From contig JALSIJ010000219.1 in NCBI GenBank assembly GCA_026981655.1, positions 1 to 47,379 of the forward strand: DNA of 47,379 nt, given 5' to 3'. Under the pieces are notes generated by a model. The model did no database searches, was not told the origin of the DNA, and saw nothing but the letters and a program-made list of their open reading frames with translations. The DNA is from Rhizobiaceae bacterium (GTDB lineage Bacteria > Pseudomonadota > Alphaproteobacteria > Rhizobiales > Rhizobiaceae). Made by a program: the position numbers and the translations under genes. Shown here piece after piece: positions 1 to 47,379 of the stretch (positions are counted from its first letter, which is position 1; each line of letters begins with the position of its first letter).

Positions 1-1
1 C

Positions 2-292
2 AATGCGGTTTATGTGGCCTATAAGGCTGCAATGAATTCAGCCAAAGAACACGGCTCATTGCCGCCGCCAAAACACATTATGAATGCGCCAACAAAACTT
101 ATGAAGTCGGAAGGTTACGGTGAAGGTTATGAGTATGATCATAATGCGCCGGGTGGATTTTCTGGTCAGGACTATTTTCCTGAAAGCATGGGTCGCCAAA
201 GCTATTACCAACCGGTCGAGCGGGGATTTGAACGGGACATAAGCAAGCGAATGCAGTATTGGGCCAAATTGCGAAAAGAGCGCAAGCCTTAA
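2..292 (+). CDS. rarA: Replication-associated recombination protein A, C-terminal end (partial)
   Basis: The reading frame is open from the left edge, so only the last 96 codons are present and the start lies outside the window. The visible part matches the C-terminal end of RarA/MgsA AAA+ ATPases: a PPKHI-NAPTKLMK segment, a GYGEGYEYDH stretch, the YFPE motif, and a Y-P-ERGFER segment before a basic tail. RarA is a clamp-loader-like ATPase acting at stalled replication forks. The ATPase core (Walker motifs) is not in the window and cannot be judged. The next gene starts about 100 bases on and has its own regulatory site, so it is probably a separate transcription unit. Confidence 0.9.
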   Translation, partial: NAVYVAYKAAMNSAKEHGSLPPPKHIMNAPTKLMKSEGYGEGYEYDHNAPGGFSGQDYFPESMGRQSYYQPVERGFERDISKRMQYWAKLRKERKP

Positions 293-327
293 GGCAAGCG
301 TGTCCGTCTTTGTCGGGTACTCTAGGA

Positions 328-341
328 TTGATCCCAATCAA
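328..341. promoter_or_regulatory. FNR/FixK-type operator (anaerobox)
   Basis: TTGAT-CCCA-ATCAA is a perfect dyad matching the FNR/FnrL/FixK consensus TTGAT-N4-ATCAA. A -10-like TAGTAT lies at 363-368. A transcript starting near 375 would put the dyad centre about 41 bases upstream, the usual position for activation by FNR-family proteins. The first downstream start codon is at 393, and the second gene resembles the haem enzyme HemG. The motif is seen directly; the promoter and the sign of regulation are inferred. Confidence 0.7.
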
Positions 342-392
342 TATTCTTTTGTGTGTGCGAGATAGTATCGTGTTCTGCAAAGGAGATTGATT

Positions 393-695
393 ATGAGGCG
401 CAAAAACAACCACTCACTCAAATTGTTAACATCCATTTTATTTGGAGTATTGGCAGTTTCAGCAGCCTATTCGCAATCAACAGATCCTGCGTGGCTGGAT
501 GGATTGAGCCATCAACTGGCTGCTGAAAACCAGTGCCGGGTAGATTATTATATCAATATCAGCGAGGGGAGACTAGGAGGACTGAATACCTATGAAGCCC
601 GTGCCCAATGCCGCGATGGACGCCAATTTGATGCCAGTAAAACCGAGCCGGATGAGAAATTTGTTATACGCCCGTGCGGGACGGTTGTCTGCTGA
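393..695 (+). CDS. Small exported four-cysteine protein, unknown function
   Basis: I do not recognise a family. The 100-residue product has a basic N-terminus followed by a hydrophobic stretch (about residues 9-25) ending near a Ser-Ala-Ala-Tyr-Ser-Gln region, typical of a Sec signal peptide. The mature part of roughly 75 residues contains four cysteines, enough for two disulphides in the periplasm. ATG 393 is chosen because AGGAG at 381-385 sits 7 bases upstream; a TTG two codons earlier is too close to that site. It lies just downstream of a perfect FNR/FixK box and 22 bases before the HemG-like gene, so the two are probably co-transcribed under low oxygen. Confidence 0.75.
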   Translation: MRRKNNHSLKLLTSILFGVLAVSAAYSQSTDPAWLDGLSHQLAAENQCRVDYYINISEGRLGGLNTYEARAQCRDGRQFDASKTEPDEKFVIRPCGTVVC

Positions 696-717
696 GTGTA
701 ACGCGGGATGATGGGTA

Positions 718-1248
718 ATGAAGATACTTGTTCTGTATTCGACGCTTGAGGGACAAACCCATAAGATAGCGCACGAGATTTCGTCTTATCTGCAACAAAG
801 TGGCCATTTGGTTACTTGCCTCGCAAGTAAGGAGTTGCCACGAATTAATTTTTTGGATTTTTCTGCGATCATAATCGCAGCACCAATTCATATGGGGCGA
901 TTTCCAAAACCACTGTCTCGTGTTGTGAAAGATCATTCCAGTGAGCTTGCCCAAGTTTCAACAGCATTGATTTCAGTATCGTTGGCGGCGGCATCCAAAG
1001 ACCCCGCGGTAATTCCGGGTATTGAGGGATGGGGCCAAAAGTTTTTTGACGAAACCGGTTGGGTGCCTTCAATGGTCCACAATGCCGCCGGAGCACTTCG
1101 CTTTTCCAAATACAATTTTATCAAGAAATGGGTATTAAAAAAGATTGTTGAGAAAGAAACCGGGCCGCTGGATACATCTAAAGATTATGAGTTTACTGAT
1201 TGGTCGGCGTTGTTTTCGTTTATAGACCAGTTTGTCAACAGGTCCTAG
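718..1248 (+). CDS. hemG: Flavodoxin-domain protein, HemG-type protoporphyrinogen IX dehydrogenase
   Basis: At 176 residues it is close to E. coli HemG (181). It starts with the flavodoxin FMN-binding loop (YSTLEGQTHKIA, residues 7-18). It then keeps the HemG pattern: an IIIAAPIHMGRFPK segment, a SVSLAA stretch, a long insert, AGALRFSKYNF and a C-terminal YEFTDW. HemG oxidises protoporphyrinogen IX to protoporphyrin IX with electrons passed to quinone, allowing haem synthesis with little oxygen. Its place second behind an FNR/FixK box fits that role. It could instead be another flavodoxin-like oxidoreductase, but the conserved C-terminal half makes HemG the best call. Confidence 0.8.
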   Translation: MKILVLYSTLEGQTHKIAHEISSYLQQSGHLVTCLASKELPRINFLDFSAIIIAAPIHMGRFPKPLSRVVKDHSSELAQVSTALISVSLAAASKDPAVIPGIEGWGQKFFDETGWVPSMVHNAAGALRFSKYNFIKKWVLKKIVEKETGPLDTSKDYEFTDWSALFSFIDQFVNRS

Positions 1249-1355
1249 GGCGCGTTAATTTAATGATGACTTTTGAGTGCAGCTGGTTTATCTGACATAT
1301 GAATGCGGTTTATTGAATGTGTCACTATACCGATAGCGCGCATTGCCTTTGTCCG

Positions 1356-1460
1356 CTAGAGCACTTTCCGAAAAGTGGTGGCCGGTTTTCGGATAAGAAG
1401 TGCGTAGAAACAAATAGTTAGAGCGTTGGAGCGATTCAGATAACCGCGAAAGCGTTCTAG
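1356..1460. repeat. Degenerate Rhizobiales-type palindromic intergenic repeat
   Basis: The gene-free stretch 1249-1490 contains a TCCGAAAA (1367-1374) / TTTTCGGA (1386-1393) inverted pair. It is followed by a TTAGAGCGTT...AAGCGTTCTAG arrangement (about 1419-1460). This resembles from memory the short palindromic repeat scattered between genes in many Hyphomicrobiales, built from CTAGAGC ends and a CCGAAAA...TTTTCGG stem. The outer arms are imperfect, so this copy looks decayed. It may form a hairpin in the transcript or end transcription from the HemG-like gene. Confidence 0.5.
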
Positions 1461-1490
1461 CGAGCTGGCTGAAATTTTTGGAGCATTATA

Positions 1491-1709
1491 ATGATGAGTT
1501 TAATTGACCGGATACCTTTGATGTATCTTGTGCTGATTACGATATTTTTGGGGCTTGCGCCGTTTTTCCCCGAGCCGCATTTATGGGAGAAATTGAAAAT
1601 GCTGGTGGCTGGAACTCTGGTTAAACCGATCGATATATTTGACCTGCTCTGGCATAGTTGGCCGATTGCTATATTGTTGATTAAGCTTTATCGAATGAAT
1701 GCGGCTTAA
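1491..1709 (+). CDS. Small conserved two-helix membrane protein
   Basis: This 72-residue protein has two hydrophobic segments (about residues 9-25 and 52-66) around a conserved PEPHLWEKLKML-GTL-PIDIFDLLWH core. From memory, small proteins of this type are widespread in proteobacteria and often carry the unhelpful label 'RND transporter', although they are far too short to be one. No function is known to me. ATG 1491 has GGAG at 1480-1483, 7 bases upstream; an in-frame ATG three bases later is also possible. The stop is 15 bases before crcB, so the two are likely co-transcribed. Confidence 0.75.
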   Translation: MMSLIDRIPLMYLVLITIFLGLAPFFPEPHLWEKLKMLVAGTLVKPIDIFDLLWHSWPIAILLIKLYRMNAA

Positions 1710-1724
1710 CAAAAACCAGCTCAC

Positions 1725-2102
1725 ATGACACATTTTTTCGTAATATTTCTTGGTGGTGGTCTTGGTGCCGGCCTGAGACATCTGACCGGGCTGGCCGCAT
1801 TGCGGCTGTTTGGTCCAGGCTTTCCCTGGGGTACATTTATCGTGAATGTGGTCGGCTCACTGATTATGGGTATTTTTATTGCGCTTTTGGGGCGCAAAAT
1901 TCAGGCAACAAATGAACTGCGGTTGTTGGTTGCTACCGGCTTTTTAGGCGGTTTTACAACCTTTTCTGCATTCTCTTTAGATGTTGTTGTAATGTGGGAG
2001 CGCGGAGCCAATACGACTGCTTTCATTTATGTGGTGGCAAGTGTATTGCTTTCGCTCCTCGCGGTATTTGCCGGCCTTTGGCTGGTCCGCTCGATCACCT
2101 GA
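1725..2102 (+). CDS. crcB: Fluoride ion channel CrcB/Fluc
   Basis: The 125-residue product has four hydrophobic helices in the CrcB/Fluc pattern. Visible motifs are GGGLGAGLRH near residue 10, GTFIVNVVGSL-MG near residue 37, and the pore signature GFLGGFTTFSAFSLD near residue 70. The phenylalanine and serine/threonine residues of that signature line the fluoride path in characterised homologues. Fluc proteins work as dual-topology dimers in the inner membrane and export fluoride. No fluoride riboswitch is recognisable upstream. The rluC-type gene begins 20 bases after the stop, a pairing common in alphaproteobacteria. Confidence 0.93.
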   Translation: MTHFFVIFLGGGLGAGLRHLTGLAALRLFGPGFPWGTFIVNVVGSLIMGIFIALLGRKIQATNELRLLVATGFLGGFTTFSAFSLDVVVMWERGANTTAFIYVVASVLLSLLAVFAGLWLVRSIT

Positions 2103-2122
2103 AACCGAAAAGTTCAAGATAC

Positions 2123-3112
2123 ATGGCAGGCGTAGTAAACAAAACGGTTGATGATGATGAAGCTGCCATGCGGCTTGATCGCTGGTTCAAGCAACACTAT
2201 CCCGGACTTGGGTTTGGGCGATTGCAGAAATTGTTGCGCTCCGGACAGATCAGGATTGATGGTGGTCGGGTAAAATCGGATACCCGTGTTCAGCCGGGGC
2301 AAACGGTTCGCATTCCACCCAATATTGATGAGGGCAGGGAGCATCGCCCGCTGACAGCCAACACGATACGCGACCGCCATGATTTTGATGTGTTGAATGA
2401 TATGATCCTCTATCAGGATAAAAAGGTTATTGCTTTCAACAAACCAGCCGGGCTTGCGGTGCAGGGAGGTTCTGGCATTAATCGTAGCGTTGATTCGATG
2501 CTTGAATCATTTCGCGATTTGAAAGGGCAAAAGCCGCGTTTGGTGCACCGGTTGGACCGGGATACTTCTGGTGTGTTGATGGTTGCGCGTACCCGGGCTG
2601 CGGCCGCAAACCTAACCAAGAGTTTTCGCCATCGCAATACGCAAAAAACTTATTGGGCATTGGTGTTTGGCGTGCCGAAAAAACGTGAGGGGCGCATCTC
2701 CACTTATCTGGTTAAAGAGCCTACGCCTGATGGCGACCGGATGCGGATTGCAAAGCACGGCGAACGCCACGCAGACCACGCGGTTACAGACTACCGGGTC
2801 ATTGACCCCAATCCGCGCCGGGTCAGCTGGGTGGAATTTCAGCCGGTAACCGGGCGCACCCACCAATTGCGCATTCATGCCCAGTCAATTGGACATCCGA
2901 TAATTGGCGATCCGAAATATTTTGATATTGATAATTGGGATGCGCCGGGCGGCATTCAAAAGAAGCTGCATCTGCATGCCAGAAACATCAAGATACCGCA
3001 TCCTGACGGCGGCATGATTGATGTAACAGCGAGCCTGCCACAGCATATGCAGCAAAGCTGGAACCTTTTGGGTTTTGAAGAGGCGGATGGTATTCGCGAT
3101 GAGGATGAATAG
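2123..3112 (+). CDS. rluC: RluA-family 23S rRNA pseudouridine synthase (RluC/RluD-like)
   Basis: The 329-residue protein has an N-terminal S4 RNA-binding domain (about residues 16-65, MRLDRWFKQHYPGLGF...VRIPP) and a RluA-type catalytic domain. The catalytic aspartate is D145 in HRLDRDTSG. A later GRTHQLRIHA motif (near residues 248-257) is also typical. It isomerises specific uridines of 23S rRNA to pseudouridine. RluC and RluD cannot be separated by eye, so the symbol is tentative. The frame stays open upstream into crcB, but ATG 2123 gives the N-terminus (MAGVVNKTVDDDEAAMRLDR) I expect for alphaproteobacterial homologues and avoids overlap. The gene converges with the cyclase, 28 bases away. 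Confidence 0.88.
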   Translation: MAGVVNKTVDDDEAAMRLDRWFKQHYPGLGFGRLQKLLRSGQIRIDGGRVKSDTRVQPGQTVRIPPNIDEGREHRPLTANTIRDRHDFDVLNDMILYQDKKVIAFNKPAGLAVQGGSGINRSVDSMLESFRDLKGQKPRLVHRLDRDTSGVLMVARTRAAAANLTKSFRHRNTQKTYWALVFGVPKKREGRISTYLVKEPTPDGDRMRIAKHGERHADHAVTDYRVIDPNPRRVSWVEFQPVTGRTHQLRIHAQSIGHPIIGDPKYFDIDNWDAPGGIQKKLHLHARNIKIPHPDGGMIDVTASLPQHMQQSWNLLGFEEADGIRDEDE

Positions 3113-3140
3113 GAATTTCCCAGCGCGTGCTCGGTAGAAA

Positions 3141-4043
3141 TTACGCTATTGAGGTTACTTTGAATTGAATAATTTCAGCTTTTCTTGAGCTGGTTGAAAG
3201 GGTTGGAGAAATTGTGCCGGAGCCGATAAGCAATACAGTTTCACGCAGTGCCGGTAGTTCTGGGTTTTTTCCCATCGTTATATAGGTGCCGCCAGAACTG
3301 CGGTCGACCAGTTGGGCTTTGTTACGCATTACGGAAATTGTTGCGTGTTGACGCGAAACCCAAGGTTGGGCAACAACCAGATCATTTTCATCAGACCGGC
3401 CAATGGTCACGCTGGATGATTCTGAACTTGAATAAACCTGGCCCTTATAGGTGAGTTCAACAATTACCTCAGGTTCAACACCTGATCCTATGTCACCACT
3501 TACAAATGTCAGGACGCCGACTTCTGTATGTTGTGATGTGGATTCCGCCTGCATTGAATAAACCCGAATAGCCTCGTCTTTTCCCTTGAATTTTATATCG
3601 TCGAGAACTCTCAAACTGCCCTGTTGGGGTTTACTTAATTGATCAACAAACAACTGACTGAGCAAGACTTCGCCGGGATTGGCAAGTGATGCCAAACGGG
3701 CGCAGACATTGACACAATCGCCATAAATATCGTCTTCAGTTTTGATTATTTCACCGTGGTGCAGGCCGGCATGAATTGTGAGGTTACTGCGCTGGTTCTT
3801 TGTCAGAATTGCGCGTGCGGCGTTTATTGCGCCAAGTGGTTCTTTAAATGTGCAAAGAACATCGTCGCCTTTCGAGTGGATAAAATTGCCACCTTCGCTG
3901 CTTACGATCCGCCGAATTTGACCGAGGTAATTTTGAATTTGAGCCAGTGCTTCGGAGTTGCTGGTTTTGTCATACAATGAAGTGCTGCCCGTTACATCTG
4001 CGAGCAGAATTGACACTTCACGTTTTTCTTCCCAAATACTCAT
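3141..4043 (-). CDS. Class III nucleotide cyclase with C-terminal FHA domain
   Basis: Residues 1-170 form a class III cyclase homology domain. Metal-binding aspartates D16 (LLADVTGST) and D60 (SKGDDVLCTF) are present, as are transition-state residues N112 and R116 in GDCVNVCARL, with a candidate adenine-specifying aspartate just before (DDIYGD, D104/D105). The lysine normally three residues before the GD glycine is histidine here (H56), so substrate choice is uncertain. Residues about 195-300 form a forkhead-associated domain (TIGRSDENDL, SRQHA), which binds phosphothreonine and links cyclases to Ser/Thr kinase signalling. There are no transmembrane segments, so it should be cytosolic. Its best label is adenylate cyclase, with activity unproven. 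Confidence 0.85.
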   Translation of the reverse strand: MSIWEEKREVSILLADVTGSTSLYDKTSNSEALAQIQNYLGQIRRIVSSEGGNFIHSKGDDVLCTFKEPLGAINAARAILTKNQRSNLTIHAGLHHGEIIKTEDDIYGDCVNVCARLASLANPGEVLLSQLFVDQLSKPQQGSLRVLDDIKFKGKDEAIRVYSMQAESTSQHTEVGVLTFVSGDIGSGVEPEVIVELTYKGQVYSSSESSSVTIGRSDENDLVVAQPWVSRQHATISVMRNKAQLVDRSSGGTYITMGKNPELPALRETVLLIGSGTISPTLSTSSRKAEIIQFKVTSIA

Positions 4044-4435
4044 TGTTTAGTTTAATATATCCAGAATTACAAAGTACAGAAAACCCAGTAATAAGCGTAG
4101 CTTAATAACAAGGTCAGGTCATCAGTCGAATTTGAGATTGCAGGCTGTTCCCCCCAAACATACCGATTGATCTGCAACAAATTGATTGTGTCGTGTTATC
4201 TTGGTTTTGGCAAGTGACAGAACTCACTATCTGTTTGCCCAGATATGGCCTTTGATTATTGGCTCTCGAGCACTTGATCGTCACAAAACTCAATAATTGC
4301 TTAATAATTGTGACAGATTGAGTATTATTGGCATTGCAAGAGCTGTTTGGATTGACAGCCGGGTTTTGAAGCCTACATTGCAACAAATTCAAATTTTAGC
4401 ATATGCTAATTTGCTATGACCAATTGAGGGAAGAT
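4044..4435. other. Gene-free divergent promoter region (cyclase / apbC)
   Basis: About 390 bases separate the divergent cyclase and apbC genes. An open frame on the minus strand (4114-4392) resembles no protein I know and has no convincing ribosome site, so I do not call it. The stretch is AT-rich and should hold both promoters. I see no FNR box, riboswitch or terminator in it. Confidence 0.6.
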
Positions 4436-5578
4436 ATGGCTAATTTAACACAAGAACAAGTTCTGGAAGCACTGAAGTCAGTAAAATTGCCAGATGGGCA
4501 GGATATTGTCAGCGCAGGCATGGTGTCTGAGATTTTCATCGATAAGGATAAGGCAATTTTCTCGATGAATGTTGCGGCAGATCAGGCTGAAGTTCTTGAG
4601 CCAGTGCGAAAAGCCGCTCAAGTTGCGGTTTCAAACCTTCCAAATGCCACGGGTGCGATGGTGGCCCTTACGGCTGAGCGAAAAGCCGGCTCGGCTCCAG
4701 CCACGCCACCACCGGCAGCGCAACCTGCGAAAAAGCCGCCGCGGGCAAAAGCTCCAGCGCCAAAGGGGCCTGTCGTTCCTGGTATTGATAATATAATTGC
4801 AGTTGCATCCGGTAAAGGTGGTGTTGGCAAATCAACCACTGCGGTCAATCTTGCTTTGGCCTTTAAAGAAATGGGCTTGAAGGTTGGTATTCTCGACGCG
4901 GATGTTTACGGACCCTCGTTGCAGCGCTTGCTGGGTTTAACCGGCAATCCAGAGACTGATGGCAAGAACAAGCTCATGCCAATGGAAGCGTTTGGTGTTA
5001 AAGCCATGTCGATGGGCTTTCTGGTGGAAGAAGGTACGGCCATGATTTGGCGCGGCCCGATGGTTCAGCAGGCTTTGATGCAAATGATCCGCGAAGTTGA
5101 ATGGGGCCCGCTGGATGTTTTGGTTGTCGATATGCCACCTGGAACGGGTGATGCACAATTGACTATGGCACAGCAGGTTCCATTGGCAGGGGCAATTATT
5201 GTTTCCACGCCACAGGACCTTTCGCTCATTGATGCCAGAAAAGGCCTGGCCATGTTCAAACAGGTCAGCGTTCCTATTTTGGGCATCGTCGAGAATATGA
5301 GTTATTTCCTTTGCCCGTCTTGTGGAGAACGCTCCGAAATTTTTGGTCATGGTGGCGCTAAAGATGAGGCCGGTAAAATTAATGTGCCGTTCCTTGGGGC
5401 TGTTCCGCTCCATATAGATATTCGCACAACCAGTGATGCGGGAACACCGTTGGTTGCCAGTGCACCGGATGGCGTGCATGCACAAACTTACCGTGAGATT
5501 GCTAAAAATACATGGGACGAGCTTGAGAAAATCAAGGCAAAAGAGCTTGCAAGTGGTCCAAAGATTGTAATTGAATAG
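4436..5578 (+). CDS. apbC: Iron-sulfur cluster carrier protein ApbC/Mrp
   Basis: The 380-residue protein has an N-terminal MIP18/DUF59 domain (about residues 1-85), a Pro/Ala/Lys-rich linker (about 85-115) and a Mrp/NBP35 ATPase domain. The deviant Walker A is GKGGVGKST at residues 126-134. The cluster-binding CxxC is C293-P-S-C296. Dimers bridge a 4Fe-4S cluster and pass it to target proteins in an ATP-dependent way. Such clients are plentiful here (fumarase and several Nuo subunits), although this is a general housekeeping link. ATG 4436 is chosen because a GAGGGAAG purine tract lies just upstream; a start 33 bases earlier in the same frame has no such site. Confidence 0.93.
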   Translation: MANLTQEQVLEALKSVKLPDGQDIVSAGMVSEIFIDKDKAIFSMNVAADQAEVLEPVRKAAQVAVSNLPNATGAMVALTAERKAGSAPATPPPAAQPAKKPPRAKAPAPKGPVVPGIDNIIAVASGKGGVGKSTTAVNLALAFKEMGLKVGILDADVYGPSLQRLLGLTGNPETDGKNKLMPMEAFGVKAMSMGFLVEEGTAMIWRGPMVQQALMQMIREVEWGPLDVLVVDMPPGTGDAQLTMAQQVPLAGAIIVSTPQDLSLIDARKGLAMFKQVSVPILGIVENMSYFLCPSCGERSEIFGHGGAKDEAGKINVPFLGAVPLHIDIRTTSDAGTPLVASAPDGVHAQTYREIAKNTWDELEKIKAKELASGPKIVIE

Positions 5579-5628
5579 GTTGGAATGCTCGGATAATCAT
5601 TTCGACCAGTAGATCTCAATACGAGATA

Positions 5629-5663
5629 AAAAAGCCATTGTGAGTAATTCACAATGGCTTTTT
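5629..5663. terminator. Strong bidirectional rho-independent terminator
   Basis: A perfect 15-bp stem (AAAAAGCCATTGTGA at 5629-5643 with its complement at 5649-5663) closes a 5-base loop. A-runs flank one side and T-runs the other. It sits between the convergent apbC (+) and L,D-transpeptidase (-) genes and can stop transcription from both. Confidence 0.93.
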
Positions 5664-5684
5664 GGTTTTGTCGATAGTTTTAGT

Positions 5685-6308
5685 TTATTGAAGAACAACG
5701 ATTTTTGCACCAATTTTGGCGCGGTTGTAAAGGTCGGTAACGTCTTCATTTGCAAGGCGAATACAGCCAGAAGACATGGATTGACCAATTGTCCAGGGTT
5801 GGTTTGTCCCATGAATTCTATAAATTGTTGATCCAATATACAGCGCTCTTGCACCCAGTGGGTTGTTTGGTCCGCCTGGCATATATGCGGGCAATTTAAT
5901 GCCTTTTTTGGCTTCGCGCCGGATCATGACTTTTGGTGGTGTCCAGCCTGGCCATTCGGCTTTGCGGCTAAGCTTATGCTTGCCCTTCCAGGTAAAGCCA
6001 TCGCGGCCCACGCCGATGCCATATCGAATGGCCCGATTGTTTTCCAAAACGTAATACAGGCGATGTTCTGATGTTTTTACAACAATGGTGCCCGGCGCAT
6101 ATTTTTCATTAAACCGGACTTTTTTCCGTGGAATAGGAGATTTATTGGAAACATACCGACGGCCCTTCCAAATCTTCCATTTTCCATCGGCGTAATCATA
6201 ATACCGTTCACCGTAGCTTTTACGTGCCGCAGATGCGTCGTCTGGAATGACTGTAAATCCTGTAAATGCCGCCAGAACTATTGCCATTGAAAATGTTTTC
6301 AGTGTCAT
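5685..6308 (-). CDS. L,D-transpeptidase (YkuD family), exported
   Basis: The 207-residue product has a signal peptide (hydrophobic stretch about 6-20, DDASA-A cleavage site near residue 28) and a YkuD catalytic domain in its C-terminal half. The active-site motif runs from HGTNQPW to SSGCIRL, with catalytic C182 and the upstream histidine and following arginine conserved. These periplasmic enzymes make 3-3 crosslinks in peptidoglycan or anchor outer-membrane proteins to it; which of these applies cannot be read from the sequence. GGGAG about 7 bases before the ATG supports the start. It lies 139 bases downstream of fumA on the same strand and ends at a shared terminator. Confidence 0.92.
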   Translation of the reverse strand: MTLKTFSMAIVLAAFTGFTVIPDDASAARKSYGERYYDYADGKWKIWKGRRYVSNKSPIPRKKVRFNEKYAPGTIVVKTSEHRLYYVLENNRAIRYGIGVGRDGFTWKGKHKLSRKAEWPGWTPPKVMIRREAKKGIKLPAYMPGGPNNPLGARALYIGSTIYRIHGTNQPWTIGQSMSSGCIRLANEDVTDLYNRAKIGAKIVVLQ

Positions 6309-6447
6309 TAAAAACTCCCGATCGTGTTATTTTGGTCGAATCATACCCCTCTACAACGGCTTTTTGCACAATTTTACACGATGATTCAATTGCTTGGTGT
6401 ACAATTCTTCGTCAGATGCTATTTGAAGCGGGCAGTGTTACACAAAA

Positions 6448-8064
6448 TCAACTCAAATTAAGCTCTTTGAAAAAGTCGTTGCCCTTGTCGTCGATGACAA
6501 TAAAGGCTGGAAAATTTTCGACCTCAATCTTCCACACAGCCTCCATCCCCAGTTCGGGATATTCATGTACTTCCACCTTTTTTATACAGTCTTGAGCCAG
6601 TCGTGCAGCGGGCCCACCGATAGACCCCAGGTAAAATCCGCCATGCGCCTTGCAGGCATCGCGAACCTGCCTTGAACGATTTCCCTTGGCCAACATAATG
6701 AGGGATCCTCCAAAGGCTTGAAACTGGTCGACATAGGCGTCCATTCGTCCGGCGGTCGTTGGGCCAAATGAGCCGGAGGCGTAACCGGTTGGGGTTTTAG
6801 CTGGGCCGGCATAATAAACCGGATGGTTTTTCAGGTATTCGGGCATTTCGCCGCCCGATTCCAAAAGCGCCCGAATTTTTGAATGGGCAAGATCTCGAGC
6901 AACAATCACCGTGCCTGAGAGTGAAAGTTGGGTTTTGATCGGGTGTTTCGTCAGTTCTGCCAGTATTTCTTTCATTGGCTGGTTCAGATTTATCTCAACA
7001 ACATTCCCTGAAAGGCTGGCCTCATCAATATCCGGCATATATTTCGATGGGTCGGTTTCAAGCTTTTCCAGGAAAATTCCGTCTTTGGTTATCTTTCCAA
7101 GCGCCTGACGATCAGCAGAACAGGATACACCTATGCCAATTGGCAGGGATGCGCCGTGGCGAGGAAGTCGGACGACCCTTACATCGTGGCAGAAATATTT
7201 GCCGCCAAACTGCGCGCCAACACCGAGAGACTGAGTTAGTTGGTGAATTTCCTTTTCCAGTTCGATGTCTCGAAAGGCGTGGCCGGTTTCCGACCCACTG
7301 GTTGGAAGGTTGTCCAAGTACTTGGTAGAAGTAAGCTTCACTGTCTTGAGGTTTTGCTCCGCAGACATGCCGCCGATAACAATTGCCAAATGATAAGGTG
7401 GGCAAGCGGCGGTGCCGAGTGTCAGGATTTTTTCGTGTAAAAACTCAATTAAACGATCATGGGTGAGTAGTGATGGAGTGCCCTGATATAAAAAAGTTTT
7501 ATTCGCTGAGCCGCCTCCCTTTGCCACAAACAGAAATTTGTATTCGTTTTCGCCATCCGCATAAATATCGATTTGAGCGGGTAGATTGTTTTTGGTATTG
7601 ACCTCCTCAAACATCGTAAGCGGTGCCAATTGAGAATAACGCAGGTTTTTCTTAAAATAGGCATCAAGTACACCTGCGCCAAGGGCAGCCTCGTCTCCGC
7701 CTTCTGTCCATACAAGGCGTCCCTTTTTCCCCATAATGATGGCAGTTCCGGTATCCTGGCACATCGGCAAAACACCGCCAGCAGCAATGTTGGCGTTTTT
7801 GAGTAGATCGAAGGCGACGAACTTATCGTTGTCGGTTGCCTCGCTATCTTCGAGAATTGAGGCAAGCTGTTTTAAATGGGCTGGGCGTAACAAATGGTTG
7901 ATGTCGGAAAACGCGGCCTCAGAAAGCAATTTCAACCCTTGAACATTTACTTTCAACAATGTGTTGCCTTCAAATTGCGCCTCACTAACATAGTCTTTGG
8001 TCAGCAGGCGGTATTCTGTTTGGTCCTTGCTTAAGGGGAATACATCAATATTTTCGTTGTTCAT
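6448..8064 (-). CDS. fumA: Class I fumarate hydratase (iron-sulfur)
   Basis: The 538-residue protein aligns along its length with E. coli FumA/FumB. The three 4Fe-4S cysteines are C102 (PMCQDTGT), C221 (TAACPPYH) and C315 (VSCSADR), with the same spacing as C105, C224 and C318 of E. coli. Further family motifs are [20 protein letters not shown] and, in the C-terminal domain, TTAGRMD and KGNRS. It interconverts fumarate and malate in the TCA cycle and is sensitive to oxygen and iron shortage. It is divergent from the TerB-like gene across about 230 bases. The symbol could equally be fumB by naming convention. Confidence 0.95.
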
Positions 8065-8296
8065 TGTATCTTACCGCGCTAAAATTGAAGGTATAAATGA
8101 CATGTATCTCCGAAGTGGAGGGCATTCAAGTAAATTGAATTCCCGTAGAATAGATTTCACAATTGTATTTGTAATTAAAATTCATCAGACCGGATTGTTT
8201 CTCATGTATAATAGGAACACTTCAATTGACTAAGTCTTTTGAGTGTCGTAATTCCCCAAGGGAAGATATTGAAATTGCATCAGCGAGGGCAGTACG

Positions 8297-8740
8297 TTGG
8301 GCAGTGTAGTAAGAAGAATTTGGAACAAAATGTATTCCGGGTCGAGCGACCCGGTTGATCCCGTATTTTGGCGCAACAGGACCACCGTGGCGGCACTTTT
8401 GTTTAAGGTCATGCCAATTGATGGCGAAATTCATAAGTCTGAGGTCGCCAGATTGCATCGAATTCTCGCAGATGAGTTTTCGATAGGGGAAGACGAAGTG
8501 TTTTCGCTTATTCAGGAAGCTCAGTTTGCGGTCGACAGTGCTTCCAACATCGCTGATCTTTCTAAATCCCTTGAAGTATCATTAACCTATGAGGAGAAGT
8601 TAAACTTAATTTCTCATATGTGGGAAATGGTTTTGGCTGACGGTAAATTACATGAATACGAAATGCTGCTTGTGGAGCGGGTTGCCGCGCTGCTCGGTGT
8701 TTCGCAAAAGGCAGTATCCTCGCTTATGCACAATCAATGA
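8297..8740 (+). CDS. TerB-like domain protein
   Basis: The 147-residue protein consists mainly of a TerB-type helical bundle with two similar halves. The first carries the A-L-F-V-x-x-I-D-G-E-x-H-x-x-E pattern (about residues 33-52). The second carries M-V-L-A-D-G-K-L-H-x-x-E (about 111-122). These acidic/histidine motifs are thought to bind metal in TerB. Many alphaproteobacteria carry such a stand-alone gene with no tellurite phenotype shown. The start is uncertain: TTG 8297 has GAGGG 7 bases upstream and is preferred, while ATG 8330 would remove 11 residues but lacks a clear ribosome site. There is no ter operon nearby. Confidence 0.8.
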   Translation: MGSVVRRIWNKMYSGSSDPVDPVFWRNRTTVAALLFKVMPIDGEIHKSEVARLHRILADEFSIGEDEVFSLIQEAQFAVDSASNIADLSKSLEVSLTYEEKLNLISHMWEMVLADGKLHEYEMLLVERVAALLGVSQKAVSSLMHNQ

Positions 8741-8928
8741 TCCGTTCAGGGCGCATAACCAGTATTGCGTGACAGGTCCTGACCCTAAGCTGTTTTAAAA
8801 TATACGTAATTCCCGACGCTATTGTTTGAGTTGTTGTTATTCACAGATATTGATCCCTCATCCCTCCGTTCGAAACGGATTATTAACGAGTGTTTTATAG
8901 TTAATAATAGTCTTCGAGGGAGAGATTT

Positions 8929-11900
8929 ATGACGCAAAGTAAAGTTGAAATCACGGGTTCTGATGCTCGGTTCACGTCTTGGAACACCGTTTTGAATTCG
9001 ATTGAAGTTGGCGTGTCGGTGTTTTCACCGGATCTCAGACTTGAATTTATCAATGACACCTATCGCAAAATTGTAGATTTGCCTGATACGATTAAAGCGG
9101 GCGATGCTGCTTATGAGTTATATTATTTTATGGCTGAGCGGGGTGACTTTGGTGAGGGGCCACCAGAAAAGCTTGCCAATGAAAAACTGGTTGCGATTGC
9201 CAATGGTAGTTGGTCAGATATGGTTCACGTGATGAGCAACGGGCGGGTCAACAAGATACGCCGGGATTTGATGGATGACGGTTATATTGTCACCACGGTT
9301 ACTGATATTACCGATATTAGAAATGGTGAAGTGCGGGTTTCGGAAAACGTATCTCTCATGCTTTCTGTTATGGAAACCACCGATCAAGGTATTATGATTG
9401 TCGACAGGCTTGGAATGGTGGAGATGGTAAACTCTGCCTACGAGGATATGCTGGGATTTGTTGGCGATCCCGAAAAGGCACCACATTCTTATTATGACTT
9501 GATTGAGGGCGCCTGGAAGGAGGGCAGATTCCTGGGAGATGAAATCAACTCTCTTTCAGATGAGGAATTTCTTTATCGTACAGTGAAGATGGTAGAGAGA
9601 TCTGCTGATGAGCCGCAAATGCTTAAATTGAGCAATAATAAATATGTGCGCTTTATCAGCCGAAAACTGGAAAGCGAACGCAGGGTTTTCACATTTACAG
9701 ATGTGACTGATAGTAAAATGAGAGAGCTTAAGTCTGCCGAAGCTCATCAGCGATCAGAGGATATGCTTGCCGACTTTATTGCTGCAATCAACAATATGGA
9801 TGTTGGTCTGGTTTTGCTCGATAACGAGCTGAACACGTTGATCATCAATGATGCATTTCACGAAATTTGGTCTACCAGCCCTAAAAACTTTCAACTGGGC
9901 AAGAATTTCCGCCAGCTGATGGATGTTAATCGTGGAAATGGAATTTACGATGTCGAGGATGGTGACTGGGAAGATTATGTAAAGTCCAGATTGGATGAAA
10001 TTGGTGATGGTGACATTGAGCCGCGTGAATTTATGCGGGCTGACGGGAAAACCCTTATTTATTCTTGCACGAAATTATCCAATGGGCAGCGCCTTGTGCG
10101 ATATTCGGATATTACCGAATTCAAGCAACGCGAAGTGGCGTTAGATAAGGCGCACCGGGAAGCAGAAAATACTGCTGCGGATTTCGGCACCGCCCTGAAC
10201 AATATGGATATGGGGCTGCTGCTGCTTGATAACGAGCTCAACGTATTGATGATCAATGACCCATTTTATCAGATATGGAATATAAACCGCGATGAGTTTA
10301 ATGTTGGGTCAAATATCCGCCTATTGATGGAAATCAACAGGCGAAATAACGTCTACTCCACCCGTGACGAAGATTGGCAAGCGGATGAATGGAATTCTTA
10401 TGTTTCTGAACGAATTGCAAAAGTAGAGGCAGGCAATATTCCGCCTAACGAATTTTGTTGTTCTGATGGTCGGGTATTCGTGTTTTCGTGCACCGCATTG
10501 TCCGGCGGTAAGCGGCTGATCAGATATTCAAATATTACCGAATATAAGCAAAGGGAAGCGGAACTTGAGGCGGCTCAAGTACAGGCTCAAAAAGCAGATC
10601 GCTCCAAGTCGGAATTTCTGGCTAACATGTCTCATGAAATTCGCACGCCCATGAATGGTGTGATGGGAATGGCAGAACTGCTGGCAAAATCCGATCTGGA
10701 TTCAAAGCAGCAGATGTTTACCGATGTGATTTTGAGTTCCAGTACTGCTTTGCTGACAATTATCAATGATATTCTGGATTTCTCAAAAATTGAGGCGGGT
10801 AAGCTGGAACTTGATCCGACCGAGTTTGGGCTGCGGGAAGCAATTGAGGATGTGGCAACGCTTGTTTCGACCAGCGTGGCGGAGAAAAATCTTGAGTTGA
10901 TTGTGCGGGTGCAGCCCGATCTGCCAGACCAGGTTGTTGGTGATGTTGGGCGTATTCGCCAGGTATTGACCAACCTGATTGGCAATGCGGTTAAGTTCAC
11001 CGAGCAAGGCCATGTATTTGTCGATGTCTCTGGTGAGATGCAAAATGGCAAAGCTAGCCTTAAATTAACGGTCAAGGATACCGGTATTGGAATTCCTGAA
11101 GCCCAAATAGACTCGGTGTTTGAGAAGTTCTCGCAAGTTGACGGCTCATCAACCCGGCGCCACGAAGGTACAGGCCTTGGGCTTGCAATAACCAGTCGAC
11201 TGATCGCACTAATGGGTGGTGAAATTGGATGCGAAAGTGTGTTGGGAGAGGGATCGGAATTCTGGATTGAATTTGATCTGCCACTGGGTAAATCTCAACC
11301 GAAAGAACCAATTGGATCTATTGATATCAGAGGTGCGCGCGTGTTGGCGATCGACGACAACAGCGTCAACCGGGCTATTTTGCTCGAACAGTTTTCATCA
11401 TGGCATTTGGAGGGCACTTCTGCCGCCTCAGGTCTTGAGGGCTTGGCAATGATGAGACAGGCGGCAGGTAATGGTGAACCGTTTGATATCATCGTGCTTG
11501 ATTACCATATGCCTGATATGAACGGTATCGATGTGGCGCGGGTCGTCAAAACTGATGATGTGCTCAAAAAATCGGCGATTGTCATGCTTACTTCTGTCGA
11601 TAATATATCAGAGTCATCGGAGTTTAAGGCACTCTGCATTGATGCGCATTTAACCAAACCCGCAAGGGCTTCTCAATTGCTCGACAGCATTGTCGATATA
11701 ATGCCTAAAACCAGCAATGCTACCCGGCGTTTTAGCGAAAGCGTTGTTGAAAATGAGGTGCTTGTTAAACCTGCCTCTGCTTTATTTGTGGAAGACAAAG
11801 TTTCTCTTGATAAGACGACTACCCGCGAAGAAAAATCTGGCGGCGAAAATGCTGTCCACGCAAGCCAAGGGATTTCAGATGATATGATTGATATCCTTGT

Positions 11901-12288
11901 GGCTGAGGACAATGAGGTTAACCAAATGGTGTTTGAGCAGATACTTGAACATCTCGGTTATACTTTTAAAATTGTCGGCAATGGGAAATTGGCGGTTGAT
12001 GAAATTGATCACCTGCGTCCAGCGATCGTGCTGATGGATGTTTCCATGCCGGTTATGAATGGCCTGGATGCTACCGCTGCTATCCGTAAGATGTATGATG
12101 AAGAAATTGAAACCAGCTATCGCCCGGTTATCATTGGTGTTACCGCACACGCTTTGAAAGATGATCGTGAAAAATGTATCGGCGCTGGTATGGATGACTA
12201 TCTCTCCAAACCGGTTAGCCCGGATATGCTGGCTGAAAAGATTAATTTATGGATGCAGGATAGTGATAGTGGGAAAGTTGTTGCTTGA
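8929..12288 (+). CDS. Hybrid sensor histidine kinase with four PAS-type domains and two receivers
   Basis: The 1119-residue protein has no obvious transmembrane helices, so it is probably cytosolic. Four PAS-like segments begin near residues 19, 145, 283 and 418; the last two are near copies of each other (both contain NNMD-GL-LLDNELN). The kinase core follows: phosphoacceptor H569 in SHEIRTPMNG, N-box NLIGNAVKFT, G1 DTGIGIP and G2 GTGLGL. Two receiver domains end the protein: the first with D809/D810 and D858, the second with E993/D994 and D1037 and a YLSKP motif. The plan resembles BarA/LuxQ-type hybrid kinases without an Hpt domain, so the phosphorelay must use an Hpt protein elsewhere. 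GAGGGAGAG precedes the ATG. The signal and output are unknown. Confidence 0.93.
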   Translation: MTQSKVEITGSDARFTSWNTVLNSIEVGVSVFSPDLRLEFINDTYRKIVDLPDTIKAGDAAYELYYFMAERGDFGEGPPEKLANEKLVAIANGSWSDMVHVMSNGRVNKIRRDLMDDGYIVTTVTDITDIRNGEVRVSENVSLMLSVMETTDQGIMIVDRLGMVEMVNSAYEDMLGFVGDPEKAPHSYYDLIEGAWKEGRFLGDEINSLSDEEFLYRTVKMVERSADEPQMLKLSNNKYVRFISRKLESERRVFTFTDVTDSKMRELKSAEAHQRSEDMLADFIAAINNMDVGLVLLDNELNTLIINDAFHEIWSTSPKNFQLGKNFRQLMDVNRGNGIYDVEDGDWEDYVKSRLDEIGDGDIEPREFMRADGKTLIYSCTKLSNGQRLVRYSDITEFKQREVALDKAHREAENTAADFGTALNNMDMGLLLLDNELNVLMINDPFYQIWNINRDEFNVGSNIRLLMEINRRNNVYSTRDEDWQADEWNSYVSERIAKVEAGNIPPNEFCCSDGRVFVFSCTALSGGKRLIRYSNITEYKQREAELEAAQVQAQKADRSKSEFLANMSHEIRTPMNGVMGMAELLAKSDLDSKQQMFTDVILSSSTALLTIINDILDFSKIEAGKLELDPTEFGLREAIEDVATLVSTSVAEKNLELIVRVQPDLPDQVVGDVGRIRQVLTNLIGNAVKFTEQGHVFVDVSGEMQNGKASLKLTVKDTGIGIPEAQIDSVFEKFSQVDGSSTRRHEGTGLGLAITSRLIALMGGEIGCESVLGEGSEFWIEFDLPLGKSQPKEPIGSIDIRGARVLAIDDNSVNRAILLEQFSSWHLEGTSAASGLEGLAMMRQAAGNGEPFDIIVLDYHMPDMNGIDVARVVKTDDVLKKSAIVMLTSVDNISESSEFKALCIDAHLTKPARASQLLDSIVDIMPKTSNATRRFSESVVENEVLVKPASALFVEDKVSLDKTTTREEKSGGENAVHASQGISDDMIDILVAEDNEVNQMVFEQILEHLGYTFKIVGNGKLAVDEIDHLRPAIVLMDVSMPVMNGLDATAAIRKMYDEEIETSYRPVIIGVTAHALKDDREKCIGAGMDDYLSKPVSPDMLAEKINLWMQDSDSGKVVA

Positions 12289-12571
12289 TTGTAAATCGAT
12301 CTGATTAAAATTGGATAATTAATAAAACTGTTAAATTTCAATTGGTTTTGACCAACTTAGCGACAATCTGCATCTGGAAAGTAATAAATCTTTTACCACC
12401 AGGCTAGGTAAATCCAAAAGTTTATAAATTTGCGATCAATTGCTGTTAGCTTTTGCCATCTACTGTATATTTTGGGTGCTGTATTTACGGCGCCGGACTT
12501 ACAGAGATTGAACTTTTATCTGACAGCTGGCCGGGACGGTTGTTGTTGATGAGAAACCGGCGAGGGAATTG

Positions 12572-13957
12572 ATGTCAAATATTGCAACAGCAGCTGTACG
12601 GGCACTCGATGCACAGGAGACTGAAGCACAAGAGCCAAGCGTAAGCAAAAAGAATAATACGCCATGCATGGTCGAGTTGGCCTATACAGATTCCCTGACC
12701 GGCCTTGCCAATCGGCGCCGCCTTGAAGATACAATCGAACGATTGATCGCTGACCGGGCTGATGATCCTGCTCCATTTACCATTGGAATTCTTGATCTTG
12801 ACGGGTTTAAACCGATCAATGATCTGTTTGGTCATGCTGCTGGCGATATGATTTTGCAACAAATTGCCCAACGTTTAAAATCCTGCCTGCCAAAGGGCGG
12901 ATTGGCTGCGCGTTTGGGTGGCGATGAGTTTGCGTTTGTTTTGCCTTACACGTTCACTGAAGCCGGAGCTTTCAGTGTTGGCGATGCAATTCGTGATGTG
13001 TTGGCGGCTCCCTATGACCTGGGTGAACGGTTTGTTCGTTTGTCGGGATCGTTTGGCTTTGCAATTCATCCCTTTGGCGGTGATACGTTTTCTGAAATCA
13101 TGGGTAGTGCTGATACAGCGCTTTACAGATCAAAGAAACGCGGTCGCAGCGAAATAACAATTTATTCAACGGCAGTCGCCGATGAAATGAAGCGTGCAAC
13201 GCAGATCGAGCAAGCATTGCGGCAGGCAATTACTTCGGGTGATGTGAAGCCACATTTTCAACCGATCGTAAAAATCGACAGTGGTGAAGTAATCGGTTTT
13301 GAAGCTTTGGCCAGATGGACTGATTCAGAATTGGGCTTTATTCCTCCAGATGTATTTATCCCGTTGGCTGAAGAACGCGGTTTTGTTGGACTGCTTTCAG
13401 AATCACTGCTTAAGCAAGCAGCTACCGCTGCATTGCAGTGGCCAAAAGAACTATTTTTGTCATTCAATCTTTCTTCAATGCAGCTGATGGACCCGACAAC
13501 CGGCGATCGTGTGTTGAAAATTATTGAAGCTGTTGGTCTTGAGCCAACCAGACTGGAACTTGAGATTACCGAAACGGCGATTATGGGTGACCCCGAAATG
13601 GCCTTTGAAATTGTTGAGCAACTGCGCGCAACGGGCATTCGGATTTCGCTCGATGATTTCGGGACTGGCCAATCGAGCCTTGGACGGCTTCGGGACTTTA
13701 ATTTTGACAAGGTGAAAATTGACCGTTCATTTATTGCTTCAATAAACGATGACAAACCATCTGAGCACATTATCAGGGCGATCATCGCGATGTGTGAAGG
13801 CCTTGAACTGAAGGTTATTGCCGAAGGTATTGAGGACGATTGCCAAGAGAAGATGCTGTTGCAACTTGGCTGCGTTTCGGGGCAGGGATATTTGTATGCG
13901 AAAGCAATGGATGTACCAGCAACACATCGTTTCCTGCAAAAAATGAATGACGAATAA
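12572..13957 (+). CDS. GGDEF-EAL bifunctional cyclic-di-GMP enzyme
   Basis: The 461-residue protein has a short N-terminal region, a GGDEF domain with an intact GGDEF active site (residues 116-120), and an EAL domain starting with E244-A-L. The EAL metal and catalytic motifs are all visible: FNLSSMQL, LELEITET, LDDFGTG, KIDRSFI, AEGIE and the late GQGYLYAKAM. Both synthesis and breakdown of cyclic-di-GMP are therefore possible. The product-inhibition motif RxxD, normally just upstream of GGDEF, is replaced by PKGG, so feedback inhibition at that site is unlikely. There is no sensor domain or membrane segment. ATG 12572 is used; GAGGGA at 12562-12567 is slightly close, and the preceding TTG would be closer still. 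Confidence 0.93.
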   Translation: MSNIATAAVRALDAQETEAQEPSVSKKNNTPCMVELAYTDSLTGLANRRRLEDTIERLIADRADDPAPFTIGILDLDGFKPINDLFGHAAGDMILQQIAQRLKSCLPKGGLAARLGGDEFAFVLPYTFTEAGAFSVGDAIRDVLAAPYDLGERFVRLSGSFGFAIHPFGGDTFSEIMGSADTALYRSKKRGRSEITIYSTAVADEMKRATQIEQALRQAITSGDVKPHFQPIVKIDSGEVIGFEALARWTDSELGFIPPDVFIPLAEERGFVGLLSESLLKQAATAALQWPKELFLSFNLSSMQLMDPTTGDRVLKIIEAVGLEPTRLELEITETAIMGDPEMAFEIVEQLRATGIRISLDDFGTGQSSLGRLRDFNFDKVKIDRSFIASINDDKPSEHIIRAIIAMCEGLELKVIAEGIEDDCQEKMLLQLGCVSGQGYLYAKAMDVPATHRFLQKMNDE

Positions 13958-14082
13958 CTCGAGCGGTTCATTTTTTGCCGGATATTCATATGCCATTGCC
14001 TGAAACTCAGCAGGTTTGAATGTAATTTCGTTTACAAACCAGCTGCGTTTGGTCATGCTGCCTCTTTTCAATTGGGCAGAGG

Positions 14083-15504
14083 TTGCTAAAAATTCTAACC
14101 GATACGACCACTATTCCATTTTGGCTATTGATCTTGCTCGGTGTCTTCGCGCTGATTGGCCTGACTGATCGAATTTTTGCGCCGGGGGTCCGCTGGTTTT
14201 TCAGGCGCCGTTTAAATCGCGCGATTGACGAATTAAACACCCGGCTTGCATTGCGTATTCAGCCGTTTAAACTCACCCGACGGCAGACCCTTATTGATCA
14301 ATTAATGTATGATCCCGAGGTGATTAAAGCGGTAGAGATTCATGCGGAAGAAAACAATGTGCCAAGGGCGGTTTCAATGGCGCAAGCGCAGAAATTTGCC
14401 CGCGAAATCATTCCATCATTCAGTGCATTTGCATATTTTCGCATAGCGACCAGGCTGTCGCGTTACATTTCAAAATGGATTTACCGGGTCCGGCTTGGAT
14501 ATTCTGATGATGAGGCGCTGAAGGCAATTGATCCCGAGGCAACTGTTGTATTTGTGATCAACCATCGTTCCAATATGGATTATATCCTGTTGACCTATAT
14601 GGCGGCGACGAGCGCGACGCTTTCATATGCTGTTGGCGAATGGGCGCGAATTTTTCCACTGCAAAATGTGATTCGTTCGATGGGGGCCTATTTCATTCGC
14701 CGAAATTCCGGTGATCCGCTATATCGCAGGGTGCTGGCCCGTTATGTGCGAATGGCAACCAGACAAGGCGTTACCCAGGCTGTGTTTCCCGAAGGTGGCC
14801 TTAGCCGTGACGGGGCGTTGCGTCCGGCGAAACTTGGCCTGCTTGGCTATATGGTTGGAGACTTCGACCCCCAAAGCTCCCGCGATGTGGTCTTTATTCC
14901 GGTTGGTCTGAATTATGATCGGGTGATGGAAGACCGGATATTGACTTCAAAGGCATCGAAGGAAATTGGCGGTCGTACCTTTCGGGTCAGTATTGGTAAA
15001 GTACTCAAGTTTACCGCCAGAAACCTGAAACTGAGATTGCAAGGCAAGCTCTTTCGTTATGGTTATGCCTGTGTGAGTTTTGGTACACCGGTTTCGCTGA
15101 AAGGCTGGATGAAACAGCGAAAAATAAATTTGCGAAACCTGCCGGAAAGCGAACGGTTTGAGCAGATCGAAGCGCTGGGCAAAACCCTGATGACCGGCAT
15201 TGGCTCTGTCATTCCCGCATTGCCGGTATCTTTGGTTTCAACCGTGTTTCTGCAGGCTGGGGGTAAAAAAATGAGCGAGATGGAGATAAAATCGCGTACT
15301 TTCAAAATTGTGCAGGAATTGGAAGCAAAGGGCGCCCATGTTCACATCCCTCGGGAGGACCGCGATTATGCGGTCAGTGCAGGTATCAGAATGCTGACGT
15401 TACGTCATTTGGTTGAAGAGGAAGATGGCTTTTATTGGGCAAAGGAAGATGAAAAACTGTTGCTACAATATTACGCAAACTCGATCGTGCATTTGTTACC
15501 ATAG
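14083..15504 (+). CDS. PlsB-like glycerol-3-phosphate/lysophospholipid acyltransferase
   Basis: The 473-residue protein has one N-terminal hydrophobic helix (about 11-28) and a PlsC/PlsB acyltransferase domain. It carries the H(X4)D motif NHRSNMD (H161, D166), the GDPLYRR segment, FPEGGLSRDG and FIPVGLNYDR. It is similar in layout to large rhizobial proteins of this type, which are shorter than E. coli PlsB, and it probably acylates glycerol-3-phosphate or a lysophospholipid at the inner membrane. The only start in frame before the conserved N-terminus is TTG 14083; the frame is closed upstream by TAA at 14023. The GCAGAGG tract abuts the TTG directly, so initiation may be weak or the start misread. 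Confidence 0.8.
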   Translation: MLKILTDTTTIPFWLLILLGVFALIGLTDRIFAPGVRWFFRRRLNRAIDELNTRLALRIQPFKLTRRQTLIDQLMYDPEVIKAVEIHAEENNVPRAVSMAQAQKFAREIIPSFSAFAYFRIATRLSRYISKWIYRVRLGYSDDEALKAIDPEATVVFVINHRSNMDYILLTYMAATSATLSYAVGEWARIFPLQNVIRSMGAYFIRRNSGDPLYRRVLARYVRMATRQGVTQAVFPEGGLSRDGALRPAKLGLLGYMVGDFDPQSSRDVVFIPVGLNYDRVMEDRILTSKASKEIGGRTFRVSIGKVLKFTARNLKLRLQGKLFRYGYACVSFGTPVSLKGWMKQRKINLRNLPESERFEQIEALGKTLMTGIGSVIPALPVSLVSTVFLQAGGKKMSEMEIKSRTFKIVQELEAKGAHVHIPREDRDYAVSAGIRMLTLRHLVEEEDGFYWAKEDEKLLLQYYANSIVHLLP

Positions 15505-15733
15505 TTTCGGATATTTATTATCCCGTGATACCAATGGTTTGGCGTGCGTGTATTCCTAATTGGGTTCGGGCCCTAACCAAGCCTCTTTAACCGCCTGTTC
15601 ACATAACCTATCTTCTAATCGGTAATTAGATTCGAAAATTTCATCTTCTTAAATGATTATGATACTTGATGACGCAAATTCAAATGGTAAATGATTCGCG
15701 ACCCCTAAAGTGGCGACAACAGAAAGGTATCCG

Positions 15734-16366
15734 ATGAAGGATCCGATTGACACATATATGAACCTTGTTCCGATGGTGGTTGAGCAAACCAACCGCGGGG
15801 AACGTGCTTACGATATTTTTTCACGGCTGTTGAAAGAACGGATTATTTTTATCACTGGCCCGATTGAGGACGGAATGTCCACATTGGTTTGTGCACAATT
15901 GTTGTTTTTGGAAGCGGAGAATCCGAAGAAGGAAATCTCCATGTACATCAATTCTCCCGGCGGTGTGGTTACGTCCGGCATGGCGATTTATGATACCATG
16001 CAATTTATCAAGCCAGCTGTTAGCACGCTTTGCATGGGGCAGGCGGCATCAATGGGTTCGCTTCTATTGACCGCTGGTGCGAAGGATCTGCGGTTTGCCT
16101 TGCCAAATGCACGGGTAATGCTGCATCAGCCATCGGGCGGGTTTCAGGGGCAGGCATCGGATATCGAACGCCATGCTCAAGATATCATCAAGCTTAAGCA
16201 CCGATTGAACGAGATTTACGTCAAGCATACGGGCCAGTCCTTGAAGAAAATTGAAGAGACGCTGGACCGGGATCATTTTATGACTGCTGATGAGTCCCAG
16301 AAGTTTGGAATTATCGATAAGGTTATTGATGAGCGCGTTGAAATGGATGACGCTGATTCGGAATAA
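15734..16366 (+). CDS. clpP: ATP-dependent Clp protease proteolytic subunit
   Basis: The 210-residue serine peptidase carries the full catalytic triad S106 (GQAASMGS), H131 (MLHQPSGG) and D180 (DRDHF), with the same 25- and 49-residue spacing as in E. coli. A short N-terminal region is probably processed. ClpP forms a double seven-membered ring that degrades proteins unfolded by ClpX or ClpA. ATG 15734 is chosen because AAAGG at 15723-15727 lies 6 bases upstream; a GTG 24 bases earlier in the same frame has no site. clpX follows 327 bases downstream, a long enough gap for its own promoter. Confidence 0.97.
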
Positions 16367-16693
16367 AATGTTTATGGGTGGTTGTATGACAGGCACTTAA
16401 CTCTGGTAACAAAGGTTGATTATAAATGCTCTCACATTTACCTTGTTGGCAATGATTTGAGATTAATTACTATTTTTGTGCAACTGTTAAGTTTATGTTG
16501 GTTGTTGTGGGCAAGACTCAAGCCATCGACGGAATTTTCGAGATGTGTGCCGATTTTGTGATTTTCTTGGAATATCGGAAAATTGTAAGTTTGCGTAATG
16601 TCGGAATTGAGGTAATGTTCCATTAGCTAGTTTTCAGCTGTTTGGGGTTGGGTAAAATAACACAGGCAAATTGGGCCTGTCGGGAAAGTAAAG
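16367..16693. other. clpP-clpX intergenic region with possible promoter
   Basis: No gene is supported in these 327 bases. A possible sigma-70 type promoter is TTGGCA (16446-16451), a 16-base spacer and TACTAT (16468-16473). A small inverted repeat ACAGGC/GCCTGT (16662-16667 and 16675-16680) lies just before the clpX ribosome site and could affect its translation. Both calls are by eye and weak. Confidence 0.35.
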
Positions 16694-17965
16694 ATGAGCA
16701 AAATTTCCAGCAGTGGTGATTCTAAAAATACACTTTATTGTTCTTTTTGCGGTAAAAGCCAGCATGAGGTTCGCAAGCTTATTGCGGGGCCTACCGTATT
16801 CATTTGTGATGAATGCGTTGAATTATGCATGGATATCATCCGTGAGGAAAATAAGACATCTATGGTGAAAAACCAGGATGGAATTCCAACGCCTCAAGAA
16901 ATTCTTGATGTGCTTGATGATTATGTCATTGGTCAGGGACACGCAAAACGTGTTTTGTCTGTTGCTGTGCATAATCACTATAAGCGTCTGCATCACGGTT
17001 CGAAGAACGGCGAAGTTGAGCTGGCCAAATCCAACATCATGTTGATGGGGCCAACCGGTTGCGGCAAAACATTGCTTGCGCAAACGCTTGCACGTATTCT
17101 CGATGTACCGTTCACTATGGCGGATGCAACCACTCTGACCGAGGCTGGTTATGTTGGTGAAGATGTAGAAAATATCATTTTGAAACTTCTGCAATCTGCG
17201 GATTACAATGTTGAACGTGCCCAACGTGGTATTGTCTATATTGATGAAGTCGATAAAATTACCCGCAAAACAGACAATCCTTCGATTACCCGTGATGTAT
17301 CGGGTGAGGGGGTGCAGCAGGCATTGCTGAAGATCATGGAAGGCACTGTTGCTTCCGTGCCTCCGCAAGGTGGCCGCAAGCATCCACAGCAGGAGTTTTT
17401 GCAGGTTGATACGGTGAATATTCTGTTCATCTGCGGCGGTGCATTTGCCGGCCTGGACAAGATCATTTCTGACCGTGGTCGTTCGACCTCAATTGGTTTT
17501 GCGGCAAGTGTGGAAGCGCCTGAAGAACGCAAAACTGGTGAATTGTTCCAGAAAGTAGAGCCTGAAGATTTGCTTCGCTTTGGTTTGATCCCGGAATTTG
17601 TTGGTCGTGTGCCTGTTTTGGCAACGCTTGAAGATCTGGATGAAGATGCACTGGTGCAAATTCTCTCGGAACCGAAGAATGCCCTGATCAAGCAGTATCA
17701 GCGTTTGTTTGAGATGGAAGATGTTAAACTTTCTTTTCATGACGATGCTTTGAAAGCAATTGCGAAAAAGGCCATTAAGCGAAAAACCGGTGCACGCGGA
17801 TTGCGTTCCATATTGGAAACAATTCTGTTGGATACGATGTTTGAATTACCAAGCCTTGAGGGCGTTGAAGAGGTTATGGTCTCTGATGAGGTTGTTCTTG
17901 GCGATGCTCGTCCGCTTTATATTTATGCTGATAAGGACGAAGAAAAAGGTGCCGAGAGCGCCTGA
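16694..17965 (+). CDS. clpX: ClpX, ATP-dependent unfoldase subunit of ClpXP
   Basis: The 423-residue AAA+ protein begins with the C4 zinc-binding domain (C16, C19, C38, C41) that recruits adaptors and substrates. Walker A is GPTGCGKT (residues 119-126) and Walker B is VYIDEVDK. The ClpP-docking loop reads SIGFAASV, equivalent to the IGF loop. A GXRGLRS-type sensor-2 motif (ARGLRSILE) lies in the C-terminal domain. It unfolds tagged proteins and threads them into ClpP; in alphaproteobacteria ClpXP also clears cell-cycle regulators. The start has a purine-rich GGGAAAGTAAAG upstream. A terminator follows the stop. Confidence 0.97.
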
Positions 17966-18007
17966 TTCTCCAAATTTGACCAAATTTAAATTATTATATT
18001 GAAACGA

Positions 18008-18035
18008 GGCTGCCTTGCCAAAGGCGGCCTTTTTT
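18008..18035 (+). terminator. Rho-independent terminator after clpX
   Basis: GGCTGCCTT (18008-18016) pairs with AAGGCGGCC (18021-18029), with one G-U pair and a 4-base loop, followed by six T. It separates clpX from lon. Confidence 0.88.
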
Positions 18036-18092
18036 CGTAGTCGAATTCGCAATCAGTTGTGGAAAAAATTGATTGTAACGGTATCAAACCTA

Positions 18093-18119
18093 TTGAACCG
18101 TGTTAATTTTGCCCCACAT
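18093..18119 (+). promoter_or_regulatory. Possible heat-shock (sigma-32/RpoH) promoter of lon
   Basis: TTGAAC (18093-18098), a 13-base spacer and CCCCACAT (18112-18119) resemble the sigma-32 consensus (CTTGAAA, 13-15 bases, CCCCAT-T). It lies in the 333-base clpX-lon gap, which otherwise holds only the clpX terminator. lon is a classic heat-shock gene. The 180-base distance to the lon start is long, so this is tentative. Confidence 0.4.
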
Positions 18120-18298
18120 ATCAGGCAATGATACAACTCAAATTCCAACTCATACCGTCGTGCCGGGTTTACTATAAATCGGCTGCGCGTCAAATAACCT
18201 TATAAATTGGCAAATTGATGATGTTATATTCATCGCAACGCGGTTAAAGTAGGAATCGCCGGTGCTGAATTTCAGGCCGGAATTAAAAGGATACATGC

Positions 18299-20719
18299 AT
18301 GTCAAATGATGAAACACGGGATATCGAGATCAATGATGAAACGGTGCAATACCCCGTATTGCCATTGCGCGACATCGTGGTATTCCCACATATGATTGTG
18401 CCGCTGTTTGTTGGCCGTGAAAAATCCATTTTGGCGCTTGAGGAGGTTATGGCCTCTGATAAGCAGATATTGCTAGCGACCCAGAAGAACCCATCTGATG
18501 ATGACCCTGATCCTGCGGCGATTTACGAAATCGGTACAATTGCCACGGTATTGCAATTGCTGAAATTGCCGGATGGTACAGTTAAGGTGCTTGTAGAGGG
18601 CGGCGAGCGTGCTCGGATCCAGCGGTTTCTTGACCACCCGGAATATCATCAGGCGATGGCGCATGTCATTCTTGAGCAGGAAGATGACCCGGTTGAGGTC
18701 GAAGCGCTTTCGAGATCTGTCATTGCGGAGTTTGAAAACTATGTGAAACTCAACAAGAAAGTTTCTCCTGAAGTTGTAAGCTCGGTTACCCAGATTGATG
18801 ACTATTCAAAGTTGGCCGATACGGTTGCATCTCATATTGCAATCAAGATTCCTGAAAAACAGGAAATTCTGGCCCTTATCTCGGTGAAAGATCGGCTTGA
18901 GCGGGTTTTGGGGCTGATGGAAAGTGAAATTTCCGTGTTGCAGGTGGAAAAACGCATTCGCAGCCGGGTTAAACGCCAGATGGAGAAAACCCAGCGCGAA
19001 TATTATTTGAATGAGCAGATGAAGGCCATTCAAAAAGAACTTGGTGACGGTGATGAAGGCCGTGATGAAGTGGGTGAGCTTGAAGACAAGATCACAAAAA
19101 CCAAATTGTCCAAGGAAGCGCGCGAAAAAGCCAACGCCGAGTTTAAAAAACTCAAACAGATGAGCCCGATGTCGGCTGAGGCGACTGTTGTGCGCAATTA
19201 CCTTGATTGGCTTCTGGGTATTCCTTGGGGCAAGAAATCGCGGGTTAAAACTGATCTTAATGCAGCTGAAAAAGTGCTGGATGTGGACCATTATGGGCTT
19301 GAAAAGGTCAAAGAACGTATTGTCGAGTTTTTGGCGGTTCAAACACGCTCCAATAAGCTGAAAGGGCCAATTCTTTGTCTGGTTGGACCTCCTGGTGTTG
19401 GTAAAACCTCGCTTGGCAAATCCATTGCCAAGGCAACGGGCCGTGAATTTGTGCGCATGTCGCTTGGCGGTGTGCGTGATGAGGCCGAAATCAGAGGCCA
19501 TCGACGGACTTATATTGGCTCAATGCCGGGTAAGGTCATTCAGTCGATGAAGAAGGCTAAAAAGACCAATCCGCTGTTCTTGCTCGATGAGATCGACAAA
19601 ATGGGGCAGGATTTCCGCGGCGATCCTTCATCTGCATTGCTTGAAGTGCTGGACCCTGAGCAAAACGCCACGTTTGCAGACCATTATCTCGAAGTTGATT
19701 ATGATCTTTCCAATGTGATGTTTGTTACCACGGCGAATTCGCTCAATATTCCAGGACCATTGATGGACCGGATGGAGATCATTCGCATCGCCGGATATAC
19801 GGAAGATGAGAAAATTGAAATTGCCCGACGGCATTTGATTCCCAAGGCGATCAAGAATCATGCACTGGAATCGAAAGAATTCTCGATTACCGATGACGCC
19901 CTGCAAAGCATAATTCGCCTTTACACCAGAGAAGCCGGTGTTCGTAATCTGGAACGGGAACTAGCAACGCTGGCCCGAAAAGCCGTGACCCAAATTTTGC
20001 GGACCGATGTGACTTCGGTTGTTGTGAATGGCGATAATCTTTCAGATTTTCTTGGTGTTCAGCGCTTTCGTTATGGCCAGGCTGAAACTGAAGATCAGGT
20101 TGGCGTTGTTACCGGGCTGGCCTGGACTGAAGTGGGTGGAGAATTGTTGACCATTGAAGGTGTCATGATGCCCGGCAAAGGCAAGATGACGGTCACCGGC
20201 AATTTGCGTGATGTAATGAAAGAATCGATTTCTGCAGCGGCCAGTTATGTGCGGTCGCGTTCGATTGATTTTGGCGTAGAGCCACCGCTGTTTGATCGAC
20301 GGGACTTTCACGTCCATGTGCCCGAGGGCGCAACACCAAAAGATGGTCCATCTGCAGGTACTGCGATGGCAACTGCAATTGTCTCTGTGATTACTGGAAT
20401 TCCGGTACACCGAAATATCGCCATGACAGGTGAAATTACTTTGCGGGGCAGGGTGCTTCCGATCGGTGGGCTGAAGGAAAAATTGCTGGCCGCATTGCGC
20501 GGCGGCATTACCAAAGTTTTGATCCCTGAGGAGAACGCGAAAGACTTGGCGGACATTCCTGACAATGTGAAAAATGAGTTGGAAATTATACCGGTAAGCC
20601 ATTTGGATGATGTTCTTCCTCATGCACTTTTGTCGATGCCGGAAGCAATTGAATGGGACGAATCTGCGGCTGCAGTCGCTGCTTCGGCGAGCGAATCAGT
20701 TGCGCAGATTGCTCATTGA
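18299..20719 (+). CDS. lon: Lon ATP-dependent serine protease
   Basis: The 806-residue protein has the three Lon parts: an N-terminal substrate-binding domain (from [13 protein letters not shown]), an AAA+ domain with Walker A GPPGVGKT (residues 363-370) and LFLLDEIDK, and a peptidase domain with the Ser-Lys dyad S685 (DGPSAGT) and K728 (GGLKEK), spaced 43 residues as in E. coli. It degrades misfolded and short-lived regulatory proteins in the cytosol. AAAAGG at 18285-18290 precedes the ATG by 8 bases. An out-of-frame ATG overlaps just upstream. A terminator closes the gene before hup. Confidence 0.97.
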
Positions 20720-20751
20720 TCGAGCAAAAAAAACGATCCGATTGTCATTTT

Positions 20752-20780
20752 AAAGCCGGATTTTGAAAATCCGGCTTTTT
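20752..20780 (+). terminator. Rho-independent terminator after lon
   Basis: AAAGCCGGATTTT (20752-20764) pairs with AAAATCCGGCTTT (20766-20778) around a very tight turn (effectively a 3-5 base loop), followed by T residues. It is near-symmetric and could act in both directions. Confidence 0.9.
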
Positions 20781-20919
20781 CTGTGTAAAAATACCTGTTG
20801 AATCGACCAAAAAGCCCTGAAAACGTGCGCTTTTGCTTGTCATCTCATTGATAAAATAAGAGTATCGGCCAACTTTAACTGAGTCGAATTTATTCGATTT
20901 TATCTGGAAGGAATACAAA

Positions 20920-21195
20920 ATGAACAAAAACGAACTCATTGCTGCTGTTGCAGGAAAAGCGGATTTGACCAAAGAACAGGCTGCCGCTGCGGTTGATGCC
21001 ACAATCGAAATAATCTCTGACACTATGAAAGATGGCGGCGAAGTTCGTTTGCTTGGTTTCGGTAACTTTGTTGTAACCCATCGTAAAGCAACAACAGGCC
21101 GTAATCCACAAACCGGTGCAGCGATTGATATCAAAGCAACCAACGTGCCTAAATTTAAACCCGGCAAGGGCCTGAAAGAAAAAGTAAACAGCTAA
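20920..21195 (+). CDS. hupB: DNA-binding protein HU
   Basis: The 91-residue basic protein has the HU/IHF fold signature: MNKNELI start, helical N-terminal half, GFGNF motif near residue 46-50, and the beta-arm RNPQTG with its conserved proline. It bends and compacts DNA as a dimer. HU fits better than IHF because of the arm sequence and its place directly after lon, the usual rhizobial order. GGAAGG lies upstream of the ATG, and a terminator follows. Confidence 0.95.
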   Translation: MNKNELIAAVAGKADLTKEQAAAAVDATIEIISDTMKDGGEVRLLGFGNFVVTHRKATTGRNPQTGAAIDIKATNVPKFKPGKGLKEKVNS

Positions 21196-21235
21196 TTTTT
21201 TTTGGGCTTATTGCCCCAGTTGTTCAGTAATTGCC

Positions 21236-21270
21236 AAGCCCCGCACTGTGAAGTTGCGGGGTTTGTTTTT
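21236..21270 (+). terminator. Rho-independent terminator after hup
   Basis: AAGCCCCGCA (21236-21245) pairs with TGCGGGGTTT (21255-21264), with one G-U pair and a 9-base loop, followed by GTTTTT. Confidence 0.88.
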
Positions 21271-21387
21271 GTAGATGATCGGGTCAGCGTACCTCAAACA
21301 AATAATCTGCATTAAAGATGATATTCGCCCTTGCGTTCTTGCCATGAAGCGAATACATCAACGCTGCATTCATTTAACGTGAAGGCA

Positions 21388-21463
21388 GGGCGATTAGCTC
21401 AGTTGGTAGAGCATCTCGTTTACACCGAGAGGGTCGGCAGTTCGAGCCTGTCATCGCCCACCA
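21388..21463 (+). tRNA. tRNA-Val (anticodon UAC)
   Basis: A 76-base cloverleaf: acceptor GGGCGAT pairs with ATCGCCC, the D-arm has AGCTCAGTTGGTAGAGC, and the anticodon stem TCTCG/CGAGA holds the loop TTTACAC with anticodon TAC. The T-arm has GTTCGAGCC, and the 3' CCA is encoded. It lies between hup and the nuo operon, as in related genomes. Confidence 0.97.
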
Positions 21464-21608
21464 AATGACATTTATCGGCTAGTATGCGGTATGAAATTTG
21501 CAGAAATGCGAATGGGATAAAATAAATGCAAACGTCCACAAAGGCGCTTGACACTATCCTGCACAGACCGTATTCAACGCCGACTTTGAAGCAATAGCTT
21601 CTCACTGC

Positions 21609-21685
21609 GCGGGTGTAGCTCAGTTGGTTAGAGTGCCGGCCTGTCACGCCGGAGGTCGCCGGTTCGAGCCCGGTCACTCGCGCCA
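21609..21685 (+). tRNA. tRNA-Asp (anticodon GUC)
   Basis: A 77-base cloverleaf: acceptor GCGGGTG pairs with CACTCGC (one G-U pair), the D-arm has AGCTCAGTTGGTTAGAG, and the anticodon stem GCCGG/CCGGC holds the loop CTGTCAC with anticodon GTC. The T-arm has GGTTCGAGCCC, and CCA is encoded. A small CGCC/GGCG hairpin with a T-run (21724-21742) downstream may terminate it. Confidence 0.97.
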
Positions 21686-21766
21686 CTTCTTTCAATGACT
21701 ATTTTTGCAAGAAGTGCGCGCCCCGCCGCCGGTGGCGTTTTTCAATACCTTTGCTGTTTTAACTGT

Positions 21767-21780
21767 TTGATCCAGATCAA
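21767..21780. promoter_or_regulatory. FNR/FixK-type operator upstream of nuoA
   Basis: TTGAT-CCAG-ATCAA is a perfect match to the FNR/FnrL/FixK consensus and the same dyad type as at 328-341. It lies 174 bases before the nuoA start. If the promoter-like elements at 21784-21812 are used, its centre is about 45 bases upstream of the transcript start, next to the -35 element. Regulation of the nuo operon by an oxygen-sensing FNR-family protein is inferred. Confidence 0.72.
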
Positions 21781-21783
21781 GTA

Positions 21784-21812
21784 TTGTTAAATTTCTTTTG
21801 CATTTGTGTAAA
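21784..21812 (+). promoter_or_regulatory. Possible nuo operon promoter
   Basis: TTGTTA (21784-21789), a 17-base spacer and TGTAAA (21807-21812) each match four of six sigma-70 consensus positions. The weak elements would fit a promoter that needs the adjacent FNR/FixK-type activator site. This was found by eye only. Confidence 0.35.
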
Positions 21813-21954
21813 TTTTGTAAGCTTCCCACTTGCCTCTTTTCTGAGCCTGTTCTATCCCTCACTCGACAAGTCTGCAGCTTTGTTGCAAACATGTTCACAC
21901 TCAATCAGCAATCAATTCGATTGTTGAAACCGTGATCGAACCGAGGCGAATTAT

Positions 21955-22320
21955 ATGGAAGCCCTCCTGAGTTCTTATCTACCAGTGATCATATTCATTG
22001 GTCTTTCATTGATTATTGGACTGGCTCTGCTTGCTGCGCCATTTATGATTGCTTTCAAAGCGCCGGATGATGAAAAACTGTCGGCCTATGAATGTGGATT
22101 TAATCCCTTTGATGATGCACGGATGAAATTCGATGTCCGGTTTTATCTGGTTGCGATATTGTTCATAATATTTGATCTTGAGGTTGCCTTTTTATTCCCC
22201 TGGGCGGTGAGCTTTGGTGAACTGGGCTGGGCCGGCTTCTGGTCGATGTCGATATTTCTGGCCGTATTGACCATCGGTTTCATTTACGAATGGAAAAAAG
22301 GCGCACTTGAATGGGATTAG
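21955..22320 (+). CDS. nuoA: NADH-quinone oxidoreductase subunit A
   Basis: The 121-residue membrane subunit has three hydrophobic helices and the NuoA signature [38 protein letters not shown] in the middle (residues about 42-82). It is the first gene of the complex I operon, in the hinge region between the peripheral and membrane arms near the quinone site. ATG 21955 starts after a GAGGCGAA purine tract. Its stop overlaps the start of nuoB by 10 bases, so the two are probably translationally coupled. Confidence 0.97.
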
Positions 22321-22892
22321 AACATAATTCTTCGACGCTGATTGCACCAACACCAACGGGTGTTATTGACCCGGCAACCGGCAAGCCGGTTGGTGCCAAT
22401 GATCCGTATTTTGCCGAGATCAGCGATGAGCTGGCTGATAAAGGATTTCTGGTCACGTCTACGGATGATCTGATTACCTGGGCGCGTAATGGTTCGTTGA
22501 TGTGGATGACCTTTGGTCTTGCATGTTGTGCGGTGGAAATGATGCAAATGATGATGCCGCGCTATGATGCGGAGCGTTTTGGCATTGCGCCACGTGCCTC
22601 ACCACGCCAATCTGATGTGATGATCGTTGCTGGAACCCTGACCAATAAAATGGCACCGGCGCTGCGTAAGGTTTATGACCAGATGCCCGAACCTCGTTAT
22701 GTGATCTCTATGGGGTCGTGCGCCAATGGCGGTGGCTATTATCATTATTCCTATTCTGTTGTTCGCGGCTGCGACCGGATTGTACCGATAGATATTTATG
22801 TTCCCGGTTGCCCGCCAACTGCTGAGGCGCTGCTTTACGGATTTTTGCTTTTGCAAAAGAAAATCCGCCGTACCGGTACGATTGAGCGATAG
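22311..22892 (+). CDS. nuoB: NADH-quinone oxidoreductase subunit B
   Basis: The 193-residue subunit carries cluster N2, the last iron-sulfur centre before quinone. Ligands lie in the tandem cysteine pair of [11 protein letters not shown] and in MGSCANGGG and [14 protein letters not shown]. It belongs to the quinone-reducing module with NuoD, NuoC and NuoI. The gene overlaps nuoA and is followed by nuoC after 8 bases. The roughly 30-residue N-terminal region before the conserved core is common in alphaproteobacteria. Confidence 0.98.
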
Positions 22893-22900
22893 GGACGAAG

Positions 22901-23503
22901 ATGGAAGAGGCACTTAACGATCTCAAAACCTATATCTGTGATGCACTTGATGGCAAGATTGATGCATCCAGCATTGATTTTGGTGAGATCAATTTAAGCC
23001 TTAGTGCGGGAAACCTGATTTCTGTGCTGCGGTTTTTGCGTGATGATATGCAAACCCAGTTTGTTTCCATTATTGATATTTGCGGGGTCGATTATCCCGG
23101 TCGCAAAAAGCGATTTGATGTGGTCTATCATTTGTTAAGTCCGCGCCAGAATATGCGGTTGCGGCTGAAACTTACCACCGATGAAAATACACCTGTGCCA
23201 AGTGCTACCGATATTTATCCCGGTGCCAACTGGTTTGAGCGTGAAGCCTACGATATGTATGGCATCTTGTTTTCCGGGCATCCGGACCTGCGTCGTCTTT
23301 TGACCGATTATGGATTTGAGGGCCATCCCCTGCGCAAGGACTTCCCGCTCACCGGGTATGTTGAAGTGCGCTATGATGATGAGTTAAAACGCGTGGTCTA
23401 TGAGCCGGTGGAGTTGCGTCAGGAATTCCGAGATTTTGATTTTCTGTCGCCCTGGGAGGGTACAGATTACGTGCTTCCCGGCGATGAAAAAGGGAGCGCG
23501 TAG
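22901..23503 (+). CDS. nuoC: NADH-quinone oxidoreductase subunit C
   Basis: The 200-residue protein is the 30-kDa subunit. It has the characteristic [38 protein letters not shown] block (about residues 108-147) and a C-terminal FRDFDF-SPWEG segment. It scaffolds the peripheral arm and contacts NuoD. It is separate from nuoD here (2-base gap), unlike the fused nuoCD of E. coli. Confidence 0.97.
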
Positions 23504-23505
23504 CA

Positions 23506-24696
23506 ATGGCTGAACGCTCGGTTCGTAATTTTAACATCAATTTTGGCCCGCAGCATCCGGCAGCCCACGGCGTTTTGCGCCTGGTGCTCGAGCTTGATGG
23601 CGAGGTGGTTGAGCGGGTAGATCCGCATATTGGTCTGCTGCATCGCGGTACAGAAAAACTGATGGAGCACAAAACCTATTTGCAGGCGGTGCCCTATCTT
23701 GATCGACTTGATTATGTTGCGCCGATGAACCAGGAGCATGCTTTTGCATTGGCAATTGAAAAGCTGCTGGGTATCTCTGCGCCGCGCCGTGGTTCGCTGA
23801 TCCGGGTTTTGTATTCTGAAATTGGTCGTATCCTTTCGCATATTTTGAATATCACCACGCAGGCGCTGGATGTTGGTGCCTTGACCCCGCCGGTTTGGGG
23901 ATTTGAAGAGCGTGAGAAACTAATGGTGTTTTATGAGCGCGCTTCCGGTTCGCGCCTGCATGCGGCCTATGTGCGACCGGGCGGTGTTCATCAGGATCTG
24001 CCACCAGAACTGCTCACCGATATTATGGAATGGTGTGATCCCTTCCTGAAAATTTGCGACGATATTGAGGGCCTGCTGACGGAAAACAGAATTTTCAAGC
24101 AGCGCAATGTGGATATTGGAATTGTCTCTCTTGAAGATGCATGGGCCTGGGGCTTTTCGGGCGTGATGGTTCGTGGTTCGGGAGCTGCATGGGATTTGCG
24201 TAAATCGCAGCCCTATGAGTGCTATGAGGAAATGGAATTTGATGTTCCAATCGGCAAAAATGGCGATAATTATGATCGCTATAATATCCGTATGGAAGAA
24301 ATGCGTCAGTCTGTTCGGATCATGAAGCAATGCCTTGAATTGCTGATGTCGAGTTCAGGGCAGGGGCCGATTTCTTCTGCCGATGGCAAAATTGTTCCAC
24401 CGAAACGCGGTGAGATGAAGCAATCAATGGAAGCGCTTATTCATCACTTCAAGCTTTATACCGAAGGTTACAAAGTGCCGGCGGGTGAAGTTTACGCAGC
24501 TGTCGAGGCACCTAAGGGTGAGTTTGGGGTCTATCTGGTTTCCGATGGTTCCAACAAACCGTATCGCGCAAAGATTAGAGCGCCGGGGTTTGCGCATCTT
24601 TCGGCAATGGATTTCCTCTGTCGCGGATATATGCTTGCCGATGTCTCCGCTATTTTGGGCTCAATTGATATCGTATTTGGTGAGGTGGACCGCTAA
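23506..24696 (+). CDS. nuoD: NADH-quinone oxidoreductase subunit D
   Basis: The 396-residue 49-kDa subunit starts with the family motif [14 protein letters not shown] and ends with DIVFGEVDR. It also has [10 protein letters not shown] and [10 protein letters not shown]. Its histidine and tyrosine side chains line the quinone head-group site, facing NuoB. It shares one base with the start of nuoE. Confidence 0.98.
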
Positions 24697-25736
24697 TGTC
24701 AGTTCGCAGATTAGCAGAAGAAAATGTCCAGCCCGGTGAATTTAGTTTCAACCGTGAAAATGCAGCATGGGCAAAAAAGAAGATCAAGGACTTTCCAAAA
24801 GGGCGGGAGGCTTCGGCCGTTATTCCGCTGCTCATGCGGGCGCAGGAACAGGATGGCTGGGTAACCAGAGCATCAATCGAGCATATGGCTGATATGTTGA
24901 ATATGCCCTATATACGCGTGTTGGAAGTGGCGACCTTCTACACTCAGTTTCAATTGAAGCCGGTTGGCACCAAGGCTCATATTCAGGTTTGTGGCACTAC
25001 ACCTTGCATGTTGCGAGGCTCTGAAGATTTGATGAAGGTTTGTAAAAACAAAATCAATAAAGAGCCGTTTAAAACCAATGAGGCCGGTACTCTTTCCTGG
25101 GAAGAGGTTGAGTGTTTGGGTTCTTGTGTCAATGCGCCAATGATCATGGTGTTTAAGGATACCTATGAAGATTTGACGCCGGAACGCCTTGAAGAAATCA
25201 TTGATTTGTTCGAGGCTGGTAAAGGCAGCGAAGTGCCGGTTGGCACCCAGATTGACCGTATTGGTTCTGCGCCAATTGGTGGGCTGACTGCGTTGACCAG
25301 CGATCCGAATGTAAAAAAATCGAAGCCTAAGAAAACCAAACCCAAGAAAACTGAAAGTGCTACGGCACCGACGGTTTCAGCGGTTGAGCCTTCGGCCAAA
25401 GCTGCGGCTTCGAAAAGCCCAACGTCAAAAAGTAAAGCTACGCCTGCGAAAAAGGCCAGGAAAGCCGAAGCCGTTGCTGATCTTGACGATAAAAACCGGC
25501 CTCAAGGCATGGAACGGCCCGCTGATATTGATGATCTGAAACAGATTTCCGGTATCGGCCCCAAGATCGAAGGAATTCTGCACGAACTTGGGATTTTCAA
25601 GTTTGAGCAAGTGGCTAAATGGAAAAAGGCCGAAAGCGATTGGGTTGATGGTTATTTAAGCTTTAAGGGACGCATTGAACGCGACGGCTGGATTGAACAG
25701 GCAAAAGCTTTTGCCAAGGGTGGTCAAGATGAATAG
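24696..25736 (+). CDS. nuoE: NADH-quinone oxidoreductase subunit E with C-terminal helix-hairpin-helix tail
   Basis: Residues 1-175 are the thioredoxin-like NuoE subunit, with the 2Fe-2S ligands C99, C104, C140 and C144. The protein is much longer (346) than E. coli NuoE. A Lys/Ala/Pro-rich, low-complexity linker (about 205-265) leads to a tail (about 277-345) with a helix-hairpin-helix core (DDLKQISGIGPKIEGILHEL) and a W-x-x-x-D-x-W stretch. From memory, rhizobial NuoE proteins share this tail and similar modules occur in other alphaproteobacterial proteins; its role in complex I is unknown to me. With NuoF and NuoG it forms the NADH-oxidising module. Two small genes follow before nuoF. Confidence 0.95.
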   Translation: MSVRRLAEENVQPGEFSFNRENAAWAKKKIKDFPKGREASAVIPLLMRAQEQDGWVTRASIEHMADMLNMPYIRVLEVATFYTQFQLKPVGTKAHIQVCGTTPCMLRGSEDLMKVCKNKINKEPFKTNEAGTLSWEEVECLGSCVNAPMIMVFKDTYEDLTPERLEEIIDLFEAGKGSEVPVGTQIDRIGSAPIGGLTALTSDPNVKKSKPKKTKPKKTESATAPTVSAVEPSAKAAASKSPTSKSKATPAKKARKAEAVADLDDKNRPQGMERPADIDDLKQISGIGPKIEGILHELGIFKFEQVAKWKKAESDWVDGYLSFKGRIERDGWIEQAKAFAKGGQDE

Positions 25737-25759
25737 CAATTTTGTGGGGAGCCACGCTG

Positions 25760-25993
25760 ATGTCTGAGGTGACAAACGACCTTTTGTTGGAGAATTTGAA
25801 GTCGATTCAAGACAAGCTATCAAAGCTCGACAATGGTGTGAAAGATATAAAAGAAGAAATGGTCGCCATGCGATTGCACCAACATGCTTCGCAAGGGGAA
25901 ATCAACAATATTTATGGCCGGTTGGGATCAATCGAAATACGCATCGAGCGAATTGAAAATCGTCTTGAAATTGTAACAGAGCCAGCGGAATAG
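25760..25993 (+). CDS. Small coiled-coil protein inside the nuo operon
   Basis: This 77-residue protein of unknown function is almost entirely heptad-like helix: leucine/isoleucine spacing runs through LLLENLKSIQDKLSKLDNG and again through IYGRLGSIEIRIERIENRL. It has no signal or membrane segment, so a soluble dimer or trimer is likely. Similar short coiled-coil proteins occur widely in alphaproteobacteria. ATG 25760 has GGAG at 25748-25751, 8 bases upstream; an in-frame TTG 18 bases earlier is less likely. Its initiation region is 18/20 identical to that of the next gene. It lies between nuoE and nuoF and should be co-transcribed with them. Confidence 0.72.
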   Translation: MSEVTNDLLLENLKSIQDKLSKLDNGVKDIKEEMVAMRLHQHASQGEINNIYGRLGSIEIRIERIENRLEIVTEPAE

Positions 25994-26004
25994 GAGCCAC
26001 GCTA

Positions 26005-26211
26005 ATGTCAGATAACCAACCTGTTGTATTAACCTGGCTGGCCATATGCATGGGCATCATTTCGGTAATCGTCGGTATTGTGTTTATGACCTGGATCGAC
26101 TCTATCGCTGGCTTATCATTGCCACCATATATCACCAGTGCAATTGGTACAGCAATTGGCGTTGCCGGGTGGATGGTATGGAATATGCGCAGAAAAAAGC
26201 AGGATGATTAG
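26005..26211 (+). CDS. Small two-helix membrane protein inside the nuo operon
   Basis: This 68-residue protein is not a recognised family. It has two hydrophobic segments, about residues 8-29 and 41-59, and a basic/acidic tail (RRKKQDD), suggesting a hairpin in the inner membrane with both ends in the cytoplasm. AGGAG at 25992-25996 sits 8 bases before the ATG. Its 5' context repeats that of the preceding coiled-coil gene. It is not a core complex I subunit. A partnership with the coiled-coil protein, or an accessory role for complex I, is a guess from position only. Confidence 0.7.
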   Translation: MSDNQPVVLTWLAICMGIISVIVGIVFMTWIDSIAGLSLPPYITSAIGTAIGVAGWMVWNMRRKKQDD

Positions 26212-26250
26212 AACATGATTTTGCTTTCAAACCGGAAAACGAGCATTTAA

Positions 26251-27558
26251 ATGCTAGAAGATAAAGACCGCATTTTTAATAATATTTATGGCATCCATGA
26301 CAAGAGTCTTGCGGGCGTCATGGCCCGTGGGCATTGGGACCGTACCAAGGAATTTATCGACAATGGTCGCGATTGGATCATTGATCAGATGAAGGCATCG
26401 GGCCTGCGCGGTCGTGGTGGTGCCGGTTTTCCTACCGGATTGAAATGGTCTTTCATGCCCAAGGAAAATGACGGTCGGCCACACTATCTGGTGATCAATG
26501 CGGACGAGTCTGAGCCTGGGACCTGCAAAGACCGCGAGATCATGCGCAATGACCCACACACCTTGATTGAGGGTTGTCTGATTGCTGGCTGTGCAATGGG
26601 CGCAAATGTCGGTTATATCTACGTGCGCGGCGAGTATATCCGCGAACGTGAAGCGCTGGAGCTGGCAATTGCTGAATGCTACGATGCCGGCCTGATTGGC
26701 AAAAAGAATATCCACGGTTATCCGTTTGAGCTTTACGTCTCGCATGGAGCAGGGGCTTATATTTGTGGTGAGGAGACCGCTCTTCTGGAAAGCCTGGAAG
26801 GAAAAAAGGGACAACCGCGCTTAAAGCCGCCATTCCCGGCAAATGTTGGTCTTTATGGGTGCCCGACCACGGTCAATAATGTGGAATCAGTTGCTGTTGC
26901 GCCGACAATTCTTCGTCGTGGTCCCGCATGGTTCAAGGCATTTGGCCGCGAGAATAATCACGGCACCAAGCTGTTTTGTATTTCTGGTCATGTGGAGCGT
27001 CCTTGCACGGTTGAAGAGGAAATGAGCATTCCGTTCCGCGAATTGATTGAGCGCCATTGTGGTGGCATTCGCGGTGGTTGGGACAATCTTTTGGCGGTTA
27101 TTCCCGGTGGTTCATCGGTGCGCATGGTGCCGGGCGAGGACATCAAAGATTGCCTGATGGATTTTGATGCCCTTATGGAGCATAAATCCGGGCTTGGAAC
27201 GGCAGCCGTTATTGTGATGGACAAATCCACCGATATTATCCGCGCGATTGCCCGTCTTTCCTATTTTTACAAGCATGAAAGTTGTGGCCAATGCACGCCG
27301 TGCCGCGAAGGCACCGGTTGGATGTGGCGGGTTATGGAGCGCATGGTTGAGGGCCGCGCCTCGATCAAGGAAATTGATATGTTGCTGGATGTGACCAAGC
27401 AAATCGAAGGGCACACAATTTGCGCGCTGGGTGATGCTGCGGCATGGCCTATTCAAGGCTTGATCACGCATTTCCGCCCGGTAATTGAAGCTAGAATAAA
27501 CAGCTATTCTTATCGCGCTGACGATGACGGTGCGGTATCGAGGCAGGCGGCTGAATAG
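26251..27558 (+). CDS. nuoF: NADH-quinone oxidoreductase subunit F
   Basis: The 435-residue subunit binds NADH, FMN and cluster N3. Motifs include [16 protein letters not shown] for nucleotide/FMN binding, [27 protein letters not shown], and the 4Fe-4S ligands in [13 protein letters not shown] plus a distal cysteine in HTICALGDA. It is the entry point for electrons into complex I. The gene follows a 39-base spacer with AAACGAG upstream, and two non-core genes separate it from nuoG. Confidence 0.98.
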
Positions 27559-27580
27559 ATGATAGATATTTGCACAATGG

Positions 27581-27814
27581 ATGGAGGGTCTTTTGCTTAG
27601 CGGATTATCAGCTCAGGAGCTTGGTGTTCTGGCGCGTTCGGGTGCCAGCCTGGAAATAGATGGAAAGAGCTTTCCATCCAGTGATATTTGTAAACTTGCC
27701 CGTGAAATGACCCGCGGCACTGAACTTGTTGTGCATAATTCGAGCCGCATGTTCTTTCCTGAATTATGCCAGATCGCGCGCGCATCCGGCATTTCCAATG
27801 TGCGATTTTTGTAA
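27581..27814 (+). CDS. Small protein of unknown function between nuoF and nuoG
   Basis: I do not recognise this 77-residue protein. It appears soluble, with alternating helix- and strand-like segments: LSAQELGVLARSGASLEID, then DICKLAREM, a TELVVHN strand, PELCQIARASG and a final NVRFL. The two similar 'LA/IA + Gly + strand' halves suggest a small repeat fold. ATG 27581 is given; a TTG at 27593 preceded by GGAGGG (27583-27588) is an equally likely start and would shorten it by four residues. It is read in the same direction as the operon, 22 bases after nuoF. Confidence 0.62.
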   Translation: MEGLLLSGLSAQELGVLARSGASLEIDGKSFPSSDICKLAREMTRGTELVVHNSSRMFFPELCQIARASGISNVRFL

Positions 27815-27833
27815 GAGAGATTATTGAAATAAA

Positions 27834-28295
27834 ATGCATTTGGCTGAACTCAACATATCCAATTGGAAAATCGACCCTGCATCTGAAGGTGCGGCCGGTT
27901 TTGTCAATAATGTTGGGCGGATCAATGCTTTGGCCGAGCGCTCTCCTGGGTTTGTCTGGCGCAAAGCCGATGAAGAACGCGATGCCAATGGAAATAATGC
28001 GATTGGTGGCCCCAAAACTCTGATGACTTTGTCAGTTTGGGAAAACGCACAGGACCTGGAACAGTTTGTCTGGAATACGGTTCACAAGAAAATTTATCAA
28101 AACAAGGCGCTCTGGTTTGACCAGCTGGAGAGCCATCATCTGGTGATGTGGTGGGTTGAAGCGGGTGTTGAGCCTTCGATTGCTGAGGCAAAAAACCGGC
28201 TTGATCACCTAAACTCTCATGGCGATAGCGATCATGCCTTTGGCTGGTCGCACTTGCCGCATGTAAAACTCTGGCAGCAACAACGCTGCGCATAA
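27834..28295 (+). CDS. DUF3291 domain protein inside the nuo operon
   Basis: The 153-residue protein has the DUF3291 pattern: MHLAELNI start, GFVNNVGRINALAERSPGF-W, a central LSVWENAQDLEQFVW, and a HHLVMWWVEAG-EPS-AEAKNRL block. The family is predicted to adopt a dimeric alpha/beta-barrel (ABM-like) fold, as in small monooxygenases and haem-handling proteins, but no reaction is established. No cofactor motif is visible. It lies 19 bases after the preceding small gene and 21 bases before nuoG. The stop is followed by nuoG without a terminator, so the gene is part of the operon transcript. Confidence 0.82.
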   Translation: MHLAELNISNWKIDPASEGAAGFVNNVGRINALAERSPGFVWRKADEERDANGNNAIGGPKTLMTLSVWENAQDLEQFVWNTVHKKIYQNKALWFDQLESHHLVMWWVEAGVEPSIAEAKNRLDHLNSHGDSDHAFGWSHLPHVKLWQQQRCA

Positions 28296-28316
28296 ACGAA
28301 TAGTGAAAGCAACACG

Positions 28317-30383
28317 ATGGTAAAAATCATTGTAGACGGCAAGGAATTGGACGTTCCTGATCATTATACGCTGTTGCAGGCCTGTGAGGATGCGGGCGCT
28401 GAGGTGCCGCGTTTTTGTTTTCACGAACGCTTATCTATTGCCGGTAACTGCCGTATGTGCCTTGTGCAGGTAAAAGGTGGCCCGCCAAAGCCTGCCGCAT
28501 CCTGCGCTATGGGCGTGAAAGATTTGCGCCCCGGGCCAAATGGCGAGCCACCTGAGGTTTTCACCAATACGCCGATGGTCAAAAAAGCCCGCGAAGGAGT
28601 GATGGAGTTTTTGCTGATCAACCACCCGCTTGATTGTCCGATTTGCGATCAGGGTGGCGAATGTGATTTGCAGGATCAGGCTATGGCCTTTGGCATGGAT
28701 GCCTCGCGCTATGCGGAAAACAAGCGTGCGGTGGAAGACAAATATATCGGGCCGCTGGTCAAAACCATCATGACTCGCTGTATCCATTGTACCAGATGTG
28801 TGCGTTTTACCACCGAGATTGCCGGAATTTCCGAGTTGGGTCTTTTAGGTCGTGGTGAGGATGCGGAGATTACCACCTATCTTGAAAAAGCAATGACTTC
28901 GGAATTGCAGGGCAATGTGATTGACCTGTGCCCTGTCGGAGCCTTGACCTCACGTCCTTACGAGTTTCAGGCACGTCCGTGGGAATTGAACAAGACCGAA
29001 ACCATTGATGTGATGGATGCAGTTGGCTCTAATATTCGCGTTGATACGCGTGGCCGCGAAGTTATGCGCATTATGCCTCGGTTGAATGAGGCGGTGAATG
29101 AGGAATGGATTTCTGACAAAACCCGCTTTATCTGGGATGGCTTGCGCAGCCAACGACTGGACCAGCCCTATATCCGCAAAAATGGCAGATTAACGGCCGC
29201 GAGCTGGTCGGAAGCCTTTGATGCAATAGCAACTGTTGCCAGGAAAACCAGCGCTGACCAAATTGGAGCGATTGCCGGTGACCTTGCTTCAGTCGAAGAA
29301 ATTTACGCGCTTAAGCAGCTGATGGGCGCGCTTGGGTCGGCCAATATGGATTGCCGCGAAGAAGGTTCAGCACTTGACCCTTCGCTGGGGCGTTCAAGTT
29401 ATTTGTTTAACTCAACCATCGAAGGCATTGAAGATGCTGATGCTTTGATGATTATCGGAGCCAATCCTCGCTTTGAGGCATCGGTGCTGAATACCCGCAT
29501 TCGCAAGCGCTGGCGTACCGGTAAAATGCAAGTTGCGGTAATTGGTGAACAAGATGATTTGACCTATGATTATCACTATGTTGGTGCCGGACCGGACTCG
29601 ATTGAACAATTTATTGATCATGCGCCGACCAAGGCAGAAAAGCCGATGTTCATCATTGGTGCGGGTGCATTCACCCATAAGGACGGGGCTGGTGTTTTGG
29701 CTTCACTTGCAAAAGCGGCTAAATCCCTTGGTGTCATCAAAGATGGCTGGAACGGATTTAACATTCTGCATACGGCGGCAAGCCGGGTCGGTGGGCTGGA
29801 TCTCGGATTTGTGCCGGGTGAGGGCGCAAAGAATACCAGCGAAATGCTCAGCAATACGGAATTGCTGTTCCTTTTGGGGGCAGATGAGCTGGATATGATG
29901 AAACGCACCCGTGGATTTACCGTTTATATTGGTAGCCACGGCGATGTTGGGGCACACCACTGCGATGTGATTTTGCCGGCGGCTGCCTATACCGAAAAAT
30001 CGGGAACCTGGGTGAATACCGAAGGACGCGTACAGCGCGGCAGCCGGGCGGCATTTGCGCCGGGTGATGCGCGCGAAGACTGGGCGATAATTCGTGCCCT
30101 TTCTGATGTGTTGGGCAAGAAATTGCCGTTTGACTCTCTGGCGCAATTGCGTTCAAAGCTGTTTGAGGAATACCCGCATTTTGCAGCGATTGACGAGATC
30201 GCAGCAGGCGATGAAGCAGGCGTTGAGAACATGGCTAAAGGCAAGGTCGGAAAGCTTGGAAAGACGGCATTTGTTTCTCCCGTTACGGATTTTTATATGA
30301 CCAACCCTATTGCGCGTGCATCGGCCGTTATGGCGGAGTGCTCGGCTCTTGCAAATGGGCAAAAGCAGGAGGCGGCGGAGTAG
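28317..30383 (+). CDS. nuoG: NADH-quinone oxidoreductase subunit G
   Basis: The 688-residue 75-kDa subunit carries most peripheral-arm clusters. The N-terminal ferredoxin-like domain has 2Fe-2S ligands in [15 protein letters not shown] and a later AASC. A histidine-ligated 4Fe-4S site follows in [19 protein letters not shown], then CIHCTRC for another cluster with a distal cysteine in IDLCPVGAL. The remainder is a molybdopterin-oxidoreductase-like domain that no longer binds molybdenum in complex I. It joins NuoE and NuoF to the quinone module. nuoH begins 4 bases after its stop. Confidence 0.98.
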
Positions 30384-30387
30384 TCTG

Positions 30388-31434
30388 ATGGAAGCTGGTT
30401 TCTTCGATACATATATCTGGCCGGGCATTGTTATCTTTGCCCAAAGTCTGCTTATGTTGGTGGCGCTGCTGATTACGGTTGCCTATATCATTTACGCAGA
30501 CCGTAAAATCTGGGCAGCGGTACATATGCGCCGTGGCCCCAATGTGGTTGGCCCGTGGGGGCTGTTGCAATCATTTGCTGATATGCTGAAATTTGTGTTC
30601 AAGGAACCGATAATTCCGGCGGCTTCATCAAAAGTTGTATTCCTGCTGGCGCCGCTTATTTCTGTTACTATGGCATTTGCCGCATGGGCGGTTATCCCGG
30701 TCAATGAAAACTGGGTTGTGGCCGACATCAATGTGGGCATTTTATATGTATTCGCATTCTCTTCTTTGGAAGTTTATGGCGTGATCATGGGCGGTTGGGC
30801 ATCCAACTCCAAATATCCGTTTCTTGCAGCCCTTCGTTCGGCCGCGCAGATGGTTTCCTATGAAGTTTCTATCGGGTTCGTCATCGTCACCGTTCTTCTT
30901 TGTGTTGGTTCGCTCAATCTTACGGACATTGTGCTGGCGCAGCAGGTGGGTATTGGCACCAATCTTGGTATGCCGAATTCGTTCCTCGATTGGCATTGGC
31001 TGCCATTGTTCCCGATGTTTATCATATTCTTTATTTCCACATTGGCGGAAACCAACCGTCCGCCATTTGATCTGGTGGAAGCTGAGTCTGAACTTGTTGC
31101 CGGCCATATGGTCGAATATTCGTCGACCCCGTATATGCTTTATATGCTGGCGGAATATGTATCGATATTGCTGCTTTCATCACTGATGGTGATTTTGTTT
31201 CTCGGCGGCTGGTTGCCTCCGGTCGATATTGCCGTGCTCAACTGGGTGCCGGGCATAATCTGGTTCGTTGGCAAGGTCTTCATGGTTTTCTTTATGATAT
31301 CGATGGTCAAAGTTTTTGTGCCGCGTTATCGCTATGACCAGTTGATGCGCCTTGGCTGGAAAGTCTTTTTACCGATTTCTCTGTTTATGGTCTTTGCCAC
31401 CGCTTTGGTGTTGCTTTTGACCGGAACAGCGTAG
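30388..31434 (+). CDS. nuoH: NADH-quinone oxidoreductase subunit H
   Basis: The 348-residue integral membrane subunit has about eight helices. It has the family motifs [20 protein letters not shown] near the N-terminus and [20 protein letters not shown] in the centre, the acidic loop that helps form the quinone chamber and the first proton channel. ATG 30388 is chosen because GGAG at 30377-30380 lies upstream and the homologous N-terminus starts here. The frame also runs back into nuoG, but that extension is out-of-frame nuoG sequence. Confidence 0.97.
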
Positions 31435-31444
31435 GAGAGCGATT

Positions 31445-31936
31445 ATGGCAAGATTGGACCAAGCGGCAAAATCACTCTTTTTGAAAGAGTTTGTCTCGGC
31501 ATTCTTTTTGGCAATGCGCTATTTCTTTGCGCCCAAGGCAACTATCAATTACCCGTTTGAAAAAGGCCCGATCTCTCCACGCTTTCGGGGCGAACATGCG
31601 CTTCGCCGCTATCCCAATGGCGAGGAGCGTTGCATTGCCTGCAAATTGTGTGAAGCTATTTGCCCGGCTCAGGCGATTACCATTGAGGCTGGACCGCGCA
31701 ATAATGACGGAACCAGACGCACCGTTCGATATGACATTGATATGGTCAAATGTATCTATTGCGGGTTCTGTCAGGAAGCCTGTCCGGTCGATGCGATTGT
31801 CGAGGGGCCGAACTTCGAGTTTGCAACAGAAACCCGCGAAGAACTGTATTATGACAAGGATCGGCTATTGGCGAATGGCGATCGGTGGGAGCAGGAACTG
31901 GCTCAAAATATCAAACTGGATTCTCCCTATCGATAA
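31445..31936 (+). CDS. nuoI: NADH-quinone oxidoreductase subunit I
   Basis: The 163-residue subunit has two 4Fe-4S ferredoxin motifs, [16 protein letters not shown] and [16 protein letters not shown], which carry clusters N6a and N6b between NuoG and NuoB. The N-terminal amphipathic region attaches to the membrane arm. The gene follows nuoH after 10 bases. A 72-base gap without a recognisable gene separates it from nuoJ. Confidence 0.98.
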
Positions 31937-32008
31937 GAGAAGAATTGAACTTAAAATGATGCGAATGAACATGCTAAATTGCTATAAAAACACAAAGGGT
32001 GAAGGACA

Positions 32009-32626
32009 ATGACATTTTTGACTGCAATGTTCTTTTACCTGTTTTCCGGTGTTGCCATTGGTGCGGCGCTGATGGTGATTTCGTCCAGAAATCCGGTTCA
32101 TTCTGTATTATTTTTGATCCTGGCATTTTTCAACGGCGCGGGTCTATTCATGATCGCCGGCGCGGAATTTCTGGCACTGATACTCATCGTTGTTTATGTG
32201 GGCGCGGTGGCGGTGTTGTTTCTGTTTGTGGTGATGATGCTGGATGTCGATTTTGTTGAGCTGCGGCAGGGGTTTTTGCAATATTTGCCTGTCGGTTCAG
32301 TCGTCGGGTTGGTGTTGCTCGGTGAATTGCTGATCGTGCTTGGTGCTTCCATCATTTCACCGGAGATCGCTGGCACAGCGTTGCAGCCTATTCCAGATCC
32401 GGCAATACGCTCCAATACGGCTGCACTGGGTGATGTGCTTTATACGCATTACATTTTTTACTTCCAGTTGGCAGGGCTTATTTTGCTGGTGGCAATGATC
32501 GGGGCGATCGTTTTGACACTGCATCATCGTCCAAAAGTGCAACGCCAGAATATTTCTGATCAGGTGGCACGCACCAAGGAAACCTCGATTGAAGTTAAAC
32601 AGGTTGAATCGGGTAGGGGCATCTGA
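32009..32626 (+). CDS. nuoJ: NADH-quinone oxidoreductase subunit J
   Basis: The 205-residue membrane subunit has five hydrophobic segments and the NuoJ pattern: NPVHSVLFLILAFFN-AGLF near residue 29, then GAEFLALILIVVYVGAVAVLFLFVVMMLD. Its third helix takes part in coupling quinone reduction to proton transfer. GAAGGA precedes the start. The C-terminal tail after about residue 180 is hydrophilic and variable. Confidence 0.97.
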   Translation: MTFLTAMFFYLFSGVAIGAALMVISSRNPVHSVLFLILAFFNGAGLFMIAGAEFLALILIVVYVGAVAVLFLFVVMMLDVDFVELRQGFLQYLPVGSVVGLVLLGELLIVLGASIISPEIAGTALQPIPDPAIRSNTAALGDVLYTHYIFYFQLAGLILLVAMIGAIVLTLHHRPKVQRQNISDQVARTKETSIEVKQVESGRGI

Positions 32627-32675
32627 TGATGATTGGCACGAAAAATTATAGGTTATCTGGCGCAAGGATGCTCCC

Positions 32676-32984
32676 ATGGAAATAGGTCTTTCCCATTATC
32701 TCACCGTCGGGGCCATCTTGTTCACGCTTGGCATTCTGGGCATTTTTCTCAATCGGAAAAATGTCATCGTTATCCTGATGTCGATTGAGTTGATATTGCT
32801 TGCGGTGAACTTGAACCTTGTCGCATTCTCCCAACATCTGGGCGATTTGACCGGGCAGGTTTTCGCGTTGTTTGTGCTAACCGTTGCTGCTGCTGAGGCG
32901 GCAATCGGGCTGGCAATTCTCGTGGTATTCTTCCGTAACCGTGGTTCAATCGCGGTTGAAGACGTTAATATGATGAAGGGCTAG
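32676..32984 (+). CDS. nuoK: NADH-quinone oxidoreductase subunit K
   Basis: The 102-residue three-helix subunit has the NuoK signature, including [19 protein letters not shown] with its conserved membrane glutamate and [12 protein letters not shown] with the second glutamate. These residues form part of the central proton path. It is related to MrpC-type antiporter subunits. The 9-base gap to nuoL indicates tight coupling. Confidence 0.97.
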
Positions 32985-32993
32985 AGCAAAATC

Positions 32994-34979
32994 ATGTACC
33001 AAGCCATCGTCTTTTTACCCCTGATCGGATTTTTAATCGCGGGCCTTGCCGGGCGCTCCATTGGAGCCAGAGCCAGTGAGCTGATTACCTCCGGGTTGCT
33101 GGTGATTTCCGCATTGCTTTCCTGGGTTGCCTTCATTTCCTTTGGGTTGGGGGATGAGAAGTCATTTGTCATTCCGATCATGCGCTGGGTCAATTCCGGC
33201 AACCTCAATGTCGACTGGTCGCTTTATATCGACACGCTGACGGTGGTTATGCTGGTTGTGGTCAATACAGTTTCCGCGCTCGTGCATATTTACTCGATAG
33301 GCTACATGCATTCAGACCCGCATCGCCCGCGTTTCTTTGCCTATTTATCGCTGTTCACCTTCTCGATGTTGATGCTGGTGACCGCCGGAAACCTGATGCA
33401 GATGTTCTTTGGCTGGGAGGGCGTTGGCCTTGCCTCCTATCTGCTGATTGGGTTCTGGTATAAAAAACCATCGGCCAATGCGGCTGCAATGAAAGCCTTC
33501 ATTGTCAACAGGATTGGTGACTTTGGCTTTGCGCTTGGTATCTTTGGTGTGTTCGTATTGTTTGATACGATTAATCTGGATACGGTTTTTGCCAATGCGG
33601 CAAGCTTTGCCGGTCAAGAGGGTGGAGAGAATGCTGCACCTGTATTAAACTTCGCCGGATATGCGCTGGACCGTTCCTCGGCCATCACCATTGTTTGCCT
33701 GCTGTTGTTTATGGGGGCGATGGGCAAATCTGCCCAGTTCCTTTTGCACACATGGCTGCCCGATGCGATGGAGGGGCCAACGCCGGTTTCAGCATTGATC
33801 CATGCGGCAACTATGGTAACAGCTGGTGTGTTTCTCGTAGCGCGCATGTCGCCGCTATTTGAATTGTCGGTCACGGCGCTCACTGTGGTTACGTTTATTG
33901 GTGCGACGACCGCGTTTTTTGCGGCCACCGTTGGGCTGGTGCAAAACGACATCAAGCGGGTAATTGCCTATTCCACCTGCTCGCAGCTTGGCTATATGTT
34001 TGCAGCGCTCGGTGTCGGGGCCTATGGCCCGGCGATATTCCATTTATTTACCCACGCATTCTTTAAGGCGCTGCTGTTCTTATCGGCGGGTTCTGTCATT
34101 CACGCCGTTGGCGATGAGCAGGATATGCGGCGCATGGGTGGGCTTCGCAAGCACATTCCAAAAACCTATTGGATGATGATTATTGGTACTGTTGCGCTGA
34201 CCGGTGTTGGTATTCCTGGAACCATTTTGGGAACGGCCGGGTTCTTTTCTAAGGACGCTATTATCGAAAGTCTTTATGTCGGCCAAAACTCATGGGCGGG
34301 CTATGCCTTTGGCATGACGGTGATTGCCGCATTGTTTACCAGCTTTTATTCTTGGCGGTTGATATTCATGACCTTCCACGGTCGCGAACGGGCACCTGCA
34401 GATGTGATGGCGCATATTCATGACAGCCCGAAGGTTATGATGGTCCCGCTGTATATTCTGGCCGCCGGCGCGCTTTTTGCCGGTGTCATGTTCTACGGCA
34501 TCTTTATCGGCGACGGTTATTCCGATTTCTGGAAGGGCGCGTTGTTTACCTCAGCGGAAAACGAAATTCTGCACGACATACATGGCGTGCCATTGTGGGT
34601 GAAACTATCACCATTTATCATGATGGTGACAGGCTTCTTCCTTGCCTGGTTGTTTTATATTCGCTCTACCTATCTGCCGGGCGAATTGGCAAAGCAGCAT
34701 CCGGGCCTCTACAAATTCCTACTCAATAAATGGTATTTCGATGAGATCTACGACTTTCTGTTCGTCAACCCGGCCAAGTGGCTTGGTCGCTTCCTTTGGA
34801 AAAAAGGCGATGGCTGGATGATTGATGGATTTGGCCCGGATGGCATTTCAGCCCGGGTACTTGATATTACCAATCGCGTTGTGCGCCTGCAGTCCGGTTA
34901 TCTGTATCACTATGCATTTGCCATGTTGATCGGGGCCGCTGCTCTGACCACCTGGATGATGTTCGGGGGGGCAGGCTAA
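32994..34979 (+). CDS. nuoL: NADH-quinone oxidoreductase subunit L
   Basis: The 661-residue antiporter-like subunit has about 16 helices and the long C-terminal lateral helix typical of NuoL. Core motifs are [19 protein letters not shown] with the key glutamate, [33 protein letters not shown] with the key lysine, and the discontinuous-helix region around [13 protein letters not shown]. It is the distal proton pump of complex I. Its last base is the first base of nuoM. Confidence 0.98.
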
Positions 34980-36496
34980 TGGCGAGCTGGCCTATTTTAT
35001 CAATTGTAACCTTTCTGCCGCTGGTGGGTGCTGCGATTATCCTGCTTATTTGGGATGACAACGAAGTCAGCCGCCGCAATGTTAAAAATGTGGCGCTGTG
35101 GACCACGCTGCTAACCTTCTTCCTTTCCATCTTTATATGGATTGAATTTGATAATTCGGTTGCCGGTTTTCAAATGGTAGAAAAAGCCGATTGGCTGGGA
35201 AGCATATCCTATCATCTGGGTGTTGATGGCATTTCGATGCTGTTCATTATCCTCACAACATTCCTGATGCCATTTTGCATATTGGCAAGCTGGGAGAGCA
35301 TCCAGAACCGTGTACGCGAATATATGATCGCCTTCCTCATTCTGGAAACCTTGATGATCGGCGTATTTTGTACACTCGATATTGTACTGTTCTATGTGTT
35401 CTTCGAGGCTGGCCTTATTCCAATGTTCCTGATTATTGGAGTTTGGGGTGGCAAGCGCCGGGTTTATGCAAGTTTCAAGTTCTTCCTTTACACCTTGGTC
35501 GGTTCGGTTCTTATGTTGCTGGCTATTATGGCGATGTATTGGGAAGCTGGAACAACGGATATTCCGGCACTACTGGAATATAATTTCCCGGCATCCATGC
35601 AAACATGGCTTTGGCTGGCTTTCTTTGCCTCATTTGCGGTAAAAATGCCGATGTGGCCAGTTCATACCTGGTTGCCCGATGCGCATGTGGAAGCGCCAAC
35701 GGCCGGGTCGGTTATTTTGGCTGGTATCCTGCTGAAAATGGGCGGTTACGGATTTCTTCGGTTCTCGCTGCCAATGTTCCCGCTGGCCAGTGCTGATTTT
35801 GCACCGATGGTTTATACGCTTTCGATTATTGCGATTATCTACACATCACTTGTGGCGCTGATGCAAGAGGATATGAAGAAGCTGATTGCCTATTCGTCCG
35901 TTGCCCATATGGGTTATGTGACGATGGGCCTGTTCACGATGACTGCACAGGGCGTGCAGGGCGGTATCTTCCAGATGTTGTCGCATGGTCTTGTATCGGG
36001 CGCCTTGTTCCTTTGTGTTGGTGTTGTCTACGACCGGATGCATACGCGCGAGATTGCTGCCTATGGCGGCCTGGTCAATCGGATGCCGAAATATGCGGTG
36101 GTGTTTTTGATCTTCACGCTGGCCAATGTCGGCATGCCGGGTACGTCTGGTTTTGTTGGCGAGTTTCTCACCATTCTTGGTGCATTCATTGCCAATACCT
36201 GGGTTGCAATTTTTGCCACAACAGGTGTCATCCTTTCTGCTGCCTATGCGCTTTGGCTCTATCGCCGGGTGGTGTATGGCGCATTGGAAAAAGAAAGCCT
36301 GAGAGAGATTCTCGATCTTTCGGGGCGTGAAAAACTTATGCTCTATCCGCTTGTTGCGCTGGTGATATTTTATGGGTTTTATCCGGCGCCGATATTTGAT
36401 GTTACACAGGTGTCGGTTGACGCGCTGATCGCAAATTATCAAAACGCATTGGATGTTGCCAATGAGGCCGCAAAAACCGCCGCGGCCACCCAATGA
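34979..36496 (+). CDS. nuoM: NADH-quinone oxidoreductase subunit M
   Basis: The 505-residue antiporter-like subunit has about 14 helices. It shows [18 protein letters not shown] with the coupling glutamate, [27 protein letters not shown] with the coupling lysine, and [12 protein letters not shown]. It is the middle proton pump. It overlaps nuoL by one base and is followed by nuoN after 49 bases. Confidence 0.98.
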
Positions 36497-36545
36497 TGAA
36501 TGTTGAAATGCAAACTGGTTATTTAGTTTTGAAAGACAGATTGAA

Positions 36546-37985
36546 ATGCAGCCTGTAATCGATTTAACAAATCTGGCTCTGGCCTATCCGGAAATGATGC
36601 TTGCCGTCGGAGCAATGGTATTGTTGATGATCGGTACGTTTTCCGGCGAAGCCTCCGTCCGCCTTGTAACTGGACTTTCCGTCGCTTTGCTGGTTGCAAC
36701 CGGCCTTTGGCTTGCCTTCATGACCGGTGAGGGCACCGCATTTCACGGGGTGTTTATTCTCGATCCGTTTGCCCATTTCATGAAAATTCTGGTGCTTATT
36801 GGTTCCGCGTTGGCGATTGCCATGTCGGTCAGTTTTGCGCGGGTAGAAAAATTCGCCCGGTTTGAATATCCAATTTTGATTATTCTCGCCACCACTGGCA
36901 TGATGCTGATGATTTCTGCTGGCGATCTTATTGCGCTTTATATGGGGTTGGAGCTGCAATCTCTGGCACTTTATGTGATCGCGGCAATTAATCGGGACTC
37001 GCTTCGTTCCACGGAAGCCGGGCTTAAATATTTCGTGCTTGGCGCATTGTCGTCGGGCATGTTGCTCTATGGATCATCATTGATTTATGGGTTTACCGGC
37101 CAAACCGGATTTGTCGAAATTGCGCAGGCTATCACCAATCACGGAAGCTCTTTGGGTATTGTTTTCGGGCTTGTCTTTGTGCTTGCGGGCGTGGCATTCA
37201 AGATTTCTGCAGTGCCGTTTCATATGTGGACCCCGGATGTCTACGAGGGGGCGCCGACCCCGGTGACCGCGTTTTTTGCAGCCGCTCCAAAAATTGCAGC
37301 AATGGCATTGTTTGTTCGCATCGTGATGACCGCGTTTGAGCCTATTACCACCGACTGGCAGCAAATTGTGGTGTTTGTTTCGCTTGCATCTATGGTGCTT
37401 GGTGCATTTGCGGCGATCGGTCAGACCAATATCAAACGGCTGATGGCCTATTCTTCAATTGGCCATATGGGCTTTGCGCTGGTGGGGTTGGCTGCTGGCA
37501 ATCAGGCAGGAATTACCGGCGTTGTACTTTACATGGTTATTTATATGGCCATGACACTTGGGGCGTTTGCCTGTATTTTGGCTATGCGTCGCAAGGATGG
37601 CATGGTTGAAAATATCAACGATCTTGCGGGGCTTTCCTCCAGCAATCCGGTTATGGCATTGTTTTTAACGGCTTTGATGTTCTCGCTTGCCGGTATTCCT
37701 CCGCTCGCCGGATTTTGGGCCAAGTGGTATGTGTTTCTCGCCGCAATGGAAGCGCATTTATACATGCTTGCTATTGTTGGTGTTCTGGCCAGTGTGGTTG
37801 GTGCATTCTACTATTTGCGAATAATCAAGATTATTTGGATGGACGAGCCTACGGGTTCTTTCATGCCAATGGCGGGCGAGTTACGGTTGGTGCTTGGAGC
37901 CAGCGGGTTGTTCGTGATTTTCTATGTTCTGTTTGGCGGTTCACTGCTTACCACGGCCGAAACTGCGGCGCGGAGCTTCTTCTGA
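36546..37985 (+). CDS. nuoN: NADH-quinone oxidoreductase subunit N
   Basis: The 479-residue antiporter-like subunit has [16 protein letters not shown] with the conserved glutamate, [31 protein letters not shown] with the coupling lysine, and [16 protein letters not shown]. It is the proton pump closest to NuoK. Its TGA stop (37983-37985) overlaps the probable CTG start of birA, and a GGAG inside its last codons (37972-37975) serves as the likely ribosome site for birA. Confidence 0.98.
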
Positions 37986-38788
37986 TCGGCAAACAAATAC
38001 GGGTTCCAGGCCTGCCGGTAGAGATCGGCAATGGATATTCGCACCTGGCATTTGAAAAACTCGGTTCGACAAATTCGGAATGCATCCAAAGAGCCTTGGC
38101 GGGCAGCGATGGCAACCTGTGGATTACAGCAGTAACGCAAAGTGGCGGAAAAGCCCGGCGGGGGCGCGAATGGGTCTCCAGAAAAGGCAACCTGTTTGCC
38201 TCGCTATTGCTGGTAAACGAATTGGGCGTGCAGGATACATCCACTTTGCCCTTCGTCGCATCACTTGCTGTGGTTGAGGCAATTGAGAAATCCATTTCAG
38301 CTGAAACGGGTAATGCGCCGGTAAAAATCAAATGGCCAAATGATGTGCTTTTCAATAGCAAAAAAATCAGTGGAATATTGCTAGAGGCAAGTGTTACCCC
38401 AAGCGGTAGGCGGGCAATGGTGATAGGGTGTGGTATTAACTGTGCACATTCACCAAATTCGGCACTTTATCCGGCGACCTCTTTGCATGAAGAGGGCTAT
38501 AAGGTTTCGGTGGGCGCATTATTTTTAGCGCTCGGTGATGCGATGCATCGCTATTTGTCAATTTGGAATAATGGTGCTGGGTTTGCTGAAATCAGACAGC
38601 TCTGGCTTAAAAAAGCCGCGGGGGTTGGTGAGACGATCATCGCTCGATTCGATAATTCCAGTAAAAGTGGTAAGTTCGTTGATATAGACCAAAGTGGCCG
38701 CCTGATTCTAGCGACTGATGCTGGTGAGATACTTATTTCGGCAGCAGATATATTCTTTGGTTTGGGGCAGGATAACGATAGTGAATAA
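37982..38788 (+). CDS. birA: Biotin-[acetyl-CoA-carboxylase] ligase without DNA-binding domain
   Basis: The 268-residue enzyme makes biotinyl-AMP and attaches biotin to carboxylase carrier proteins. Visible motifs are FEKLGSTN, the biotin loop [26 protein letters not shown] and GILLEA, with a small C-terminal SH3-like domain. It lacks the N-terminal helix-turn-helix of E. coli BirA, so it should not repress biotin genes. The loop reads GKARRG rather than the classic GRGRRG. No ATG, GTG or TTG lies in frame between nuoN sequence and the conserved domain. CTG 37982, overlapping the nuoN stop and placed 6 bases after GGAG, is the best start. Confidence 0.85.
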
Positions 38789-40460
38789 TATGAAAAAACC
38801 TGAAAATGATCTCGTATTCGTACCGCTGGGCGGTGTCGGTGAAATCGGTATGAACCTGGCTATGTACGGCTATGGTAACCCTGCAAAACGCAAGTGGATT
38901 GTGGTTGATGTTGGTGTCACATTTCCCGGGCCATCATTGCCCGGTGTTGACCTCATCTTGCCGGATATTCGTTTTTTGGAATCGGTGGTTGATGATCTTG
39001 AAGCCATCATTATCACCCACGCGCACGAGGACCACTATGGCGCTTTGTTGACGCTTTGGCCAAGATTGCGCGCGCCGGTTTTCTGTACGCCGTTTACCGC
39101 TGGAATGCTGGAAGCCAAGCGTTATTCTGAGCGTAATGCACCTGATATTCCGTTGACCGTGTTCAAGGCGGGCGAGAAATTTGTCGCTGGTCCCTTTAAG
39201 CTGGAAGCTATCAACGTCACCCATTCAATTCCTGAGCCGGTTTCTTTAGCGATCAGTACGCCGCTGGGGCGGCTCATTCATACGGGTGACTGGAAAATGG
39301 ATCATGCGCCAACATTGGGCAATGAGACCGATGAAAAGCATTTCAGACGTTTGGGCAAGGAAGGCGTTCTGGCGCTGATATGTGATTCCACAAATGCCAT
39401 GCGCGATGGGGTCTCACCGAGTGAGCAGGAGGTATCCGACAGCCTTGCCAATGTGATTGAAGAGTCCAAAGGCCGGGTTCTTATCACAACATTTTCTTCC
39501 AATGTGGGCCGTATTCGCTCCATTGCTATGGCTGCAGAAAAAGCCGGTAGAAAGGTGATGATATTTGGCCGCTCGATGTTGCGGGTATGCGATGTTGCGC
39601 GCGAGCTTGGCTATCTGGATGGTATTGCGCCTTTTGTGAATGACGATGAATATGCTTCTATTCCTCGCGAAAATCTGGTGGTTATTCTCACCGGCAGTCA
39701 GGGTGAATCGCGAGCCGCACTTGCCAAGCTTGCCAGAAGCGAACATCACAAAGCCACTTTGGCTGCCGGTGACCGGGTTGTGTTTTCTTCCAGAATTATA
39801 CCGGGCAATGGTAAGTCAATCATTGAAATTCAAAATGCACTGATTGAGCAAGGTGTTGAAATTATCACCGACCACGATGCACTTGTGCATGTTTCAGGCC
39901 ATCCAAGACGTAATGAATTGCGTCAGATGTACGATTGGGTACAACCAACCATATCGGTGCCTGTGCACGGGGAGGCTGCGCATTTGAGTGCGCATGCGGC
40001 ACTTGCTGCAGAAATTGGCATTGAAGATGTGGCACCGGTTCGAAATGGCGATATGTTGCGTCTCGCACCCGGTCCAGCCGAGGTGATTGATCAGGTGCCG
40101 CATGGGCGGTATTTCAAAGATGGCAAAATGCTCGGCACGGAAGCAGAAATTGGCGTTGGAGAGAGGCGTGGACTGTCCTATGCGGGGCAGGTTTCGATGT
40201 CGGTCATCATTAACAAGCATGGGGATTTGATCGCTGATCCGGATATTGAAACCTATGGTTTGCCGGAAATGGCTGATGATCAGGATACGATGGAAGATTG
40301 CCTTTATGATGCAGCGGTTGGTGCATTGGAGGGAATTCCGCGTAAAGGACGCAAGAATATTGCCAAGGTGCGTGAGGCTATCCGTCGCGCTGTTAGGGCT
40401 GAGGCGCGTCAGCTTTGGGGAAAAAAACCAGTGACAACTATATTTGTAGCAAGGGTGTAA
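38781..40460 (+). CDS. rnj: Ribonuclease J
   Basis: The 559-residue protein has the metallo-beta-lactamase/beta-CASP fold of RNase J: PLGGVGEIGMN near the start, the zinc motif HAHEDH, HTGDWKMD, CDSTNA, the beta-CASP FSSNVGRI and GSQGE, and VHVSGH. It processes and degrades RNA from the 5' end or internally and matures 16S rRNA in alphaproteobacteria. GTG 38781 is chosen because AGGA at 38769-38772 is 8 bases upstream; the in-frame ATG 38790 has no ribosome site. The chosen start overlaps the birA stop by 8 bases. Confidence 0.95.
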   Translation: MNNMKKPENDLVFVPLGGVGEIGMNLAMYGYGNPAKRKWIVVDVGVTFPGPSLPGVDLILPDIRFLESVVDDLEAIIITHAHEDHYGALLTLWPRLRAPVFCTPFTAGMLEAKRYSERNAPDIPLTVFKAGEKFVAGPFKLEAINVTHSIPEPVSLAISTPLGRLIHTGDWKMDHAPTLGNETDEKHFRRLGKEGVLALICDSTNAMRDGVSPSEQEVSDSLANVIEESKGRVLITTFSSNVGRIRSIAMAAEKAGRKVMIFGRSMLRVCDVARELGYLDGIAPFVNDDEYASIPRENLVVILTGSQGESRAALAKLARSEHHKATLAAGDRVVFSSRIIPGNGKSIIEIQNALIEQGVEIITDHDALVHVSGHPRRNELRQMYDWVQPTISVPVHGEAAHLSAHAALAAEIGIEDVAPVRNGDMLRLAPGPAEVIDQVPHGRYFKDGKMLGTEAEIGVGERRGLSYAGQVSMSVIINKHGDLIADPDIETYGLPEMADDQDTMEDCLYDAAVGALEGIPRKGRKNIAKVREAIRRAVRAEARQLWGKKPVTTIFVARV

Positions 40461-40462
40461 TT

Positions 40463-40867
40463 ATGATTGGACGGCTCAATCATTTGGCCATTGCTGTGCC
40501 GGATTTAGCTGCAGCAACAGCGCTTTATCGGGATGTCCTAGGCGGCAATGTTTCTCAACCCCAACAATTGCCCGAGCATGGTGTGACGGTGGTTTTTGTT
40601 GAATTGCCCAATACCAAGATTGAATTGCTGGAACCATTGGGTGAGAATTCGTCGATCGCAAAATTTGTTGAAAACAACCCGGCTGGCGGAATGCATCATA
40701 TCTGCTATGAAGTGGAAAATATCGTCGCCGCAAGAGATCGTTTGGTTGAGGCCGGCGCGCGGGTGTTGGGCGATGGCACGCCAAAAACCGGTGCGCATGG
40801 AAAGCCGGTGCTTTTTCTACACCCGAAGGATTTCTGCGGCACATTGGTTGAATTAGAGGAAGTATAA
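40463..40867 (+). CDS. mce: Methylmalonyl-CoA epimerase
   Basis: The 134-residue vicinal-oxygen-chelate protein has the two beta-alpha-beta-beta-beta halves of the family. Metal ligands are visible as H8 (LNHLAIAV), a histidine in MHHICYEV, and the glutamate near the C-terminus (LVELEE). It interconverts the (S) and (R) forms of methylmalonyl-CoA in propionate metabolism. The mutase is not in this window. ATG 40463 follows AAGGG. An in-frame start 48 bases earlier lies inside rnj and is not needed. The stop shares a base with the next ATG. Confidence 0.95.
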   Translation: MIGRLNHLAIAVPDLAAATALYRDVLGGNVSQPQQLPEHGVTVVFVELPNTKIELLEPLGENSSIAKFVENNPAGGMHHICYEVENIVAARDRLVEAGARVLGDGTPKTGAHGKPVLFLHPKDFCGTLVELEEV

Positions 40868-41139
40868 TGTCTCTTGGAATTACCGCCTACGCCATTTATT
40901 TTATTATTTGGTGGATTATGTTGTTTGTAATCTTGCCGTTTAGCGGGCGAACGCAAGATGAGGCTGGTGAAGTGGTCTTGGGAACGGTTGCAAGTGCCCC
41001 GGCCAAGCAACGCATATTGAGGCTAATGGTAATCAATACACTAGCAAGCGCTGCGGTTTTTTGGGCGTTTTGGTATGCGACAAACTATTTAGGCCTGGAC
41101 TTTGAGACGTTTGATTTTCTTGGGCCGCAATCTTACTGA
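40867..41139 (+). CDS. DUF1467 family membrane protein
   Basis: The 90-residue protein has two transmembrane helices (about residues 5-25 and 53-73), starting with [21 protein letters not shown], and a loop rich in charged and small residues. DUF1467 proteins occur across alphaproteobacteria, usually right after mce as here, and have no known function. It overlaps mce by one base and its 3' end overlaps the convergent lipB by 7 bases. No terminator is visible between the two convergent genes. Confidence 0.88.
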
Positions 41140-41873
41140 TTTACTTTCAGCGATGGCCGGGGCCGGGTAGGTCCAAACAGGTTTTCAAATTGCTGGTTTA
41201 GCACCATATCCAGATCATCCATACTGACGGGCAACCCCAAATCCACCAGGCTGGTTACCCCGTGGCCTTTTATGCCGCAGGGAACAATACCGCTATAGTC
41301 ACTCAATTCGGGTTCCACATTGATTGAAATGCCGTGGAAAGAAATCCAGCGTCGCACGCGAATTCCGATGGCGGCAATTTTGTCTTCACAGCAGCTGCCA
41401 TCGTCGAGCGTGGGCTTTTCGGGACGTTGCACCCAAACCCCAACGCGGTCTTCGCGCCGCTCTGCCTTAATGTTGAATTGTTCCAGCGATTGAATTGTCC
41501 ATTCCTCAAGTGCGGCGACAAAGGCTCGAATATCAGGATTGCGGCGCTTCAAATCTAGCATCACATAGGCAACGCGTTGGCCCGGTCCATGATAGGTATA
41601 TTCGCCGCCACGCCCGGTTTTATAGACTGGAAAATTGTTGCCATCGAGCAAATCTGCAGGTTTTGCGCTTGTGCCGGCCGTGTATAGGGCAGGGTGCTCC
41701 ACCAGCCAGACGCATTCATTTGCCTCGCCTTTAAAAATGGCATCAACGCGCTTTTCCATGAAGTCAACGGCCCGGTCATAGTCAACCAGTCCGGGCTGAA
41801 CAATCCAATCAACAGGTGGATTGTCGTCCTTGGAATGGAGGTTTTGTTGCAGGTTTTGGCGCTGTGTTCTCAT
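41133..41873 (-). CDS. lipB: Octanoyltransferase LipB
   Basis: The 246-residue enzyme moves octanoate from acyl carrier protein to lipoyl domains of dehydrogenase complexes, the first step of lipoate synthesis. The signature [13 protein letters not shown] is intact, as are [12 protein letters not shown] with the catalytic lysine and the nucleophile C199 in [14 protein letters not shown]. About 25 N-terminal residues precede the conserved core, so a later start is conceivable. It is convergent with the DUF1467 gene and overlaps it by 7 bases. Confidence 0.95.
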
Positions 41874-42000
41874 GGGATTGATATGGCAATAGAAACTAAG
41901 ATTGTCCAGCGTGAAAGAAACGCACTAATTTGCGGTTTCGCCCTTGTGTGTGGGGGCCATGTTTGCTAAATGCGCGCGACCAGTAATATATAGTGGCGAT

Positions 42001-42087
42001 GCGGTCGTGGCGGAACTGGTAGACGCGCAGCGTTGAGGTCGCTGTGGGGTAAAACCCGTGGAAGTTCGAGTCTTCTCGACCGCACCA
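42001..42087 (+). tRNA. tRNA-Leu (anticodon GAG)
   Basis: An 87-base class II tRNA: acceptor GCGGTCG pairs with CGACCGC, the anticodon stem CAGCG/CGCTG holds loop TTGAGGT with anticodon GAG, a long variable arm (TGGGGTAAAACCCGT) follows, then the T-arm with GTTCGAGTC, and CCA is encoded. A weak GGCA/TGCC hairpin with GTTTT (42153-42169) downstream may end transcription. The rest of the stretch up to 42284 holds nothing I can name. Confidence 0.97.
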
Positions 42088-42284
42088 ATTTCTGTCTCAC
42101 GGCTGTTCCTTGCTCTGCTCGGGCCTGCGACGGCGCAGCCTGACCGGCCGATGGCACTTGTGCCGTTTTGGTGCATCGTGCTCTGGGTATCTCGGGGGAT
42201 AACCTCTTTGCTTTGCTGCACCCTTTTCAAGTGATTCAAATCTTGCGCATCGCTTTGTCTTGTCGTTCGTTTGCGCGGGTTCGA

Positions 42285-44030
42285 TTATATTCCGATGAAT
42301 TTATCCAACTGCTCAAATACTAATTCTGGTTTAGCATATAATACGAGCTGGCCCGCATCTTCGACCATAACCAGCTTTGTTCTGTCTTTAAATCGCTCAG
42401 CAAATATCTCTATACTAGTGGCCGCAATGACGATGTCGTGTCTGCCGTGAACGAGCATAATTGGGCAGGTTGATTGCTGCACAACGTCACTCCAGTTACG
42501 TACTGCATGGTAGGAATCAATTTCAAATGCTTTGTAACCCTGGGATATTGCAAAGTGGTAGCCATCGCAAACCACTCTGAAAATTTCTTTATTTAACAGT
42601 GCTCGTTGGTCATGAGGGGCATTTTCGTAAAGCGCATTCATAAAATCTTCCTCGCCACCAAAATCGAGCTGTCTAATTCCTGCCCGTAAAATAAACGGTA
42701 ATAATTTTGGTGTGTATTTTGCTGTGTAGGCGACAAGTCGTTGCCGGGTAGACATTGACGAGAGTTGAATGTTGTTGATGATTGGTACGCCGCCGGATAC
42801 GTTTAAAATGCCTGTTATTCTCGAACCAAGATGAGCGGCCGTTGAAAATGTATAAATTGAACCGGCCATATGGCCCAATAAAACAGCATTTTTAAGCGAA
42901 AGCTCATTCATCACCGCTTCAACGTCGCTAGCAAACCGCATGGTTGCGGTTTCAATTGGCCCCGGCGCGCTGGATGAGGAACCAAAGCTTGGACGCTCTG
43001 GTGCAATAAGCCTGATATTGTACTTTTCAAGCTGCCCTTCAATTTGCCGGGTAATGCTGCAACCATCCAGCATGCCGTGAATGAAAATAACTGGTCGCCC
43101 ATTCGAGGGTCCAAATTCACGAACCGGAATGGTGCGGTTTGAGGGGCGAGCTATCAGGTTTATTGAAGATGATGGCTGCTTTAATTCGTTATCCGGTTCA
43201 TTCTCAATTACTCGGATTAGAGACAGTAATAATCGCACAAGATCTGTCTGGCTTTTTGTGCCGGTTTTGGAAAGAAGTGACTTAACTTGCGTTCTGACCG
43301 TTGCTGCGGATTTATTGCGTTGCTCGGCAATTTCAGCGATGGTTAGTCCGTCCATCAGCTCTTTGGCGATTTCAATCTCTGCTTCTGATATTGAGAAAGC
43401 GGATATAAGCAGATCATTTAGCGGGTTTTTCCAACGTGGCATTGCATGTTGCAAATGAATGAGTGATTCACCCGATCGGTCAATAATCGGCTTCGCAATC
43501 AGATAATACGACTTATCTTCTTTTGTGGAATGCAATTGAATTACATGGCTGTTTTTAGCCGGTGGTGCCTCGGTTGAGGCCCACCCTATCATATCCCTTA
43601 GAACATTTTCGCCATTTGCCCGAAATGAAAGTTCAAAGGCTGATTTCAGTTTACCCAGTTGGAAACAGCGGTCTGCGGCGCCATTAAACCAAACACATTT
43701 AGCATTTTTATCAATAAGAATGGCCGGTTCGCCATTGGTGTTTTGCTCGCTTTCAAACAAGGTTGCTGGCGAATTACGTCCCATTTCCTGTAATAGGCGA
43801 AAGCCAATTTCAAAATGCTTTTCAATTGATGGCGAGATAAGTTTCGGCTGGTCTTCTGTTTGGTGTTGTTTGAATTCTTCAAGATTTTTCAAGGCGCTTG
43901 AGACATGAACATCCCAAAGTTCCATGAAATCATCATAGCCCTGAGGCTCTAAGGCTATGGAGTAGATGTGCTCAATAAGTGCTGCTTCGCTCTCCAGTTG
44001 ATCAGGATTGTTTGATTTTTTAGCGGTCAA
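42285..44030 (-). CDS. LuxR-type regulator fused to a catalytically degenerate alpha/beta-hydrolase domain
   Basis: The 581-residue protein has an N-terminal PAS-like region (about 100-200), a LuxR-type helix-turn-helix (about 211-270; FSISEAEIEIAKELMDG, then SAATVRTQVKSLLSKTG), and a C-terminal alpha/beta-hydrolase domain (about 298-581). The hydrolase fold is clear: VIFIHGMLDG oxyanion loop, RLIAPERPSFGSS, and IMLVHGRHDIV with the acid D532. The nucleophile elbow reads G-H-M388-A-G instead of G-H-S-x-G, and the usual histidine is Q561 (DAGQLVLY). Two triad residues are therefore missing, which suggests a ligand-binding sensor rather than an enzyme. There are no membrane segments. An operator-like dyad lies 74-108 bases upstream of the start. 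Confidence 0.88.
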   Translation of the reverse strand: MTAKKSNNPDQLESEAALIEHIYSIALEPQGYDDFMELWDVHVSSALKNLEEFKQHQTEDQPKLISPSIEKHFEIGFRLLQEMGRNSPATLFESEQNTNGEPAILIDKNAKCVWFNGAADRCFQLGKLKSAFELSFRANGENVLRDMIGWASTEAPPAKNSHVIQLHSTKEDKSYYLIAKPIIDRSGESLIHLQHAMPRWKNPLNDLLISAFSISEAEIEIAKELMDGLTIAEIAEQRNKSAATVRTQVKSLLSKTGTKSQTDLVRLLLSLIRVIENEPDNELKQPSSSINLIARPSNRTIPVREFGPSNGRPVIFIHGMLDGCSITRQIEGQLEKYNIRLIAPERPSFGSSSSAPGPIETATMRFASDVEAVMNELSLKNAVLLGHMAGSIYTFSTAAHLGSRITGILNVSGGVPIINNIQLSSMSTRQRLVAYTAKYTPKLLPFILRAGIRQLDFGGEEDFMNALYENAPHDQRALLNKEIFRVVCDGYHFAISQGYKAFEIDSYHAVRNWSDVVQQSTCPIMLVHGRHDIVIAATSIEIFAERFKDRTKLVMVEDAGQLVLYAKPELVFEQLDKFIGI

Positions 44031-44103
44031 ATTGGTGCCCTCAGTTTTTCTTTGTCAGAAAATTTGGTGAAATTGCTTTTGATTCTAAGCGGAGGCTCAT
44101 TTT

Positions 44104-44138
44104 TGTAAACTGTTTCTCTAGACTGTTTCATGTTTACA
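44104..44138. promoter_or_regulatory. Operator-like compound repeat upstream of the LuxR-hydrolase gene
   Basis: TGTAAAC (44104-44110) and its exact complement GTTTACA (44132-44138) enclose two direct copies of CTGTTTC (44110-44116 and 44123-44129) around a central TCTAGA. The right arm is also part of a small palindrome, CATGTTTACATG (44129-44140). The block lies 74-108 bases before the regulator's start codon and 500 bases from the RTX gene. The repeats are seen directly; a binding site is inferred. Confidence 0.4.
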
Positions 44139-44171
44139 TGGAAGCAGTCAGGCTACCAAGAGTGGCCCGGG

Positions 44172-44333
44172 GCTTATGCTCCGCCCCAGTGGAGGCCGGG
44201 GCGTAGCTCAAGTTACACGTTGACCCCGGACTTGATCCGGGGGAAGCGCAAAACTTGAGCCATTAGAAAAGCCCCGATTAGCCGTGAGCGAAAACAACCT
44301 TGAGTGATTCCACCTAAAGATGAATCGCTCAAG
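44172..44333. repeat. Cluster of nested palindromes in a 602-base gene-free region
   Basis: The stretch 44031-44632 has no supported gene. It contains CGCCCC/GGGGCG (44182-44187 and 44198-44203); an outer pair GCTCAAGTT/AACTTGAGC (44206-44214 and 44252-44260) enclosing CCCCGGA/TCCGGGG (44224-44230 and 44236-44242); and a 12-bp pair with one mismatch (CTTGAGTGATTC at 44299-44310, GAATCGCTCAAG at 44322-44333). The last resembles rhizobial intergenic repeats with an AAGATG loop. CTTGAG or its complement occurs four times. These may be decayed repeat elements, or insulation between the divergent genes. Confidence 0.6.
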
Positions 44334-44632
44334 TGGCGGGTCGATTGCTTTATATGGCGGCCAACCACATACACCAAATGGGGTATGGTCAAGAAAATTT
44401 GTTAAAATTCCATTCATAACTGACTGAAATGGCCAGAATCTTAACCCTATGTGCCAAAAGGCACTTTCTTCACTATCTCCCCTATGGTCAATTTTGCACA
44501 GGCAGGATGCGTTGCTCTTCTCTGGAGACGCGGCGTGTGGGGTTCTGTTTTTGAAAAATTGGAAGTTACAGGGTTTGCAAATGCTGAGGCATTTCAATCA
44601 AGTGATTATTATACCATAATTGGGAGTGAAAA

Positions 44633-47379
44633 GTGGCTGTTTCGAAAGACTTGATGTTGGCATTACTTGCGTTGGATTCCTACAACCAAGGATACCACCG
44701 TGGCATGATACATGGCAGCACGGAAATTGGTACGGCTACTCTTTCGAATGACAAAGGTGACGCTGAAGCACAAGCGGACGGGTTTTATGCTGCGTCTTAT
44801 GATACAGATTTTGGAACAGTAATATCATATCGCGGTACAGATGATTTTTCCTCACTTACAGGGGGGAATGACATAATCAAAGGCTGGATTACTGGAGGCG
44901 GGATTTGGCAGACTGACCAAGTGCGCATGGCTGCAGAGTTTTTCCAGCAAGTAACGGGGACTACCGATAGCGACCCGCGCACTGGTAATGCTATTCTTAC
45001 TGGCCATTCACTTGGTGGTGGCCTGGCAGGTTTTGTTGCAAGTCTTTATGGCAGTGAAGCAAAAATTTACGACAATATGCCATTTGAACTGGCCTCTGAT
45101 AATGCTCAGGCATCGGCAGATTCCAGCAGCTTTTTTGGTGTTTTATTTAGGCAATATGCACAGGATATATTTTATAATGGTGCTGAACCTTGGGCAATTG
45201 ATAGAAGCGATATAACTGGCCGCTATGTTACCGGCGAAGCATTGCAGATACCACGGCTTGGACAGGCGACACCGCTGGATGCATTGGATTCAAATGGAGG
45301 GCTAAGAGACCCTGTTGCTCTCCATTCAATGGCGTTACTGGCCGCGTTGCAGTTTGCTGAGGATGAAAATCATACAGACTGGTACTCAATTGGGTCTTCG
45401 CTGTGGGATGCTGCCTTTAACGATGTTGTTGGAAATGCAGCCGGGTTTTCTGATGCAAATTCCCTTGAGACCTATGGTCCTTCAGCCAAGATGTTATCGG
45501 CTATTGCTTATTCCGCCATCGACGAAGGGTCAATGGTTTTTGGTAATACCGGTATCCGTGCAATGTTCGATGATGCCGATGAGTTAGGGCGCATCGTCAG
45601 TAGTGGTAATCTGCCGGCGAATCTATCAAAAGCTAGAAACGGTATTGCCGAGGCCATTGTCCAGTTTGCCGGTCAGATGGCATTTCAGGAAGTGGATTTC
45701 AACAACCACACTGATCTCAAGCCGGAAGAGGGCATATTGTTCTTTTCCCTGGATGGAGTGATTATTGAAGCAGGTGACGGCGTTGACGAAACTGCAACGG
45801 CTGATCTGTTAGCAATCGATCTGTCGAAAACCCTTTGGAACCTGCATGATGGTACCGGTACCGGCGGTGGAGATGTTGAAGTTACAGGATTGCAAACAGT
45901 TCTTGATGATCTGTTTTCAGAAGCTCTTTCTGGCGGTGAAAGTGAACTTCTTGCGGCCATGATAAAACTTGGTTTTGGCGATGGGACTATAAGCGCTATC
46001 GGTCGTGCAGATTTTGCTTTAGAAAACGATTTGCAAGAAGTCCGTTTGGCGGATCGTGGCTCTAGTGGAGTAGGGGTATCTGATGATCAGGCAGGATTAT
46101 ATGTTTCTGCTGATGGCCCGCAACAAATATACGGTAATCGGGACAATAATATTATTTTCGGGGCTAATAGCGATGACTGGCTGACCGGCGGTCTTGGTCG
46201 CGATATTCTTATTGGCCGCTTGGGCGATGACATTTTTGTCGACGCAATTTCCGAAGAAATTCCCTCAAATGCAACTGTTGGAACCGATCCGCATGATGAT
46301 ATTTATATCGGTGGCGTAGAGTTTGATGACTGGATTACAAAATTTGTTGCCTGGTTGGTAGTTGGCACCCAAACCGACGAACTTCAATATACGGTACTAG
46401 CGGATATTGATAATCCAGGCAGCCTGAGGGAAAAAGGTCTGGAAGTTCTTGACATTGAACTCACTAATATTGGCGATGCAGACGCGGTCAAGCTGGTAAT
46501 TAAAGACAAGAATACTGGCCGTATCAGTACGGATCATACGATTCACATCGATCGTGTGCGATTGTCTGAACGTCAGGATGATCTGGTTGTCACCGATCAA
46601 ATGCTTCAGGCTCCGATTATGATCGACATGGGAGAGTTTGCACCCGGTTCGGTGAGTAAGGCTGATTGGGATGTGTTGGACTTTTCCAATATCTCTGGCG
46701 GTATTACTATGGTCAATAGTGAACTGCGGGCAAATTCGCCTGATAATGGACCAATTGAGCAGAGTTTAGCAGGTAAGTTTAAAACCATCGTTGACATTAT
46801 TCCTTATGCACTAGGTATTGTTCCAGAGGTTCTGAGTTTAGGGGCCTTGCAAAGCAATGATCCATTGCGGGTGATTGGAGCAGAAAAGATTACCGGTACA
46901 GGTAGTGATGATGTGTTGTGGTTTGGTGAAATCGATTTTATCCAATCCTTGCTTGGTGGCTGGTCGGCTGACGAGTATGTTCCGCGCTATGGAGAAATAG
47001 ATGGCGGTGATGGCAATGATTATATTGTTCATACATACAGTGAATATATTTTTTCTGGTAGCACTTTGTCTCAGGAACAAGGGGGAAGTGATTTAGACCC
47101 GACTACCATCGGCGGCGATTTCTTCATGACTCTTAAAGGTGGTAAGGGTGATGATCGTTTGATCACCCTAGGTGGAACTGGCGCAGTTACCGCCGGTGGC
47201 GAGGGAACTGACCTGATTTTCAACACGTCCTATAAAGGCAAACTTTATGGCGGTGATGTCGATGGTCGGGGCGATGGTGAGACCGATATTTTCTGGTTTT
47301 GGCCAGGTACCTTCATCATGGATGCCGAAAAAGATGATGTTTTAGAAGTTTTTGGTATCCCATTATCAGGTGGCACCAA
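44633..47379 (+). CDS. Lipase-like RTX exoprotein, N-terminal part (partial)
   Basis: The frame is open for 915 codons and runs off the right edge, so the C-terminus is unseen. GTG 44633 is the start: GGGAG at 44622-44626 lies 6 bases upstream, and an in-frame TGA lies two codons before. Residues about 1-200 resemble a class 3 lipase-like domain with ISYRGTDDFS and the elbow TGHSLGGGLAGF (S126). Aspartate/glycine-rich calcium-binding repeats appear at about 501-536 (GGLGRDILIGRLGDDIF), 791-797 (GGDGNDY) and 836-842 (GGKGDDR). The visible part has no cysteine and no signal peptide, as expected for type I secretion through a C-terminal signal. No ABC exporter genes are in the window. Substrate and activity are unknown. 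Confidence 0.85.
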   Translation, partial: MAVSKDLMLALLALDSYNQGYHRGMIHGSTEIGTATLSNDKGDAEAQADGFYAASYDTDFGTVISYRGTDDFSSLTGGNDIIKGWITGGGIWQTDQVRMAAEFFQQVTGTTDSDPRTGNAILTGHSLGGGLAGFVASLYGSEAKIYDNMPFELASDNAQASADSSSFFGVLFRQYAQDIFYNGAEPWAIDRSDITGRYVTGEALQIPRLGQATPLDALDSNGGLRDPVALHSMALLAALQFAEDENHTDWYSIGSSLWDAAFNDVVGNAAGFSDANSLETYGPSAKMLSAIAYSAIDEGSMVFGNTGIRAMFDDADELGRIVSSGNLPANLSKARNGIAEAIVQFAGQMAFQEVDFNNHTDLKPEEGILFFSLDGVIIEAGDGVDETATADLLAIDLSKTLWNLHDGTGTGGGDVEVTGLQTVLDDLFSEALSGGESELLAAMIKLGFGDGTISAIGRADFALENDLQEVRLADRGSSGVGVSDDQAGLYVSADGPQQIYGNRDNNIIFGANSDDWLTGGLGRDILIGRLGDDIFVDAISEEIPSNATVGTDPHDDIYIGGVEFDDWITKFVAWLVVGTQTDELQYTVLADIDNPGSLREKGLEVLDIELTNIGDADAVKLVIKDKNTGRISTDHTIHIDRVRLSERQDDLVVTDQMLQAPIMIDMGEFAPGSVSKADWDVLDFSNISGGITMVNSELRANSPDNGPIEQSLAGKFKTIVDIIPYALGIVPEVLSLGALQSNDPLRVIGAEKITGTGSDDVLWFGEIDFIQSLLGGWSADEYVPRYGEIDGGDGNDYIVHTYSEYIFSGSTLSQEQGGSDLDPTTIGGDFFMTLKGGKGDDRLITLGGTGAVTAGGEGTDLIFNTSYKGKLYGGDVDGRGDGETDIFWFWPGTFIMDAEKDDVLEVFGIPLSGGT

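Follow-up and report, generated by a model that had tools for sequence, protein, structure and literature searches.

The regulator locus

The window, i.e. the whole stretch of 47,379 nucleotides that was analysed (Rhizobiaceae bacterium, assembly GCA_026981655.1, contig JALSIJ010000219.1), carries on its reverse strand (positions 42285-44030) an uninterrupted open reading frame of 581 amino acids with a TTG start, encoding a LuxR-type regulator with a C-terminal pseudo-hydrolase domain. An earlier reading, made from the letters of the DNA only (the sequence-only reading), had placed this frame exactly and had correctly assigned the residues M388, D532 and Q561, the codons of which were located in the sequence. 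The following domains are encoded in order, all on the reverse strand: N-terminal helices (residues 9-83, positions 43782-44006, from the AlphaFold2 model), a PAS fold (residues 84-204, positions 43419-43781), a LuxR/GerE helix-turn-helix (HTH; residues 205-277, positions 43200-43418, with modelled helices between 202 and 277) and a complete alpha/beta-hydrolase fold that lacks the triad (residues 289-581, positions 42288-43166).

Eleven Pfam matches were obtained for the protein at E≤1. GerE scored 30.7 bits (cut-off 23.5, residues 214-267), which assigns the HTH to the LuxR/GerE family, and Abhydrolase_1 scored 46.5 bits (cut-off 25.8, residues 313-565); the PAS match was weak (15.1 bits, below the cut-off of 22.6). 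A full-length AlphaFold2 model was built from 59 sequences (the window protein and its named relatives) and reached a mean pLDDT of 90.5 and a pTM of 0.84. The structure prediction that the sequence-only reading had proposed as a check gave a full hydrolase fold: residues 289-581 formed the eight-stranded fold of the superfamily, and the best solved match of this domain was 9wlv (Z 31.4, 2.4 Å over 284 residues, 23% identity). In the model, M388 (codon ATG, 42867-42869, reverse strand; elbow G-H-M388-A-G) lies between strand 382-387 and helix 390-404, at the strand/helix elbow that is the canonical place of the nucleophile. The retained acid D532 (GAC, 42435-42437, reverse strand; motif H-G-R-H-D532) follows strand 524-529 and Q561 (CAG, 42348-42350, reverse strand; motif D-A-G-Q561), at the position of the catalytic His, follows strand 551-556; both places are canonical. 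The nucleophile-acid-His triad of active enzymes is absent, and M388, D532 and Q561 stand in its place.

When residues 84-204 were modelled alone (pLDDT 85.9), they folded as a PAS domain and matched PAS, LOV and PYP domains or proteins that are known to contain one, with a best Z of 9.6 over 105-107 residues (PAS domains of TyrR and TraJ). The PAS-like N-terminus read earlier from the sequence is thereby borne out at the level of the fold. With a PAS fold and a full hydrolase fold both present, the two-input switch proposed in that reading is fairly described as a regulator with two possible inputs.

The divergent neighbour (44633-47377, forward strand; 915 amino acids seen, running off the contig end) encodes an RTX-repeat exoprotein. 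Its PF00353 match passed the cut-off when the whole genome was searched (28.7 bits) and fell just short of it with hmmscan (22.9 bits vs 23), and its N-terminal stretch gave a weak Lipase_3 (class-3 lipase) match (E 0.007, below cut-off). RTX matches were found in three open frames of this genome, this one included. Downstream of the regulator gene lie a tRNA-Leu (42001-42087) and a gene of the lipoyl ligase A/B family. The intergenic region shared by the two divergent genes holds a 35-bp near-palindrome (44299-44333), a candidate operator or dispersed repeat. With at most three mismatches it recurs at five other sites of the genome, and its reversed control at no site, so it could equally well be a dispersed repeat as a specific operator. 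An inverted repeat with 7-bp arms at 44224-44242 (CCCCGGACTTGATCCGGGG) resembles a dispersed extragenic repeat, which we take to be REP-like.

Triad residues, phylogeny and selection

Close homologues were collected by scanning genome_contigs with the patterns F[VIL]HGMLDG and D[SA]x[HE][VA][VT]R[DN]W[ST], which avoid the three triad positions and favour close relatives; a scan of genome_contigs with the single protein gave no match. The pattern scan returned 66 loci, mostly in records titled Rhodobacteraceae or its genera, Rhizobiaceae, Hyphomicrobiales or Parvibaculum. The 66 homologous proteins comprised 45 M-D-Q and 6 L-D-Q (nucleophile, acid and His positions), and none was S-D-H. With the window protein included, the 67 rows were distributed as follows: 46 M-D-Q, 6 L-D-Q, 9 R-D-A (7 titled Leisingera and 2 Rhodobacteraceae), one G-D-Q, one R-D-D, one Q-D-H (a tandem copy, at which the alignment is uncertain) and 3 incomplete or broken rows. 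Some relatives (L173, L178) look broken. Gln occupied the His position in 53/67 rows. In the Leisingera-like proteins L179-L188, Arg takes the place of the nucleophile and, in most of them, Ala that of the His; this group also has recurring gene neighbours of its own. Side-by-side fusion copies with differing nucleophile residues were seen in three genomes (G312:C42:219944-223335, G112:C44:21927-25378 and G223:C258:14-3534).

A wider alignment comprised 90 proteins, of which 84 contain the HTH and six are standalone hydrolases. It omitted L044, the fusion-like G608:C55, G608:C56, G632:C1, G036:C1 and G048:C231, weaker fusion-like matches of the relatives search and 18/24 standalone hydrolase matches of the order search. 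L044 (1501-3246) has an in-frame stop between its HTH and hydrolase part and may be two separate genes. Ser-Asp-His was read in 3/84 fusions (L014, L096, L111) and Asp-Asp-His in two (L095, L109); the His position was unscorable in three, in which the match ends early, and the remaining 76 were without at least one triad member. Of the 90 proteins, 53 have Gln in place of the His. The six standalone relatives (L051, L053, L055, L057, L058, L060) are all Ser-Asp-His, unlike the window protein, and their open frames of 319-359 amino acids leave no room for a PAS domain and an HTH. The loss of the triad is not a matter of chance or of a single copy, and it is wider than the sequence-only reading had stated.

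Maximum-likelihood phylogeny of the HTH and hydrolase domain (90 rows) placed the window protein within a 13-member clade (support 100/98). The Met/Gln pattern, for which conservation in a clade had been suggested as a check, is kept there: Met occupies the nucleophile position in 10 of the 13 members (Leu in two and Gln in L104, a tandem copy beside L036), and the acid and Gln are present in 12/12 members with a complete C-terminus. Outside this clade the nucleophile position is highly variable (Ser, Ala, Leu, Phe, Gly, Gln, Arg, Asp and others).

The triad was also read in matches of the phylum-wide search (L199-L212). Among them, fusions from beyond the class carry Ser-Asp-His in L210 and L211, Cys-Asp-His in L206, Ala-Asp-His in L212 and Ser-Asp-Asn in L209. 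In a 60-row tree a clade of 10 rows (100/99) united these five with L096 and four standalone hydrolases, L014 and L111 shared a clade with L011 and L021, and L095 and L109 formed a third clade. The fusions with intact triads and the standalone relatives thus occupy other, more distant branches than the M-D-Q clade. The long-branch rows L182 (R-D-A), L098 and L208 (both D-S-H) fell inside the otherwise separate M-D-Q clade of the 60-row tree; L098 stood elsewhere in the 90-row tree, and the position of all three is unsure. At least four changes between intact and broken triads were required in the first tree and five in the 60-row tree. Since the trees are unrooted, we infer, and do not read from them, that the fusions started with a working enzyme and then lost its activity. 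The fusions L206 (1501-2952; Cys-Asp-His), L095 and L109 (Asp-Asp-His) may use other chemistries and could be active.

Selection was assessed with Nei-Gojobori dN/dS, using only the 18 pairs with dS of 0.05-0.45. The hydrolase-domain ratio was 0.07-0.17 in these close pairs, which were made up of 10 Leisingera-like R-D-A pairs, 6 pairs among four Parvibaculum-like L-D-Q proteins, and 2 M-D-Q pairs (0.11 and 0.17). The median of 413 pairs (0.56 for the hydrolase domain, 0.59 for the HTH and 0.76 for the N-terminal part) was discarded because dS was saturated and the ratio inflated. Median identity to the window protein was 22% for the N-terminal part (residues 17-200), 42% for the HTH and 44% for the hydrolase domain.

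Within the 52 M-D-Q and L-D-Q sequences, a set chosen by its triad positions so that those three positions are not counted as evidence, the invariant residues were H318, M320, R346, P416, D474, G498, F502, D505, W513, H528 and others. Some of the strongest conservation fell in the H-G-M-L-D-G loop, at the elbow and in G-Q-L. No Ser, Cys, Lys or Glu of the hydrolase domain was kept in at least 90% of these sequences (the highest was S514, at 87%), and the search for an alternative conserved Ser, Cys or Lys nucleophile found none in this set. Takeover of catalysis by another Ser and His, an objection that the sequence-only reading had raised against itself, has no conserved candidate in the 52 sequences. 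Taken at the level of sequence comparison, the data support a loss of the triad that has been maintained in the clade under purifying selection.

Distribution and gene neighbourhoods

The window's own genome holds a single full-length copy; its one further match is confined to residues 309-410. Of the 41 genomes in the relatives search, 29 gave some match at E≤0.001, many of them to the HTH or the hydrolase part only, and eight genomes besides the window's own reached E 5e-30 or better. Searches of the order, family and class were made with a 10-row alignment: 44/397 genomes of the order matched at E≤1e-30 (including 24 matches over the hydrolase part only), and at E≤1e-45 the family gave 38/297 genomes and the class 13/385. 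These counts describe a patchy distribution. Phylum-wide, 25/398 genomes matched at E≤1e-40.

The commonest Pfam families in 98 immediate neighbours (within 1 kb, at named loci) were Autotransporter (6), PATR (5) and IalB (4), followed by RTX, TPS and Exo_endo_phos (3 each). Among 144/300 other genes of the same loci, RTX occurred twice, and Autotransporter and TPS were not among the 25 families listed (at most 2 each). Genes labelled RTX, TPS or autotransporter accounted for 12/101 nearest, 4/90 second and 4/207 further genes (Fisher one-sided p 0.0005). This enrichment is modest and counts as a lead, not a proof, because the labels (our own motif and cluster labels) were picked after seeing the data, the longest open frames were taken as genes and four Parvibaculum-like loci supplied 5 of the 12 nearest-gene positives. 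Such a gene was present in the fetched stretch at 17 of 53 loci and absent at 36. No gene family adjoined most homologues, and the largest neighbour cluster covered nine loci, all Leisingera-like.

Interpretation of the hydrolase domain

Because the same triad replacements are kept in dozens of related regulators, the old enzyme domain is probably now a sensor or a docking part. On balance, we favour a one-component regulator in which the hydrolase domain became a non-catalytic sensor, most likely through its predicted ligand pocket. The LuxR-type HTH lies between the PAS domain and the C-terminal domain, which probably descends from an active alpha/beta-hydrolase. By sequence, the pocket of this domain has lost its nucleophile Ser to Met and its base His to Gln, and has kept the acid and a set of invariant residues. 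The pocket would bind a small molecule without turnover, and binding, together with a PAS input, would alter the dimer or free the HTH. Less certainly, the targets may include the adjacent secreted RTX/adhesin-type gene. The sequence-only reading of a hydrolase-fold receptor stands as regards the full fold, the lost nucleophile and base, the kept clade and the PAS fold; from these we infer the receptor part.

The hydrolase domain could instead be a non-catalytic structural or docking part, for the dimer or for a partner protein, with the PAS domain as the only chemical input; these data accommodate such a role as well. The variable nucleophile residue across the family agrees with this explanation, and the invariant D474, D505 and W513 could form an interface; the variability outside the clade would also be expected of a domain retained for its surface, which tempers the pocket-based reading. 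However, the strong conservation of the H-G-M-L-D-G loop, elbow and G-Q-L speaks for the pocket and not for the outside, and we hold the docking role to be possible but rather unlikely. It is clearly improbable that the domain is still catalytic through other residues, so that the regulator would sense its own turnover: the acid D532 is kept, and other branches contain D-D-H (L095, L109), C-D-H (L206) and S-D-H (L014, L096, L111, L210, L211) fusions that may be active, but nucleophile and base are both absent here and the 52 sequences offer no replacement kept in 90% of them.

A decaying gene or an assembly artefact might be suspected, since the window is a single contig of a draft assembly with 273 contigs and some relatives look broken. 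We give this hardly any credence, as the frame is open across 581 amino acids, the dN/dS of the 18 close homologue pairs is low and identical residues occur in records titled Sulfitobacter, Phaeobacter and Pararhodobacter. An isolated decayed copy among intact close relatives, the other objection named by the sequence-only reading, was excluded: all intact triads were seen in distant members, and the conserved clade and the dN/dS values contradict it.

The favoured sensor reading has partial counterparts among known systems. Canonical alpha/beta-hydrolases (9wlv and the six standalone relatives) share the fold and a recognisable sequence with the window domain. Likeness to the plant hormone receptor GID1 is claimed at the level of the fold only, and the comparison is an analogy. 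To our knowledge, GID1 has no HTH and EL222 has no hydrolase domain. EL222 (3p7n, a light-activated transcription factor according to its title), which was listed as a match of the PAS part, places a PAS-type fold before a LuxR-type HTH, as here; the window protein adds a hydrolase-fold domain after the HTH. GID1 belongs to the alpha/beta-hydrolase family, is enzymatically inactive and binds its hormone stably, according to the relevant passage of PMC5913616. MocR/GabR regulators of Bacillus combine a GntR-type HTH with a PLP aminotransferase fold and are cofactor-based, whereas the Pfam domains of the window protein are GerE and Abhydrolase, and there is no family relation. The aminotransferase-fold domain of GabR responds to GABA, and an aminotransferase-like activity is not essential, as stated in an excerpt of PMC6522883; GabR may serve as a bacterial precedent in working principle, without claimed kinship. 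Among the open-access papers listed, judged by title or opening of the abstract, none described a LuxR-hydrolase fusion as a receptor, a scope that makes this weak evidence; the main text of PMC3466318 and of PMC5882156 contains no word that begins with 'hydrolase'.

A broader proposal is tentative, and we doubt it at present: the PAS-LuxR proteins with a Met/Asp/Gln ligand site might form a widespread and hitherto undescribed receptor family of Alphaproteobacteria that responds to a diffusible compound by switching surface adhesins as well as RTX and autotransporter exoproteins, a bacterial counterpart of the hydrolase-derived plant hormone receptors. Conversion of an enzyme to a receptor is already known from plant hormones and from GabR. 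The fused-regulator family spans Ser-Asp-His, half-lost triads and a kept Met-Asp-Gln in many genera, and with this full range of states in one family the transition can be tested. Should the pocket bind a ligand, this would point to a new signal read by many Alphaproteobacteria, which might use it to regulate surface or secreted proteins.
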